64,000 nt of DNA from a virus. How positions within the stretch are numbered: the first letter of the stretch is position 1; every line of letters starts with the position of its first letter. The notes under the pieces were generated by a model. It made no database searches and was not told where the DNA came from. It saw only the letters and a program-made list of their open reading frames with translations. Below, one piece after another: positions 1-64,000 of this stretch. The stretch spans positions 62,001 through 126,000 of IMG/VR virus record IMGVR_UViG_3300048033_001096; one strand, 5' to 3'. A program made the translations under genes and the position numbers.

Positions 1-1390
1 ACGGGTTAGTTGTTGTTAATGTTGCACCATTTAAATTAAAATTATCAACATTTATATATTGTAATGTACCAACTCTTACCAAGCCTTCAGCATACAACAC
101 ACTTTGGTCTATTGTATCTTCGGATATTTTATTAATCCCATTAATTTTATAAGATGGTGATAGTCCGTCTAAATCAAATGACTGATTAGATGTCCAACTG
201 TTAGTATCATTAATCCACGAAATAGTTTTATTGCCGCCTGTAGACTTTAGTGTAATGCCGCCGCCATCTGTTAATATATTGTCGCCTGCTGCATCACCGT
301 TTTCGTCGGTAGATAATTCAATATTTTTATCTCTTACTTGTAACGTTTGCGAATTTAAAAATGTACTAGTACCTTGTACTGTCATATCGCCTACAACTTC
401 GAGATCACCGTTGATTCTAGAATCAATATTTACATCAAACCCAACTTGTGGATTATTAGTATAAATGCCAACACGTTTTACCGGAGTATTAACGTAAAAT
501 ACATCATCAAATGTATTTGATCTTTTAGTTCGTATAACAAAATTCTTGTTTGTTTGTTGCGTTTCAAGTGTAGTAATATCTGATCGATTTCTATCAACTC
601 TTAATGCTGAATAAACCGTATCACTAACTCCTACTGTTAGTCCTCTTTCGTCCTTAATTGCAAGAGATCCCAATGTACTGGTATCTCTGTCAGTTTTCAT
701 AAAGTTTGCTTCTGTAAATTGCTCGTTTGCATCGTTAATTAACGATTGAGTACTTTGTGCAGTACCGTGCCAAGTAAATCCTGTATCAACTGGATTAAAT
801 CCTCGTTTAATAAGTTGTCTTTTAGGAATGTTTGTGTCATCAGGATCGTCAGGATATCCAGTAATTTTTTCTAACGGTCTAAATTGGAATCTAGAATATA
901 TACCAGTTAGTAGTCCCGAAATATACATAAACAATACAGTTTGGTCTTTTCCTGTGCTATCAATAACTGTCGAAGCTTCAATAGTAGTTTTACCTTGTTC
1001 GGCATTATATTGCGGACCAACTAGTACAACATCGGCGCCATCGTAAAAATACATTTTATTATTAAAACTATCAATCCAAATATCACCAGTTACTAAATTT
1101 GGTCGTGTTTGACTTACTATTGCTCCAGAAGCTGTTTTAAATGTTTCGCCTGTATATACTTTTAAACGCTCTTCAGCAGTATCATACCACAATTGTCCAA
1201 TTAATGGCGCACCTGGGGCACTTGTTTTAGCAAAGTTTTCAATTAGTTTAACAAAATTTTCGTTAACTGCTTCACCAAATCCTTTATAGTTTCGTCCAAT
1301 AAGTGTAAGGTCTGTAGAATTAGTATCTATCTGCCCATCTACTAAATCTACTAGTAACTCGCCGTTTGTTTTGTTAATTTTATAGCTCAT
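1..1390 (-). CDS. Tail fibre / virion structural protein, C-terminus beyond window
   Basis: Reading from the ATG at 1390 leftward the frame stays open to the window edge, giving 463 codons with no stop, so the C-terminal part is missing. The N-terminus contains an IGRNYKGFGEAVNENFVKL stretch, then GQLWYDTAEERLKVY and GDIWIDSFNNKMYFYDG. The adjacent upstream protein has the same block order (GRNTTAYGAVIAGNF, GQIWYNN, GDLWVDTDNQQLYLF, VLVGPQ-like), so the two are tandem paralogues. The middle holds short beta-rich repeats typical of fibre shafts, including a GIYTNNPQVGFDV segment like the 'GIGTxxPxxxLDV' motif of phage fibres. The start overlaps the previous stop by 1 nt (TAATG), which implies translational coupling in the baseplate/fibre operon. 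Fibre function is inferred from composition and position; the receptor is unknown. Confidence 0.75.
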   Translation of the reverse strand, partial: MSYKINKTNGELLVDLVDGQIDTNSTDLTLIGRNYKGFGEAVNENFVKLIENFAKTSAPGAPLIGQLWYDTAEERLKVYTGETFKTASGAIVSQTRPNLVTGDIWIDSFNNKMYFYDGADVVLVGPQYNAEQGKTTIEASTVIDSTGKDQTVLFMYISGLLTGIYSRFQFRPLEKITGYPDDPDDTNIPKRQLIKRGFNPVDTGFTWHGTAQSTQSLINDANEQFTEANFMKTDRDTSTLGSLAIKDERGLTVGVSDTVYSALRVDRNRSDITTLETQQTNKNFVIRTKRSNTFDDVFYVNTPVKRVGIYTNNPQVGFDVNIDSRINGDLEVVGDMTVQGTSTFLNSQTLQVRDKNIELSTDENGDAAGDNILTDGGGITLKSTGGNKTISWINDTNSWTSNQSFDLDGLSPSYKINGINKISEDTIDQSVLYAEGLVRVGTLQYINVDNFNLNGATLTTTNP

Positions 1391-3489
1391 TATTCTCTTC
1401 CACCATATATAATATAATTCAATGTTAGAGTTGGCGGCATTACATTGAATCCGTCTTGATTAAAGTTCTCATTTCTGTCTTCAATATTACCACTATTTCT
1501 AAGTCTTTGTGCTGTATTAGCTGCAGAAGGTCCTTGGACTTGTTCAACATCTGTATCTGTTGTAGGATCTTGTCTATCTTGATAAACATAATATTGGTTA
1601 TTATCACTATCTTGCAAATCGTGTTTGTGACTTGGTATTTGATTAATGTTAATATTTTTTTCTTCAGCACCGTCAATTGCACCAATAACATCTGCTGACT
1701 GTGATTGCACAGTATTTGCTGAAGTTCCGCCCATGTTATCAGCACCTAGAGGCATTCTACCTCTTAAATCAGGTAATGCAAAATAACCTGGAGTTACTTG
1801 TGATGCTGGTTTAAAATTAAATCCAACTGCTGTAAATAATTCTTCCCATATGTTTTGATCTACTTCTCTACCGTCACAAATTAGCCAACCTGCCGGAGCT
1901 GAGTCGCCGCCATATGGTAAAATAACTCCTGCAGGAGTTCTTGGTATTGATTTTAAAAAATTATCTTTAGTAGTATGTTTTAGACCAGGTGTTGCTCCCT
2001 GTTGATCATCAAATAGAATTAAGTCTGCGCCCGATACATCTGTTTCAAATTGCTTACTTGCAATAAAGCTGTTTGATATTTCAGTACGGAATTTCTTTTG
2101 TAATGGCTGTTCGCCTGCTGGTAGCTGATTTCCTTGTCCGTCTTCGCCGTTATTAAAACCAGGATCTTGGAATGCGCCATCAAATTCAACAGGTACTACT
2201 GTACTAACATCACCTTCCATAATAAATGTAGTACGTGATGTAAGTTTATCTGATTCTGTTGAGCGGCCGTCAATAGTTCCAGTTACCGTTCCAGTAACAT
2301 CACCAAAGAATCGTTGTCCGTATATGTTTCTGTACTTATTTAATGATGTACCGATGTCTCTAATTGCATTATCATCTGGCGTAACATTTTTAGTTGTTAA
2401 CAAATTAAGTAAAGTTGTTTCGCCGCCAATGTTTAAGTTTTGCTTAATAGCGGCGCCGCCTCTTACAATTAAAGCACCATTGTTAATTGTAGAACTTTGT
2501 GTGGTTCCGTTTACTAATAAGCTGTCACTTGCTTGTATTGTCCCGACAACATCTAACGCTTGTTCTGGTGCTTCAGTATTAACACCAACACGTAAATTTG
2601 AATCAACTCTAATAACTGTTTTTGTTTGATTTGCTGTTCTAACACGCATATCAATATTCGAACCGCCAACGTTATGTTGAATAATACCTGCTTGTCCTTC
2701 AACACCAATTGTCAATTCGCTATTAATACCATAATTAATACCTTGGTTATTTTGAATATTTAAAGGAAAATTGGTTGTACTAGTTGTGTCACCTCTTAAA
2801 AAGTCGCCAGCAGCAATGATTTCATTATTTACAATTAAATTTTCTGCCTTTTCAGCAGTACCAAAGAATTTAAAGTCACTTAATCCATCAGCATTTGTAT
2901 CTCTTGAAATAACATTAAACCCTGGGCTTATTTGCGGAAATCCTGCTATTGTTGCTTTTGGAATAAAGCTGTTGTCTGCTCCTGAAATGATGCCAACTAT
3001 TGTACCGTTAACTTCAATTTTAAGCACTGTATAAGATACATTGTCTTGACCAATAATTTGATCTGCTCTTGCGCCTGTTGCTAATCCTTCACTAAACTGT
3101 GGTCCTACTAGAATCCAGCCACCACCAGTAAATAGATATAACTGCTGATTGTCTGTATCAACCCATAAATCGCCAGTATTTGCAAATGCCGGTGTGTCAA
3201 TTGACTTAAAAATGCCACTTGATGGAACCCAGTTTGTACCATTATACATATAAAGCGTTTCTTCAGCCGGATCATTATTGTACCAAATTTGTCCTTCTGT
3301 TGGATTAACTGGTTCTGCTGAAGCTGCAAAGTTTTCTAACAGATGTAAAAAGTTTCCTGCAATAACCGCACCGTAAGCTGTAGTGTTTCTTCCAGGAAGA
3401 GGTAAGCTAGTTACATTATTAATAGTACCATCTTCAATTGTAATAGTACCTTCTTTTGATATATCAGTGTAATTAATCGTATATGCCAT
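1390..3489 (-). CDS. Tail fibre with C-terminal phage tail collar domain
   Basis: This 699-residue protein has three parts. The N-terminal ~150 residues carry the GQIWYNN / GDLWVDTDNQQLYLF / ILVGPQ blocks shared with the next gene. A beta-rich shaft with a GVNTEAPEQALDVVG repeat follows. The C-terminus, from about residue 516, is a phage tail collar domain: GVILPYGG, PAGWLICDGREV, then FALPDLRGRMPLGADN. It ends in MPPTLTLNYIIYGG, the usual end of short-tail-fibre tips. In T4-like phages this domain forms the trimeric tip of gp12-type fibres that bind the cell surface. The start follows a GAGGGG ribosome site inside the end of the preceding gene, 4 nt away. The collar domain is clear; equivalence to T4 gp12 or gp10 is only positional. 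Confidence 0.88.
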   Translation of the reverse strand: MAYTINYTDISKEGTITIEDGTINNVTSLPLPGRNTTAYGAVIAGNFLHLLENFAASAEPVNPTEGQIWYNNDPAEETLYMYNGTNWVPSSGIFKSIDTPAFANTGDLWVDTDNQQLYLFTGGGWILVGPQFSEGLATGARADQIIGQDNVSYTVLKIEVNGTIVGIISGADNSFIPKATIAGFPQISPGFNVISRDTNADGLSDFKFFGTAEKAENLIVNNEIIAAGDFLRGDTTSTTNFPLNIQNNQGINYGINSELTIGVEGQAGIIQHNVGGSNIDMRVRTANQTKTVIRVDSNLRVGVNTEAPEQALDVVGTIQASDSLLVNGTTQSSTINNGALIVRGGAAIKQNLNIGGETTLLNLLTTKNVTPDDNAIRDIGTSLNKYRNIYGQRFFGDVTGTVTGTIDGRSTESDKLTSRTTFIMEGDVSTVVPVEFDGAFQDPGFNNGEDGQGNQLPAGEQPLQKKFRTEISNSFIASKQFETDVSGADLILFDDQQGATPGLKHTTKDNFLKSIPRTPAGVILPYGGDSAPAGWLICDGREVDQNIWEELFTAVGFNFKPASQVTPGYFALPDLRGRMPLGADNMGGTSANTVQSQSADVIGAIDGAEEKNININQIPSHKHDLQDSDNNQYYVYQDRQDPTTDTDVEQVQGPSAANTAQRLRNSGNIEDRNENFNQDGFNVMPPTLTLNYIIYGGRE

Positions 3490-3493
3490 CTAA

Positions 3494-4108
3494 TTACCCC
3501 TCATTAAAACCGGTTAAACTTTGAATTCTTACTGTATAGTCAATTTGAATTAACCTATTCAGTGATTTTTGTACAGGATGAAAAATTACGTGTGTTAAAA
3601 GCCTACCGTCGCCATCGGGCGAGTATCCTTTTAATCCTAATTCATCAAATACATACAAATTGTTTGAATTAGATGCTGTGTCAAATGCATCTTGTCCGTT
3701 TGGCTCGCCGTAATCTAACAAACAAGTTACTAAAATGTCTGTATAATTAGTACCGCTTACGTGTCTTATTTCTGTTTTGTTTCTACTAGGATCAATATTA
3801 TTAACACTTCGATCATCTACAACTTTTGTAAATGTTTGATTATATAAACTAGCGTTAGTGCCTGTGCTGTTTGGTGTTAGATATGTAATAACACCAGTTG
3901 GATCGACTGATGTACCTCCATTACCAAAGCTCATTTCATTAATCCAACCTTGTCCTGCATTACTCAAACTTTCTGCAAGAGCAATACTCATGTTTTCATA
4001 ATGAATAGCGTTACGCTTATTTACAATCACTTCGCCAGATTCAGGATCATGAATCTTTATGTGTCCTTGTAACATTATTCCTTGTGTGTCTTTAAAATTA
4101 TCAGCCAT
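3494..4108 (-). CDS. Conserved virion / baseplate protein of unknown role
   Basis: This 204-residue protein has no membrane segment or catalytic motif that I recognise. The N-terminal half contains GHIKIHDPESGEVI and later FGNGGTSVDPTGV. The C-terminal half contains VFDELGLKGYSPDGDG and LLTHVIFHPVQKSLNR, and ends in a short beta strand (IQIDYTVRIQ). It lies directly after gp7 and before the collar-domain fibre, the place occupied by gp8 and gp9 in T4, so a baseplate-periphery or fibre-attachment role is plausible. It shows no visible similarity to T4 gp8 and is shorter (204 against 334 residues). It has an AGGAAC ribosome site and a late-promoter octamer about 20 nt upstream, inside the end of gp7, so it may be transcribed separately as well as by read-through. 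Confidence 0.7.
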   Translation of the reverse strand: MADNFKDTQGIMLQGHIKIHDPESGEVIVNKRNAIHYENMSIALAESLSNAGQGWINEMSFGNGGTSVDPTGVITYLTPNSTGTNASLYNQTFTKVVDDRSVNNIDPSRNKTEIRHVSGTNYTDILVTCLLDYGEPNGQDAFDTASNSNNLYVFDELGLKGYSPDGDGRLLTHVIFHPVQKSLNRLIQIDYTVRIQSLTGFNEG

Positions 4109-4126
4109 TTTCTGTTCCTGTCAATG

Positions 4127-4134
4127 TATTTATC
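4127..4134 (-). promoter_or_regulatory. Late promoter octamer GATAAATA
   Basis: The minus strand reads GATAAATAC, one base from the T4 late consensus TATAAATA recognised by gp55. It sits about 20 nt before the ATG at 4108, overlapping the last codons of gp7, and would let the last part of the operon be transcribed independently. Confidence 0.6.
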
Positions 4135-7100
4135 GCGGTAGATTAATTGTCTTTCCACGTAAGAAAGTTGCAACTTGTGTATTTGAATTTCCAAGTGGTT
4201 TAAACTGGTTTTCAGATTCACCGTCAAGTTCTCTCCAATCTGACCCTAGTTTTCTAACTATAGTTAGTGTAGTTTCTGGTTCAGGCGGTGATGTTAGACG
4301 AACATATGCACCTTCGTTTTTATTTACGGCAAATTCTGCTTCTAAATCAACGTCACCGTCTGGGCTATATTGACCTTTAGCTGCATCGTATACCTTTATT
4401 GGATTTTTACGAAGCCTTCTACCATTTGAAAATACTTCAATATTAAGTGCTTGCCAGTATTCGTTCGGTATACCGCCTTCATCAAATGGTGCTTTATACC
4501 AATCTCCTGTAACAGTAGGATTCTGTACAACATCAGTAAACGCTTCTGGATTATAATCTACTAATATTTGTACATACGGTAAGAACTTAGGCATTACTAA
4601 ATAGCTCTCTGATCTTAATGCCGGTACAATTTCTTTTGGATTATATAAAACTAAGTCGTATGCTCCAACCGGCATAGTTTCTGTATAGAATTTAATCTCA
4701 GTAGTAGTACTAGATATTTTTTCTAGTTCTCTTATTTTACCATTAGCGTCTTGCATTAGTGCTTTAATTTCAGGCCTAAATCCTGTTCCAACAACAGTAG
4801 CAACTTGATCGTATGTTCCTGGAACACGTACTGGGAATACCGTGTTATTATTAAAACTATATGTAATACTTTCAACACTCATATCAGGCGAAGAATTAGG
4901 ATATATTGTTGAAGTATCTGTATAAACACCACTCTTAACAGTAAATCGATCTTCCTCGTCTTTATAAGGAATTATACTATCGCTTCCTTGATTATAAAAA
5001 TATGTACCAGCCGGGTGTTCGTCTTTAATTCCGGTCCCCATTGTACCTCTACGAAGTTGTTTTAAAATATTACCTTCTCTTCGGAAAAATTCAATACGCT
5101 CACCATTAATAAAAATAACACCTGGATTTTTACTATCTGCTGTAACACTAGGCAATCTTTCAAATCCGTCTGCAACTTCAATAGTCCTATCGTACCAGCG
5201 CAACGGTGCTGCTAATTGATGTTCGTCTTCTGCTGACAATCGTAAATAAGTTGTTCTATTTAACATGTCTTTAAATTGACGCCATCCAAACCTATTTGAC
5301 ACCGGTGGTGCTGCAAAATGTATTATATCTACTACGTCATATTGTGTAAGACTTGTAATCAATTTAATAGTTTTTTGATTATCAAGTAATACATAGTCTG
5401 CTGTTGGAGTTAATAATTTATTATTAATAGCAACCCATACATAATTTATACCAATAGTCGGTGTTTGTAAATCGATCATGTTGTTTCTTAGTAATCTTGA
5501 TTCATAATAACCATCAGTGTTAGCTGTCATAGTAGTTTTTTCAACAACGTCATATTTTTGACGTTCGATCCCAAGTCCGTCGTGATTACTAAACTGATAT
5601 AACTTAATAATATCGCCAGGAGCAAAAGTTTCGTCAAAATAGACTACTGCTGGCAACGGTACAATTTCAACATTTATAGTTGTGTTAGTATCATAATCTC
5701 GTCCGCCATTAATTATTTCTACAGTTAATATTCTTCCTAGATCATCAACAGTTAATGAAAACTCTGCGCCTTCTCCTACATCGGAGTTTGCTGTAATACC
5801 CGATGTATCATTATATCCTCGTCCTGCCGATACAACTGTTACTTCTGTAATTACACCATCTTCGATTATTGGCAATAATGACGCTGCTATTTGTTTGCCG
5901 CTAGTATCAATAAAATTACTATCGTCGTCAAAATAACCAAATCTGTATTCACCGCTAGACATAATGAATACTTTTAGTTCGTCTCCAGTAGTAGCAACAC
6001 CTCTATTTAAGATAATAGTACTTCCCGGTTGTGCATCATCTGCAATATATTCATTAAATGAGCCTGCACCTTCATAAGTCCATTCTTGCAAGAATTCTAA
6101 TTCTCTGTCATTTAAGAAAACTTTAATTTCTTTACCTTCAGTACTTCCTACCGGAATTTGCCAAACTTTCATTTTGTATTCAAGTGTATTATCTTCAATA
6201 ATAAATTTTTCACTGTATCCAGCATTAAGTATACGTTCGTTATTTACAGTAGCTATTGTGTAATACGAAGACGGCTGTTGCGAAAACGGTGTTTTTGCAA
6301 GTTCGTAACTTAAAGAACTTCCGTCTGAAATAATTGTATCAATATCAACTTTACTAAATGTTTCAACCAACGAATCAAAAATTCCATATTGTACAATTCT
6401 ATTAACTGCTGGTATTTCTACAAATCTAATATGTGCAATTCCGTCAATATTATCAATTGTAAATGGTATTTCGGAACCATTTACAGTTACATATGCTGTT
6501 AACTCTTCAGTATACGGAATTGCAGTTTGATATAGCTGTGTATCTGTAGTTATAAACTCACCATAATCTAATAAGTTTGTGCCACCGAGGCCGATAACAG
6601 TAATAGCAACATTGTCTCCTTGCTGAGGAGTATCATAAATTGTAACATTATTATTTTTAAAATCAACTCTATATTCAGCTAAGTCTAAAATTTTATAGTT
6701 TACTTTGACTATTACACTTTCTCTTGAAAATGGTTTTTGCGAAATAGTAAATTGGTTAGTTGTCCCGTCTCCTCTAAACGAGTTAGTCTGTATAGTTCCA
6801 GTTCCGCTATTAGGACGCTCATAAACAGTAATATCTAATGTATCCATAAGCTGGCCTGGAACAATTTCTTCTGGACCTTTTGAAGTAGTAGGAGTTACAA
6901 ATCCATCACCGTCTATATTAATATCTTCAGCATTAATACCTGTTGCTGTAGTATATGCCAAATCACCGCCAGTTATAGCTGTATCAAATGCTGCTTCGCT
7001 AATTGCTCTACTACCGTCTGAAGTACTACGTCTAATAGTAATAACTAGTCCAGGAGGATTATTAAACGTTCCGTTGCCATCGCCCGGATCTAGTTCTTCA

Positions 7101-10100
7101 GCTACTTGTCTATAGCCTATTTCATTTTCAAATGTAAATGTATTTGTAACTCCGTCGCCGACAAGTGGTGACATAATTGCATAAGGATTTTCAACAGTTG
7201 ATGTACCATCCCAATCATCGTCATCGATCCTAACGTTGTTTATGTAAACGTTATATTTTACACCGTTAGCTAGCGGTTTTGCTAAATCAAAAGTAAGTGT
7301 TGATCCATCAGTTTCAAAGATTTCGTCATCAAATTTGTCGTCATACACATCCCAAGTATCAGTATACCATTCTCCAGTGTCCCAACCAGGAGGTGCACCA
7401 AATTCAAAACTCTTAACTTCAACGCCACCGTAGTCGATACCGTCCATTAACTGACTAATGTCTTTACCAATTTGACCATCTTCTGGATTATAAAAAAGAT
7501 TAATTCGATCTTGTGCATCTAACAAGTTGATTGATTTTTTGTAATTAACTTCAACTATTGCTTCATTTGCTGGCGGATCGATAAATTCAATTCTTCCGTA
7601 AAATTTATCGTATTCAGCAGTATTATCAATAATATTATCATATGAATAATTACTACCCAATACTAATTCTCCATTTACAGTAACTTCAACTGTTGTAGTT
7701 CGTAAATCCATTGGCCATTTTAATTGGAACTCAGTTTTTGCTCCAGTTGCTGTAAAAAATTCAGTTTCGTTTAGTTGAGTAATAAGGAATGTTCCTGTTA
7801 CTCTATCAAATTTAACTGTAGTGTGCATATTTCTAACTGGAGAGTCGCCCAATACTACCGAAACTGCTGCTTCTCGGCCGTCTTCTCCTAATGTACCATT
7901 AATAGTAATGTTAGGAGAAGTAATATAGCCGCTGCCAGAGTCAGTAACAACAACACTATTAAGTTTTCCATTAGTGCCTAACGATGCTACTGCTGTTGCA
8001 TTCCCGTCTATTATAATTTCAGGTGCTTCAGTGTAACCGTATCCCGGATCACTAATTTTAATATCAACAACTTTGTAAGATATATTATTAAGCCATTGTT
8101 TATTAATACCTGTTAATGAGCCAGTTCCAAACAATACTCCATTTACTACTTTAGCGTCAGTTGGGGTAATTTTTGAAGTTTCTGTACTATAAACTGGCGG
8201 TGAATCAAAATCTGTTATTTCACTTGATACAGATTCAACTTTTGTGTAATTAGATATATATTCTCTAATTGTAGTTTTATATGGTTTAACTTCGTTAATA
8301 TAATCTTCGTAGCTTTCAAGATTATCGTTTTTAAATGTTATACGCTGTTGTAGATTGCCAACATTGTGTTTTGCTTTAACAAAACTTGTTTTAAATGCCC
8401 AGTCAACATAACCTTGCTCAGCAAATACATAACGCAAGCATAAGAAGAATAATGCATTAAATTGTTCTGCTAAATCTGCTACAAAAATATTATTTCTAAG
8501 AGCATTAAAAATAATACGCAATTCTGTTATAGGCTGTTTATCAAAGAATTGTGTATCAAACGTTTGATTATCAAATCCTACTAAATTATCAACATAGCTG
8601 TAAAGTGCTGTACTTAATTTAATTGTTCCATTTTGCTTACCTACTGTTTTATAATTTATAGTATAATCGGTTGTTACTTGATTATCAATTTTTTCAAGTA
8701 ATAGCCAGCCTTCGCCACCAGTATTAAGTATTTTTACAATGTCTCCAAGTTGATCGTCTAAAGACTGTAGGCTATAACTAAAATCTACCACATGATCTAA
8801 CTGTGTAAACTCGTTATAACCAGTTTCGTACCAATCTACATAATCCCAATATTGCTGTACATCGTAAGACTGCGACGATACTCGTGACCAGTTAACGCCT
8901 TGTAATTGATATATTCCCCAATTATTATTAACTGTTTCGTCTGCATTAACTAGTACTGCAAAAGGTCTTACATTAATAACTGTATTATCGTTATAATTAT
9001 ATCCTGCATTCTTTACAATTACAGAATCTACTTGCCCTAAAACATTAATAGTTAATTCTAACTCTGCTTTTGCGCCTTGGCCTGTAATTACATAAGTTGG
9101 CACTACCTTATATCCTCTACCCGGATTAGTAATGTCAACTCGTACAATTTTACCGTCTTGTACAACTGGAGTTAAAATTGCAGGCTGCGCTCTAACTGTA
9201 CTCACAAATTGCAAATCAACATAATTGTCAATAACAGTATCATATAATCCTGTATTAATAGACGGTATTTGATCACTATCTAATAACGGTGTAATATCTT
9301 TTTCATCAACTATTAGATTTTCTATAAAGATAGAATTAATTCTAGAAATTACCTGTTTTAACACTTCTTGTCTATTAATAAACCATCCCTGTCTTGGTTT
9401 ATTTAAAATACCATAACGTTCGTTTGGAGACAAGTTAGGATCTGGTACAGGTCTATCGTTAATGTCGTATCCGATAAGACTATCAATTAATTTATTAACA
9501 ATAGCTTCGTTAGGAATACTTGTTGCTAATCCTTCAGTAACAATTTGATATTGATTATGAATATTAGCATATTTGTCACCGGTTGTATAATATTGGACAC
9601 TTAATACAATATCTTTATCTCTAATTAAATCTGCGCAGTTATATAATACCATTGATGACGAATCAGCAAAGTTAATAAATTTATATTTTTGTCCTGCTGG
9701 ATCTTCAATTAATTTAGAAACGTTATCTGCAGATATTGTTCTTCCGGAAATAAGTGGAACTGTTGTTTTTCCTTTAACCCAGTAATAGTAATAATTAATA
9801 AATCTTTTAGAAATATTATCATAAACTCGTCTTATACTATATGCATCTCTACCGTATTTTGTTTTTCCAGTAATGTTATTAGCATTTCCTCTTGGAGTGC
9901 CTGATGTCGAATCCCACTCTTCTGGGCTAAGTGTACTTTCTACCCATTCGTATACATCAATCGACGCTCCTGGATACAATGTATTAAAATTATTAGATTT
10001 ATAAATTAAATTTCCTTGATATACATTGTAGAATTTAGCTGTTGACAAATCCCACCATAGTCTACCAATTTGTTCGACACCCCAGCTTCGGTTTTCGTCA

Positions 10101-13100
10101 ATTAATATGTTACCTTCTGAATTACCAAAGCTAAACACTGCTGGGTCAATTGGAGTTTTGTATCTTAATTCTTCGTCAGCGTGTCCTGCTATTTTACCTT
10201 GTAATGGATCAATGTAATCTAAATTAATAATAACTTCATTTTTAGATTTGTCGTAGATCATTACTTTCTTAATTTTTGTTACATCAACCGGAGGTTCGTA
10301 CTCTCTATGCACTTCCCATATTCGTTGATTGTCAGTTCTTCTATAATCTAAAATTAGTCCTTGTCTGCTATTTTGATTTTTATATTCTGGAACCGATACA
10401 TACAAATGATTATTCTTAGCAAGAATGTTTCTTCCAAAATAATCTATTTCTGCAATATTATCTCTATTGACATATGTGTGATAGTCAAGCGTTTGTCCAA
10501 ATATTAAGGATTCGTCAATTCTTTCGTAAACGTAAACTACGCCATTTGTTGCAATTTCATTTTTAAATGTAGTAAATTCATTATCAAAACTTGTAATACT
10601 ATTATCAAACGTAGTAATATCATCACTCGAAGCGTTGACTGCACTTACATATAAAGTTTTACCGTCAAAATCTAAACTTGTTCCGTACCCTTCTCCTTGT
10701 TGTTGATTTGTACTTTCTAACGTCTGTGTTAATTCAAATACTCCATTTATTTGAGTATAAACATATACAAATCCTACGTCAATACCGGTAGTCGAATCGT
10801 CAGCACCAGGAGCGCCAATAGCAATCATTTTGCCATCTTGACTAATACTTAAAGATTTAGCAAACTCAATATTGTCATCTATTTTAAACGAAGGTGCTAC
10901 AATCTCTTGTGATTTTTGATAATTACCATTTATACTTCTATATACAATGACTTTAGTGCTGTTATCAGTATACGTTGCTGTTGTAATTAATATTTCACCG
11001 TTGTCGCTTACGTCAAACTTTCTTCCAAACTCAACTAAATTAGATGCATCAAGTTTTAAACTATAATCTCCGCCAGGAGTAAAGTTGGTTAGTTTCCAAT
11101 CTTCTTGAGGAACTTCAATAGTTCCATCGTTATCAACAAATCCGTTATAATTTAAAGGTATGCTTCTTTGAGCTTTATAATATTTTCCGTCTAGGTATTG
11201 TACAATCTCATCAACAATATATGTTGAATCTGTTGAAAACAGACCTTTATAATCAAAGTCTTCTGGAACAATGTTTGTATTATTAGGAATATATCCTAAA
11301 TAATCAATGCTACGAATTTGATCGTTTGTAATTAATTCCCATTCTGTTTCAACAAAAGCTGTACCATCGCCTGCAATGTTTGTCAAGGCTTTGTAAAAAT
11401 AACCTAAATAATACACATAGTCATCAATTAAATAAAGAGAATTTATATCAAATACACCCTTGTATCTTTTATCTTTTGCAAATTCCCAGTTATAATTAAT
11501 TCCTTCGTCGTCTACCCCGTTATTAATAAAATATATTCTACCAGGATTTTCAGTTGTACTATTTCCTTTTGCATGCACAAACACTTTATACAGATCATTG
11601 CGTTTTGCAATTTTAATTTGATTACCGACTTTTAAATTAGGCGTAATGTCGGGTACAATTAAAGTATCCACAACATCAAATGTAGACACATTTTGTCTTT
11701 GGTAAATTGTAAAGTATCCAAGATTGTCTGCATTTAGTGCAGGACCGTCTGGATTAACTGGTATTTTAAATACTTGTTTGTAGTCTAAATTAGTTGATCC
11801 AGGAATATTTGGTTCTCTTGGTAGTCCGAGAATTGGAAAGTCTCTGTAAATAAGATATTCTGCTCCAATAACTGTACTTTGCTGAGGAACTTCTTCTAAC
11901 TCTGCTGACAACTGCATTACACACAATTTACCAATATTTAAATCGGCATTACCTAATGCAACTGATCTTACGTCACCTAAGTCTTGATCAGCTGAATATA
12001 TAGGACTTGGATCTAAAGGATCTCCAATCATTTCTATATAGCGACCATCATTACCGATGCCCCATGAGCCTTGAACATCAGTTACATAAATCCTTGCACG
12101 ACTGTTATTAAATTTTTGGTAAAATGCAACCTTAGCTGTTGCACCCGGAGCCGGAGTCCTTTCTCGAACAAATTGACCAATTCTAGGTTCGAATGGCTGG
12201 CCTGTATCCGAGTCTGTATTATCTAAATCAAAATCAATATATCCGTCCCATAGTCCAAATAATGTATGTTTTTTGTTAGTGTCTTCGTATGTTAATCCTG
12301 TAACAGTAATGTCAATAAAGGAGTCATCGTTAGAAAAGTCCGGAAATCTAACTACTTCAAAACCAATTTCGTCCCCTACGTTAAGTTTATCTGTAAGGGT
12401 TTTTGGAGCTCTTGCTACAAACAAATCACTCGGTATAACTTCTAAATTTCCTGCAGGTCCCGGAGTACCTTGATATACTAATGTTCTAATATAACTATTA
12501 ATTGATGCATCGCCAATTGTTGTAACATCATTGTTTAAATCCCATATGTTACCGCCAGCTCCGCCTGGGTCAGCCTTGCCTGTTGGAATAATGTTATACG
12601 TTGCTAATGCTCTAGCTTCATCTACATTGTTTTCTGATAGCACAAGAGGGTTATCAGAATTTGGTAGATCAAAATACCAATATCCGCCCAATTCTTCGCT
12701 TACATCGATAATATCTGACGGTGCTACTTTAGTATATGCACCTACAAATTCACCCGATTCCTTAAATAAATTTTCTGAATTAGGCCAAATACCCGAAGTT
12801 CTTTCAATGTATATAGTTGCTCTATTATCATCAACATATACATAATTTACATATCCAAACACACCGGTTGCTTCAACTTGATCTCCAATATTTGGAATTG
12901 TTGAAATAGCATTAGTAAACAATACTACGTCTACTTTTTTCTGTATTATTAATCCACTTTCTAACCATTCTTCAGTTAAACCATAATCTTCGTAGCCGTT
13001 TGGCATGTCATCGGTTTGAAACGGTTTACGTGGAGTATAAGGATCAAATTGATTTGCTGTAGTAGTAGCATACCAATCAAGGAATACTTGATCACCTACG

Positions 13101-16100
13101 CCTGAGCCCGAATACTGATCAAGAGATGCTCTAATTAATACATGGTCTGTTGTACCTTCATCGAACGGAAAATTGCCTAATAGCATATTTTGGAAAAATG
13201 CTTCATTTTGAAAAATACTATTATTTTGTAACACTTCAATATTAGCACCAAAGCTACCAAATAACTGCTCAGCTTGTGCTCCTTGAATGTCTACTACAAC
13301 TTCCCAAAGTTGGCCTGCATAAAAAACAATATCTCCATTGTCATAATTTTCAGATTCTTGATAATTGCCTCTATATCTAGTTTTAATATTAGATGCAGCA
13401 GGTGCTCCGACTACCAAATACTTTCCATCTAAACTAAATGCTTGTCCTGTACCAAATTGATTTCCAGGTGTTGTGACGCCCGAAGTAGGAGGCTCAACAA
13501 TTTGAGCAAATTGATAATTCTGGTTGTTACCGCCTCTATTGTATACAAACAGTTTTCCATTACTTCCTGAAGCAGGCGAAGCTACTGATAACAGACTATT
13601 TCTTCCGTCAGCAATAATATTTTTACCAAACCCTAAATCTTCATTTGAGTCTTCTTCTGCTTCTAAAAGTTGCAATAGCGAATAGGCTTGAGTATTTTTT
13701 AATACTTTCCAATTTTCGTCATTATTTTGTATCCAAATTAATGAGTTATTAGTAACTCCGTCTTGTGCTAATTTGTTAGCTTCTTTATAATCAGAAACTT
13801 TTACACTAACAAACTTTGACAGTAGACCCGAACATTCATTAATAGTATCGAGTTGGTCGTTAGATCCAACAATTACTTTATTAAGTAACTTTTTAGTAAC
13901 CTTATAAAATCCTTGCAAAGGAATTAATATAGTATTAACTGTATTAAATTCAGTTGAATCATCATTTTCGTCGTCAGGTACTTGTAAATTATGTATTCCT
14001 ATGATATCTCCTTCTTTAATATCGTTAGGAGAATTAGATAAAGTAAATTCAACTTCATATGTGTATTCAGTATCTGTTACTTTTGTTGGTAAAGTAGTTA
14101 AACTTATTAAATTTGTATCAATACTTTGATATTGTAAAACGTCCCATTTATTGTATTCCGAACCAGTCCAAACATAATCTTTATTATTAATAAGAGAAAT
14201 GTCTAAATTTAATAAAGAATTATAATTTTCTACAATATTTGAAGTATCTTCAATATTAACAAATCCTGGAGACCGTGTAAATTGTTTATAATTGTTTAAT
14301 TTTGGAAACGGAGTATTAGTATAATTTTTTGATGCTTTGTAAACTTCGAAATCTTTTATTTTATAAACTAATCCAATATCCTCATCAGAATTTGTTAACT
14401 TAATAGGCTGAGGATTTAATTTAAAATTCTTTTCATCTAAGATAAATTCAACTTCTTCAAATCCTTCGCTAGCACCATATTGTCCTTGTTTAATTGCCCA
14501 CTCTTCGTAAAAATCTAAACTTTCTTGTCCAGCAGCACTTAATACATCAAATAATTTAGTTAAACTGTTTTTTGATCCTTTTTCACGAATCATTCCTTGA
14601 TAAAATTTATATTGGCTTACTTCGTCATTTATAATATTTTCTAAATAAGTACGTTTTTGATATCCGATTAAATGTTGAGCAAGCTGCTGTTGTTCGACAT
14701 CAAAATTGTCAGTATCTAAATCATAGAAATCAGCAAATTGATTAGTCTTATATTCAAAATTTGGTATTAATTTGCTTTCAGGAACATTATCTAGTCTTTT
14801 CCATTGATTATTATTAAACACATTAGATCCAGGAATCTTTGAATCTGCACTATAATAAAATTCTTTATATTTTACAATATCACCGACGCTATAATCAGTC
14901 CACTGTTTCCATTCTTTAATGTTAACTTCGGAATATATAAATCCAGGAATATTTAAACTTCCATCCCAGTCTGACACTCGATATCCAATTGTCTTAACAC
15001 GTTCTTGACGATAACCTGTTGTAGGTTGATATATAACATCTCCAAATACAGAAGTATTATCTATTAATACAATATGTTCGGTTTGCACTACTGGCAGTTT
15101 AATAGAATACACTCCGTCAGCTGTAGTCGTAGGAACTAATTTAAATGTGTTGCTATCAATTCTATCAATACTAATATCTGTACCGTTTAACATTTTTCCA
15201 TCTGATTTTGCTAAGCCGTAATCAAAGAATGTGTTAAACACATTAGAAACTGTTGAATATTCAGATTCAAACCATACTTGCTCGGCAGCCGGACTTAAAG
15301 ATATTAAAGAGTCTTCACCCCATTCGTGCAAACTCCAAAACATAAATTCTCTAGCAGAGTTTTTCCAGTCTGCTATAATTTTTTGGGTGCCATCATAATG
15401 CTCAAACTTAAATCCTTGCTCTATTAACCAAGCTTCGTATCCTAGCAAAAAGTCAACTACATCTTGAACTGTTTCTAAAACAGATCCATATGGCAAGATA
15501 TTAACCGATTCTTTAATAAATTTTTGTTTAAAGACAGTTTCAATGCCTCCTTCAACAGGTAGTCTTGCTAATTTAATTAACGAAGTATCGTCAAAATTTT
15601 CTGTAGATGTAAACGTGCTCTTTGCTCGATAGTATGCACCAGAATTTTCGACAACTAAATCTTTAACGTAAGTTTTATTTGGTTCCCAAGTAGCAAAACT
15701 TTCTGAAATACCGCCGACATTTACAGTAATGTCTCTTGTTGAAGTAATTGGACTGTAATATTTAAATGACGGTAAATTACTATCATACCCTCTTATAACA
15801 AATCCAAACCCTTGTCTTTCAACTATTACTCCGCTATATGTAATTGCCTTAATTGGATAGCTAGTGTTTAAAAAGATTTTATAATTTTCTTCTGGTACAA
15901 AAACATTACCTTGATTTAACGGAGTTCTACTATCTAACACAAGTTTAAACTTATCTTTATCAGTGTAACCGCCTAATTTAAATGCAAGGTTATTCTTAAT
16001 TTGTTTTAGATTATTTTTGTAATTGTTAAACTCATCTGTTAAGTTATAAGACATATATCCTTGTATGTAGTTTATAATACCAGAAGTTAAACACACTTCA

Positions 16101-19100
16101 TTAGTTTCAACATTACTCGGAAATTTTAAATCCTGTAATCTAATATGTGTGTTAGTTTCAGTATATACTATATGCCCTAATATATCTCTAACTTGTCTTG
16201 ATCTATCATAACCAGTAGCAAGCAATGTTGTTGGATTATTAATCATCCAACTTGCTAATATTGCAAATGGATATTCAGAACTGTTAAGCCAAGCATCTTC
16301 AATTGGAGATCCGTCTCCAAATACAAAACTTTCATCGATATTTGATGTATCAAATTTTAAAGGTAAATTACAATCAGACGGTCCAAGTAACTTTCCTTGA
16401 TTATCAACCGGAATAAATTTTGACAACCCTGGGCGAGAATAGAGCTTGTTAATTTTAAATCCAGTATTTGGTTCTCGAATAATACCAGCTTCTAAGTCTT
16501 CCCACAACAACGAGTTATTTCGTGTGTATGGAGCAGGACCGTATTGTTCTTCCCACCAAGTCGGTTTAATACTAAATCCTAACATTTCCCAAGGAGTTAA
16601 ATGCGGAGTTACAGTATCAAAATAATATCTAAAGATGCCGCGCCACCAACCTGGCATTTTATCACCGTTTTTATCTTTAAGTGATTTATAGTTAAATGTA
16701 AAACTATTAGTTCTATCAAAATATTTGTTAACAGTATAATCTTCATCTACTAATGATAACCATTGAATAAAGTCAACAATCATCGGAGCATAAACTTCAT
16801 CTCTAGTAAATGCTGTATCTCTGTTTAATCCAGGACTATAAGAATCAATATTAAATAAATTAGGATCATAAGTTACTTTAATATTATTAAAGATTCGTTT
16901 TTCTAATTCTAAAATAAGATCGTCTCTAAAATCTCCATATGCTCTTACAATACTACCGTCATGTCCTTTAATAAGAGTAGTCGGAGTACTAAATGTGCTG
17001 TCAGTATATAAAGTAGGCTTATAAAGCGGATACAATCCTAATTTAGTTGGTGTTGGCGGAATATAAGATCCGTTTGTAGTTTCATATTCGTTAATTTCAA
17101 GAATGTCGCCAAAGTTTTTATCTTTAAGGATTTCAACAAATCCTTCTGCATTAAATATATAATCAGTATTATGGAGAAGTTGTACACCATTTAAATAAAT
17201 CGTAACAGCATTAGTACTAAGACTATCCATTGTAAACGGAGTGTTTAAAGCAAAGAATTTTGCATCTGCATCTTCAATTGTTATTTTATTTGTAACTGTT
17301 GCACCAAATGGTATCATGTCTGAGAAGTAAAATGGCATAATGTTTGTTTTACTTTTTACTATTTCAGCCATAATTGCATCTACGTGTTTTTTAGTTGAAC
17401 CTTGAAATCCTAAAGTTTCGGCTGTTTCTAAAAATATTCTTTTAAATTTACTATATTCTTTACGAGCATATCTAATAGAATTTACAGCATTTGATTGTTT
17501 ATCGAGTATACTATACATTGATAAATTCAACGGAGAACTATGCTTTATAAACTTTTTACCATAAGCACTTAAATTATGAATATCTCTTAAATTACTTGGT
17601 CCAGGAAACACTCCATCAAAATTTGTTAAATTTTCAGTAATAGACAAAACATGATCAGTAACTTCACCTAGTGTAAATGTTTCAATATCTTGATTTAGAG
17701 GATTTCTTTCTAAATTAGCAGCTATTTCGTAATGTCCATTGTTATTTTTAGCTTTAGATGAAAACGCTTTTATTATAATGTTTGCATTTTTAGGTAATGT
17801 ATTTAAAAACTTAACATTTTTAATTCTATCAGCAGTATTAACTAACTCATAATCAACATCTAGATACTGTAGCGTATTGTCAACAGTAATTAAGATTTTT
17901 AAATCTTCTAGTTCGGAACTTTTATCATAACAATTGATTGGATATAATGTTTTTGTATTGTCGTTGACATATTGTAGTATTACTGGTTGCTCACTTAATT
18001 TAATTGCTTTTGTAAATGCACCTAATACAGTGTATTCATTTCTGTTATTATATTTTCTTATATAACCTTGTTTAACAGAAACTTGCGAAATGTCATTTCC
18101 AATTTGATACTGGAAGGAATCTGAGTTGAAATTAAAATCAAAAACAATGTCGCCTACATTTTCAATACTCCTGTAAGATATCCCAAATCCTAATTCAGTG
18201 TCAGAACTTAAACTGTTTTCTTTATAACTAAATATTTTTGTTCCTCTAAACGTAGACGCAGGATATTTTTCTGTATTAGAAAAACTAATATCATCGACGT
18301 CAAACACATCAAAGATCGGTGGCTGATTAACTCCAATTTTTTCTTGTGCGAGTTTCCAAATTGTTCCGTCATAATACCAAATCTTGCCGCCTGTTTCGTT
18401 ACCTCTTTTTACAAGAACGCTTTCGCCTGCTATTGGATCTGAATCAGTAGTCTCTTCTAATGTTATTTGTCCATTCGTTCCACTGCCTTTAAAATTAATA
18501 AAGTTTACTTTAAATATTTTACCATTAACTAACGGATCAGTGTCTGCTGTAAATAAAATACGCATGCCTTCTGATAGTTGTATGCCGTCTACATTGTAAC
18601 CAAGACTACCTTCAATTTCGCTAAACGCATCTTTAGTAAAATTATCTAAAACATCAACCGTTCCTTTAGAACGAGTACCAAAGTTATAAATTTTTAATCC
18701 AGAACTAAATTCAATAATAGGTCGAGATGCTCTGGCAGACTGATCTAAATTAGTAGTATTTTTATTAATAGTATCAGATAATTCTAATACACTTTTATGA
18801 AACCATCTATTATATCTTGACCAAAAATTGCCGTCATTGCTTGATCTATTAATAGTAATATAATCTTTATCTTTTGGATAGCCTGTTGCTAGTGAGAACG
18901 GAAAGTTATCAAAACCTTCTTCAGTATCAAAAGGAATTTCTAAATCAATGCCAACTGGAAAAGATACTTCAACATCTAAACTAGACACTAATTTAATTTC
19001 ATGCCCAACGCCCTCAATATACCATTCGGAATTACTATATATTGCAGGAATTACATCGCCTTTAAAGTTAACTTTAAGTCCATTGGACAATGACCAGCCA

Positions 19101-19993
19101 TCTCGCGATGTGTATTCTTTTTTACCAATAATTTCACTTTCTACATCAATAACTGTTGCATCTTCTTGATTAGCAACTTTAATTAGCCCACCAATATTAA
19201 TATCAGTACTTGAAACATAAAATAATTCATCCGGAGCATCTGATCCTAACTCTAACTCAATAACTCCATCTTCTACTTCTTGTGCAGAAACTTCATCCTT
19301 CAATAAAAATTGATCATCTAATATTCTTTTAGTTCTAAAAGTTAAAGGTATTCCAGGCGTATCAATTTCAAATCGATATTTTACACCTCTGTACAATTTT
19401 AATATAGGATTATTAGTTAACCCGTCTGGCGTAAAAATATAAGAATAATCGCCTAATGCTTCAGTAAGTTTAACAGTATATGTACTTTTAATTTCTTTAC
19501 GCTCGCCCGGAATGGTTACTGATTGAGGACCGTTTGGTACCCAGTAATATTCACGGAAGTTAGTAAACTTGTCCCAGTCAATATGAGGATCCCAAGAATA
19601 AAATTCTTCCTTTGTATTTCTACCATGGTTTGTACTTGTTCCGCCTAGTATATTAATTTGGTTAATAAAATCTCTATAATCTGCATAATAATCAACATTG
19701 CCTACAGAGTCAGTAATTACACTAACAGGTTCAAATTGGTAGTCAGTTCTTTCTTTTGAAACATCCGCTAAGTAATTGTCAGAAACATTATAAGATTTTG
19801 CTGTTTTTCGTCCTACATATGCATTAACCTTTTCAGCTACTCCTGGTTGTAATATTTGATCTAATGTCGATTTTAAAAACTTTTGGTTTTTACTAGTTCT
19901 AAAATACTTAGGTAAATGCCTTGCACTTTCTCTTTTATTAGAATCGTTTTCACCTGATGGTAATGGATATTCGTTCTGATTTTCGTTAGCCAT
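4130..19993 (-). CDS. gp7: Giant baseplate wedge protein gp7 (5,287 residues)
   Basis: A single open frame of 15.9 kb encodes a protein about five times the size of T4 gp7 (1,032 residues). I call it gp7 from its place after gp6 and from its N-terminus (HLPKYFRTSKNQKFL, then YVGRKTAKSYNVSDNYLADV and FREYYWVPNGP), which I associate with wedge proteins of marine T4-like phages. Inserted modules are visible. Five 'Y..(G/D)D.V.Y...Y' carbohydrate-binding-like units lie near residues 1434-1461, 1692-1717, 2206-2231, 2841-2871 and 2913-2943. FG-GAP/beta-propeller-like blades (FSLDGKYLVVGAPAA, ISQDGKMIAIGAPGADD) lie near 2120-2200 and 2985-3200. 'GxGY' beta repeats (NPGRGYKVVP, DPGYGYTEAPEI, DSGSGYITSP, SAGRGYND) lie near 3620, 3980-4020 and 4720. 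It starts with a 1-nt overlap on gp6. In T4, gp7 organises the wedge arm; the added modules probably face outward. Confidence 0.8.
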   Translation of the reverse strand: MANENQNEYPLPSGENDSNKRESARHLPKYFRTSKNQKFLKSTLDQILQPGVAEKVNAYVGRKTAKSYNVSDNYLADVSKERTDYQFEPVSVITDSVGNVDYYADYRDFINQINILGGTSTNHGRNTKEEFYSWDPHIDWDKFTNFREYYWVPNGPQSVTIPGERKEIKSTYTVKLTEALGDYSYIFTPDGLTNNPILKLYRGVKYRFEIDTPGIPLTFRTKRILDDQFLLKDEVSAQEVEDGVIELELGSDAPDELFYVSSTDINIGGLIKVANQEDATVIDVESEIIGKKEYTSRDGWSLSNGLKVNFKGDVIPAIYSNSEWYIEGVGHEIKLVSSLDVEVSFPVGIDLEIPFDTEEGFDNFPFSLATGYPKDKDYITINRSSNDGNFWSRYNRWFHKSVLELSDTINKNTTNLDQSARASRPIIEFSSGLKIYNFGTRSKGTVDVLDNFTKDAFSEIEGSLGYNVDGIQLSEGMRILFTADTDPLVNGKIFKVNFINFKGSGTNGQITLEETTDSDPIAGESVLVKRGNETGGKIWYYDGTIWKLAQEKIGVNQPPIFDVFDVDDISFSNTEKYPASTFRGTKIFSYKENSLSSDTELGFGISYRSIENVGDIVFDFNFNSDSFQYQIGNDISQVSVKQGYIRKYNNRNEYTVLGAFTKAIKLSEQPVILQYVNDNTKTLYPINCYDKSSELEDLKILITVDNTLQYLDVDYELVNTADRIKNVKFLNTLPKNANIIIKAFSSKAKNNNGHYEIAANLERNPLNQDIETFTLGEVTDHVLSITENLTNFDGVFPGPSNLRDIHNLSAYGKKFIKHSSPLNLSMYSILDKQSNAVNSIRYARKEYSKFKRIFLETAETLGFQGSTKKHVDAIMAEIVKSKTNIMPFYFSDMIPFGATVTNKITIEDADAKFFALNTPFTMDSLSTNAVTIYLNGVQLLHNTDYIFNAEGFVEILKDKNFGDILEINEYETTNGSYIPPTPTKLGLYPLYKPTLYTDSTFSTPTTLIKGHDGSIVRAYGDFRDDLILELEKRIFNNIKVTYDPNLFNIDSYSPGLNRDTAFTRDEVYAPMIVDFIQWLSLVDEDYTVNKYFDRTNSFTFNYKSLKDKNGDKMPGWWRGIFRYYFDTVTPHLTPWEMLGFSIKPTWWEEQYGPAPYTRNNSLLWEDLEAGIIREPNTGFKINKLYSRPGLSKFIPVDNQGKLLGPSDCNLPLKFDTSNIDESFVFGDGSPIEDAWLNSSEYPFAILASWMINNPTTLLATGYDRSRQVRDILGHIVYTETNTHIRLQDLKFPSNVETNEVCLTSGIINYIQGYMSYNLTDEFNNYKNNLKQIKNNLAFKLGGYTDKDKFKLVLDSRTPLNQGNVFVPEENYKIFLNTSYPIKAITYSGVIVERQGFGFVIRGYDSNLPSFKYYSPITSTRDITVNVGGISESFATWEPNKTYVKDLVVENSGAYYRAKSTFTSTENFDDTSLIKLARLPVEGGIETVFKQKFIKESVNILPYGSVLETVQDVVDFLLGYEAWLIEQGFKFEHYDGTQKIIADWKNSAREFMFWSLHEWGEDSLISLSPAAEQVWFESEYSTVSNVFNTFFDYGLAKSDGKMLNGTDISIDRIDSNTFKLVPTTTADGVYSIKLPVVQTEHIVLIDNTSVFGDVIYQPTTGYRQERVKTIGYRVSDWDGSLNIPGFIYSEVNIKEWKQWTDYSVGDIVKYKEFYYSADSKIPGSNVFNNNQWKRLDNVPESKLIPNFEYKTNQFADFYDLDTDNFDVEQQQLAQHLIGYQKRTYLENIINDEVSQYKFYQGMIREKGSKNSLTKLFDVLSAAGQESLDFYEEWAIKQGQYGASEGFEEVEFILDEKNFKLNPQPIKLTNSDEDIGLVYKIKDFEVYKASKNYTNTPFPKLNNYKQFTRSPGFVNIEDTSNIVENYNSLLNLDISLINNKDYVWTGSEYNKWDVLQYQSIDTNLISLTTLPTKVTDTEYTYEVEFTLSNSPNDIKEGDIIGIHNLQVPDDENDDSTEFNTVNTILIPLQGFYKVTKKLLNKVIVGSNDQLDTINECSGLLSKFVSVKVSDYKEANKLAQDGVTNNSLIWIQNNDENWKVLKNTQAYSLLQLLEAEEDSNEDLGFGKNIIADGRNSLLSVASPASGSNGKLFVYNRGGNNQNYQFAQIVEPPTSGVTTPGNQFGTGQAFSLDGKYLVVGAPAASNIKTRYRGNYQESENYDNGDIVFYAGQLWEVVVDIQGAQAEQLFGSFGANIEVLQNNSIFQNEAFFQNMLLGNFPFDEGTTDHVLIRASLDQYSGSGVGDQVFLDWYATTTANQFDPYTPRKPFQTDDMPNGYEDYGLTEEWLESGLIIQKKVDVVLFTNAISTIPNIGDQVEATGVFGYVNYVYVDDNRATIYIERTSGIWPNSENLFKESGEFVGAYTKVAPSDIIDVSEELGGYWYFDLPNSDNPLVLSENNVDEARALATYNIIPTGKADPGGAGGNIWDLNNDVTTIGDASINSYIRTLVYQGTPGPAGNLEVIPSDLFVARAPKTLTDKLNVGDEIGFEVVRFPDFSNDDSFIDITVTGLTYEDTNKKHTLFGLWDGYIDFDLDNTDSDTGQPFEPRIGQFVRERTPAPGATAKVAFYQKFNNSRARIYVTDVQGSWGIGNDGRYIEMIGDPLDPSPIYSADQDLGDVRSVALGNADLNIGKLCVMQLSAELEEVPQQSTVIGAEYLIYRDFPILGLPREPNIPGSTNLDYKQVFKIPVNPDGPALNADNLGYFTIYQRQNVSTFDVVDTLIVPDITPNLKVGNQIKIAKRNDLYKVFVHAKGNSTTENPGRIYFINNGVDDEGINYNWEFAKDKRYKGVFDINSLYLIDDYVYYLGYFYKALTNIAGDGTAFVETEWELITNDQIRSIDYLGYIPNNTNIVPEDFDYKGLFSTDSTYIVDEIVQYLDGKYYKAQRSIPLNYNGFVDNDGTIEVPQEDWKLTNFTPGGDYSLKLDASNLVEFGRKFDVSDNGEILITTATYTDNSTKVIVYRSINGNYQKSQEIVAPSFKIDDNIEFAKSLSISQDGKMIAIGAPGADDSTTGIDVGFVYVYTQINGVFELTQTLESTNQQQGEGYGTSLDFDGKTLYVSAVNASSDDITTFDNSITSFDNEFTTFKNEIATNGVVYVYERIDESLIFGQTLDYHTYVNRDNIAEIDYFGRNILAKNNHLYVSVPEYKNQNSRQGLILDYRRTDNQRIWEVHREYEPPVDVTKIKKVMIYDKSKNEVIINLDYIDPLQGKIAGHADEELRYKTPIDPAVFSFGNSEGNILIDENRSWGVEQIGRLWWDLSTAKFYNVYQGNLIYKSNNFNTLYPGASIDVYEWVESTLSPEEWDSTSGTPRGNANNITGKTKYGRDAYSIRRVYDNISKRFINYYYYWVKGKTTVPLISGRTISADNVSKLIEDPAGQKYKFINFADSSSMVLYNCADLIRDKDIVLSVQYYTTGDKYANIHNQYQIVTEGLATSIPNEAIVNKLIDSLIGYDINDRPVPDPNLSPNERYGILNKPRQGWFINRQEVLKQVISRINSIFIENLIVDEKDITPLLDSDQIPSINTGLYDTVIDNYVDLQFVSTVRAQPAILTPVVQDGKIVRVDITNPGRGYKVVPTYVITGQGAKAELELTINVLGQVDSVIVKNAGYNYNDNTVINVRPFAVLVNADETVNNNWGIYQLQGVNWSRVSSQSYDVQQYWDYVDWYETGYNEFTQLDHVVDFSYSLQSLDDQLGDIVKILNTGGEGWLLLEKIDNQVTTDYTINYKTVGKQNGTIKLSTALYSYVDNLVGFDNQTFDTQFFDKQPITELRIIFNALRNNIFVADLAEQFNALFFLCLRYVFAEQGYVDWAFKTSFVKAKHNVGNLQQRITFKNDNLESYEDYINEVKPYKTTIREYISNYTKVESVSSEITDFDSPPVYSTETSKITPTDAKVVNGVLFGTGSLTGINKQWLNNISYKVVDIKISDPGYGYTEAPEIIIDGNATAVASLGTNGKLNSVVVTDSGSGYITSPNITINGTLGEDGREAAVSVVLGDSPVRNMHTTVKFDRVTGTFLITQLNETEFFTATGAKTEFQLKWPMDLRTTTVEVTVNGELVLGSNYSYDNIIDNTAEYDKFYGRIEFIDPPANEAIVEVNYKKSINLLDAQDRINLFYNPEDGQIGKDISQLMDGIDYGGVEVKSFEFGAPPGWDTGEWYTDTWDVYDDKFDDEIFETDGSTLTFDLAKPLANGVKYNVYINNVRIDDDDWDGTSTVENPYAIMSPLVGDGVTNTFTFENEIGYRQVAEELDPGDGNGTFNNPPGLVITIRRSTSDGSRAISEAAFDTAITGGDLAYTTATGINAEDINIDGDGFVTPTTSKGPEEIVPGQLMDTLDITVYERPNSGTGTIQTNSFRGDGTTNQFTISQKPFSRESVIVKVNYKILDLAEYRVDFKNNNVTIYDTPQQGDNVAITVIGLGGTNLLDYGEFITTDTQLYQTAIPYTEELTAYVTVNGSEIPFTIDNIDGIAHIRFVEIPAVNRIVQYGIFDSLVETFSKVDIDTIISDGSSLSYELAKTPFSQQPSSYYTIATVNNERILNAGYSEKFIIEDNTLEYKMKVWQIPVGSTEGKEIKVFLNDRELEFLQEWTYEGAGSFNEYIADDAQPGSTIILNRGVATTGDELKVFIMSSGEYRFGYFDDDSNFIDTSGKQIAASLLPIIEDGVITEVTVVSAGRGYNDTSGITANSDVGEGAEFSLTVDDLGRILTVEIINGGRDYDTNTTINVEIVPLPAVVYFDETFAPGDIIKLYQFSNHDGLGIERQKYDVVEKTTMTANTDGYYESRLLRNNMIDLQTPTIGINYVWVAINNKLLTPTADYVLLDNQKTIKLITSLTQYDVVDIIHFAAPPVSNRFGWRQFKDMLNRTTYLRLSAEDEHQLAAPLRWYDRTIEVADGFERLPSVTADSKNPGVIFINGERIEFFRREGNILKQLRRGTMGTGIKDEHPAGTYFYNQGSDSIIPYKDEEDRFTVKSGVYTDTSTIYPNSSPDMSVESITYSFNNNTVFPVRVPGTYDQVATVVGTGFRPEIKALMQDANGKIRELEKISSTTTEIKFYTETMPVGAYDLVLYNPKEIVPALRSESYLVMPKFLPYVQILVDYNPEAFTDVVQNPTVTGDWYKAPFDEGGIPNEYWQALNIEVFSNGRRLRKNPIKVYDAAKGQYSPDGDVDLEAEFAVNKNEGAYVRLTSPPEPETTLTIVRKLGSDWRELDGESENQFKPLGNSNTQVATFLRGKTINLPR

Positions 19994-22900
19994 TAGTAGG
20001 TTGTTCCTCTGTTAGTATTATTAATTACATTAGATGTTGAAGTAATCTTAGATGCAGTATCGTCATATGACGAACTTTGGATGCCTGCATTAACTGTTGT
20101 AACTTGGGTTAGTACTGCGCCGTCTGATTTTAGTCTAGATGCTGTTATAGCATCTATTATTTCAACATCTGCTACCGTTGCTCCGCTAATAAACACTTCG
20201 TCAGCTTCGGATTTGATTTCGTATAAGCTACCAAAACTTTGACTTTCTTGATTTGGTACAATAACAAATGTCGATAAATCTGGTGTCATTTGATACATAA
20301 CATAATTTGCAAGTTCTGAAAAGTAAAATGTTTCGCCAAATTCCCAGTTTTCTAGTGCAAAAAACTGGTTAATCGCAGTAACAATACGTGATTTAATATC
20401 ATTATCATTTAAGACTTTGTCTTTATTTTTAACAACTTTAAAAGTAGCTTGCAAATCTTCTTGTGCCTCATTTCCAAATAGTATCTTATACTTAACTGGA
20501 TGATATATAATTTCATCTGTAAGTGATTTTATTTGATTTAGATCGTTAGCATATGCTATAAACAAATCGTCGCTGCTCGGAGGCAAAGGTTTGTTAATTG
20601 TTTTCTCTTGTAGCCACAATCTGTAGTTATTATCATAATTTCTATCGAGTAAAAACATATCAATAATATTACTTGCACTAGGATCAATTCTAGCTTCAGC
20701 ACTTGCTGCATGATAATATCTAAATTTAAGATTACTTCGACCTTGACGTGCTTTATAATTGGCACTTATATTTAATTTTAAAGTAGATTGATCTAATACT
20801 TCAAAAATATCTAAATCAATATAATAAAAAACTTGTCCATCATTGTATTCACTAAACGGACGTAATTCTGATTTAGAATTTAATATTAAAACCTTGTCAG
20901 TAGAATTATCAACATAATTAAAGTCTTCTACTCCGTCAATTGATGTTATTTTTTCAAAAATAACATATTTTTGTTTAGTGTTAACATCTGGATTAACAAT
21001 TTCTTCAAACAAATCAGCATCGTCAACAATGCCGTCTTCGTCAGCATCATAAAAACTTACTTCTATTTTTTTACTATCAACATAACCTTCAGCATCTTTA
21101 TATGCATCAACAATTTCCCAATCAAAATCTTGGGTAAATGCTGATATACTATCAGGAGATGGATTAATACTTAAAATAGTAATAGCATCTTTAATAATTT
21201 TTCCAGTTTTACTATCATAAATTTTTTCTAAAGGATCATAATAAAACTTTATTTCTTTATCACTTTCAAACACATATCTCATCGAACGATATGTAATAGT
21301 AAAACGCTCGTTATCGTTTTCAAAAAGTAATAACCAACTTGCATCTAATTGTTGATTAGTAGTATCGCCTGTTTTACCAGTACTAAAATCTGTTCCAACT
21401 GATAAGTTATTTTCGGTTACTAGCCTCCATTCGCTACTAGTTTGATCAAAACGTAGTCCAAACGTCTTATATGCAAAAATTTGATCGATTACCTGTTGCT
21501 TAACACTCGCCACTAAATTATTAGAAACGGCCGGTTTAATTTCTTTTAATATTGCACCTGTAGGTATTTCGTCATTAAGATAAACTGACCCAGTTCCGTC
21601 TTCTCTGTCTTCAATTCCAGTACCGTTAACAGATAACACTTTAACCCATTTATAAGTTAAATCTCCAAGGTCGTTTGCAGGACCATTTACTATTTCTAAT
21701 TTACTATTAAAATGTTTTCCAGTCGGTGGAATAAATTTAATAAGTACGCCTGGTTTTATTAATGAAAGAATTGACGAAGTAAATGATCCAAGTTTAGACG
21801 GAATTCCGTCTACACTTTTAAAATATCCTGTAACTAAATTAGTTTCTGCTGTAATGGTTGCCCAATTGATTAACAAGTCTTCTGTTAATATTTTAGGAAA
21901 TTGATCAAAGTAAAAATTTCTTACTTTCTTGTCATTTAGTATTGGCAATAATGTATTTTCAATTGCACCTTCAATATCAGTTTTTGTGTTAAATGATATA
22001 TTTGCAAGTTTATTATTATATTCTTTATAAACAACTCCGTCATTACCGTACAACGTAGTTTGACTATATTTTCCAGTAGCGTCAATTAAATCAAAATATC
22101 TACTAATGCCACTAGATGTTCTGTTTACAGACTTTGCTTTTACAATGTTTTGACTTATGCCCAATGGTCCAATTTGATAATCTTCACCAGTAACCATTCG
22201 ACTTTGTGTATAATATGTACTTGGTGCATTAAATCTTACACTGTCAGTTGATTCAGACTCAGCACCGTTATCTACAGTATACTTTAAATTGTATGTAAAT
22301 GTAATTGCTTCATTTTTTCCTGATTTTGATGTATAAGGAAAAGTTAGTAAAATATTAGTAAAATCTTTTGGGACAACTTTAATTGAATTATTTGCACTTG
22401 TTCTATAATAAACCCTAAAAGACCCTTGCGGTAAGTTTCCAAAAATTCCGTCACTAAACATTAAACTTATTCTATCGTCGACCCTTGTTAAGACAGAATA
22501 TATGTTCTTTTTATCTTTATTTAAATTGTTGTAAATTATGTTGTTGCCTTGCATTGCTTGTACTTTTGACCATAACTCACTTTCAAATCCATTAGTATCA
22601 AGTTGATAAAGCCAAACATCAGTATCGTTGATATCAGGTGATTCAACAGTAATAGATTGATTCGAACTAGGATTAGATACAGTAAACACACCTTGCTCTA
22701 AATTGCCCTGTCTAAAGTGTGAAAAGAATCCAGTGTTAGGACTTGAAATTCCTTTACCGTCATCTTTATATATAAATGCAAATTTATTTCCTGGAAATGG
22801 TGCTTCTTCTTCAACTTCTGTATCTGTTACATCGGTTGACACGATCTCAAACGGAAAACTTGCTCCGTCAATAACTTTGTTAAATTTATATACAGGAATA

Positions 22901-23484
22901 TCATCGTTTAAACTATTAAGTCTGTATTGTTCTGTTGATACTCCTGATATTATTTCTTTTTTTGTTGGACGACCAAATGTGTTGTTTGACGGCATTGCAG
23001 AATTCATTACTTTTATAAACTGCTCATACCAGTCAGTGTTCGTTGAGTCGTTCCAAACAATTGTTTGTCCAGATAAATTGTTTCCGTTAGAATCAAAAAT
23101 TTCTTCTGTTGTCTTAATACCTTCAAGTTTTAATAATCCGTTAGTTGCTTGATTTCGTTTTGGATTGTATGACAACAGCCGCGCTAAACGTAGTACACTT
23201 TCTCTTCTATCAGCTAGTTCTAAATAGTTTTCTCTAGCATTTAAATCGACACGGAAAGCAATGTTTTGTCCTAAAAATGCAATAAGGTCAACTAGTGCCA
23301 AATACTCACTTGATTCAATGTAATCGTTAAAATCTTCAGGATAGTTATCTCTAAGATATTGTATCATTGTGCGGCGAAGATTATCAAAATCATAAGATTT
23401 AAAATCTGCATTACGGAATGACTGGTAAACTCGTTTCCAATCTTCGGCTAATAATAGTCTATTTTGTCTATCTGTAGATGACAT
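19993..23484 (-). CDS. gp6: Baseplate wedge protein gp6
   Basis: At 1,163 residues this is larger than T4 gp6 (660). The N-terminus has the conserved wedge signature: NADFKSYDFDNLRRTM, YLRDNYPEDFNDYIESSEY, then VDLIAFLGQNIAFRVDLNAR and an RLARLLSYNPKRNQ block. The C-terminal region contains a baseplate-J-like segment (YHPVKYKILFGNEAQEDLQ, then FYFSELANYVMYQM). In T4, gp6 dimers form the inner ring of the baseplate with gp25 and gp53 and rearrange when the sheath contracts. It lies between gp25 and gp7, the T4-like order. It has an AAGGAAC ribosome site, and its stop overlaps the gp7 start by 1 nt. Confidence 0.93.
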   Translation of the reverse strand: MSSTDRQNRLLLAEDWKRVYQSFRNADFKSYDFDNLRRTMIQYLRDNYPEDFNDYIESSEYLALVDLIAFLGQNIAFRVDLNARENYLELADRRESVLRLARLLSYNPKRNQATNGLLKLEGIKTTEEIFDSNGNNLSGQTIVWNDSTNTDWYEQFIKVMNSAMPSNNTFGRPTKKEIISGVSTEQYRLNSLNDDIPVYKFNKVIDGASFPFEIVSTDVTDTEVEEEAPFPGNKFAFIYKDDGKGISSPNTGFFSHFRQGNLEQGVFTVSNPSSNQSITVESPDINDTDVWLYQLDTNGFESELWSKVQAMQGNNIIYNNLNKDKKNIYSVLTRVDDRISLMFSDGIFGNLPQGSFRVYYRTSANNSIKVVPKDFTNILLTFPYTSKSGKNEAITFTYNLKYTVDNGAESESTDSVRFNAPSTYYTQSRMVTGEDYQIGPLGISQNIVKAKSVNRTSSGISRYFDLIDATGKYSQTTLYGNDGVVYKEYNNKLANISFNTKTDIEGAIENTLLPILNDKKVRNFYFDQFPKILTEDLLINWATITAETNLVTGYFKSVDGIPSKLGSFTSSILSLIKPGVLIKFIPPTGKHFNSKLEIVNGPANDLGDLTYKWVKVLSVNGTGIEDREDGTGSVYLNDEIPTGAILKEIKPAVSNNLVASVKQQVIDQIFAYKTFGLRFDQTSSEWRLVTENNLSVGTDFSTGKTGDTTNQQLDASWLLLFENDNERFTITYRSMRYVFESDKEIKFYYDPLEKIYDSKTGKIIKDAITILSINPSPDSISAFTQDFDWEIVDAYKDAEGYVDSKKIEVSFYDADEDGIVDDADLFEEIVNPDVNTKQKYVIFEKITSIDGVEDFNYVDNSTDKVLILNSKSELRPFSEYNDGQVFYYIDLDIFEVLDQSTLKLNISANYKARQGRSNLKFRYYHAASAEARIDPSASNIIDMFLLDRNYDNNYRLWLQEKTINKPLPPSSDDLFIAYANDLNQIKSLTDEIIYHPVKYKILFGNEAQEDLQATFKVVKNKDKVLNDNDIKSRIVTAINQFFALENWEFGETFYFSELANYVMYQMTPDLSTFVIVPNQESQSFGSLYEIKSEADEVFISGATVADVEIIDAITASRLKSDGAVLTQVTTVNAGIQSSSYDDTASKITSTSNVINNTNRGTTY

Positions 23485-23507
23485 TGCTGTTCCTTATCTT
23501 ATTGTAA

Positions 23508-23514
23508 TATTTAG
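23508..23514 (-). promoter_or_regulatory. Weak late-promoter-like CTAAATA
   Basis: The minus strand reads CTAAATATTAC about 25 nt before the gp6 ATG, in the 55-nt gap after gp25, the largest gap in the minus-strand operon. It is a poorer match to TATAAATA than the other sites, so it is a candidate only. Confidence 0.35.
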
Positions 23515-23539
23515 CAGTTTTAATAAACTACGTATATAA

Positions 23540-23995
23540 TTATTCAGTTAAAAATCCAGCATTTTCGTCGAATTGAAACTGTAGTTTTTCTGTTATAGCG
23601 TATGGCAAATATACAAGCTCGCACGATATTTGTAAGCCGTTTTCGTAGCTGTCAACGATAATTTGATTAACACTTACTCTAGGATCATAGTTAATAATAG
23701 AAGACACATCTTGTGTTACTAAATTTCTAACCTGTTCAGTTAATGGTTCAAAAAGTACATCCCATATAATAGTTCCAAATTCAGGATCACTAAGTTTTTC
23801 GCCTTTTCTAATATGAAAATGATTTACAATATTTTGTTTAATTAATGAAATATCATAAAGTGTACTGCTTTCCGAATCAGATTCTAATCCTACTGTACTA
23901 AACCCTTTGTAAGTTGGACTTTTTGTATATAGTTGATCTTGTTTTCCTGATTTAACATTAATTTGTTTATAAAGAGATTTTTCAGTTGTACTCAT
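23540..23995 (-). CDS. gp25: Baseplate wedge protein gp25
   Basis: This 151-residue protein matches the gp25 family (also the core of type VI secretion TssE and contractile pyocins). It has IKQNIVNHFHIRKGEKLSDP, then FGTIIWDVLFEPLTEQVRN, with the EPx motif in the conserved loop, and a beta-rich C-terminus (LQISCELVYLPY). gp25 joins the baseplate wedge to the first sheath disc. Its length is close to T4 gp25 (132), with an N-terminal addition of about 35 residues. It sits between gp5 and gp6. A GAGGG ribosome site precedes the ATG. Confidence 0.93.
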   Translation of the reverse strand: MSTTEKSLYKQINVKSGKQDQLYTKSPTYKGFSTVGLESDSESSTLYDISLIKQNIVNHFHIRKGEKLSDPEFGTIIWDVLFEPLTEQVRNLVTQDVSSIINYDPRVSVNQIIVDSYENGLQISCELVYLPYAITEKLQFQFDENAGFLTE

Positions 23996-24004
23996 AGTTT
24001 ACCC

Positions 24005-25759
24005 TCACTTCTTAAATGTATCTGGTATTGTTGGAAATTTAAATTCTGACTCTTCGGATTCTTGTCGCCTTGTTTCTTCAGATCTAGTTTCGTCTGGTAT
24101 ATACGTTAATGGGTCAAGATTTTCGTGGTCCTTCCAAGGCTCGTGTTGCGGGACTCTTTTTGGATAAAATGCTTCATCTGCATCTTCAAAATCATCTGGT
24201 TTTTCTGCGTCAGTAAATTTTAAACTTGCTCGTTTATATGAAGGAGTATTAGCTGTTACAGAGCCTTGAGTTATAGGTCTACTAGCTCTAATATTATTTC
24301 CTCCTAAACCTAAAGTACCCTGTGCGTATGTATTAATATTTCCGTTTGAATTAAATTCAATTCTTCCTGCACGAATGCCCGCTGCTTGGAAAATTCTAGC
24401 CATCCATTTATCTCCTACAAAACTAAAATTTTGGCCACTAAAGTTTGTATCAATTGTCGACTGCGAATTAAGTTCTTTCTGTTGTAAATCTAATTGAAAA
24501 TCTGTTCTTAAAGATGTATTTCCTGCTACTGAAAAAGTTAAATCATTATCTGTTTTTAGATTATCATTATTTTTTACAAATGTTTTTCGATCTTTATTTA
24601 CTGTTACTAACATATTTTCATCAACACTTATTTTATAATCTAGATCAATTTTCATTGTTGTATTTTCTAAAGAATGCATTTTTATATTTTTATCTGCAAT
24701 AATATTAATATCTTCTTTAGCCGAAAAATTAATATCACGTCCTGCATTAAAATTTAAATCATTATCGGTGTTTACGCTTATACTATCTTCTGCGTAGATG
24801 TCAATTTTTCCGTTAGCAGACATTTCAATCCAACTTTTTCCACTACCATGCGAAATATAAATTAAATCTTCTGAGTTATGTAATAAAATTTGGTGACCGT
24901 TTCGTGTTCTTAATCTAATTAACTCATTAGCAGGAATTTTTGTATTACCGCTCCGATCACCGCGTTCTAAATTAGCATATTCTAACGGGCCTGCTTCGTC
25001 GCCGCCTGCTGGTTTTTTTCTAAACAACGACATGTCACCGTCGTCCATTACAAATGAAGACCCGCCTAAACGATTAAAAGGAGCATTAATTGAAGTTCCT
25101 GGAGTTGGTCCGTATGAATGAGTTGGTCCATCTAAATCATGCGGCCCTGGCGTACTTATACCAAATACCATACTCGGTGCTTCTCTTCTAGCACTCGATG
25201 TGTTTGATCCTCTAATGTGATCTTCTAATAATCCAGCATCTCTAAGTTTATCTCGCCTGTCAAGATCGACTGGTTTTTCAATTTGTGTCACATCTTTACC
25301 GTCAACATTATCAGAACGTTTATTATACTCTCCAACTGCTATTGCTATTGACGGGTCAGCTGAGTTGTATGTTGTTGCTGCATTGCCTGGGGTCATAAAA
25401 TTCATTCCAACATCAGGAACACATCCTACCCAGTATGCATTACTAAAGTCACCTTCAGGCATTAATACAAGTACTTGTGTTCCTATATCAGGAGGAACTG
25501 CCCAAAATCCGTAACTTTTTTGAGTGCTTGCATAATCACTATTTCGACTAGATCCCGAATATGGTGTTTGACCATAAAAGGGACTTGCATATTTACAGTT
25601 TACTGTTTCGCCTGCAAAACTTCCGCTTGTTGACCTTCTTAATATTTCAACTTGCAGACCTCCCATAAAAGTAGTGTCTAAGTGACTTACTACTTTTCCG
25701 AGAAATACTCCAACAGTATTTCTTTGTTGATTTGGATTACTTCGTTGTTCTGTTGCCAT
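24005..25759 (-). CDS. gp5: Baseplate central spike gp5, without lysozyme domain
   Basis: The 584-residue protein begins with an OB-fold segment: VGVFLGKVVSHLDTTFMGGL, then ASPFYGQTPYSG and FWAVPPDIGTQVLVLMPEGD, as in gp5/VgrG-type spikes. The C-terminal half (about residues 290-480) has the octad-like repeats of the gp5 beta-helix: WIEMSANGKIDIYAED, NDLNFNAGRDINFSAKEDI, NIIADKNIKMHS. Between these is a ~180-residue linker (residues ~130-290) where T4 gp5 has its lysozyme domain; I see no lysozyme-like catalytic motif there. The C-terminus is charged and Pro-rich. It follows the hub gene with a 1-nt overlap. The protein would form the trimeric puncturing spike; cell-wall digestion must come from elsewhere. 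Confidence 0.88.
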   Translation of the reverse strand: MATEQRSNPNQQRNTVGVFLGKVVSHLDTTFMGGLQVEILRRSTSGSFAGETVNCKYASPFYGQTPYSGSSRNSDYASTQKSYGFWAVPPDIGTQVLVLMPEGDFSNAYWVGCVPDVGMNFMTPGNAATTYNSADPSIAIAVGEYNKRSDNVDGKDVTQIEKPVDLDRRDKLRDAGLLEDHIRGSNTSSARREAPSMVFGISTPGPHDLDGPTHSYGPTPGTSINAPFNRLGGSSFVMDDGDMSLFRKKPAGGDEAGPLEYANLERGDRSGNTKIPANELIRLRTRNGHQILLHNSEDLIYISHGSGKSWIEMSANGKIDIYAEDSISVNTDNDLNFNAGRDINFSAKEDINIIADKNIKMHSLENTTMKIDLDYKISVDENMLVTVNKDRKTFVKNNDNLKTDNDLTFSVAGNTSLRTDFQLDLQQKELNSQSTIDTNFSGQNFSFVGDKWMARIFQAAGIRAGRIEFNSNGNINTYAQGTLGLGGNNIRASRPITQGSVTANTPSYKRASLKFTDAEKPDDFEDADEAFYPKRVPQHEPWKDHENLDPLTYIPDETRSEETRRQESEESEFKFPTIPDTFKK

Positions 25760-28125
25760 TATGTTGTATCATCCGGTCCTTGTGTTCGATTGCCAATTCT
25801 ATTAAATTGGGATCCTTGTGTAAGTGTTGCGCCGCCGCCGCCAAGAAGTTTGTTAATAAGTGCGCCAGCAACACTTTCAATAGATATATCTTGATTTCTA
25901 TTTCTGGCAAGCTCTAATGTTTGAGTAAACTGGCCATTATCAAAATTATTTTCAACTTTTATAACTCTATATATTCCGCTAAACATTGCAATAGGCAAAA
26001 ATCCACCAAGGGGATATTCGACAAATCCGTCACTTTCGTTATAATCAATTGGTGTTTTAAAGTTTAATATAATATAAACTTCTCCGTCCATTGGATTCAT
26101 GCTGCCGTCGATTGTAACTGGTAATAAAGGAGAACTTGGAAGTCCTAAATAATTTCCAATTCCTACATCACATATAAAATACGGATCTCCGTGTATTTTT
26201 AATTTTGCTTGGATCATATCGTTTGACGAATTAATCATCATTTCGTTAAAATATCTAGCCGACCCAGTTAATGCATCATCAAAACCATTACCACCGTTTG
26301 CGCCTGTATTTCCTTGTGTTGATGTTCTAGCAGTGTCTTCAGTTCGTCCTCCGCTTGATGCAGAAGTGTTAACAGAAAGATTGTTACCAGTTGTTACAAC
26401 TGTATCAGTTTGTTTTTGTCCAAGACCTAATTGACTACCTAGTCTTTGTAAAATTTGTTTTTGAGATCTAGCAGCATTTACACCTGTAAAAAACATTTGA
26501 TCAAACTTTAAATCAAAATCGATAACATCTTTATTTTGTCCAGTGTAAATGTAGCTATATGCTTTTGGTGTTAATAACTGTTTAATAAATGTTTTTGTAA
26601 AAGATCCATTGTTTGGTGCAGAATAGTTAGATCCGTCTGATATCCATTTTCTAACCCTATATACAAAGATTTTTGGATCTCGACCAGTTATTAGTCCTCC
26701 AAACAAACTACCAGCATTATATGTCTGTGCTTCAATTCTAAACCATTCTATTCCGCCTGCCATATTTGCTCGCATACGTGCATAGTTTCTTCCATATTCC
26801 GAAGAAATTATAACCTCTTCAATCATTTGAGGGATTGTTGTTCCCGATTCAAATGTATAAACGTTTGCTTCAGGATCGTACGAAATAGATCCTCGTTTTA
26901 GCCTTCCAGGGTTGGCCGGATCTTCTGCAAAAGAAGGATATTGGTAAGGTGTATCGCCAGCGTTAAACGTGCTGCCTGGCTCAATTAACGGTGACCGTCC
27001 GATAGCATTCATGTCAGCAATAGCTTCGGCTTTTAATTTGTCACCTAATATAGATCCTAAACTAAAAATATTTGTGTTTTCTGCTAATCTTTCCATAACC
27101 CGAGGAGGTAGGGCACCTTGATCACCAACTAAACCTTGATACCAGTCTTGTATTCCTGTTCCTATTGAGCCTAGCGAACCATTAATTGCACTTGCTACAG
27201 AATTAATAGCGCCGCTAACTGCTCCGAGATTATTTGAATTTGGAAATTGAATTACATACTTGTTTGCAGCGCCACCAGTTTGTCCGGCACTGTCTTGATC
27301 ATCAGCAATTCCGTTAAGTTCTGCTGTTAAACTTTGAGCTCCTGTTTGTAAAACTTCTCCAACTGTGCGTCCTTTTATAGCAACATCAATAGGTATTTCG
27401 ACAGTGTTATTAGTAAGTGCTCTATCAGAATAAGGAGCTGCTTGTACGTGATATACTGCGCCGCCTTCAGAAACTTCCATTTCAACTTGTACTAGCTGTA
27501 TAGGAAAATGTCTTTGACTTAATAAAGACGATGACACATTTCCTTCGTCATCATATCCTATAAATGCAACACTTATTAAAAACGGTGCATCTTGATAATT
27601 TGGATGTCCTGTTACTAAAGAAGCACTTCGCAAGTTGTGAAAGAATTGGCCCATTGAATACGGCTCAATAACTTTAAATGTAATACTAGTAGCATTAGAG
27701 TGTCTTGATCTTGGATTAGGTGCAACTGTGTTTTCAATCATTACATCTTCAATAAAAAATTCTCGTTTTCCACCTAGATCATATAATGACGGAATTGTTG
27801 GTCCGCCTCGGCCACCGCTTCTGATAATTTTAACAAGTGGGCCAAGTATTCGATACGATAAAGGAAAGTTGTATTCTAAATTAGTTAAACACCCTAAGGT
27901 AAAAATAGGAGCATAGCTAGCAAATTTATCTAACTCATTCCTAAATGGAAATATATCTGCTCCGTATAATGCCGACGCTCCGGCCAAACTTGGGTTTTGT
28001 AAAAAGTTATATGCAGTAGCAACTGTGCTACGGTCTTTAACTGTAGACCTATTATTACTACCTACTTCGCCAACGCCAGGGTCTCCAAAAAATATATTAT
28101 TTGAATCATCAGGTACATATGGCAT
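25759..28125 (-). CDS. Baseplate hub protein (gp27-position)
   Basis: This 788-residue protein lies just upstream of the spike gene and overlaps it by 1 nt, which suggests the two products work together as gp27 and gp5 do in T4. The N-terminal ~250 residues contain FASYAPIFTLGCLTNLEYNF, IEDVMIENTVAPNPRSRHSN and FKVIEPYSMGQFF. A Gly/Ser-rich region follows, then FTKTFIKQLLTPKAYSYIYTG and a C-terminal beta region with GVFRVIKVENNFDNG-like sequence (IYRVIKVENNFDNGQFTQTL). No enzyme motif is visible. Family assignment to gp27 is by position and general plan only; it is about twice the size of T4 gp27 (391). An AGGAG ribosome site lies within the end of gp53. Confidence 0.65.
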   Translation of the reverse strand: MPYVPDDSNNIFFGDPGVGEVGSNNRSTVKDRSTVATAYNFLQNPSLAGASALYGADIFPFRNELDKFASYAPIFTLGCLTNLEYNFPLSYRILGPLVKIIRSGGRGGPTIPSLYDLGGKREFFIEDVMIENTVAPNPRSRHSNATSITFKVIEPYSMGQFFHNLRSASLVTGHPNYQDAPFLISVAFIGYDDEGNVSSSLLSQRHFPIQLVQVEMEVSEGGAVYHVQAAPYSDRALTNNTVEIPIDVAIKGRTVGEVLQTGAQSLTAELNGIADDQDSAGQTGGAANKYVIQFPNSNNLGAVSGAINSVASAINGSLGSIGTGIQDWYQGLVGDQGALPPRVMERLAENTNIFSLGSILGDKLKAEAIADMNAIGRSPLIEPGSTFNAGDTPYQYPSFAEDPANPGRLKRGSISYDPEANVYTFESGTTIPQMIEEVIISSEYGRNYARMRANMAGGIEWFRIEAQTYNAGSLFGGLITGRDPKIFVYRVRKWISDGSNYSAPNNGSFTKTFIKQLLTPKAYSYIYTGQNKDVIDFDLKFDQMFFTGVNAARSQKQILQRLGSQLGLGQKQTDTVVTTGNNLSVNTSASSGGRTEDTARTSTQGNTGANGGNGFDDALTGSARYFNEMMINSSNDMIQAKLKIHGDPYFICDVGIGNYLGLPSSPLLPVTIDGSMNPMDGEVYIILNFKTPIDYNESDGFVEYPLGGFLPIAMFSGIYRVIKVENNFDNGQFTQTLELARNRNQDISIESVAGALINKLLGGGGATLTQGSQFNRIGNRTQGPDDTT

Positions 28126-28126
28126 T

Positions 28127-28441
28127 TTAAACTCCTAGCGTTCTTGATAACGCATCACCTTGAGGAAGATATATCTTGACACCTGCAACTAAATCATAAA
28201 CTGGATCTTTTAATACATCCATATTACGTTGTGCAAATACCCACCATAAATTTTTTGTTCCATATAAATCATGTGCTAACAAATCCGGTCTATATGTATA
28301 TTGTGTTTGTACTTCGTATAAAATATCGTCAGTACTTTCCGGAATAGGACGTATAGATAATACATCTAAATATAGATTATTAGTTACATTAGTATTAAAC
28401 CAAGGACTATTAGTTTCGTACCTTACATCAACCTTTCTCAT
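28127..28441 (-). CDS. gp53: Baseplate wedge protein gp53
   Basis: This short protein (104 residues; T4 gp53 is 196) carries the family core: YTYRPDLLAHDLYGTKNLWW, then VFAQRNMDVLKDPVYDLVAG and VKIYLPQG. This LysM-like fold in T4 gp53 clamps neighbouring wedges together around gp6 and gp25. Its ATG overlaps the stop of the preceding tube-cap gene by 1 nt (TAATG), and it sits next to the hub and spike genes as in other marine T4-like phages. Confidence 0.93.
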   Translation of the reverse strand: MRKVDVRYETNSPWFNTNVTNNLYLDVLSIRPIPESTDDILYEVQTQYTYRPDLLAHDLYGTKNLWWVFAQRNMDVLKDPVYDLVAGVKIYLPQGDALSRTLGV

Positions 28442-29202
28442 TAAATAAATCCTTTTTTACCAACGTATCCGCCGTTTATAAATTCGTCCATACTAAACTT
28501 AGTTATTGATTTTCTGCTGTATGTAGGCTGTACTTGAATATTAATTTGACTTCTTACTGGAACCCAAGTTCCGTTTTCACCAATATCTGTTTGTATATAA
28601 TCAACGTCACTTGGCAAATCAACTGTAAAGTATGTTACTGTTACAGGAATATCTTTAAAGACAAAGTCTCCGTAGCCATTTAATTTTACAACAGGGGGCG
28701 GTGATCCAGCATTAGAAGTTTTTCCGTATGCCATTTTAGTTATACTTCTTAAATAATGAGTTGCTGCAACCCAATATTCTGCTTCTTTTGCATTTTCAAC
28801 AAAAAATTCTCCAATAATACTTATAGCATTCACTTGGCTATTTTGATAAGACGGAAAAGGATAATTACTATGTGTAGGGTGTAGAGAATTATAATTAGCT
28901 GAATGTTCTAATGTAATTTGAGGAGTGTATGGAAACATAAATCCGTCAGTTTCGAGAAGCGGCTGTAATATCGAACTGTTTAAATAATTTGGAGGTAAGG
29001 AAAGTCTAACACGCCAATCTAAATCTGTTTGAGAGCCCCAGTCAGCTTGTACAAAGTTTAAATCAGTCGACGACACTGCTCCTAAAGGAAGATTTCCTCT
29101 ACGCCTTGCAGAAGGATCTGCTATTACATTTGAAACTTGTGCAGGAGTTGACCCAACATTTGGTTGACTTCCACTTAAATTTTCATTACTCGAATTAGCC
29201 AT
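28441..29202 (-). CDS. gp48: Baseplate tail-tube cap / initiator (gp48/gp54-like)
   Basis: The 253-residue protein is the first gene of the minus-strand operon. Visible blocks are MFPYTPQITLEHSANYNSLH, THSNYPFPSYQNSQVNAISI, YWVAATHYLRSITKMAYG and PPPVVKLNGYGDFVFKDIP, with a C-terminal YSRKSITKFSMDEFINGGY. Proteins of this kind are annotated as gp48 tail-tube caps in marine T4-like phages; in T4, gp48 and gp54 form the platform where the tail tube starts. I cannot separate gp48 from gp54 by eye and only one copy is in this window. An AGGAG ribosome site lies 8 nt before the ATG. Confidence 0.7.
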   Translation of the reverse strand: MANSSNENLSGSQPNVGSTPAQVSNVIADPSARRRGNLPLGAVSSTDLNFVQADWGSQTDLDWRVRLSLPPNYLNSSILQPLLETDGFMFPYTPQITLEHSANYNSLHPTHSNYPFPSYQNSQVNAISIIGEFFVENAKEAEYWVAATHYLRSITKMAYGKTSNAGSPPPVVKLNGYGDFVFKDIPVTVTYFTVDLPSDVDYIQTDIGENGTWVPVRSQINIQVQPTYSRKSITKFSMDEFINGGYVGKKGFI

Positions 29203-29221
29203 ATTTGTTCTCCTATACTAT

Positions 29222-29228
29222 TATTTAG
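29222..29228 (-). promoter_or_regulatory. Candidate late promoter for the baseplate operon (CTAAATA)
   Basis: The minus strand reads CTAAATAATAGTATAGGAG just before the first operon gene. The CTAAATA core followed by ATAGTAT resembles the clearer late sites (GATAAATACTATT at 46093 and 54072). It directly abuts the plus-strand -35 box at 29229, so early and late divergent transcription share this gap. Confidence 0.45.
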
Positions 29229-29257
29229 TTGACAAAATTAACCGAGTATATTATAAT
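29229..29257 (+). promoter_or_regulatory. Near-perfect sigma-70 promoter upstream of gp55
   Basis: TTGACA at 29229-29234 and TATAAT at 29252-29257 are separated by exactly 17 nt. Both hexamers match the bacterial consensus, so host RNA polymerase should read gp55 without phage factors. The expected start is near 29264, ahead of the GGAG ribosome site at 29271. Confidence 0.9.
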
Positions 29258-29279
29258 GTTACTAACAACTGGAGAAATT

Positions 29280-30113
29280 ATGCGAAAAGTAAACTATCTT
29301 AACAATAAAGATTTATTAAAACAAATACATATATCAAAGTCAAAATTTTGTAGCTACGTTGAATCAGATTATAACCAATATGATATTATATTACCAAGTG
29401 TAGATAAAATTCATGTAAGGACTATTGCTGAAGCAAAAAGAAATAAAGCTAAACGCCTCGGCGATGCTGACTATCAAGCAAGAAAACTCAAAGGCGAAAA
29501 GGTTAAACAAGCCGATTGTGAAATCGACTACAAGTCTATTACAAAAGAAGAACTTATCTTTCGTATTATGACATTTGATCATATTCCTGACGAACCAGGA
29601 CGTAAAAAAACTCCAAAGACTGTTGCAGATACAAAAGTTAAACTAAATTTTCCACCTTTTCAGCACTACAAGTTTAACGAAGAAGGCGAATTAGTATGTG
29701 TAGGTAAGAGTCACTGGACAGGTGGCATGGAAAACGGACATTTTAGTATGAAACATGCTAGAGCTACTAACGAATTAGCTCGCATGTGGATGAAACTAGT
29801 AGATCGCTATGCTACAAGAGGTAATGTTCGCGGTTATACCTATAATGACGAAATGAAAGGTCAAGCAATACTACAATTATCACAAATTGGCTTACAATTT
29901 GACGAATCAAAGTCAAATAACCCGTTTGCATACTACACTGCCGCTGTTACTAACAGTTTTGTTCGTGTTATTAATTTAGAAAAGCGTAATCAAAACATTA
30001 GAGACGATATTTTAGAAATGAATGACCTAAGTCCTAGTTATACTAGACAACATGCAGGCGAGTGGGAAGCTGCTGTCGAAAGAGAACGAAAAGCAACAGA
30101 GAAAAAATCTTGA
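29280..30113 (+). CDS. gp55: Late-transcription sigma factor gp55
   Basis: The product (277 residues) has the marine gp55 signature in its C-terminal half: RGYTYNDEMKGQAILQLSQI, then GLQFDESKSNNPFAYYTAAV and INLEKRNQNIRDDILEMND, ending SPSYTRQHAGEWE. This corresponds to the sigma region 2-like part that recognises the -10 octamer of late promoters. In T4, gp55 works with gp33 and the sliding clamp. I take the ATG at 29280, which has GGAGAA 5 nt upstream. A longer in-frame reading from a TTG at 29229 would begin inside the -35 box of the promoter and cannot be on the same transcript. gp47 and gp46 follow in the same direction. Confidence 0.93.
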   Translation: MRKVNYLNNKDLLKQIHISKSKFCSYVESDYNQYDIILPSVDKIHVRTIAEAKRNKAKRLGDADYQARKLKGEKVKQADCEIDYKSITKEELIFRIMTFDHIPDEPGRKKTPKTVADTKVKLNFPPFQHYKFNEEGELVCVGKSHWTGGMENGHFSMKHARATNELARMWMKLVDRYATRGNVRGYTYNDEMKGQAILQLSQIGLQFDESKSNNPFAYYTAAVTNSFVRVINLEKRNQNIRDDILEMNDLSPSYTRQHAGEWEAAVERERKATEKKS

Positions 30114-30138
30114 CAATACTGTGTTATGACTATACAAT
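30110..30138 (+). promoter_or_regulatory. Sigma-70 promoter for gp47/gp46
   Basis: TTGACA (30110-30115) overlaps the gp55 stop codon, and TACAAT (30133-30138) follows after 17 nt. This gives the recombination genes their own early promoter. Confidence 0.75.
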
Positions 30139-30166
30139 AGTATTGTTAGAATAGAGGAACTATAAT

Positions 30167-31177
30167 TTGTTTAAAAAAGCAGCAGTGTTTACCGATATTC
30201 ACTTCGGATTAAAAGGTAACAGTCGTATTCACAACGAAGATTGTGAAGAATTTGTAGATTGGTTTATAGAACAAGCAAAAGCTAACGGTTGTGAGACTGG
30301 AATCTTCTGCGGAGATTGGCATCACAACAGAAATAGCCTAAATCTTACAACTATGGATGCTACTATTCGTAGTTTAGAAAAACTAGGTGCTGCATTTGAC
30401 AAGTTTTATATGTTTGTCGGCAATCATGACTTATATTATAAGGACAAGCGTGACGTAAGCTCAACTATATTTGGAAAACATATTCCTGGCATTACTATTG
30501 TAGACGAAATGACAGAAATTGAAGATGTTTGTATGGTTCCGTGGCTTGTAGGTGACGAATGGAAGAAGATCGAAAAGATCAAAGCCAAATATATGTTTGG
30601 ACACTTCGAACTTCCTAGTTTTTATATGAATGCCATGGTTCAAATGCCCGATCACGGCGACTTGCGTCCTAGTCACTTTGCTAATCAAGAATATGTGTTT
30701 AGCGGTCACTTCCACAAACGTCAGGTACAAGGCAAGATTCATTACATCGGTAATGCGTTTCCGCACAACTATGCCGATGCGTGGGATGACGAACGTGGCA
30801 TGATGATACTAGATCGTGAAAACAACAAAGAGCCCGAGTACATCAACTGGTGGAACTGTCCTAAGTATCGTACAACTACACTAAGCAAGTTATTAGATCC
30901 TGACGCAAACATTATTAAACCTAAAATGTATTTGCGTGTTACTATTGATGTGCCTATTAGTTACGAAGAAGCACAATTTATTAAAGAAACTTATATCAGT
31001 ACACACAACTGTCGTGAGATTACATTAATTCCACAAAAACAAATTGAAGAAATTACAACAGATGTAGATATTTCTGTGTTTGAAAGTGTTGACGAGATTG
31101 TATCTAAAGAAATTACTGCAATCGATAGTGAAAACTTTAATAAAAAAACATTATTGGACATTTATAACGAGCTATGA
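30167..31177 (+). CDS. gp47: Recombination endonuclease subunit gp47 (Mre11-type)
   Basis: The 336-residue protein carries all metallophosphoesterase motifs of the Mre11/SbcD family: D10-I-H12, G49-D50-W-H-H53, G85-N86-H87-D88, and G180-H181-F-H183, with an additional GHFE at 145. The length matches T4 gp47 (339). With gp46 it forms the nuclease that resects DNA ends for recombination-dependent replication and degrades host DNA. The start is a TTG, with GAGGA eight nt upstream; no better ATG exists before the DxH motif. The stop overlaps the gp46 start (ATGA), so the two subunits are translationally coupled. Confidence 0.96.
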   Translation: MFKKAAVFTDIHFGLKGNSRIHNEDCEEFVDWFIEQAKANGCETGIFCGDWHHNRNSLNLTTMDATIRSLEKLGAAFDKFYMFVGNHDLYYKDKRDVSSTIFGKHIPGITIVDEMTEIEDVCMVPWLVGDEWKKIEKIKAKYMFGHFELPSFYMNAMVQMPDHGDLRPSHFANQEYVFSGHFHKRQVQGKIHYIGNAFPHNYADAWDDERGMMILDRENNKEPEYINWWNCPKYRTTTLSKLLDPDANIIKPKMYLRVTIDVPISYEEAQFIKETYISTHNCREITLIPQKQIEEITTDVDISVFESVDEIVSKEITAIDSENFNKKTLLDIYNEL

Positions 31178-32943
31178 TTAAAATTAAAGACTTAACAGTT
31201 AAAAACTTTATGAGCGTGGGCAATCAAACTCAAGCTGTAGACTTTAACAAAGAAAAACTAACACTTGTGCTAGGTGAAAACTTAGATCAAGGTGGCGATG
31301 ACAGTGGATCACGCAACGGCACTGGTAAGACTACCATTATCAATGCATTAAGTTATGCGATGTATGGCAAGGCTCTTACAAATATTAGAGCAAACAATCT
31401 TATCAATAAAACAAACTCAAAAGGTATGGTTGTTAGTTTAGATTTTGAAAAAGACGGTAATCAATACCGCCTTGAGAGAGGACGTTCGCCCACTTTCTTT
31501 AAGTTTTATATCAATAACGAAGAACAAGTAGAAGACGAGTCGCAAGGTGACAGTCGTAAAACACAAGAATACCTAAATGATTTGTTAGGTATGTCGCATG
31601 ACATGTTCAAACACATTGTTGCACTTAATACCTACTCAGAACCGTTCCTTGCAATGCGACAAAACGATCAACGTGCTATTATTGAGCAGTTGTTGGGTAT
31701 TACTATACTGTCTGAGAAGGCAGAAAACTTAAAAGAACAAGTTCGTAATACAAAAGATGCTATTACACAAGAAACTCTTAAGATTGAAGCAATACAAACT
31801 GCTAATAGTAAAATTGAAACTACTATTGCAAGTTTGCAAAACAATCAACGTGCTTGGGTTGCTAAAAAACAGCAAGATATTGCTAAATTACAGCAAGGAA
31901 TTAACGAATTAGAACACTTAGACATTGATTTAGAGCTTGATTTACATGAAAAATTAACAAACTGGACCGAATTAAACACTGCAATTACGGCTCTTAATAA
32001 AGAAAAAAGCACATTAGACTCTGCACTATTACGTGCCACCAAGAGTGTCGAAAAGGCAGAAAAAGACATCGCAAATCTTGACGATGCAACCTGCTACACA
32101 TGCGGACAAGAGCTTCATGCAGACAAAAAAGCTGAAATTGAGACACGTAAAGCTAAAGAATTAACTGATGCAATGGCATATCAAACAGAAGTTGCTGGTA
32201 AACTTGAAGAAGTACTAAAGGCGTTGTTAGAAATTGGCAACATTAACGGACGTCCTAACACTTTTTATGAGACTGCTAAAGAAGCATACGAACATAGGCA
32301 GAATGTTGATAGTTTGAAACAAGCATTAACTTCAAAGCAAGAAGAAACTGATCCGTATCAAGCACAGATTGACGAACTAAACACTAGTGCTATGCAAGAA
32401 ATTAGTTGGGATTCAATTAACGAGCTTACAAACTATAAAGAGCACCAAGAGTTCTTATTAAAACTGCTTACAAACAAAGATAGTTTTATTCGCAAGAAGA
32501 TTATCGAACAAAACCTAGCATATCTAAACAACAGACTTACATATTATCTAGATAAACTAGGCTTGCCGCATCAAGTAGTGTTCCAAAACGACTTAAATGT
32601 TGAAATTACACAGCTAGGACAAGACTTAGACTTTGATAACCTGTCACGTGGCGAACGCAACAGACTTATTTTAGGATTGAGTTTTGCATTCCGTGACGTT
32701 TGGGAAAGTCTATATCAAAATATCAACTTGTTGTTTATTGACGAGTTGATTGATAGTGGTATGGACACTGCTGGTGTAGAAGGTGCGCTGAGTGTTCTTA
32801 AGAAAATTGCACGTGAGCGTGAGAAAAATATTTTCTTAATCTCACACAAAGACGAACTAGTAGGTAGAGTAAATCATATTCTTAAAGTTGTAAAAGAAAA
32901 TGGGTTTACAAGTTACGAAAACGATTTAGATGTTGTAGAATGA
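31174..32943 (+). CDS. gp46: Recombination endonuclease subunit gp46 (Rad50-type ATPase)
   Basis: This 589-residue protein is a split-ATPase SMC-like partner of gp47. The Walker A motif is GSRNGTGKT (residues 45-53). A long charged coiled coil follows, broken by a zinc-hook C307-YT-C310. The second coil leads to the ABC signature LSRGERNR (about 490) and the Walker B LLFIDELID (about 519), then ISHKDEL. The length is near T4 gp46 (560). It couples ATP binding to DNA-end processing with gp47. The ATG overlaps the gp47 stop by 4 nt and its own stop overlaps the next ATG by 4 nt. Confidence 0.96.
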   Translation: MIKIKDLTVKNFMSVGNQTQAVDFNKEKLTLVLGENLDQGGDDSGSRNGTGKTTIINALSYAMYGKALTNIRANNLINKTNSKGMVVSLDFEKDGNQYRLERGRSPTFFKFYINNEEQVEDESQGDSRKTQEYLNDLLGMSHDMFKHIVALNTYSEPFLAMRQNDQRAIIEQLLGITILSEKAENLKEQVRNTKDAITQETLKIEAIQTANSKIETTIASLQNNQRAWVAKKQQDIAKLQQGINELEHLDIDLELDLHEKLTNWTELNTAITALNKEKSTLDSALLRATKSVEKAEKDIANLDDATCYTCGQELHADKKAEIETRKAKELTDAMAYQTEVAGKLEEVLKALLEIGNINGRPNTFYETAKEAYEHRQNVDSLKQALTSKQEETDPYQAQIDELNTSAMQEISWDSINELTNYKEHQEFLLKLLTNKDSFIRKKIIEQNLAYLNNRLTYYLDKLGLPHQVVFQNDLNVEITQLGQDLDFDNLSRGERNRLILGLSFAFRDVWESLYQNINLLFIDELIDSGMDTAGVEGALSVLKKIAREREKNIFLISHKDELVGRVNHILKVVKENGFTSYENDLDVVE

Positions 32944-33143
32944 TAGATGACGACACACATGATAAATTAGTAAAAGCATACATGACATATTTTAAGGCAA
33001 ATGAAAATTTTGAATCAAGAAATAGTGTTCGTACGCATAGAGAAGCAAGGAGATGTCTCAGAGAAATAAGAGATCTTGCTAAACTTCGTATGGACGAAAT
33101 ACATAACTCATTTCAAACCAAAAAAGAAAGCGATAACAACTAG
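32940..33143 (+). CDS. Small charged protein coupled to gp46, unknown function
   Basis: The 67-residue product starts inside the gp46 stop (ATGA overlap), so it is likely made by translational coupling. It is mostly predicted helix with mixed charge: LVKAYMTYFKANENFESRN, then EARRCLREIRDLAKLRMDEI. There is no membrane segment or known motif. The position suggests an accessory to the gp46/47 complex or a small DNA-binding protein, but this is inference from context only. Confidence 0.75.
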   Translation: MIDDDTHDKLVKAYMTYFKANENFESRNSVRTHREARRCLREIRDLAKLRMDEIHNSFQTKKESDNN

Positions 33144-33160
33144 GCACAGGTAAGTAACTG

Positions 33161-33610
33161 ATGCAGTGGACTTACCAAGGAAAAACAATTGACACAATAC
33201 CAGATGAGTATGAAGGCTTTGTTTACCTTATCACAAATACCACTACAGGCCAAAAATACGTAGGCAAGAAACTAGCAAAATTTAAAACTACTAAGCCACC
33301 TCTAAAAGGCAAGAAAAACAAAAGACGAGGCTACAAAGAAAGCGATTGGAAGACTTACTGGGGTTCCAGTGATAGGCTAAACGCAGATGTAGCAGCACTA
33401 GGCGAAGAAAACTTCACAAGAGAAATATTATACCTATGTAAAGGTAGGGGCGAAATGTCCTACATAGAGGCAAGAGAACAGTTTGATAGGCGTGTACTTG
33501 AAACAGACGAATACTATAATGGTATTATTAATGTTAGAGTAGGCGGATCAGACAAACTCAAACAGGCATTGCTAGAACATCACATCCAGGCAAAACAATC
33601 CAACACATAA
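33161..33610 (+). CDS. GIY-YIG family endonuclease, freestanding
   Basis: This 149-residue protein has the GIY-YIG core near its N-terminus: EGFVYLITNTTTGQKYVGKK, with F20-V21-Y22 and Y33-V34-G35 as the two motif triplets. A Lys-rich stretch and YWGSSDRLNADVAALG follow, then EAREQFDRRVLETDEYYNG. This general type occurs in marine phages as Seg-like homing endonucleases or small repair nucleases. No DNA-binding tail such as NUMOD is visible, so specificity is unknown. The ribosome site is weak (CAGG well upstream). It lies between the gp46 cluster and a 636-nt hairpin-rich non-coding tract, as expected for a mobile gene beside its insertion or target site. Confidence 0.78.
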   Translation: MQWTYQGKTIDTIPDEYEGFVYLITNTTTGQKYVGKKLAKFKTTKPPLKGKKNKRRGYKESDWKTYWGSSDRLNADVAALGEENFTREILYLCKGRGEMSYIEAREQFDRRVLETDEYYNGIINVRVGGSDKLKQALLEHHIQAKQSNT

Positions 33611-33827
33611 GGTTGGCGGGCCAGATTGAGAATACCGCTGTGGAAAAAGCTAGGGTGATACCTGCACACGTAACATACTGATTGACTACCCAGAGGTAGG
33701 AAGCCATCAAACAAATTGGGCTCACTAGTTGGTATAGATAGAATGTTGGCTGTCGAAAAACTGCACATTACACATAAAAACTCTTTAGCAATAGGAACGA
33801 AGCGAGAGGTAATGTATTATACAGAAA

Positions 33828-33924
33828 GCATAAGAGCGTCTTATGCACTCTATATAGTACAATGTGCAATATTTTGCATATTAACTGTAGAAATACAGGA
33901 TAATGTGCAGAATCTTGCACATTA
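33828..33924. repeat. Four back-to-back hairpins
   Basis: Stems at 33828-33846, 33861-33882, 33885-33898 and 33901-33924 follow one another with gaps of 2-14 nt. The second and fourth share the arm AATGTGCA. Stem lengths are 8, 9, 5 and 9 bp, with loops of 3, 4, 4 (GAAA) and 6 nt. Confidence 0.7.
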
Positions 33925-34089
33925 GATGTCGACGTAGGTTGGGAAAGGTCAGAGCCCATTGTGTAGCAGTATAACAAACACCTACTTCCAATGTCTCGGC
34001 TGGTGGCGAACTCACATGAAGCTATTTTTGAGATTAGATGGGACCGTAACAGGTTCCGTCTGACTGAAACAATCTACATGAAACTTAAA

Positions 34090-34111
34090 CATTATGACAT
34101 TCGTCATAATG
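34090..34111. repeat. Perfect 9-bp inverted repeat with 4-nt loop
   Basis: CATTATGAC at 34090-34098 pairs with GTCATAATG at 34103-34111 around the loop ATTC. No U-tract follows, so it is not an ordinary terminator. Confidence 0.75.
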
Positions 34112-34186
34112 CATCTTCATATAATATATCACTTCTATCACGCATAATTAAATACGAAGTAAGTAGTTTGAGCGTTAGCGATAACT

Positions 34187-34207
34187 AATATCTACGAAGT
34201 AGATATT
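34187..34207. repeat. Perfect 9-bp inverted repeat with GAA loop, before a late promoter
   Basis: AATATCTAC (34187-34195) pairs with GTAGATATT (34199-34207) around GAA. It ends the hairpin tract and sits 6 nt before the late octamer at 34214. It is followed by TAAAAG rather than a U-run, so it may protect an RNA 3' end rather than terminate efficiently. Confidence 0.7.
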
Positions 34208-34213
34208 TAAAAG

Positions 34214-34221
34214 AATAAATA
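34214..34221 (+). promoter_or_regulatory. Late promoter octamer AATAAATA
   Basis: AATAAATAGTAT lies 26 nt before the ATG at 34247 and matches seven of eight positions of TATAAATA. It would drive the 439-residue membrane-like protein as a late gene. Confidence 0.6.
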
Positions 34222-34246
34222 GTATAGTATAAATTAGGATTATAAA

Positions 34247-35566
34247 ATGAAGATATCTGATATTTTTGTAGAAACAAAAAAACTTATTATTGAATCTGTA
34301 TTTGAGGTTGAAGGTGGAAGTATATTAAGCACTGGTAACCGAGCTTTGGGATATAATGTAGTAGATACTCGTTTACGTCCTAGTGATCCTAGATATATAA
34401 TTAACACTTTTGACACTGCAACAGCAGCCGCAAACTATAGTGACGAAATTAATTTAGAGTTACAAAGAAATTCAAGATTTGATCCTCGTACTGCTAGGAC
34501 TACTCCTCCTGGAGCAATTGCAACTACTGGAACTAAACCTCCACTTGAATGGGAAGATCTTAACGATGACCGAGGCAGACTACCGAGGCAATATCGTCTA
34601 GCACTTCAGAACCCTGGCTATATTACTCACGGAGGGCACAGATATACTCGCCAAGAAATAGATGCGTTTAGTCAACTAGCAACAACTCGTCGTGCGCAAA
34701 TGATGAGAGATGTTGAAGCAACTAGACCAAAACTTCTTAACATGGATGCTGAAGATGCAAAAAATCCTCGCGCCTGGGCAAATCGAAATGTTACATTTTT
34801 GAATACATTAGGAGCTAGATCTCTTGCTATGTTCTTTCCTTGGAACTTTCGTCCTGGATTGCAACTAGCAGCATACGTATCTCTTAAAGAAATGCTTATT
34901 CGTATGTATAATACTGAAATTACTGATAACACAACTCCAGCTGAAGCTCGAGAAAAAATACAAAGAGTATTTGGAATGTGGTTTGTTCTGTTTGTTGCTC
35001 CGGGATTACTTGCAACTATGACTATGGGTACTCGAGCAGCAATTGCTATATTTAGAACTATGATTAGATCTATAAACCTTGCATCAATGACTACACAACA
35101 AATAGCTAGTTTTGTAGGCGGACTACCTGGAGCAACAGTGATGTTAATTAAAAACGTAATTCAGTTTTTATTAGTTGAAGCATTACTATATACTGTTGCA
35201 AGAGCAATTTTAATGAGGCCTGAAGTTCAAGTGTTATTATTAAACGCAATGGGCAATCATTACGCAAGTAAATTAGGCGAATGGGGATTTGAAGGAGCCG
35301 AAACATTAAACACTTTTGTAACAGCACAACTTAATGCAGAAATAATTCCTACTCTAAACGCTACGTTTAGTGAAGTCGAACTTGAGGAAGTACACGGAGA
35401 CGCTATGACAAATTTGAAACTAGATCCAAATGATGCGCCAGTAGGACAACCTGAAGTAGATGACGGTAATGGTGGAACAACTCCTGAGGCTCAGCCACAG
35501 CGACAAACGCCTGACGGTCAGCCCGATCCAGATGCTAGAAGGCCTCTTAACATTGACGATCTTTAA
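34247..35566 (+). CDS. Putative membrane-associated late protein, unknown function
   Basis: I do not recognise this 439-residue protein. It has a polar N-terminal half (to about residue 170). Two long hydrophobic stretches follow: VFGMWFVLFVAPGLLATMT with following residues near 245-275, and a region near 295-330 containing VMLIKNVIQFLLVEALLYTV. The tail is acidic and Pro/Gln-rich (EAQPQRQTPDGQPDPDARRP). The late promoter and the location next to the tape-measure chaperone and tape measure suggest a virion or late protein, for example one delivered into the host membrane with the DNA. A holin-like role is also possible but the protein is large for that. Its last 4 nt overlap the end of the minus-strand gp26 extension, so the two units converge here. 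Confidence 0.8.
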   Translation: MKISDIFVETKKLIIESVFEVEGGSILSTGNRALGYNVVDTRLRPSDPRYIINTFDTATAAANYSDEINLELQRNSRFDPRTARTTPPGAIATTGTKPPLEWEDLNDDRGRLPRQYRLALQNPGYITHGGHRYTRQEIDAFSQLATTRRAQMMRDVEATRPKLLNMDAEDAKNPRAWANRNVTFLNTLGARSLAMFFPWNFRPGLQLAAYVSLKEMLIRMYNTEITDNTTPAEAREKIQRVFGMWFVLFVAPGLLATMTMGTRAAIAIFRTMIRSINLASMTTQQIASFVGGLPGATVMLIKNVIQFLLVEALLYTVARAILMRPEVQVLLLNAMGNHYASKLGEWGFEGAETLNTFVTAQLNAEIIPTLNATFSEVELEEVHGDAMTNLKLDPNDAPVGQPEVDDGNGGTTPEAQPQRQTPDGQPDPDARRPLNIDDL

Positions 35567-35796
35567 ACCATTGGCATTTTAGTGTTCTTACTAACTTCGA
35601 TGTTTTCTTGAATAATTTTTCCTAGTATTTGTAAATCTTCAACATCAGTGTCAGTAAGTAAATCTTTTGAATCTACTCCTCCTCGCATGTACCAAGAAAG
35701 TTTATAGATTTCGTGTTTAATTTGTTTGATTTCGTTTTCGTAATCGTTTGATAGATCCTGTATTTCAGAATCCGAGAGTGGGATTAGTATTTCAAG
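35563..35796 (-). CDS. gp26 C-terminal extension reached by -1 frameshift (77 residues)
   Basis: In the -1 frame relative to gp26 an open stretch runs to a TAA at 35563-35565. It encodes LEILIPLSDSEIQDLSNDYE, then a helical, charged segment with KLSWYMRGGVDSKDLLTDTD and LQILGKIIQENIEV. This frame is closed by a TAA at 35818-35820, eight codons before the slippery site. It has no ATG, GTG or TTG until a methionine 37 residues in, and no ribosome site, so independent initiation is unlikely. Read through the slip at 35796-35802, the fusion would be 353 residues (276 from gp26 plus 77). The arrangement mirrors lambda G/GT and P2 E/E' tail-assembly chaperones, which also lie next to the tape measure. 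In T4, gene 51 follows gene 26 in this position. Confidence 0.8.
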   Translation of the reverse strand, partial: LEILIPLSDSEIQDLSNDYENEIKQIKHEIYKLSWYMRGGVDSKDLLTDTDVEDLQILGKIIQENIEVSKNTKMPMV

Positions 35797-36623
35797 AAAA
35801 AACTCGAAAAATCCAAATTAGCTTTAATTTTGTTAGTAGCTTGACATTCACTACAAACTACTTCTGTAATCGGCGGTTCGAGTGCAGCAGTGTTTTTTGC
35901 ATAAACTTTTTGTATTTCATTAAAGTATACACCGTCATTATTTAAAATAAAATCGTTTATAAATTCTGAATTATTTTCAATGTCTCCGTCAGGTGTTGTT
36001 ACATCAACAACTACTTGACAAATTATAGATTTTGTTTGAGTATTAATTTGTTCGTAAAGTACATCCATAGCCTTATCTTTATCATCTTGAGACATATCTT
36101 TATTTTGTGTAATTTGCATAAGCTCTCTGCGAACTTTCATAGACACTTGCTGATTTTGTATAATTTCTTTGTATGTCAAAGGTCTAAGTCTAAACACAAA
36201 GTCATCAACACTAACATCAAAAGATAATTTTGTTTTCATAAAATGATCTAAGATTGATTGTACAGGTAATCCGTAAGTATCATCGTGAGTACAACTTGTA
36301 CATTTTGTACTCATAGTTATATTTTCACCGTATGTGGCAAGACGTATTGCAGCCATAACATATTCAAAATCGACACTAGCTAGTTTCCATGCATTTTTAA
36401 TTGCTGGAACACAACTTTCGATAACTTTTACAGTTGCATTACCTGTAATTAATGCATCAGGTGTTTTTGCAAGTATTTCGTTACTAGCAGTCATACTATA
36501 GACTTCTAGTTCTTCAAACTTTTCGACTATGTTATCATTGTACCAAACACCTTTGCTGGGTAAATCGATATATAATTTTGGTTGCCGTTTATATTTTTGT
36601 AACGGACTTGTTAAGTTTTCCAT
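35784..36623 (-). CDS. gp26: gp26 family tail/baseplate hub assembly protein
   Basis: The 279-residue product has the T4 base-plate protein (gp26) family layout: an N-terminal LYIDLPSKGVWY, then VYSMTASNEILAKTPDALIT, and a central CTSC zinc-ribbon half. The block FRLRPLTYKEIIQNQ follows, with a C-terminal CSEC that could complete a zinc site. T4 gp26 acts in baseplate hub assembly and is not abundant in virions. Here the gene stands on the minus strand, divergent from the tape-measure gene, with its own TATAAATA late promoter at 36659. A TTTTTTC slippery heptamer lies four codons before the stop (0-frame codons AGT TTT TTC), allowing a minor fusion product. The short form would then correspond to lambda gpG. 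Confidence 0.85.
   Translation of the reverse strand: MENLTSPLQKYKRQPKLYIDLPSKGVWYNDNIVEKFEELEVYSMTASNEILAKTPDALITGNATVKVIESCVPAIKNAWKLASVDFEYVMAAIRLATYGENITMSTKCTSCTHDDTYGLPVQSILDHFMKTKLSFDVSVDDFVFRLRPLTYKEIIQNQQVSMKVRRELMQITQNKDMSQDDKDKAMDVLYEQINTQTKSIICQVVVDVTTPDGDIENNSEFINDFILNNDGVYFNEIQKVYAKNTAALEPPITEVVCSECQATNKIKANLDFSSFFLKY
35796..35802 (-). promoter_or_regulatory. -1 ribosomal frameshift site T TTT TTC
   Basis: On the minus strand the gp26 codons read AGT TTT TTC TTG AAA TAC TAA. The heptamer T-TTT-TTC fits X-XXY-YYZ, so both tRNAs can re-pair one base back. Ten nt downstream, AATCC and GGATT can form a 5-bp hairpin (loop CACTCTC), a possible stimulator. The 0-frame stop follows 9 nt after the heptamer. 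Confidence 0.8.
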
Positions 36624-36638
36624 GTATATAACCCTTAG

Positions 36639-36646
36639 GATAAATA
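36639..36646 (+). promoter_or_regulatory. Late promoter octamer GATAAATA for the tape-measure/head operon
   Basis: GATAAATATATT lies 46 nt before the TTG start at 36693, on the plus strand. It differs from the T4 consensus only in the first base. Confidence 0.65.
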
Positions 36647-36658
36647 TATTGTACGTAA

Positions 36659-36666
36659 TATTTATA
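36659..36666 (-). promoter_or_regulatory. Exact TATAAATA late promoter for gp26
   Basis: The minus strand reads TATAAATA, identical to the T4 late consensus, 35 nt before the gp26 ATG. It overlaps the leader of the opposite transcript, so the two late promoters face away from each other through a crossed arrangement of about 28 nt. Confidence 0.75.
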
Positions 36667-36692
36667 GTTTTAAACTTTAACGGAGATTTAAT

Positions 36693-38906
36693 TTGGCTGG
36701 AACAGATCGCGAGAATAATACAGACTCAGTAAACCGAAATACCGAGTCCTTTAATCGCCTTAATGGTGCAATTAATGGTCTTGGTTCGATTCTTGGTAAT
36801 GTTATACAGGGTGCGCCCCAACGTCTTGCTCCGTTAATTGATACTAAAGTTATTCCTGGTCTTGAGCATTTGTCAAAAATGATGGCATTTGCTGAAGGAT
36901 ATGTTGGTGTATGGCAAGATCTTACACGCGGCGGCATCCATTTTAATAATCAGTTAGATGAAATGATTATTCAAGTTGGTAAAACTAACTTGACTATGGA
37001 ACAATTTACTAGAATAATTGGAGATAATCAAAGAGAAATAGCCGGAATGGGCGGTACTGCTCAACGAGGCGTTAATGCTTTTATTCAAGCGCAGCAGGCT
37101 TTCATGCAAGAAACTGCCGATGGGTTTAATCCAGCAAGAGTAGAACTTGAAAGATTAGGCTTTAATGCAGAAACACTTGGCGAAACTTTTGCATCTTTTG
37201 ATGCCTTGGCAACTATACAAGGTATTAGAGGGAGAATGGATGCAAATCAGCGTAATCAAGCTGCTGCTAATTATGCAAAGACGTTAGACGAATTAGCAAG
37301 ACTTACTGGCAAGCAAGTTGATGCATTAGCTGAAGAACAGGCTGAAATTTCAAGACAAGGTAATGTGTTTGCATTTGGACAAACATTGCAAGACCATGTC
37401 CGAGATGAATTAGATAACGGACTACTTGCTTTATCACAAGTATCGCCTACTGTAAGAGATTTTGCTATAGATGTGCTTACAAGAGGATTTCCAAACATGA
37501 ATGATCCTGAAATGCGAGCACTAAACGCAGCAGCTCCTGGACTAAGAGATGCACTAATGGAAGCTCGTCAGGCATTCCTTGCTGGCGACGAAGGTAGAGC
37601 AAAGATACTAATGGATAATGCATTAGCACAATCGACTCAATTACGAAACAATCAATTCTTAATTAATCAAGCAATGCTTGGTTCTGCAACTGATATATCA
37701 AACGGCGCTATGAATATTATGACCGAGTTGGGTAGCGGTATGGCGTTAAGTGGTGATGCAATTGCAGCCGAAGCCGAACGTGTTGCACGATTAAATGGAG
37801 ACGTTTATACAGGGTCAGCTGATCAAATTCGAGCAGGTATTAATTCGTTAGTACAAACTGAAAGAGAGAATCAGACTTCAGGAACAGGTTCTCAAGTAAT
37901 TTTAGATCAATATTTAGAAGGATTAAGAAAAGTTCAATCGGCAGCGATGAATGCACAAGAAGCTGTTGTGCGAGGAATATTTGTACAAGTTACTGCTGCC
38001 GCAGCAGAATTTATTAGTTACATAAACGGACAAGGTAATTTAGTACAAACCTTACTTGAAAATATTGAAGGACCAATAGGTGATTTTGCTAGAGCATGGA
38101 ACGAAACTTCAAGCCAAACATCAGCTTTGTTAAGTGCAGCAACATCATTAGAAAATAGATCTACACTAGTTGAAGCTCGACTAGCAGATCAGCCTTCTGA
38201 TGTTGTAGATCCAAACGACATAGCTACACTTGCTGATGCAAGGCAAAAACTAGCTGAGTTAATGACAGAAGTTTCTAGAAATCCAGGCAATGCTGATTTG
38301 CAAAACGAACTATCTATGCTGATGAATAATATAAACACAGCATTAGTAGCATCAGGAGTAAATCCTCAAGCAACTGGAACACAACCCCCATTGACTCCCG
38401 ACCAGGCGGCTGCGTTTGCTCGGGCGATGGATGCTATGCCTACTTTTTCATTAGGCACAATGGGCACTGCTGGTAGATTATTTGAAAACTTTGGAAGAGA
38501 ATCACTGGCTGCATTACACGGCCTTGAAGCAGTAACTACACCCGAACAAATGGCTGCTATTGTACAGCAATCGGCACTAGGCGGAATGAGAGCGCAAGCT
38601 GAAGCATTATTATCAAGTGGATTCACAAACAATACATCTCAGTTAGACGGAATGTTAAATACAGTAAGAAAAATTCCTTCAGAAATATCGCAAACAGTTG
38701 CTAACAATAACGAAGGTGAAGATATTAACGCATTAATAAACACAGCTATGTCAAATATGAGAGAAAATTTTGAAACTGCAATGACTAACACTTTAGTACC
38801 TAAATTAGAAGAACTAGTAGCAGTAAATACACAGTCAAATAACTATTCAGAAAAAATTAGACGTGGCATTGGAAATTTGTCAGGCGATATGCTAAGGAGC
38901 ACTTAA
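36693..38906 (+). CDS. Tail tape measure protein candidate
   Basis: This 737-residue protein is almost wholly helical, Ala/Gln/Asn-rich and free of Cys, as tape measures are. It contains AANYAKTLDELARLTGKQVD followed by ALAEEQAEISRQG, a 'LxxLTGKxxxxLxEE' segment frequently seen in tape measures of large phages. It is divergent from the chaperone-like gp26 gene and directly precedes the portal. At roughly 1.5 angstrom per residue the length would fit a tail of about 110 nm; this is inference. The start is TTG with GGAG eight nt upstream; the next in-frame ATG lies far into the conserved region. T4 gp29 (590 residues) is not recognisably similar, so a neck or head role cannot be excluded. Confidence 0.7.
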   Translation: MAGTDRENNTDSVNRNTESFNRLNGAINGLGSILGNVIQGAPQRLAPLIDTKVIPGLEHLSKMMAFAEGYVGVWQDLTRGGIHFNNQLDEMIIQVGKTNLTMEQFTRIIGDNQREIAGMGGTAQRGVNAFIQAQQAFMQETADGFNPARVELERLGFNAETLGETFASFDALATIQGIRGRMDANQRNQAAANYAKTLDELARLTGKQVDALAEEQAEISRQGNVFAFGQTLQDHVRDELDNGLLALSQVSPTVRDFAIDVLTRGFPNMNDPEMRALNAAAPGLRDALMEARQAFLAGDEGRAKILMDNALAQSTQLRNNQFLINQAMLGSATDISNGAMNIMTELGSGMALSGDAIAAEAERVARLNGDVYTGSADQIRAGINSLVQTERENQTSGTGSQVILDQYLEGLRKVQSAAMNAQEAVVRGIFVQVTAAAAEFISYINGQGNLVQTLLENIEGPIGDFARAWNETSSQTSALLSAATSLENRSTLVEARLADQPSDVVDPNDIATLADARQKLAELMTEVSRNPGNADLQNELSMLMNNINTALVASGVNPQATGTQPPLTPDQAAAFARAMDAMPTFSLGTMGTAGRLFENFGRESLAALHGLEAVTTPEQMAAIVQQSALGGMRAQAEALLSSGFTNNTSQLDGMLNTVRKIPSEISQTVANNNEGEDINALINTAMSNMRENFETAMTNTLVPKLEELVAVNTQSNNYSEKIRRGIGNLSGDMLRST

Positions 38907-38907
38907 A

Positions 38908-40665
38908 TTGAGTTGGAAAAAATATTTTACACCAGTGAGTTCTGAAAACTCAGTTAACGGAACATATGGTCCAATAAATGGATCTGCTGCCGGTGCTCGC
39001 CCAGGACCTGCTAGGTCAAACTATTCAAGTTACTTACCAGATGTTTATGTAGGTAGTCCAAACCGTGTTGAGCGTTACGGCCAATACAATACAATGGATC
39101 AAGATTCAGAAGTAAATGCTGCATTAGATATTCTTGCAGAATTTTGTACACAAAAGAATGACGAAAACGGCACAAACTTTAAATTTAATTTTTTTAAAAA
39201 AGCTACAAATACAGAAGTAACTATATTAGGTCAATACTTAAAGCAATGGTGCAAAACACAGAAGTTTGAAACACGAATGTTTCGTATTTTTAGAAATGTA
39301 TTCAAATACGGAGACGCAATTTTTGTAAGAGACCCAGAAACTAAAAAATTATATCATGTTGATCCTGCAAAACTTAAACGTATTATTGTAAACGAAAGTG
39401 AAGGCAAGCAACCTGAGCAATATATTATACAAGATTTTAATTTAAATTTTAGAGAAATGGTTGCAACTACTCCGTTTCAGACTACTGGAAATATTACTGG
39501 CGGCGGAAATCCTAATACTGGATATTTTACTGGCAGCGGCAGAGGAATGGTAGGACAACCAAATCAGGGTCTTAATGGATCAAGATTTAATGTTGAAGAA
39601 GGTGAAGTAGCAATCAATGCAGAACATGTTGTACACCTAAGTTTAAGTGAGGGATTAGATCAAAACTATCCATTTGGACAAAGTTTGTTAGAATCAATCT
39701 TTAAAGTATACAAACAAAAAGAATTACTTGAAGATGCTATTATCATCTATCGAGTACAACGAGCGCCAGAGCGCAGAGTATTCTACGTTGATGTGGGTAA
39801 CATGCCAAGTCACTTGGCTATGCAATTTGTAGAACGTGTTAAGACGGAAATACATCAAAGACGTATCCCATCGTCAACAGGTGGAGGCCAAAATGTTATA
39901 GACAGCTCTTACAATCCTCTGTCAATCAACGAAGACTACTTCTTTCCACAAACTGCTGAAGGTAGAGGATCAAAAGTTGAAACACTACCAGGCGGTACTA
40001 ACTTAGGTGAAATTGACGACTTAAGATACTTTACAAATAAACTTGTGCGTGGCTTACGTATTCCAAGTTCGTACCTACCAACTGGAGCAGATGATGGTGC
40101 TTCTTCATTCCAAGATGGACGAGTTGGTACTGCTTACATTCAAGAACTGAGATTTAATAACTACTGCGAAAGACTACAAGGATTAATTACAGAAGAATTT
40201 AATCAAGATTTTAAACGGTATTTGTTAGAAAATGGAGTAAATATTGACACAGCGATGTTTGATTTAGAATTTCAAGCACCTCAAAACTTTGCTGCTTATA
40301 GACAATCGGAACTAGACAACGCTCGTGTGCCAACATTTACACAAATGAGTGCTATTCCGTATATGTCAAATCGTTTTGCACTAAAACGTTTCTTAGGAAT
40401 GAGTGCAGAAGAAATTGCAGAAAACGAACGTATGTGGCGTGAAGAAAATGACGAAACTCTAGAACAGCCTGATACAGATAGTTCAGGTGAAATGAGAACA
40501 GCTGGAATTAGCAGTTCCGGAATTGGTGCAGATCTTGGAGGTATTGAAGATGTTGCAGACGACGGTCCTGCTCCAGAAGACGGAGGCGAAGGCGCACCTC
40601 CAGAAACAGCAACTGACGCAACCTTAGGTGCAACTCCTCCTCCGGCGAACGATCAGACAATATAA
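38908..40665 (+). CDS. gp20: Portal vertex protein gp20
   Basis: The 585-residue protein has the gp20 landmarks: YNTMDQDSEVNAALDILAEF, KTQKFETRMFRIFRNVFKYG, IYRVQRAPERRVFYVDVGNM, then IPSSYLPTGADDGASSFQDG. The length is near T4 gp20 (524), with an Ala/Pro/acidic C-terminal tail. As a dodecamer it forms the DNA entry and exit ring, nucleates the prohead and anchors the tail. It starts at a TTG one nt after the previous stop, with AAGGAG 10-15 nt upstream inside that gene. The usual T4 order 20-67-21-22-23 follows. Confidence 0.95.
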   Translation: MSWKKYFTPVSSENSVNGTYGPINGSAAGARPGPARSNYSSYLPDVYVGSPNRVERYGQYNTMDQDSEVNAALDILAEFCTQKNDENGTNFKFNFFKKATNTEVTILGQYLKQWCKTQKFETRMFRIFRNVFKYGDAIFVRDPETKKLYHVDPAKLKRIIVNESEGKQPEQYIIQDFNLNFREMVATTPFQTTGNITGGGNPNTGYFTGSGRGMVGQPNQGLNGSRFNVEEGEVAINAEHVVHLSLSEGLDQNYPFGQSLLESIFKVYKQKELLEDAIIIYRVQRAPERRVFYVDVGNMPSHLAMQFVERVKTEIHQRRIPSSTGGGQNVIDSSYNPLSINEDYFFPQTAEGRGSKVETLPGGTNLGEIDDLRYFTNKLVRGLRIPSSYLPTGADDGASSFQDGRVGTAYIQELRFNNYCERLQGLITEEFNQDFKRYLLENGVNIDTAMFDLEFQAPQNFAAYRQSELDNARVPTFTQMSAIPYMSNRFALKRFLGMSAEEIAENERMWREENDETLEQPDTDSSGEMRTAGISSSGIGADLGGIEDVADDGPAPEDGGEGAPPETATDATLGATPPPANDQTI

Positions 40666-40667
40666 GA

Positions 40668-40675
40668 TATAAATA
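40668..40675 (+). promoter_or_regulatory. Exact TATAAATA late promoter abutting an ATG
   Basis: TATAAATAATACT is followed directly by the ATG at 40681. Late transcripts begin about 5-7 nt after the octamer, so the RNA would start at or next to this ATG. Confidence 0.65.
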
Positions 40676-40680
40676 ATACT

Positions 40681-40926
40681 ATGATACTTAGAGAACTTTT
40701 TTATTACGACAAAGAAACGCTTGATCCTACAGAAGATCAAAGCTACGAGCCCCAGTACGATGACTCGATAATAAAGAGTTCGGATACAAGAAAAACAAGA
40801 TTAACTTTACGCCAAATTAATAGAGCACGTAAAGCATCTGATGTACATACTAAAGAACAATCTAAAGAATTAGATTTTGTTCGTCAAATGTACGGAATAG
40901 CAGCACAAGCTGCGGCTGCTATATGA
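40681..40926 (+). CDS. Small head-region protein, possible prohead core (gp68-position)
   Basis: This 81-residue protein lies between the portal and the core/scaffold genes, where T4 has gp67 and gp68. The N-terminal half is acidic (LFYYDKETLDPTEDQSYEP); the C-terminal half is basic and Ala-rich, with LTLRQINRARKASDVHTKEQ and a QAAAA tail. No Shine-Dalgarno sequence precedes the ATG, and the TATAAATA at 40668 places the expected RNA start at the ATG. The gene may therefore be leaderless from that promoter, or reached by coupling from gp20. Its function is inferred from position only. Confidence 0.7.
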   Translation: MILRELFYYDKETLDPTEDQSYEPQYDDSIIKSSDTRKTRLTLRQINRARKASDVHTKEQSKELDFVRQMYGIAAQAAAAI

Positions 40927-40938
40927 TGATCTTAAATA

Positions 40939-41649
40939 ATGGCAAAATTAGATAAATCAAAGTATTCTAAAAAACAAATTCAAACATTATTAGCAGAACG
41001 TAGAAGACAAAAAGAATCTGTTAATATTATTCCTAAAAAAATAAACGAACATACAAACAAAAGCTATGCATTTGTTCTTGGAAACGGAACATCGCGAAAA
41101 GGTATAGATCCTGCATTTTTACAATCTATAGGAAAAGTATACGGTTGTAATGCACTTTATAGAGAGTTTGATCCTGACTACCTAATTGCTGTTGATGCAA
41201 AAATGATACTAGAACTAGATAGAAAAGATTATATTAGCAAGCATAGAAATGTATGGACAAATCCAAATAAAGCATATAAAAACATAATAGGTTTGAATTA
41301 TTTTAAACCTAGTAAAGGTTGGAGTAGTGGACCCACAGCATTACACCTAGCAAGTCAACATGAGAATAAAAATATTTTTATTTTAGGCTTTGACTATAAA
41401 GGTTTAGAAAACGGCAAACGTGTTAATAACATGTATGCTGGAACACCAAACTACAAAAAAACTACTGACTCTGCAACTTACTATGGAAATTGGCTTAAAC
41501 AAACACAACGAGTAATAAAAGAAAACGCACATATAAACTATTATAGAGTTATACAGCCAGAAAATTTCAAACCGCCGGAACTAAATAGTATTAGTAATTT
41601 ACGCACAATTACTATCATAGAATTCCAAAAAATGTTTGGAATTTCCTAG
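40939..41649 (+). CDS. MptE/DUF115-like or glycosyltransferase-like protein inserted in the head operon
   Basis: The 236-residue protein has an N-terminal basic segment, then AFVLGNGTSRKGIDPAFLQ, VYGCNALYREFDPDYLIAVD, and WSSGPTALHLASQHENKNIF followed by ILGFDYKGLEN. The 'GNGxS' glycine loop, the conserved 'D.L.A.D' and the late 'GFDY' are the pattern of MptE/DUF115 and some sialyltransferase-like proteins that bind a nucleotide, but family membership is uncertain. Such an enzyme could modify a phage or host surface glycan; this is inference. It is not a T4 head gene and sits between the portal and the core protein. The ribosome site is poor (TTAAATA just before the ATG). Confidence 0.55.
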   Translation: MAKLDKSKYSKKQIQTLLAERRRQKESVNIIPKKINEHTNKSYAFVLGNGTSRKGIDPAFLQSIGKVYGCNALYREFDPDYLIAVDAKMILELDRKDYISKHRNVWTNPNKAYKNIIGLNYFKPSKGWSSGPTALHLASQHENKNIFILGFDYKGLENGKRVNNMYAGTPNYKKTTDSATYYGNWLKQTQRVIKENAHINYYRVIQPENFKPPELNSISNLRTITIIEFQKMFGIS

Positions 41650-41758
41650 CATTTTTAGTAAATGGTCCGTTTTGGGCCTATTTCTACGTATATTTCTCTC
41701 TAATGGTTAAATACAAATGACAGCCTTACCATAGGTAAAACATTTATAGGAGAAAATA
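41650..41758 (+). promoter_or_regulatory. Leader before gp67 with two hairpins and a weak late promoter
   Basis: GGTCC/GGGCC (41664-41678, one G-U pair) could end upstream transcription weakly, though only TATTTCT follows. GTTAAATAC at 41706 is a degenerate late octamer. TTACC-ATA-GGTAA (41726-41738) precedes the TATAGGAGAAA ribosome site of the gp67-like gene. Confidence 0.45.
41706..41713 (+). promoter_or_regulatory. Degenerate late promoter octamer GTTAAATA
   Basis: It matches TATAAATA at six of eight positions and is correctly placed about 46 nt before the gp67-like ATG. Confidence 0.35.
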
Positions 41759-42757
41759 ATGGCAGATTTAAAGAAATTTGAAGAAATGCTTGAAAAACTT
41801 GTTAATGAAGATAAAGCAGGTGCAGAAGAGCTTTTCCATGAAATCGTAGTTGAAAAATCACGCGAAATTTATGAAGGACTACTTGAGTCAGAATTAGACG
41901 ACGAAGTAGATGAAGCTACTGATGAAGAAGTAGATGAGTCAGACGACGAAGAAGTAGATGAAGCTACTGATGAAGAAGTAGATGAGTCAGACGACGACTT
42001 AGAAGAAGGTTTTGACCTAGACGAATTTGAAGTCGAAGCAGATCCAATGGACATGGCTATGGGCGGAGACGCAGGCGATGACATGATGGGTGACATTGAA
42101 ATGCCAGCTGACGGTGAAGAAGGCGACATGGATATGGGCGACGAAGAAGGCGACATTGAAGACCGTGTAATGGATCTAGAAGATGCTTTAGAAGATTTAA
42201 AAGCAGAATTTGATTCAATGATGGGCGATGACGACGACGAAGCACCTGCAGACGACGATGCTGAAATGGACATGGATGTAGATATGGACATGGATAGCGA
42301 AGAAGAGCCAGAAGAAGAAGCAATGGCTTTTGAATCAGACGACGAAGAAGTTGACGAAGCAGAAGAAGAAGCTGACGAGTCAGAAAAAAGCGCAGGCGAA
42401 ACAATGCGCGAATATGTCGAAAAAGTAACAGCATCGATGGGCGACACAGGTACTAACGGTACTAAATCGGCAGTTGCTGGTAAAAATGACATGGGTGGAA
42501 CTGCAGGAAATATTGCACAAGCTAATACAGGTGAAACAGCCGAGGCTGGCAAAGGCGGAACAGTAAAAGGTAACGCACTAAACAGTCAAACAGCTAAAGA
42601 AGACAATGCAGGTAACATCAATGTTCCAGGCGGAAAAGCGGCAAAGGCAGGCAAGAATGAGCCAGCTGGTCATGGCGCTGAGAAAAAAGGAAAGCCTGAG
42701 ACTGCTGACAAAGGTGCAGGGAGTATGCTAAACGGCGCTCCAAAACGTGCTAAATAA
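41759..42757 (+). CDS. gp67: Acidic prohead core protein, gp67-like and greatly extended
   Basis: The first ~50 residues (LEKLVNEDKAGAEELFHEIV, then EKSREIYEGLLESELDDE) align by eye with T4 gp67, which has a short helical head followed by an acidic tail. Here the protein is 332 residues instead of about 80. Residues ~45-215 are dominated by Asp/Glu with Met-rich DMDM runs. The last ~110 residues are Gly/Ala/Lys/Asn-rich and more basic. Two copies of a 16-residue acidic repeat occur near the start. In T4, gp67 is an internal core component cut by gp21 into the acidic internal peptide II that stays in the head. A TATAGGAGAAA ribosome site precedes it; gp21, gp22 and gp23 follow. Confidence 0.75.
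   Translation: MADLKKFEEMLEKLVNEDKAGAEELFHEIVVEKSREIYEGLLESELDDEVDEATDEEVDESDDEEVDEATDEEVDESDDDLEEGFDLDEFEVEADPMDMAMGGDAGDDMMGDIEMPADGEEGDMDMGDEEGDIEDRVMDLEDALEDLKAEFDSMMGDDDDEAPADDDAEMDMDVDMDMDSEEEPEEEAMAFESDDEEVDEAEEEADESEKSAGETMREYVEKVTASMGDTGTNGTKSAVAGKNDMGGTAGNIAQANTGETAEAGKGGTVKGNALNSQTAKEDNAGNINVPGGKAAKAGKNEPAGHGAEKKGKPETADKGAGSMLNGAPKRAK
41903..41998 (+). repeat. Two tandem 48-bp repeats in the gp67-like gene
   Basis: Units 41903-41950 and 41951-41998 are identical except for the last codon. They encode EVDEATDEEVDESDDE and EVDEATDEEVDESDDD. Confidence 0.9.
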
Positions 42758-42787
42758 TAGTATAGCAGTATAATAGAGGAAGTTTGA

Positions 42788-43420
42788 ATGAAAAACTTAC
42801 GAGAGCATTTGACATTTGACCAGGCAGGAATGGTTGTTGAATCTACCGATAACGCTACAGGCGGAAAAGACCTTTTTATGAAAGGCATCTGCATACAAGG
42901 CGGTGTGCGTAATGCTAACCAACGTGTATATCCTGTAAATGAAATTGGCAGGGCTGTCAAAACTCTCAACGATCAAATATCTGGAGGATATAGTGTTCTC
43001 GGAGAAGTTGATCATCCAGAAGGCCTTAACATTAACTTAGACCGTGTAAGTCATATGATCACAGATATGTGGATGGATGGCGCAAACGGTTATGGTAAAT
43101 TAAAAATTCTACCAACACCGATGGGCAACCTAGTTAAAACGATGCTTGAAGCAGGCGTTAAACTAGGTGTCTCGTCACGTGGAAGTGGAAATGTGTCAGA
43201 AGACGGCGATAACACCGTGTCTGACTTTGAAATAATCACCGTGGACGCAGTGGCTCAGCCTAGCGCCCCTGGTGCATACCCAACACCAATCTACGAACAT
43301 CTTATGAATGCTCGCGGAGGGTATAAGGCATATGAATTAGCACAGGCAACAAAAGAAGATGCAAAGGCACAAAAATACTTAAAAGAATCACTGATTAACA
43401 TAATCAGTCGACTCCAATAA
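42788..43420 (+). CDS. gp21: Prohead core protease gp21
   Basis: The 210-residue protein matches T4 gp21 (212). The catalytic His lies in VLGEVDHPEG (H76), and the Ser motif is GVSSRGSG (S129-S130-R131-G132). A DFEIITVDAVAQPSAPGAYP block follows. This herpes-assemblin-like serine protease is assembled inside the prohead, where it removes the scaffold and trims gp23 and gp67 after (L/I)-x-E. It has an AGAGGAAG ribosome site. The T4 order gp67-gp21-gp22-gp23 is preserved. Confidence 0.96.
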   Translation: MKNLREHLTFDQAGMVVESTDNATGGKDLFMKGICIQGGVRNANQRVYPVNEIGRAVKTLNDQISGGYSVLGEVDHPEGLNINLDRVSHMITDMWMDGANGYGKLKILPTPMGNLVKTMLEAGVKLGVSSRGSGNVSEDGDNTVSDFEIITVDAVAQPSAPGAYPTPIYEHLMNARGGYKAYELAQATKEDAKAQKYLKESLINIISRLQ

Positions 43421-43434
43421 CAGGAGAAATGATA

Positions 43435-44538
43435 ATGTTGGATGCACTAAAAACACTTTTTGAAAACGATGTAGTTTCCGAAGAAGTGCGCCACGAAATC
43501 GAAGAAGCGTGGGAATCGAAGATTAAAGAAAATCGTCGAGCTGCTACTGCTGAGCTTCGTGAAGAATTTGCTAAGAAGTATGAGCACGATAAAGCAACTA
43601 TGGTAGAGTCAATTGATAAACTACTAGAAGAGCGTCTTGCTTCAGAAATTCAAGAATTTGCAGAAGATCGTAATCAACTAGCTGAAGCAAAAGCGAAGTA
43701 TGCTGTTGCGCAACGTGAAAATGCAAAATTAATGAAAAACTTTGTTTTAGAATCACTAAAGAAAGAAGTTAGCGAATTACACGAAGATCAAAAAGCAGCA
43801 GCAACAAAATTTTCACAGCTTGAAGAATTTGTGGTAGAAGCACTTGCTAAAGAAATTGCAGAGTTCTACGAAGATAAAAAAGACTTAGCTGAAACAAAGG
43901 TAAAACTTGTACGTGAAGCTAAAGACAAATTTGCAGAAGTTCAAAAGACTTTTGTACAAAAAAGTGCCGCATTAGTATCCGAAACAGTTGGTAAAAATCT
44001 TAACAAAGAAATGAAACAACTTAAAGAAGATATTGAATCAGCACGTAAAAACGACTTTGGTCGTAAACTATTCGAAGCATTTGCTTCAGAATATGCTAAC
44101 AGCTACTTAAACGAAAAATCAGAAACTGCTAAACTTATGAAAGTGCTTGCACTTAAAGATCAGCAAGTTAATGAGGCAAAAGCGTTAGCTGTTAAGGCTA
44201 AGACTCTAGCAGAGACAGCTGCTTCTGAAAAGAAAGCACTAGTTGAATCGGCTAGAAGAGAAAAGAAATTACACGATTTAGTTTCACCGTTAGGTAAAGC
44301 TCAGCGTGATATAATGACAGACTTACTGGAAAGCGTACAGACTGATAGACTTCAGTCATCGTTTGACAAGTATCTACCAGCAGTTATTGATGGTAACACT
44401 CCAGCTAAGAAGAAGGCAGTTTTAGCAGAAGGCAAAGAAGTTACAGGCAACCGCGAAGAATCTTCGCAAACTAACGTTAGTTCAAAAGCAGGCGTAGACG
44501 GCAATGTCGTTGACATTAAACGTCTAGCTGGATTATAA
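43435..44538 (+). CDS. gp22: Prohead scaffold protein gp22
   Basis: The product is 367 residues from the ATG at 43435. I prefer this to the ATG 6 nt earlier because AGGAG (43422-43426) is 8 nt from it but only 2 nt from the first. The protein is almost entirely charged helix (Lys/Glu/Ala), as expected for the scaffold core: ENRRAATAELREEFAKKYEH, then repeated E-F-x-E-D-K/R heptads, and a C-terminal FDKYLPAVIDG. T4 gp22 (269 residues) forms the prohead core and is destroyed by gp21. It lies between gp21 and gp23. Confidence 0.93.
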   Translation: MLDALKTLFENDVVSEEVRHEIEEAWESKIKENRRAATAELREEFAKKYEHDKATMVESIDKLLEERLASEIQEFAEDRNQLAEAKAKYAVAQRENAKLMKNFVLESLKKEVSELHEDQKAAATKFSQLEEFVVEALAKEIAEFYEDKKDLAETKVKLVREAKDKFAEVQKTFVQKSAALVSETVGKNLNKEMKQLKEDIESARKNDFGRKLFEAFASEYANSYLNEKSETAKLMKVLALKDQQVNEAKALAVKAKTLAETAASEKKALVESARREKKLHDLVSPLGKAQRDIMTDLLESVQTDRLQSSFDKYLPAVIDGNTPAKKKAVLAEGKEVTGNREESSQTNVSSKAGVDGNVVDIKRLAGL

Positions 44539-44554
44539 TATAGGAGAAATCAAA

Positions 44555-45733
44555 ATGTCAGAACTATTAGAAAGTCGCTGGCAGGACACTAAAACTGCAC
44601 TTGTAGAAGGTCTTAAAGGCAACAAGAAAGCTGTTATGGAAGCGACACTAGAAAATACTCGCAGGTATTTAAGTGAAACTGCAACAGCTGGTGCAACTTC
44701 TGCAGGTAACGTAGCTACACTTAACCGTGTTATCCTACCAGTTATCAGACGTGTAATGCCAACAGTGATCGCAAACGAGTTGGTTGGTGTTCAGCCAATG
44801 ACAGGCCCAGTGGGTCAAATTCACACACTAAGAGTACGTTATAGTGACGCATTCGACAGCACAAACGGTACAGACGTAGCTGCTGGCGAAGAAGCACTAT
44901 CACCATTCAAAATTGCTGAAGGTTATTCAGGGGACGCTGCTACTGATCGTGCATCAGCTACAGCATCGCTTGAAGGACAAGCAGGCAATAGAATGTCAAT
45001 CCAGATCTTGAAACAGACTGTAGAAGCTAAAACACGCAAACTAAGCGCACGTTGGACCTTCGAAGCTGCTCAAGATGCACAATCGCAGCATGGTATTGAC
45101 GTAGAAGCAGAAATCATGGCAGCACTTGCTCAAGAGATTACTGCTGAAATCGACCAAGAAGTTCTTGGTTCATTAGCTTCACTAGCAGGTAATGCTACTG
45201 AAACATACGATCAAGCAGCCGTATCAGGTACTGCTACTTTCGTTGGTGATGAGCATGCTGCACTAGCAGTACAAATCAACCGCGTAAGTAACTTGATTGC
45301 ACAGCGTACACGTAGAGGCGCAGGTAACTGGGCAGTGGTATCACCATTTGCACTAACTATCCTACAGTCAGCAACTACATCAGCGTTCGCTCGTACAACA
45401 GAAGGTACGTTTGAAGCACCAACTAACACTAAAATGGTTGGTACACTAAACAACGCAATGAAAGTATATGTTAACACATATGCAAACGATGCGTCACCAA
45501 TTCTTATTGGTTACAAAGGTTCAAGTGAATCAGATGCAGCGGCATTCTACTGCCCATACATCCCACTAATGAGCTCAGGCGTTGTACTAGATCCAAGCAC
45601 ATTCGAGCCAACAGTTTCGTTCATGACACGTTATGGATATGTTGAGCTAACGAATACTGCTTCGTCTCTAGGTAACGCAGCTGATTACCTAGGTAAAGTT
45701 GCTATTACTAACGGTAACGTTAGCTTTAGCTAA
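44555..45733 (+). CDS. gp23: Major capsid protein gp23
   Basis: The 392-residue protein has the T4-like capsid signature: LNRVILPVIRRVMPTVIANE, then LVGVQPMTGPVGQIHTLRVR, and a C-terminal PSTFEPTVSFMTRYGYVELT. It is shorter than T4 gp23 (521), as in other marine relatives. The N-terminal ~40 residues are a removable helical propeptide. A gp21-type cleavage motif L39-S40-E41 sits just before TATAGATSAGN, giving a mature chain of about 351 residues. There is an ATATAGGAGAAA ribosome site. A strong terminator follows at 45755, so the head operon ends here. Confidence 0.97.
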   Translation: MSELLESRWQDTKTALVEGLKGNKKAVMEATLENTRRYLSETATAGATSAGNVATLNRVILPVIRRVMPTVIANELVGVQPMTGPVGQIHTLRVRYSDAFDSTNGTDVAAGEEALSPFKIAEGYSGDAATDRASATASLEGQAGNRMSIQILKQTVEAKTRKLSARWTFEAAQDAQSQHGIDVEAEIMAALAQEITAEIDQEVLGSLASLAGNATETYDQAAVSGTATFVGDEHAALAVQINRVSNLIAQRTRRGAGNWAVVSPFALTILQSATTSAFARTTEGTFEAPTNTKMVGTLNNAMKVYVNTYANDASPILIGYKGSSESDAAAFYCPYIPLMSSGVVLDPSTFEPTVSFMTRYGYVELTNTASSLGNAADYLGKVAITNGNVSFS

Positions 45734-45754
45734 GTTTTACTTAGAAAGCAAAAC

Positions 45755-45783
45755 AAAAAAGGCGGCTTATGTCGCCTTTTTTT
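45755..45783 (+). terminator. Intrinsic terminator after gp23
   Basis: AAAAAAGGCG pairs with CGCCTTTTTT around an 8-nt loop, followed by a T-run. It closes the head operon. Confidence 0.88.
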
Positions 45784-45805
45784 ATGACTTTTTTTAAAAA
45801 AGTGG

Positions 45806-45833
45806 TTGACTTTTATTGTAGTGATGCTATATT
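45806..45833 (+). promoter_or_regulatory. Sigma-70 promoter driving a non-coding RNA
   Basis: TTGACT (45806-45811) and TATATT (45828-45833) are 16 nt apart. The expected start is near 45839, exactly at the beginning of the first hairpin of the structured RNA. It is an early/host-type promoter located inside late genes. Confidence 0.7.
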
Positions 45834-45837
45834 AATA

Positions 45838-46085
45838 ATATAACAAGACGTTGTTATATGGGTTGGCGCTAATAATTTCCGCTCTAGAGGAGATAAGCGC
45901 ACTTGGTTAGGGGTAGTGCCCGGCGTAGAGTTTGGAGACAAGCAGTACGCACACTGCGATACTAAGCAGAACTGAGGTTCTAGGCGATAGATGAAACGGT
46001 ATCTGGACGCTTAGTTGGAGGTAAACCCAAGTCCTTCACCCACCTTTATTATAAAGCCCGATGCTTAACTGTGTCGGGCTTTTTC
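45838..46085 (+). ncRNA. Independent ~245-nt structured RNA between gp23 and the fibre block
   Basis: This unit has its own promoter and terminator and no ORF. Its helices nest consistently: a 5' hairpin ATATAACAA/TTGTTATAT (45838-45859, loop GACG); an outer TGGGT/ACCCA (45859-45863 with 46038-46042); hairpin GCGCT/AGCGC (45866-45900); closing stem ACTTGG/CCAAGT (45901-45906 with 46027-46032); GGG/CCC (45911-45921); GCAGT/ACTGC (45942-45957); and ACTAAGC/GCTTAGT (45961-45967 with 46009-46015). The last stem encloses AGAAC-TGAG-GTTCT (45968-45981) and AGAT/ATCT (45989-46004). The base composition is clearly richer in G+C than the neighbouring genes. It does not show the ends of tmRNA, an RNase P core or group I intron elements. 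Its function is unknown. Confidence 0.75.
46053..46085 (+). terminator. Strong intrinsic terminator of the structured RNA
   Basis: AAAGCCCGA (46053-46061) pairs perfectly with TCGGGCTTT (46074-46082) over 9 bp with a 12-nt loop, followed by TTTC. Confidence 0.9.
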
Positions 46086-46092
46086 TTTATTT

Positions 46093-46100
46093 GATAAATA
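46093..46100 (+). promoter_or_regulatory. Late promoter octamer GATAAATA
   Basis: GATAAATACTATT starts 8 nt after the RNA terminator and about 100 nt before the ATG at 46197. The same 13-nt string occurs at 54072. Confidence 0.7.
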
Positions 46101-46190
46101 CTATTGTCAGATAGTGTGCCGCAAGGCGGACTTATGCTGTACCCACAGCGTAGCTCATAGAACGGGCATAGGACTACTTTTTATAGGAGA
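46101..46190 (+). promoter_or_regulatory. Structured 5' leader of the 151-residue protein
   Basis: The leader contains TGCC-GCAA-GGCG (46117-46128, GNRA loop) and GCTGT-ACCC-ACAGC (46136-46149). TATG and CATA can extend the second helix. A TATAGGAGAAAA ribosome site follows. It matches no riboswitch I know. Confidence 0.5.
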
Positions 46191-46196
46191 AAACAA

Positions 46197-46652
46197 ATGG
46201 GAAGACCACTCAATAAAAGATATTTCGGAACGCCAACAGCCGGCGGCAACGAAATTAAAGTACAGTTTTGGAACGGAACTGCATCAGTAAACGGCTGGAT
46301 TGTAAAGCAACTTGGAAGTAAAAAGTTTCGTTGCACAGACGGCACAGAAGTAGTAGATTGCTACCTAAGTACAAAAGCATCAGCTGACTTAGACGGTTCG
46401 CATGCTACAGTACCTAGTTTAGCTGAAATGTCTATTACAGTTAAAGACGACGGAGGCACTGCACAGCAAGTAACTAAAATTTCAGGACGCAAAGTAACAC
46501 TTGAAGACGGTACAGTGATCCAGTGGAACTTCAGTGATGCTACAGATGATGGCGCAGTTGAAATGGAAGAAGCAGGCGATGATGCAGTTATGGATAACGA
46601 CGATCTTGCACCAGATGCAGATGACTTCGAGTCAGACGATCCAACGGATTAA
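46197..46652 (+). CDS. Small virion-associated protein with acidic tail, unknown function
   Basis: The 151-residue protein begins MGRPLNKRYFGTPTAGG. A beta-rich middle (KVQFWNGTASVNGWIVKQLG, CTDGTEVVDCYLSTKA) is followed by ITVKDDGGTAQQVTKISGRK. The last ~35 residues are highly acidic (DDAVMDNDDLAPDADDFESD). I recognise the N-terminal phrase from structural genes of marine T4-like phages but know no function. It has its own late promoter, a structured leader and an 8-bp terminator, so it is a single-gene late unit. That often marks a highly expressed virion protein such as a head decoration factor; this is inference. Confidence 0.8.
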   Translation: MGRPLNKRYFGTPTAGGNEIKVQFWNGTASVNGWIVKQLGSKKFRCTDGTEVVDCYLSTKASADLDGSHATVPSLAEMSITVKDDGGTAQQVTKISGRKVTLEDGTVIQWNFSDATDDGAVEMEEAGDDAVMDNDDLAPDADDFESDDPTD

Positions 46653-46664
46653 GATAAAAGATAA

Positions 46665-46693
46665 AGTAGGGGAGAAATCCCCTACTACTTTTT
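46665..46693 (+). terminator. Intrinsic terminator after the 151-residue protein gene
   Basis: AGTAGGGG (46665-46672) pairs with CCCCTACT (46679-46686) around AGAAAT, followed by ACTTTTT. The next gene's ribosome site (AAGGAA) begins right after the T-run. Confidence 0.85.
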
Positions 46694-46705
46694 AAGGAAT
46701 TATAA

Positions 46706-47992
46706 ATGTCAAAGATAGTAAGAACTACTGGTACAGATTATCGTATAATAACAGGTCAAGGTGGAGAAATAATACTCGACACTACTAATGGTTCTGACGA
46801 TTTAAGCGGAAAAGTTATTGTTCGTGGCGATTTACAAGTAAAAGGTGGAACGTCTACTATTGAATCTGTTGTTACTACTATTAATGATAATATAATAGTT
46901 TTAAGCGCAGGTAATGACCAACCTGGACTTCCACCAACGTTAGATAGACCTAGAAGTTCGGGTATTGAAATTGAAAGAGGATCTTTAGCAAATTCTCGTT
47001 GGGTATACGATGACGGAATATCTTGGGATTTAGGCGGACTTACTGGACTCGGTGCTTGGATAGGAACACAAGGCGATATTAACGCAGAACAAATTATTCC
47101 AATAAAAACTACAGGAATTATATCCGACGGAACATTATATGTTGATACAAATGACGGAGTTATAAGTGTTGCTGGCACAAATAATTATGAATTAAAAATT
47201 TGGCGTTATGCAAACGGAGTAATTACTCCTGATCCTGTAACAAACGAAATTATTCAAGACGATGACAATATTCCAAATACTAAAGCGGTTACAGATTTAT
47301 TAGATTATAGATTATCTACTATTAATATTGATACTATTAGAGAAGATAATTCGTCAGTAGAAGTTACTGATAAAAATAATATTATTAGTTCTATTTTAGA
47401 AGTTGGTACTAGAACATTGCTTAGTACACAAAACAGTCACGGTTATGCTATTAATGACACTGTTGTTATAACTGGTGTACAAAGTAGTCCAAATGATGCA
47501 ATCATACAAGGACTTTTAGGCAGTTGGACTGTTACTGATGTTCCTTCTGCTACTTCATTTGAAATTGATGCTAATTCAATCGGTGCAAACATAAACAACT
47601 ATGTATTAAATTCAGGAAGAACTGTATCAACTGAATCAGAAATAAAAGTAACTGTTGAAAGTACTGAAATTGCAAGTTTCTTTAATAATAGAATAAATTT
47701 AGCTGATATTGAAATTAGAGGAACTGAAATATTTACAGCGTCGAGTAACGACGATTTAATATTAAATGCAAATGGTGCCGGATCTGTTAAAGTTAAAGAT
47801 ACATTAGAGATAACAAAAACTCCAGGCGATGACGATATTTTAATAAATCCAAATGCACCTTTAGATGGAATTAAGATTTATTCAAAAACACAAGGAACTG
47901 GTAAAACTGGTTTGTACTTCGTTAATGAAGATAACTATCAAGACGAAATAATAAGTAAAAGTAGAGCATTGCTGTATAGCATGTTATTTTAA
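46706..47992 (+). CDS. Tail fibre-like virion protein
   Basis: The 428-residue protein is built of short beta repeats. It contains GEIILDTTNGSDDLSGKVIV, then RGDLQVKGGTSTIESVVTTI and INDNIIVLSAGNDQPG near the N-terminus, and a late SNDDLILNANGAGSVKVKD. That last segment is the same 'DLxLxANGxGxV' module that repeats many times in the two giant fibres downstream. It ends GKTGLYFVNEDNYQDEIISK followed by a short hydrophobic tail. No enzyme motif is seen. It probably forms a fibre or fibre-connecting protein with the genes that follow. The ribosome site AAGGAA lies just behind the terminator at 46665, so it may depend on terminator read-through or an unseen promoter. Confidence 0.75.
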   Translation: MSKIVRTTGTDYRIITGQGGEIILDTTNGSDDLSGKVIVRGDLQVKGGTSTIESVVTTINDNIIVLSAGNDQPGLPPTLDRPRSSGIEIERGSLANSRWVYDDGISWDLGGLTGLGAWIGTQGDINAEQIIPIKTTGIISDGTLYVDTNDGVISVAGTNNYELKIWRYANGVITPDPVTNEIIQDDDNIPNTKAVTDLLDYRLSTINIDTIREDNSSVEVTDKNNIISSILEVGTRTLLSTQNSHGYAINDTVVITGVQSSPNDAIIQGLLGSWTVTDVPSATSFEIDANSIGANINNYVLNSGRTVSTESEIKVTVESTEIASFFNNRINLADIEIRGTEIFTASSNDDLILNANGAGSVKVKDTLEITKTPGDDDILINPNAPLDGIKIYSKTQGTGKTGLYFVNEDNYQDEIISKSRALLYSMLF

Positions 47993-48002
47993 GGAAAACA
48001 AT

Positions 48003-48350
48003 ATGGCTTTAGAAAACGCAACATTAACAAATACACAGTTAGATGTACTTGTTGTACCTGCAAATAAAATATATGCTATAACAAGTATAATGGTGTGTAA
48101 TACATACTCTCCAACTGGCACAGATCCAAATTTAGAAACTGCTAATTTTGATATGCATTTTTGTAAAGATAATCAACCAGTTGCTAACAGTCAAACAACA
48201 GTAATTAGAGAATTAGAATTGCCTGCAGGAGAAACATTTACATTTGACAGCGAAAAGGTTGTTTTAGAAGCTGGAGAAAAGTTATCATTTGTTGGCGATA
48301 ATGTAAATGCAGCTAATTTGTCAGTATCAGTGAGTTATTTGGAAGTTTAA
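48003..48350 (+). CDS. Small beta-sandwich virion protein
   Basis: The 115-residue protein is almost all beta strand: LTNTQLDVLVVPANKIYAIT, then SIMVCNTYSPTG and ELPAGETFTFDSEKVVLEAG, ending LSVSVSYLEV. The layout (early 'xxL.VPAN..Y.I....V.NT', middle 'LPAG/PPNSS....GGEKL.L', C-terminal strand) recurs in the 109-residue protein at 58684, so the two appear distantly related. It may be a fibre accessory or cap. It has an AAGGAAAA ribosome site and is followed with no gap by the next gene. Confidence 0.75.
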   Translation: MALENATLTNTQLDVLVVPANKIYAITSIMVCNTYSPTGTDPNLETANFDMHFCKDNQPVANSQTTVIRELELPAGETFTFDSEKVVLEAGEKLSFVGDNVNAANLSVSVSYLEV

Positions 48351-49046
48351 ATGAGACTATTAAAAGCCCAAAACACCAATCTAAGAAATATTTACGGAAA
48401 AGGTGTAAAGTATGACGTAAATGGTCAAGTTATAATGGACACTACAAATGTTATGCTTGTTCCTAAAGGAAATACTGATGAGTTTATTACATCACCTGTT
48501 GACGGGCATATAAGATATAACACTGATTTAAATGAATTACAAGTTGTTTCTGAAAACGAATGGCGTAGTGTTAGATATAAAGAACCTAATAACGATCCGG
48601 GTATTATACAACAACCTTTAGGTAATGGTGCTGGAATTGGTACAGGAATAGTTTTATTTGGACCACTAGACAGCCAAGATCCTAATTTAGAATATACTGC
48701 TCCAGCAGCAGCGCAAAACATACTGGTGTTTGTTGAAAATGTATTTCAAATATCAACTACAAACTATACATTAGTACAAAATCCTAGCTCGACTGGAACA
48801 GGACAAGAAGTAGAATCAGGAAACTTTATTATAGGCGAACAATATATTATTACTGCAACTGGAGTAACAGATTTTGTAACAGAACACGGTGCAGCAGACA
48901 ATAATCCTGGAACAACATTTACAGCAGCAAGTGCTGGAACAAGTGATGCTACTGGTCTTGCAAGACTAACTGGGTATTACTTATCCTTTACTTCAGAACC
49001 TGATCTAAACAAACCTGTAACAGTGCTACATAACTTCGATAAGTAA
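48351..49046 (+). CDS. Virion structural protein of the fibre block
   Basis: The 231-residue protein starts at an ATG right after the previous stop, so it is translationally coupled. The N-terminus has YDVNGQVIMDTTNVMLVPKG, then SPVDGHIRYNTDLNELQVVS and NEWRSVRY, resembling the 'G.iRYNtdt..lE.y..n.W' motif found at the ends of fibre shafts (also QRPVGQIGQVRFN in the 1,494-residue fibre). The C-terminal half (VFVENVFQISTTNYTLVQ, YLSFTSEPDLNKPVTVLHNF) resembles the 'vNG......ny' beta modules in gp7. It probably belongs to a fibre or fibre-baseplate joint. Confidence 0.7.
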   Translation: MRLLKAQNTNLRNIYGKGVKYDVNGQVIMDTTNVMLVPKGNTDEFITSPVDGHIRYNTDLNELQVVSENEWRSVRYKEPNNDPGIIQQPLGNGAGIGTGIVLFGPLDSQDPNLEYTAPAAAQNILVFVENVFQISTTNYTLVQNPSSTGTGQEVESGNFIIGEQYIITATGVTDFVTEHGAADNNPGTTFTAASAGTSDATGLARLTGYYLSFTSEPDLNKPVTVLHNFDK

Positions 49047-49050
49047 AATC

Positions 49051-49058
49051 AATAAATA
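49051..49058 (+). promoter_or_regulatory. Late promoter octamer AATAAATA
   Basis: AATAAATACTGTG lies 20 nt before the GTG start of the first giant fibre, right after the previous stop. The ribosome site AAGGAG follows immediately, giving a very short leader. Confidence 0.6.
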
Positions 49059-49078
49059 CTGTGTCAAGGAGAACATAA

Positions 49079-52000
49079 GTGGCACAAGTAGGTAGAATAT
49101 CCGGACCATTACTAACAGAAAATCTAGAACGCAATGGTATAGATTTAGCATTTCGTAATGATTTAAACACAACCCAATTATTATATTTTGATGTTAATAA
49201 CGGTAGAATTGCCGTTAATCATGATGTGCCGTCATACGAGTTAGATGTTATTGGGACTACCCAAACAACTAATTTAATTTCAAATTTTTCTAACGTTGCT
49301 GGCTATACTATTTCTAACTCGACTTTAAGTACGATAGGAAACTTAAATCTTAATGCAGCAGAAGCTATTGTTATGGCTAATATGGAAAATGGAACCATCC
49401 GTATTAGTGATAATACTATTAGCACTATAATTTCAAACGCAAATATTGATTTAACTCCTAACGGAACTGGAACTACTGAAGTAATCAATGACTTGAATGT
49501 GTTTGGCAACATTTACACACCAGGAAATATTACATTCGATGGCACAATTACTTTAGGCGATGCAGATACAGACGATGTAACTTTTGAAACAGATGTAAAC
49601 AGTGATATCATACCGGATCAAAATAATACTTATGCTTTAGGTGCTGAAGACAGGCGCTGGGCAACTCTTTACACAAATCTAGTTAACGGTAGATCAGCAA
49701 GTGTTGACGGCTATATTCTTAATGAAGTCGATCTTTTAACTAGACACGGCGGAATTATATATGTTGCACAAGAAGGCGATGACGCACACAGCGGCGACCA
49801 TATTTTAGATCCTCTAGCAACTATTTCTGAAGCACTTTCTCGTGCAGAAGCAAGTGGTGATCAGCCATTTACAATTTTAGTAGCAGCAGGCGATTATCAA
49901 GAAGCACTTCCGTTAGTAGTACCTAACAATGTTAGTGTTATTGGACAAGATATACGTAATACTGTAATTACACCAGATACTAGCAGTCAAAGCGAAGATG
50001 TATTTCACCTAAACGATAAAACATTAATTGCAAATTTAACTATTAAAAATCATTACTATGATAGTGTAAATAACACAGGTTACGCTTTCCGTTTTGCACC
50101 AGATGCAATAATGACTGAGCGTTCACCGTATATTCAAAACATAACAGTAATAACAAGTGAAACAAGCGACGGAGACGGAGATGCAGGACGCGGTGCGTGG
50201 ATCGACGGTGACGAGTTAAATGCAGCAACAGTGAATAAAACAATGCTGTTCCATAGTTGTACTTTTATATCTCCAGGCGCTGATGTAATTAATATGACAA
50301 ACGATGTTAGAGTAGAATGGCTCAACTCGTTTACATATTATGCTAATAGAGGATTATATGCATTTGCTGGAGTAAGTGGCGGCGCAGAACTACGTTCAAT
50401 TGGCTCAGCCAACGTATACGGTACATATGGTGCTGTAGCAGACGGTGCTGACACATTAATGTATCTAATACAACACAATTTTGGGTATATTGGTGCAGGT
50501 AATAAAAGCGACAATAATCAAGAAGATGCAATACAAGCAAATGAAGTTGTTGAATTAAATTCAGGACAAATACATTTTGTTAGTACAGACCAAAAAGGCA
50601 ACTTTAGAGTTGGAGACAATTTCTTTGTAGATTTAGAATCAGGAAATTCTAGTATTAATATTGATACTGCTGATATTGAAACTTTAACAGGACTAATTAT
50701 AAACACTCCTACCGGAACAACGGTTATTGATGCGTCTTATATTACTACAGGAAATATAAGAATTTCAGATAATGAAATTCTTAGTTTTGTAGGAGATTTA
50801 AATTTAGAAGGTGCTACTAATACTATTAATATTAGTAGTAATACTAATGTTAGCGGATCTCTTAATATTATAGATAACTTTAGTTTTGGCGGCACGTTAA
50901 ACATTGCAGGAGATCAACCTGGGCGAGACACAGCTTCAGATAGGTTAATATTCAATGTTCAATTCGAACAAAATTTTAATCCAAACTTACATTTAAAATA
51001 TAGTTTAGGAGAAGTTCAACGACCGTGGCTCAATGCTTGGTTAAACAGGTTAGAAGTAGGAGACATTACTGTTGATGAAAACTATATTACTACTGATGTA
51101 TCGAATGCAGATTTAGAACTACTTGCAAACGGCACTGGTATAATTAATATTCCAAACAACAATTTTGTAATTGACAATGCTCTATCAGTAAGCGGAACTA
51201 CTAGTTTACAGGATGTTCCACTTACAGGAACTTTAACTCAAACAGACGATTTTAGTATTACAGGAAATCTATTTACTACAAATGTTAATATTACAGGTAA
51301 TTTAACTGCATTGTCACAACAACAATTTGAAGAAATACGGTTCGACGGCAATGTAATTACAACTACTACCTCTGATAGTAATTTAGAATTACGTGCTAGC
51401 GGGATTGGTCAAATATTATTACCTAATAATAGTGTACAAAATAATAACAATCTAAGTGCAGATAATATCTTTAACAATAGTAATATTAATATTACTTTAC
51501 AAACAGAATTTGGAAGTGCTACTGTAAGCGACATTAATATTATAGGAAATTATATTTCTACAAATAATAGCAATGCAGATTTAGAATTACGAGCCAACGG
51601 AACTGGTATTATTAGTGTTAACAATAATGTTAATATAGACAACAACTTAACTATTGGATCTAAAACATTTTTACAAGATGGTAATACAACATACGAATAT
51701 GGTCCTGAGCTAGTAACTAACGGAACTTTTGATAGTAACTTAAATGGTTGGGCACAATCAGGCGGAGGTACTGCTACTGCTACTAGCGGAAATTTAAGAA
51801 TTAATTCAACAGGTGCAGCAAGAAACGTTTCTCAAGAAATTGCAGTAGTGCCGGGTAAAACATATGACTTTGAAGCACAATTTAGAAGCGTATCTAATGG
51901 AAATCCTTTTTATCTAAGAATATTTGAATCAGGAGTAGGTACATTACAGGAGTGGAACGAAACTACAGGTCTAGTACCAGATCAACTTTTAACTTTTAGC

Positions 52001-54049
52001 TTTGTACCGCAAACTACATCAATTGATATTATTTTTCGTTCAGTAGATAATGTTATTGAATGGGATAACATATCTGCATTTGAGGATATTGGATTTGTTA
52101 CTGCATTTACGCCTGTCGAAGTTGATGTAACAGATATTACACAAACAGGAAATACTGTTAAAACCGGTGATATTGTACAAACAGGTAATACTGAAATTTT
52201 TGGAAACTTTACAGCAAATAATGATTTTTTCGGACCAGTAATTGATATTGACAATAACAAAATTATTAATACTCAAGAAGGTCTAAGAATGTCAACTAAT
52301 TCTAGCGATGAATTTTCATTGCCAGAAATTGTAAAAGCTATTGTTAATGGTGCAACAGTTAATGACTATACTAATCAGCAAGAAAAAAATCTAGTAAACT
52401 TTTTAATAGATAATAATTATGTTGATGTTAATCAAAGCGGAACACTTACAACTACAGATTATATCGCTTGGCTACAATATATAGTAAACGGATCAACTCC
52501 GGATGATAATTTTAATAATTTTTTAAAGCCAATTATTGATGAAATAATTGCTTTAGAATATGAAACTCCAGGGTATTTTAATTTTATTTTATTCTTTGGT
52601 GATTACAATAATCCTAATTTAGAATTACGTGCTAACAGTTCGGGTCAAGTATTATTTCCAAACAATAACATCTTAATACAACAAAATTTATTCGCTTCAA
52701 GAATTATAGCACAAGACATTAATGTTGGAAGAGATTTAAATCTTAATGAAATTGTTATAACCGACAGTATAATAGAACTTGATGATAATTTTATTAGTAC
52801 AACAATTTCTAATGAAAATTTAGAATTAAGGGCTAGTGAAAATAGGAATGTTACAACAAGTAATTTTTTAACTGTTAATAATACTCTAACAGTTAACAAT
52901 AACAGTACAATTAAGAATTTAGATATTTTGGGAAATGTTATACAGACAGGGGACCGAAATCAAAATGGAAATTTAGCTGTTATAGGTAATGTAACAGTTA
53001 GTTCAACAAATATTGAAAGTGAAATACAATTTGACAATATTCTATTTAATGACAACTATATTACAACAACTGATTCGAATAGTAATTTAGAGTTAACAGC
53101 TAATGGATCAGGCGTTATTGATATAAATGGAACTATTAATATTGATAACAATTTAGATGTTTTTGCAATAAATTCAGACGATATTAATAATTCATTAAAC
53201 TTAGATTTTAAAAATGCCTTGATAAGTTCAAATATTGAAATATTTGATAATGTTATTAGGACTACTGAAAGTAATTCTAATTTAGAATTAAGAACTTCTG
53301 ACACTAGTAACATAAAATTATCAAATTTATATTTTAATTTAGACACAATGTCTACACTAACGGATAATATTGTTATAACTAAAGACACGGTTCTTACGTC
53401 AAATAATAGTTTACAACTTCCAATCGGCACAATTATTGATAGACAAAATACACCTGGTGGGTTACGATTTAATAGTGATACACAAGCATTTGAAGGGTAT
53501 TATCAAAGTAATATTTCTTTAGGAGGAGTGTATTCCGACGATAGAAGAACTAGTATTACTGCACATCCTACTAATAATACATTAATAGGTAGAACAAATA
53601 ATGTTCAACGAATTGTTATCAACGATACATCTTTAAGAACACACGGATTGCAAGTTGACGATATATCAATACAAAATAATTTTATTAGTACAAATGTTTC
53701 TAATGCTGATTTAGATTTAAAAGCAGACGGCACAGGAAAATTAATCTTAGACGACATTACAATTACAAATCAAACTATACTTAATAATTCTAATTCTGCT
53801 ATTATTGTTAAAAATAATTTATACGGCAAAGCTAAGATTGCAGGTAATGCTGTTAAAATTCCATCTGGTACTGACGCTGAGCAACCGCCCTTTACTCCTG
53901 AAATTGGTATGACAAGATGGAATACTGAAAACAATATTCTTGAAGCGTGGGATGGAAGTACATTCATAAGTGCAGCTGGTACTAGTGCATCTATCAGTGC
54001 AGAAGAAATGGACGATCTTATTTTAGAATACACTCTAATCTTTGGGTAA
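49079..54049 (+). CDS. Giant tail fibre with beta-helix, CBM-like and dockerin-like modules (1,656 residues)
   Basis: It starts at GTG with AAGGAG 7 nt upstream. The N-terminus (VGRISGPLLTENLERNGIDL, then YFDVNNGRIAVNHDVPSYEL) is shared with the next fibre. Residues ~225-490 form a pectin-lyase-like beta-helix (YVAQEGDDAHSGDHILDPLA, FTILVAAGDYQEALPLVVPN). The shaft has repeats of 'NYI(S/T)T...SNADLELxANGTG'. Residues ~875-1005 look like a jelly-roll carbohydrate-binding domain (ELVTNGTFDSNLNGWAQSG, VVPGKTYDFEAQFRSVSNG). Residues 1116-1127 (DVNQSGTLTTTD) match a dockerin/EF-hand calcium loop. The C-terminus ends PEIGMTRWNTENNILEAWDG, a fibre-tip motif. It probably binds host surface glycans. 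Confidence 0.85.
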   Translation: MAQVGRISGPLLTENLERNGIDLAFRNDLNTTQLLYFDVNNGRIAVNHDVPSYELDVIGTTQTTNLISNFSNVAGYTISNSTLSTIGNLNLNAAEAIVMANMENGTIRISDNTISTIISNANIDLTPNGTGTTEVINDLNVFGNIYTPGNITFDGTITLGDADTDDVTFETDVNSDIIPDQNNTYALGAEDRRWATLYTNLVNGRSASVDGYILNEVDLLTRHGGIIYVAQEGDDAHSGDHILDPLATISEALSRAEASGDQPFTILVAAGDYQEALPLVVPNNVSVIGQDIRNTVITPDTSSQSEDVFHLNDKTLIANLTIKNHYYDSVNNTGYAFRFAPDAIMTERSPYIQNITVITSETSDGDGDAGRGAWIDGDELNAATVNKTMLFHSCTFISPGADVINMTNDVRVEWLNSFTYYANRGLYAFAGVSGGAELRSIGSANVYGTYGAVADGADTLMYLIQHNFGYIGAGNKSDNNQEDAIQANEVVELNSGQIHFVSTDQKGNFRVGDNFFVDLESGNSSINIDTADIETLTGLIINTPTGTTVIDASYITTGNIRISDNEILSFVGDLNLEGATNTINISSNTNVSGSLNIIDNFSFGGTLNIAGDQPGRDTASDRLIFNVQFEQNFNPNLHLKYSLGEVQRPWLNAWLNRLEVGDITVDENYITTDVSNADLELLANGTGIINIPNNNFVIDNALSVSGTTSLQDVPLTGTLTQTDDFSITGNLFTTNVNITGNLTALSQQQFEEIRFDGNVITTTTSDSNLELRASGIGQILLPNNSVQNNNNLSADNIFNNSNINITLQTEFGSATVSDINIIGNYISTNNSNADLELRANGTGIISVNNNVNIDNNLTIGSKTFLQDGNTTYEYGPELVTNGTFDSNLNGWAQSGGGTATATSGNLRINSTGAARNVSQEIAVVPGKTYDFEAQFRSVSNGNPFYLRIFESGVGTLQEWNETTGLVPDQLLTFSFVPQTTSIDIIFRSVDNVIEWDNISAFEDIGFVTAFTPVEVDVTDITQTGNTVKTGDIVQTGNTEIFGNFTANNDFFGPVIDIDNNKIINTQEGLRMSTNSSDEFSLPEIVKAIVNGATVNDYTNQQEKNLVNFLIDNNYVDVNQSGTLTTTDYIAWLQYIVNGSTPDDNFNNFLKPIIDEIIALEYETPGYFNFILFFGDYNNPNLELRANSSGQVLFPNNNILIQQNLFASRIIAQDINVGRDLNLNEIVITDSIIELDDNFISTTISNENLELRASENRNVTTSNFLTVNNTLTVNNNSTIKNLDILGNVIQTGDRNQNGNLAVIGNVTVSSTNIESEIQFDNILFNDNYITTTDSNSNLELTANGSGVIDINGTINIDNNLDVFAINSDDINNSLNLDFKNALISSNIEIFDNVIRTTESNSNLELRTSDTSNIKLSNLYFNLDTMSTLTDNIVITKDTVLTSNNSLQLPIGTIIDRQNTPGGLRFNSDTQAFEGYYQSNISLGGVYSDDRRTSITAHPTNNTLIGRTNNVQRIVINDTSLRTHGLQVDDISIQNNFISTNVSNADLDLKADGTGKLILDDITITNQTILNNSNSAIIVKNNLYGKAKIAGNAVKIPSGTDAEQPPFTPEIGMTRWNTENNILEAWDGSTFISAAGTSASISAEEMDDLILEYTLIFG

Positions 54050-54071
54050 TCAACCTATTTTTTAATTAATC

Positions 54072-54079
54072 GATAAATA
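54072..54079 (+). promoter_or_regulatory. Late promoter octamer GATAAATA
   Basis: GATAAATACTATT is identical over 13 nt to the site at 46093. It begins about 120 nt before the ATG of the second giant fibre. Confidence 0.7.
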
Positions 54080-54084
54080 CTATT

Positions 54085-54190
54085 AATGCAAAGTATGACC
54101 AATACTTGCAGGGTCAAACTGTGGTTAGCCAGCAAAGAACCTTAGGGGTGAAAATTCGGCTAGAGGGACAGGATCCCCGTATTGAGGAGA
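54085..54190 (+). promoter_or_regulatory. Structured 5' leader of the second giant fibre
   Basis: The transcript should start with TGCAA(A)GTAT/ATACTTGCA (54087-54110, one bulged A). GGGTC/GATCC (54111-54115 with 54172-54176) then encloses TAGCC/GGCTA (54126-54130 with 54158-54162). The ribosome site GAGGAGA follows. The ~105-nt leader is richer in G+C than the flanking genes and contains no ORF. Confidence 0.5.
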
Positions 54191-54194
54191 AAAG

Positions 54195-57100
54195 ATGGCT
54201 GTTGGTCGCATATCCGGTCCGCTCTTAAAGTCCAATCTCATTCGTAATGGGATTGATCTAGCTTTTGAGACGGATCTACTATATCTAGATGTTAATAATC
54301 AGCACATCGGCATCAAGAATGCAACACCTCAATACGAGTTAGATGTCCTTGGAACCACTAAAACTACAGATTTAATTGTTACTAATAGAGCAGACTTAGC
54401 AGATATTACTGTTGAAGGTAATACTATTAGTACTACTCAACCTTATCTTAACCTTGCAACACTTGATACCGTAGTTGCACTTAATAAAATTAGAATTGAC
54501 AGCATTGATATTGAAGGCAATGCTATCACAACAAACGATTCAAACGCAAACCTAGAATTTCGTCCAAATGGCACTGGCAGTGTAGATATACACAGTGATT
54601 TAAATGTTGACGGAAATATTTACGCAAGTGGTAATATTACAGCAGACGGAAATATTACACTAGGTGATGCAGATACAGACAATGTTATCTTTAATGCAGA
54701 TGTTGCATCAAACATTATTCCAGATATTGACGATAGATATACATTAGGTAGTGACCCAGACGCTGGTGGAAAACAATGGAATGATGTATGGGTTAACAAC
54801 CTACGTGCATCTAGTCTTATTGTTAGTGAAGAATTAGATGTTGGTGATATTGATTTTACACTAGTACACGGTAACACATACTATGTTGCAGTAAACGGTG
54901 ACGATGCAAACGTCGGAGATCACTTCTTTGATCCATTTGCAAGTGTAAAGCATGCACTAAGCGTAGCAGTTGTAGGCGACACTATTCTTATTAGTCCAGG
55001 TGTTTATACAGAAGAATTTCCATTAACAATTCCAGCAGGTGTTACAGTTAAAGGCGAAGGAATTCGTTCTGTAACAATAGAACCAACCTTAGCTACAAAT
55101 ACAAACAATGCATTTTTGCTTAATGGCGAAACAACAGTTGAAGAATTAACAGTTAAAGGATTTTATAGTCCAGGATACGCATTTAGTTATGCACCAGGTT
55201 ACACAGCAACAAGTCGCTCACCGTATATTAGAAACATTACAGTAATTACAGAAGGTAGCACAACAACAGCAGAAGATCCAAGAGGATTTAATGCAGGCGA
55301 TGCAGGTAAAGGTGTGTTTTTAGATGGCGCAGTAGCAACAAGCACATCAGTTAACACAGCATTACTATTCCACTCAGTAACATTTATTACTCCAGGTGTT
55401 GATGCAGTAACTCTTACAAATGGTGCTAGAGTTGAGTGGCTAAACAGCTTTACATACTTTGCTAATCGTAGTATGTATGCATATGACAGTACACAAGGGC
55501 GTAGAGGCGCTGGTAAAACTAAGTTAACACTAAGTGGTATTACAGGAACCTTTACTCCAGGCAACACACTTACAATTACTTCAGCAGATGCATCAACTGT
55601 ATTAGTAGGAACAATTGATAGTGTTGACGGTAATGATGTTTACGTTAGTAGCTATTTAGATTTTGACGGTTTTGATTTAACACCACAGAGTATTACAGAT
55701 GGCACAGCAACAGCAACTACAATTGATAGTTTTGATTTAAGAGAGTTTGGTGCTGAAGTTAGACTTATTGCAAGTGCAAGTGTCTATGGTAACTTTGGGC
55801 TTGTAGGCCAAGGCCCGGGTGTTATTATGTATGCCATTGGACACAACTTGGCATACATTGGTAACGGAAAAGAAGTTACAAACGATCCAAATACAGTTGT
55901 ACAGGCAAACGAAATTGTAGAAACAGAAAGTGCAAAAATACGTTATAACTCAGTTGATCACAAAGGTGATTTTAGAGTAGGCGATTTGTTCTATGTTAAT
56001 CAAGAAACAGGAAGTGTAACATTTGCTGTAAGTGATTTTGAAATTAACACTGAAAACGGTGTAACATTTACTACCGGCAGTGATACTACATTTGTAGATG
56101 GTACGAAAGTTGAAACTGGTGATTGGCGCATTAGCGGAAACACTATTGAGACACTAACACAAGATGCTAACTTTGCAGGCGGAAGTGGAATTATTAATCT
56201 TAATTCGGATGTAAATGTAACTGGTAGTTTAGACGTAACCGGAAATGTTACAATTGGTGGTAATATTACAATCGGCGACGAAGCAACTGATACTATACAG
56301 ATTATAGCAGGAATTGATTCAGACATTATTCCAAAAACTGCAAGTACTTATAGCTTAGGTACTGCAACAAAAACTTGGGCTAATTTGTTTGTTAACGAAA
56401 TTAATGCAGACGATATTACTATTCGTGATAATTTTATCGAAACAACATTATCAAACTCAGATTTAGAACTACGTGCTAACGGAACTGGTAATATTTTAAT
56501 TCCAAGAAACGATGTTGTAATTAATAACGACCTTGATGTTAATGGAACAGCAACACTTGCAAATACAAATATTACAGGAACACTTACACTCCTTGGAGAT
56601 CTTAATCAAACAGGCGATTTTACTGTAACAGGTGATGTTACGGTATCACAGGATTTAGATGTTACTGGATCTGCGCAATTCGAAGAACTACTAGTTGACG
56701 ATAACTTTATAACAACTACAACAAGTAATACTGATCTTGAATTACGTGCTAATGGAACTGGTAATATTTTAATTCCAAACAATGATGTACAAATTACAAA
56801 TGACTTAACTGTTGATAAAGATATTACTTCTAATAATTTAACAACTTCTGGCTTAGTTACTGCTAACAGTTTTACAACTGGCAATATTGTTATTAATGAC
56901 AATTTTATAGAAACTACAGAATCAAATAGTAATTTAGATTTACGTGCTAATGGTACAGGTAATATATATGTGCCGAACAACAATGTAGTAATTGACAATG
57001 ACCTAACTGTAGACGGATCAACAAGTTTACAAGATGTTGATATCCAAGGTACAATTACACAAACTGGTAATACAACACAAACTGGTAATATTAATTTAAC

Positions 57101-58679
57101 TGGTAACTTTGGAATTACTGGCAATATTACTATTTCAGATACAGCACAATTTGAAAATATTAAAATTGAAGATAATTTTATTACAACAACTACAAGCACA
57201 TCGGATTTAGAATTTCGTGCTACAGAATTTGGTGATATTGTTGTTCCTACTAACGATATGGTTGTATCAAATGATTTAATTGTAAGTGGAACAATTACTG
57301 TAGGAGATATTAATTCAGCAGGCACTATTACTGCTAACAGATTTAGCACTGGTGATATATTAATAGACGATAACTTTATTACTACTACTTTAAGTAATTC
57401 GGATCTTGAATTACGTGCTAACGGAACTGGCAAAATATTAATTCCGAGTAATGATTTTGTTATTGATAATAATTTATCTGTTAACGGAAGTACAACATTA
57501 ACTAATACCAATATTATAGGTGATATAACTCATGTTGGTAATGTTACTCAAACTGGCGACATTAATTTAACAGGAAATTTAGATGTTACTGGTGAATTAG
57601 TTATTAGTGCTAGTGTTATACAATTTGAAGACATTCAAGTTTCGGGAAATAAAATTACTACAACAGATAGTAATTCAAATCTTGAATTACGTGCAAACGG
57701 CTCTGGCAAAATTTATATTCCTGAAAATAATGTTGTAATTAATAATGACCTTAATGTTAGCGGAATAATTACAGTAGAAAATATAGTTAGTACTGGAACA
57801 ATAAGTTCTAATAGTTTTAGCACTGGTGATATATTAATAGACGATAACTTTATTACTACTACTTTAAGTAATTCGGATCTTGAATTACGTGCTAACGGAA
57901 CTGGTTCGATTATTATCGACGAATTTGATATTAATGGATCAACAATAACAACTGTAAATGATTTAATATTACAACCAGGCAGCGGCAATGTTATAATAAA
58001 CAGTACAGGGTCTTTAAAAATTCCAACTGGTGATACTAGCCAACGTCCTGTAGGACAAATAGGTCAAGTTAGATTTAATTCGCAACTAGAAAGATTTGAA
58101 GGGTACAACGGAACTAATTGGATTAACTTAAAAGGTGTAGAAGACCTAGATGGTGACACTAAAGTAACTGCCGAACTAACTGAAGGTGCAAATGACGGAA
58201 TAATACGTTTTGATATTCAAGGTTCAACAATTGTAACAATTAATGATACTGAATTAACAGCACCTAAATTAGTAGTTGACGATATACAAATTGACGGAAA
58301 TGTTATTTCAACAACAACTACAGATACAGATTTAATATTATCAGGTAACGGCACCGGAGAAGTAAGATTTAATAGTCTTTCTTTTAAAGGCTCTACAATT
58401 ACTAACACAACTAATAACGGTATTACATTATTTGAAAATACCGGAGACGGTTATGTTAAATTTGATGGGTCGTATGGAGTAGTAATACCGTCAGGTGCAT
58501 CAGGTGATAGACCTCCAGCAGGATTTGTTGAAGTAGGACAAATGCGTTTTAATACAGACGACAGTCGTGTTGAAATTTTTGACGGAAGTAACTGGGTATC
58601 TGTTGCAGGTGCAGGTGCAGGTATTACTCGAGGCGATGCAGAAGAAATTGCACTTGCAACAGTATTGGTATTAGGATAA
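54195..58679 (+). CDS. Giant tail fibre, tandem paralogue of the preceding one (1,494 residues)
   Basis: The N-terminus (VGRISGPLLKSNLIRNGIDL, then LYLDVNNQHIGIKNATPQYE) and a beta-helix domain (about 227-555; YYVAVNGDDANVGDHFFDPF, ILISPGVYTEEFPLTIPAGV) match the previous fibre. From about residue 735 to 1240 a unit of roughly 80 residues recurs about seven times, each with 'DNFI(E/T)TT.SNSDLELRANGTG' and an 'NNDLxVxG' half. The end has VGQIGQVRFNSQLERFEGYN and a second copy VGQMRFNTDDSRVEIFDGSN, the tip motif seen in many fibres. It lacks the CBM-like and dockerin-like inserts of its neighbour. An 89-bp direct repeat lies within the array. It has GAGGAGA upstream of the ATG. Confidence 0.85.
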   Translation: MAVGRISGPLLKSNLIRNGIDLAFETDLLYLDVNNQHIGIKNATPQYELDVLGTTKTTDLIVTNRADLADITVEGNTISTTQPYLNLATLDTVVALNKIRIDSIDIEGNAITTNDSNANLEFRPNGTGSVDIHSDLNVDGNIYASGNITADGNITLGDADTDNVIFNADVASNIIPDIDDRYTLGSDPDAGGKQWNDVWVNNLRASSLIVSEELDVGDIDFTLVHGNTYYVAVNGDDANVGDHFFDPFASVKHALSVAVVGDTILISPGVYTEEFPLTIPAGVTVKGEGIRSVTIEPTLATNTNNAFLLNGETTVEELTVKGFYSPGYAFSYAPGYTATSRSPYIRNITVITEGSTTTAEDPRGFNAGDAGKGVFLDGAVATSTSVNTALLFHSVTFITPGVDAVTLTNGARVEWLNSFTYFANRSMYAYDSTQGRRGAGKTKLTLSGITGTFTPGNTLTITSADASTVLVGTIDSVDGNDVYVSSYLDFDGFDLTPQSITDGTATATTIDSFDLREFGAEVRLIASASVYGNFGLVGQGPGVIMYAIGHNLAYIGNGKEVTNDPNTVVQANEIVETESAKIRYNSVDHKGDFRVGDLFYVNQETGSVTFAVSDFEINTENGVTFTTGSDTTFVDGTKVETGDWRISGNTIETLTQDANFAGGSGIINLNSDVNVTGSLDVTGNVTIGGNITIGDEATDTIQIIAGIDSDIIPKTASTYSLGTATKTWANLFVNEINADDITIRDNFIETTLSNSDLELRANGTGNILIPRNDVVINNDLDVNGTATLANTNITGTLTLLGDLNQTGDFTVTGDVTVSQDLDVTGSAQFEELLVDDNFITTTTSNTDLELRANGTGNILIPNNDVQITNDLTVDKDITSNNLTTSGLVTANSFTTGNIVINDNFIETTESNSNLDLRANGTGNIYVPNNNVVIDNDLTVDGSTSLQDVDIQGTITQTGNTTQTGNINLTGNFGITGNITISDTAQFENIKIEDNFITTTTSTSDLEFRATEFGDIVVPTNDMVVSNDLIVSGTITVGDINSAGTITANRFSTGDILIDDNFITTTLSNSDLELRANGTGKILIPSNDFVIDNNLSVNGSTTLTNTNIIGDITHVGNVTQTGDINLTGNLDVTGELVISASVIQFEDIQVSGNKITTTDSNSNLELRANGSGKIYIPENNVVINNDLNVSGIITVENIVSTGTISSNSFSTGDILIDDNFITTTLSNSDLELRANGTGSIIIDEFDINGSTITTVNDLILQPGSGNVIINSTGSLKIPTGDTSQRPVGQIGQVRFNSQLERFEGYNGTNWINLKGVEDLDGDTKVTAELTEGANDGIIRFDIQGSTIVTINDTELTAPKLVVDDIQIDGNVISTTTTDTDLILSGNGTGEVRFNSLSFKGSTITNTTNNGITLFENTGDGYVKFDGSYGVVIPSGASGDRPPAGFVEVGQMRFNTDDSRVEIFDGSNWVSVAGAGAGITRGDAEEIALATVLVLG
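57342..57430 (+). repeat. 89-bp direct repeat, copy 1 (in fibre gene)
   Basis: This stretch appears identical to 57816-57904, 474 bp downstream in the same frame. It encodes FSTGDILIDDNFITTT and the following SNSDLELRANGTG. Confidence 0.85.
57816..57904 (+). repeat. 89-bp direct repeat, copy 2 (in fibre gene)
   Basis: Second copy of the repeat at 57342-57430. The 474-bp spacing is a whole number of codons (158), so recombination between copies would remove about two protein repeat units without a frameshift. Confidence 0.85.
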
Positions 58680-58683
58680 AGAT

Positions 58684-59013
58684 ATGGCAACAACATTTAA
58701 AAATAAAGTAGTACCTAGTGTAGGAACAGAAAGAACAGAAGTTCTTGCTACAAATGAAAATGCAAGAGTAACTGTTGTAGGATTTAGTTTAGCAAACACT
58801 ACATCAGGAACAGTACTTGTAGATGTAGAATTACAAGATTCAGATAGTGTATCAGGTTATTACGCTAAAGAAATTGTAGTACCACCTAACTCAAGTTTAA
58901 GAGTTTTAAACGGCGGTGAAAAATTAATTTTAACACCAGAAAATAACCTATATGTAACATCAAATGTTGATGACAGTATTGACATTATTATGAGTACAGT
59001 AGAGATTGTATAA
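58684..59013 (+). CDS. Small beta-sandwich virion protein, related to that at 48003
   Basis: The 109-residue protein has VLATNENARVTVVGFSLANT, then VDVELQDSDSVSGYYAKEIV and PPNSSLRVLNGGEKLILTPE, ending in two beta strands. The plan is like the 115-residue protein at 48003, which also sits next to fibre genes. It could be a small fibre-attached or decoration protein; I know no function. The ribosome site (AGGA) overlaps the end of the giant fibre gene 4 nt away. Confidence 0.75.
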   Translation: MATTFKNKVVPSVGTERTEVLATNENARVTVVGFSLANTTSGTVLVDVELQDSDSVSGYYAKEIVVPPNSSLRVLNGGEKLILTPENNLYVTSNVDDSIDIIMSTVEIV

Positions 59014-59023
59014 GGAGAAGTAA

Positions 59024-59398
59024 ATGGCATTTTATGTAGGCGCACAGCCAAGTATAACAGAACTATTAGGGGTTGGACAGCCAAGATACTTTTATGCTTT
59101 AAGAAGAACTGAGGACGGAACTTTATTTTTTGCTAAAATTGATCAGCTAAAAGATGTTGATTCGATTACAGTAAACAATCCTGGACCGTCTAGAGATGAC
59201 TTTACAGAATTTGAATATGGTGTTGACTTCTTTGACGGAAGATTAGAAGAAGACCACAGTCGTCCATTTACAAACTTACAGTGGGATCAATATCGCTGGG
59301 ATAACAAAAACATGTATTATTACGTAAACGATGAGGGCGAACTAGTTGTTAGAATTAATCAAGCATACAATTATTTGCCATCTCAAATAGTCGAATAA
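59024..59398 (+). CDS. Small conserved virion protein of unknown function
   Basis: The 124-residue protein is rich in aromatic and acidic residues: YVGAQPSITELLGVGQPRYF, then ALRRTEDGTLFFAKIDQLKD, FEYGVDFFDGRLEEDHSRPF and QWDQYRWDNKNMYYYVNDEG. No known motif, signal or membrane segment is visible. It has a clear AAGGAG ribosome site and lies between a small beta protein and the third giant fibre, so a structural or fibre-assembly role is likely but unproven. Confidence 0.7.
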   Translation: MAFYVGAQPSITELLGVGQPRYFYALRRTEDGTLFFAKIDQLKDVDSITVNNPGPSRDDFTEFEYGVDFFDGRLEEDHSRPFTNLQWDQYRWDNKNMYYYVNDEGELVVRINQAYNYLPSQIVE

Positions 59399-59401
59399 AT
59401 A
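59394..59401 (+). promoter_or_regulatory. Late promoter octamer AATAAATA
   Basis: AATAAATATG overlaps the stop of the 124-residue protein gene, 28 nt before the ATG of the third giant fibre. Confidence 0.5.
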
Positions 59402-59428
59402 TGTAAAAGAATTTAGGAAACCGCATAA

Positions 59429-62400
59429 ATGTCAGAATTTAAAATTAGTAGATTAAGATTTAGTTGGGTAGGCGAATGGAAAGACCAGTACGTTTACAAT
59501 AAAGACGAAATTGTACAGTTTGAAGGTAAAGCGTATGTATGTTTAATACCTCATACATCAAACGGGTTTTACGCAGATTTAAGTAATATTGAACCAAAGT
59601 GGGAGTTAATGATGACTGGCCAGACTTGGAAAGGTCCTTGGCAACAGTTTACAAATTACGCTTTAGACAATATTGTAATTTTTGGTGGTGTTGTTTACAA
59701 ATGTAACGAACAGCACCTAAGTGCAAGTATTATTGATCCAGACATTGACAAGTGGGACGTTTATGCGGAGTCTAAAACTTGGAAAAGCGAATGGACATCT
59801 AATACAACATACGGTCCTGGTGATATTGTAAACTATGGCGGCTCAGCTTACGAATGTATTATTGCTCATATATCTGCAGAAACAGATCTTTTAGGGTTAG
59901 AAGCTGACTATACTGATATTGACGATAGCACAGAAAGATATTGGAAACTATCAACATACGGAGTCCAGTACAGGGGCGATTATTCTACATTTTCTGAAGA
60001 CAGTACATATATTAGATATAAGTTAAATGATGTTGTAAAATACGGGCCTAGCTTATATAAATGTATATGGGGACATTCTCCAGGCATTGCAATTGAAGAT
60101 TTTTCGACTAATATGGAAATGGCCGATTCGTTTGTTCCAGAATATTGGGAAGAATGGCTACCTGGTTTAGACTTTGATAATGTATGGGATGTTGATACTT
60201 TCTATCAACCCGGTGATGTAGTACTATACGGTGGCTACTTATTCCAGAGTAAAATTATTAATAATCTTGGAAATAAACCTTCAACTACATACGGTGAAGA
60301 TTCAACAGATGCTTGGGAAATTATATCAGAAGCATATAGTATTGACGGCGACTGGATAGTCGATTCTGAATATAAAGTAGGTAGTGTTGTTAGATACGGA
60401 GGCGACTTATATGTTGCCCTTACTGACAGTATAGGTCAAAATCCAGGAAGTTTTGAAGTAACAATACCATACGAATCGGAAGGTTCGTCGGGTAATACTA
60501 TCATTCTAAATGCTGAAGACTCTGTTCCGCTCGATGCAATTACTGTAGGTATGACAGTTACTGGTGAAGGGTTTGCTAGAGGTCAACAAGTTGAAGTAGT
60601 TGAAGTTGATGCCGAAACAAAACTAATTACAGTTACATTAAACTATCCGCCCGACGGAGCAATTAACGACGAAGCAGTTCTTACTCTAGCAGGAACAAAT
60701 TATGCATTTTGGGAATTATTAATTCCAGGATTCCAGTATGAAGGAAGATGGAGTGAAGGGCGTACATATAATGCAGATGACGTTGCATATTTTGGAAATG
60801 CAACATATAAGTGTACTAGAGAACATACATCTGCTCTTGTAAATAGACCTGATTTAGATTTACAAAATAATTATTGGATTATTTATTTACAGCACGATCA
60901 AAGAAATAGTCTTACAACTCCTGGGCAAATGATTGTTTTTGATAAAGACGACGGCAACATACCTTTAGAAATCGGCGACGAAGCATCTATTTTAAAAGTT
61001 ATTAACGGACTGCCAACTTGGAGTGATATTGACTTTACACCAAATGTTTATTATGTTGCTACGAATGGTACTGATTTACCTGATAGAGGGACAACCCCCG
61101 ATACAGCATGGGCATCGATTAAGTATGCATGTGAAATTATTAAAGAAGGTACTTTACAACAGAATGCTAAAGAATTAATTCAAAAAAACAAAGAGTGGAT
61201 TGTGCAAGAAACATTTTATTGGTTCTTGTATCAGCAAAATCAAGGTATAGCACCATTTGGTGACTCTTTTAATTTTGATAATGAAAAAGTTATAAGAGAT
61301 TCTAGACAAATTGTAGATGCAGCAGTTAAAGATCTTACACGCGGCGGCAATGCACAAACTGTTGCAGCAGCATTATCCTACTTTGATTTAGAAAGTACAA
61401 ATAGATTTACAAATGATGAAATTGCAGCACAGGCTATATATTTTAAAATATTCTTTGTAAAACTATTTGAGCATATCGAATTTGCATTAACTAATACACC
61501 TTCAGGTACTAACTATCAACAGCTAGAAGGCGACAGACTTGGCGGCGATTTAAAACCCGGAATGATTCCATTTGCTACACAATACTTTAACACAAACTTA
61601 GTGTTGGATAGTAATACTTTAACAATAGTTAGAGCATTTGAAAGAATATATGTAGAATCGTTTACACTTGGATCACCAAATACAATTCCTCCAGCTAACG
61701 AATCAGCATACTCAACAATTAACATTAAAGCAGGTACTTATTTAGAAGAATTACCGATTGTTGTTCCTTGTAACTCAGCACTAAACGGTGACGAACTGCG
61801 TGGTACAACAGTACAGCCAGCTAATCCAGTTAACACATTATGTACAAAAACAACAGGCGATATAAATTTATTTACTGTTGGATCTACTGTTAATATGGAA
61901 CATAATACTCCAGTGCAGTTTGTTTCATTAAATCCAATAAACGAAATTAGTACCATTATTGGTGATGTAATTGCCGGACAGACATATTATGTAATTGGAG
62001 ATTCAATTACGCCCACAGCATTTGCAGTTAGTGAAGAACCAGACGGTGTACCGTTTGAAATTAGAACTAACATTGGCGGAATGTATGTGTACGGCGGCAA
62101 CGCACTAAGAGATATGTTCTATGTACAAAATGCTACAGGCATACGTAATATGACTGTTAAAGGACTACGAGGAACACTAACAGTAGAAAACGAATACTTA
62201 ACAAGACGCCCAACTGGCGGAGCATATGTTAGTTTAGATCCAGGCGAAGGACCGGATGACACAACAGCTTGGATTACTTATAAATCTCCATATATTCAAA
62301 ACGTAACAACATTTGGTAAAGGCTGTGTTGGCCTTAAAATTGATAGTGATTTACATAATGGCGGTAACACTTCAGTTACATCTAATGACTTTACGCAGAT

Positions 62401-64000
62401 TATATCTGACGGAATTGGTATTTGGGCTAAAGGCGGCGATGCATTAACAGAAGCAGTTTCGGTGTTCTCGTACTACAATTATGCAGGTTATTTTGCAGAA
62501 GATGGCGCAAAGATACGTGCAACAAATGGTAACAGTTCTTATGGTACTTTTGGTGTTATTGCTGAAGGATTTGATGTAAATGAAGTCCCGGCAGTCGGAG
62601 TTGTAAACAACAGAGATAACGAAGCTACAGCAGAAGCAGTATCAGCATTAGGCCAAAACTCGGAAATTTTAAAAATTCAATATACACATGCAGGTGAAGA
62701 ATATTACAACACTACAACAAATTTATTACGTTACTCTAACGATTTACTTGCTGATACGTTATGGCTTACTGATAGTAATTTGTCTATTACTAGAGCTGCA
62801 ACAACGCCGTACGAAAACGAAGTAGCTTGGAGAGTTGTTGCAAATACATCACTTACTGATTCTTCTTACTTTTATCAAACAAGAGAAATATCTCCACAAG
62901 GAAGAACATATACTAATGTATCAGGATTTAATATATCAGGTTCGGGTATTGAAGCTACATTTGATGTAACAGTTAACTCTGACGGATATGAAGTTTCAGT
63001 AAATAATGGCGGCAGCGGTTATGTTATTGGAAATCAAATACAATTAGACGGTAGAAGTTTTGGAGGAAGAAATCCAGAAAATGATATTATTATTACTGTT
63101 GAAGATCTAAGTATTACTTCGATATCGCAAATACAACATGAAGGAATAGTTCCAGAAGGAAGTGCTTTACCTTATAATGTAAGTATTCATGCTAAGAAAG
63201 GTGATACACCGTATTTTGATTTAGTTACTGAATTTTCAGGTGGCCCTACATCACAAACAAATTATGTAAGATATAATTTTGAAACTGATTTAGCTACTAC
63301 AACATTTAATGGTAATACATATCCGCCTACGAACATAAAAGCTGACTTTTTAGAAGACGGATGGTATAGAATTTCTTATACAGTATTTGACGAGTCAGCA
63401 TTAAACAATTTAATTACCTTTAAAATTTATCCAAGAGGTACAGATGGTATTGAAGGATTTACTAATTTTTATGGAGCTCAAATTACTATTGGTAGCGAAG
63501 ATAAATTCTTTGTTAACACTAAAGATGACACTTCTAGTGTATACGCAAATTTAAATATTTCAGGCGCAGGAACTGGTGTTGATGCTCGTGCAAACGAACT
63601 AAGAACAGGGTCAGTTTTTCAAGCAAGGCTTTTAGAAAGCGAACAGGTACGTTTAGGTGGATTAGGATATAATCTACAAACTAACAACGCACAAGCTGGT
63701 AATACTGAATATTTAACATTGGCACAGTCAGAAGTTGCAACAGCAGCTGAATACGAAGGTATGCGACTAGTTGTTAATTCTGGTAAAGGTGCAGGACAAT
63801 ACGGTATTATTTCAAACTATGACGAAACTACTAAGTTTGCGTACATTGTTAAAGAATCTTTTGATCAACAAGAACTTGTTGCTGTTAATCCTGTAGAAAA
63901 TTCATTAGTATTAGGATTAGATTCTGATTTTCATGGAGTTTATATAGGACAAAAAATTCAAGTTACTCCAACTTTCTACGATATTGGAGTGTCAAGTACT
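59429..64000 (+). CDS. Third giant fibre with carbohydrate-binding-like repeats, C-terminus beyond window
   Basis: The frame is open from the ATG at 59429 to the window edge (1,524 codons, no stop). The first ~480 residues hold seven modules of the CBM5/12-like form 'W......Y..GD.V.YGG..Y.C...H', for example YGPGDIVNYGGSAYECIIAH, YQPGDVVLYGGYLFQSK and YNADDVAYFGNATYKCTREH. Residues ~540-1000 form a pectin-lyase-like beta-helix (YYVATNGTDLPDRGTTPDTA, INIKAGTYLEELPIVVPCNS), as in the two preceding fibres. From ~1,098 a jelly-roll-like region begins with NLLRYSNDLLADTLWLTDSN. AGGA is about 10 nt from the ATG. It is likely a host-recognition fibre; enzymatic activity cannot be judged. Confidence 0.85.
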   Translation, partial: MSEFKISRLRFSWVGEWKDQYVYNKDEIVQFEGKAYVCLIPHTSNGFYADLSNIEPKWELMMTGQTWKGPWQQFTNYALDNIVIFGGVVYKCNEQHLSASIIDPDIDKWDVYAESKTWKSEWTSNTTYGPGDIVNYGGSAYECIIAHISAETDLLGLEADYTDIDDSTERYWKLSTYGVQYRGDYSTFSEDSTYIRYKLNDVVKYGPSLYKCIWGHSPGIAIEDFSTNMEMADSFVPEYWEEWLPGLDFDNVWDVDTFYQPGDVVLYGGYLFQSKIINNLGNKPSTTYGEDSTDAWEIISEAYSIDGDWIVDSEYKVGSVVRYGGDLYVALTDSIGQNPGSFEVTIPYESEGSSGNTIILNAEDSVPLDAITVGMTVTGEGFARGQQVEVVEVDAETKLITVTLNYPPDGAINDEAVLTLAGTNYAFWELLIPGFQYEGRWSEGRTYNADDVAYFGNATYKCTREHTSALVNRPDLDLQNNYWIIYLQHDQRNSLTTPGQMIVFDKDDGNIPLEIGDEASILKVINGLPTWSDIDFTPNVYYVATNGTDLPDRGTTPDTAWASIKYACEIIKEGTLQQNAKELIQKNKEWIVQETFYWFLYQQNQGIAPFGDSFNFDNEKVIRDSRQIVDAAVKDLTRGGNAQTVAAALSYFDLESTNRFTNDEIAAQAIYFKIFFVKLFEHIEFALTNTPSGTNYQQLEGDRLGGDLKPGMIPFATQYFNTNLVLDSNTLTIVRAFERIYVESFTLGSPNTIPPANESAYSTINIKAGTYLEELPIVVPCNSALNGDELRGTTVQPANPVNTLCTKTTGDINLFTVGSTVNMEHNTPVQFVSLNPINEISTIIGDVIAGQTYYVIGDSITPTAFAVSEEPDGVPFEIRTNIGGMYVYGGNALRDMFYVQNATGIRNMTVKGLRGTLTVENEYLTRRPTGGAYVSLDPGEGPDDTTAWITYKSPYIQNVTTFGKGCVGLKIDSDLHNGGNTSVTSNDFTQIISDGIGIWAKGGDALTEAVSVFSYYNYAGYFAEDGAKIRATNGNSSYGTFGVIAEGFDVNEVPAVGVVNNRDNEATAEAVSALGQNSEILKIQYTHAGEEYYNTTTNLLRYSNDLLADTLWLTDSNLSITRAATTPYENEVAWRVVANTSLTDSSYFYQTREISPQGRTYTNVSGFNISGSGIEATFDVTVNSDGYEVSVNNGGSGYVIGNQIQLDGRSFGGRNPENDIIITVEDLSITSISQIQHEGIVPEGSALPYNVSIHAKKGDTPYFDLVTEFSGGPTSQTNYVRYNFETDLATTTFNGNTYPPTNIKADFLEDGWYRISYTVFDESALNNLITFKIYPRGTDGIEGFTNFYGAQITIGSEDKFFVNTKDDTSSVYANLNISGAGTGVDARANELRTGSVFQARLLESEQVRLGGLGYNLQTNNAQAGNTEYLTLAQSEVATAAEYEGMRLVVNSGKGAGQYGIISNYDETTKFAYIVKESFDQQELVAVNPVENSLVLGLDSDFHGVYIGQKIQVTPTFYDIGVSST

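Follow-up and report, generated by a model that had tools for sequence, protein, structure and literature searches.

In phage lambda, tail assembly involves a short form, gpG, and a minor long form, gpGT, produced by −1 frameshifting (PMC5009743), and a 2016 review describes G-T frameshifting as widely conserved among long-tailed phages 'except T4' (PMC5009743). A review of the T4 tail lists both gp26 and gp51 among the chaperones of hub assembly (PMC3004832). Tail-assembly chaperone genes of T4-like phages (TAC-N and TAC-NC) were identified by Vladimirov, Gautam and Davidson in 2022 (Virology; cited in PMC12846349), and a 2025 paper, crediting that study (Virology 2022, 566:9-15), mentions poly-T slippery signals as already known from the TAC-N genes of T4-like phages (PMC12846349); in the TAC locus of Vandenendeviridae and Andersonviridae, the same paper reports a conserved GTTTTT signal (PMC12846349). 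Thus, going by the 2022 publication and the statement that cites it, a frameshifted chaperone is already known in T4-like phages, and the locus analyzed here is a further example rather than a new kind.

The gp26 locus and its slip site

The window, i.e. the whole 64,000-nucleotide stretch of viral DNA that was analyzed (positions 62,001 to 126,000 of IMG/VR record IMGVR_UViG_3300048033_001096), very probably carries a T4-like tail-assembly chaperone gene with a short form and a predicted frameshifted long form. The features of the locus are as follows.

35784..36623, minus strand: gp26 homologue, the short product (279 aa), assigned as tail-assembly chaperone N domain from PF12322, phrog_150, AlphaFold and BFVD
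35796..35802, minus strand: heptamer T TTT TTC, the slippery site, in the reading phase of gp26; slip site at this place in 98/98 homologous loci
35566..35796, minus strand: −1 frame extension of 77 codons, putative tail-assembly chaperone C domain, from dN/dS and conserved length and sequence
35563..35565, minus strand: TAA, stop of the −1 extension, read from the sequence
35784..35786, minus strand: TAA, 0-frame stop of gp26, 3 codons past the heptamer, read from the sequence
35818..35820, minus strand: TAA that ends the −1 frame on the upstream side, 8 codons ahead of the first shifted codon
35812..35814, minus strand: GGA located 9 nt ahead of the heptamer, which may act as a Shine-Dalgarno-like stimulator, from conserved bases and codon usage
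35769..35785, minus strand: 5-bp hairpin AATCC/GGATT, 10 nt past the heptamer, candidate stimulator, present in the sequence
35753..35773, minus strand: alternative 8-bp stem GGATTCTG/CAGGATCT, from the RNAfold minimum free energy structure in the window and in locus L006
36693..38906, plus strand: divergent neighbour of 737 aa, tape-measure candidate by position only; homologue beside gp26 in related loci

The gp26 homologue matches PF12322 (T4_baseplate; E = 2.3e-11, above the curated cut-off) and phrog_150 (E = 2.1e-12), and is the one PF12322 gene in its record (169,231 bp). Its AlphaFold model (pLDDT 89.7) matched no PDB chain at E ≤ 0.001, so that no fold link to lambda-type chaperones emerged; against BFVD, significant matches (E down to 7.8e-20) were mostly to T4-like baseplate hub proteins, among them baseplate hub assembly proteins, or to uncharacterised or unnamed proteins.

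On the minus strand, the gene ends AGT TTT TTC TTG AAA TAC TAA. An earlier note on this DNA had proposed that the heptamer T TTT TTC is a −1 slip site leading into an open frame that lacks a start of its own, and this was confirmed at the sequence level: the heptamer at 35796-35802 is in the gp26 phase, and the −1 frame, closed by the TAA at 35818-35820, continues through 77 sense codons to the TAA at 35563-35565. Because of the upstream TAA, no start further upstream is able to feed the extension, and within the −1 frame no ATG, GTG or TTG occurs until codon 36 of the extension. With the extension joined after FF, the predicted long product computes to 276 + 77 = 353 aa, as that note had stated. 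Bare TTTTTTC 7-mers are not rare in the window (21 observed vs. 31.9 expected), so that the significance of this one rests on its phase, position and conservation.

The gene was also said to face the tape measure. A divergent neighbour of 737 aa is conserved, its homologue adjoining gp26 in ~52 of the 83-84 loci that were searched. It matched no tape-measure family, has no family assignment and had no significant homology to structural proteins of RaK2, 121Q and PA5oct; it is a tape-measure candidate by its position only. Downstream of gp26, a convergent 439-aa ORF (34247-35566, plus strand) overlaps the end of the extension by 4 bp; it has no Pfam or PHROG match and has homologues in just 5 related loci.

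Conservation, selection and alternative readings

Relatives were obtained by searching viral contigs with a gp26 alignment, in the 0 frame only (593 found, 80 loci kept); a scan of viral contigs with a single gp26 sequence as query gave no matches. The kept loci, together with jumbo phages (Atu_ph07, Phosso, PA5oct, 121Q, RaK2, XacN1 and RAS14), cyanophages (Syn9, P-SSM2 and S-PM2), HTVC008M, KVP40, Cr30, phiM12 and phiW-14, make up a set of 98 loci, picked by 0-frame homology or named-phage scans and not by slip site. An in-phase slip site was found at the 3′ end of gp26 in 98 of these 98 mutually related and hence not independent loci (TTTTTTC in 93, TTTTTTT in 5), 0-12 codons before the 0-frame stop, and the −1 ORF spans 57-80 codons in every locus with an uncut contig; dereplication leaves 82 distinct extensions. 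Elsewhere in the gp26 genes of the set, FF codon pairs read TTTTTC in 8/36 cases. Heptamer and −1 ORF are conserved together throughout this set. The five TTTTTTT loci (L101, L102 (RAS14, XacN1), L109, L110 and L108) have 0 to 11 codons remaining in the 0 frame. Microcystis phage Mel-JY01, a weak match outside the 98-locus set, has a run of T where gp26 ends but lacks both an in-phase heptamer and a comparable open −1 frame.

Judging from substitution patterns, the extension is under purifying selection: dN/dS was 0.03-0.28 across the closest pairs and ~0.2 for the window vs. its relatives. The window and a further 28 loci that are not truncated have no ATG, GTG or TTG before extension codon 25; among loci of this kind, pN/pS for the first 25 extension codons was 0.41, compared to 1.39 for the other two frames of the same DNA, both values coming from the only 9 pairs close enough to use. 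The conserved in-phase site, the −1 ORF, the selection acting on it and the missing starts, along with the GGA element and subclade hairpins described below, make it very well supported, at the sequence level, that programmed −1 frameshifting yields a short and a long protein from one gene.

It is quite improbable that the extension is instead a separate small gene, with its own start or translated by reinitiation after the gp26 stop. An ATG is present at or near the extension start in 121Q, P-SSM2, KVP40, Atu_ph07 and Phosso, where reinitiation could therefore contribute, and the records of these five phages annotate the extension, or part of it, as a gene of its own, called 'gp51' in P-SSM2 and KVP40 and gene 595 in 121Q. 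However, the window and the 28 loci that lack a start before codon 25 show purifying selection there all the same, and a separate gene would not need the heptamer, which persists in all 98 loci. Slippage of RNA polymerase, rather than of the ribosome, on the T6 run (T7 in a few relatives) is less probable still, given that such a run is short for transcriptional slippage, that the final C of the heptamer is kept in 93/98 loci, and that the codon phase, upstream GGA and downstream stems are typical of ribosomal −1 shifting. That the −1 frame is a functionless remnant or a sequence error has a negligible probability: bare TTTTTTC is common in the window, but site, length and protein-level selection are conserved across ~82 distinct loci, including complete reference genomes, and this conservation led us to reject the sequence-error and chance readings.

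Under programmed ribosomal frameshifting, the majority of ribosomes would reach the gp26 stop and produce the 279-aa short form, and a minority would move back by one base at T TTT TTC, producing the 353-aa long form with the C-terminal domain. Slippage would be aided by the upstream GGA and, in some relatives, also by a downstream hairpin; its occurrence and efficiency we infer from the sequence. By analogy with lambda G/GT, from which the chaperone action, the short:long ratio and the binding to the tape measure are transferred, the short form in many copies and the long form in a few would cover the tape measure protein. These copies would bring hub or tube subunits to the tape measure and then leave, with the C domain in a presumptive recruiting role. 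In T4, both forms would be produced from two genes, 26 and 51.

In several genomes, the extension or part of it is annotated as a separate gene (L003 3828-4037; L001 3100-3222; L004 2947-3177; P-SSM2 7217-7390; KVP40 186612-186779). The labels are 'hypothetical gene' or 'gp51 baseplate hub assembly catalyst', and the public KVP40 record already remarks on the resemblance of the small gene to the gp51 C-terminus. These separate-gene annotations are probable mis-annotations: what appears in many T4-like and jumbo phages as a small 'hypothetical' or 'gp51' gene following gp26 probably encodes the C-terminal portion of a frameshifted chaperone, and such annotations call for correction.

Candidate RNA stimulators

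In most of the 98 loci, GGA-type bases occupy positions −12 to −10 before the heptamer. Where this position encodes a Leu-Asp pair, the Leu codon is G-ended in 41/49 among the cases listed, whereas the share of G-ended Leu codons in the gp26 genes of the set is 23%. This excess of G-ended Leu codons over codon usage suggests that the GGA is a Shine-Dalgarno-like element.

The 70 nt downstream of the heptamer are more stable than shuffled sequences (mean z = −1.34 ± 0.16). As a control, 45-nt windows in the gp26 interior gave z = −0.17, compared to −0.67 and −0.88 for matching 45-nt windows downstream of the site. In two subclades, stems of 9-10 bp begin a few bases past the heptamer and show compensatory changes (4 pairs each); the covariation score of both stems exceeds that of all 500 shuffles, and comparison with slid versions is inflated because these very sequences had served to derive the stems. 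Across all relatives, no single consensus hairpin was found, the stems being confined to the subclades, and no conserved downstream stem was found in the clade of the window itself.

As for the hairpin AATCC/GGATT, which the earlier note had placed 10 nt past the heptamer, it is present there but poorly conserved in relatives (compensated in L005, shortened in L006 and absent in L007). It is also mutually exclusive with the 8-bp stem GGATTCTG/CAGGATCT, which RNAfold prefers and which lies a long distance from the slip site.

Relationship to T4 gp26 and gp51 and to other systems

PF12322 matches both T4 gp26 (E = 8.8e-64) and T4 gp51 (E = 3.9e-52), the latter being ~48 aa longer at the C end. 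In cyanophages, HTVC008M, KVP40, phiM12 and Cr30, phrog_634, the family of the gp51 C-terminus, matches where gp26 ends, in a frame other than that of gp26; the match in phiW-14 is weak. A hidden Markov model of cyanophage/KVP40-type extensions matched the gp51 tails of RB49 (3.1e-9), CP220 (6e-8) and T4 (1.7e-5), and the fused product of this type aligned end to end with T4-type gp51 (hhalign, 99.2%, E = 2.8e-19). The fused window-type product, in turn, aligned over its full length with the cyanophage type (98.4%, E = 8.6e-15). The window-type extension alone gave no significant HMM match to the gp51 tail, so that its link to gp51 runs via the N domain, position and slip site. Genes 26 and 51 are separate in T4, as the earlier note had said, but they are not unrelated: from these comparisons, T4 gp26 and gp51 are paralogues that match the predicted short and long products.

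An in-phase TTTTTTC/T was absent from T4-type gp26 in all 37 two-gene contigs searched; the gene has 25 different 3′ ends among these contigs, of which one is truncated at a contig edge. In T4, gene 51 does not lie downstream of gene 26 but is oriented divergently from it. In the tree, genes 26 and 51 of T4 and RB49 fall in one clade (support 95/91) among the one-gene phages, a placement that favours a frameshifting ancestor whose gene was duplicated in the T4 lineage. Two further cases were noted. Campylobacter phage CP220 (L117 and L114) has two PF12322 genes ~9 kb apart, one short and one long with an in-frame gp51-type tail, perhaps an independent split of the pair, although the CP220 branches in the tree are too long for a firm reading. 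In IMGVR_UViG_2974754850 (L140 and L177), the alignment of a T4-type gp51 homologue covers residues 1-247, but its simple in-frame translation contains many stops, possibly due to an indel or sequence error.

The abstract of the 2022 study is said to describe frameshifting as conserved in several T4-like groups, with T4 using separate genes 26 and 51. The supposition that T4-like phages would rarely have a pair made by frameshifting does not stand: beyond the T4 group, the one-gene frameshift arrangement is the usual one (cyanophages, HTVC008M, KVP40, Cr30, phiM12 and jumbo phages), and, according to the paper that cites it, the 2022 study had already published the chaperone genes. On balance, we lean towards a scenario in which one-gene frameshifting is ancestral across T4-like and T4-related jumbo phages, maintained by RNA signals on both sides (a GGA 9 nt upstream and a clade-specific covarying hairpin downstream), and was replaced by duplication in the T4 lineage after its parting from KVP40 and cyanophages.

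Compared to T4, then, the locus shares the PF12322 domain, and the additional C-terminal tail is borne by gp51; in T4, however, there are two separate divergent genes and gp26 has no TTTTTTC/T slip site. Our results support the view that, in T4, gp26 is the short and gp51 the long tail-assembly chaperone, and the loci collected amount to a broad natural series of poly-U slip-site variants, whose candidate stimulators lend themselves to reporter work. With P2 E/E′ and the TAC locus of Vandenendeviridae and Andersonviridae, the likeness is that of a frameshift-made pair near tail genes, a comparison by arrangement and not by homology. The comparison with lambda G/GT is well supported as to the logic of a short form and a −1 frameshifted long form, here predicted from sequence, and chaperone function would follow by analogy, whereas the sequence family and the slip site differ from those of the window gp26. 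The closest counterparts are the T4-like TAC-N and TAC-NC genes of 2022 which, from the title of that study and the citing statement, belong to the same family (T4 26/51) and follow the same short/long logic; set beside them on that basis, what the window contributes is a marine lineage, together with numerous loci and candidate stimulators.
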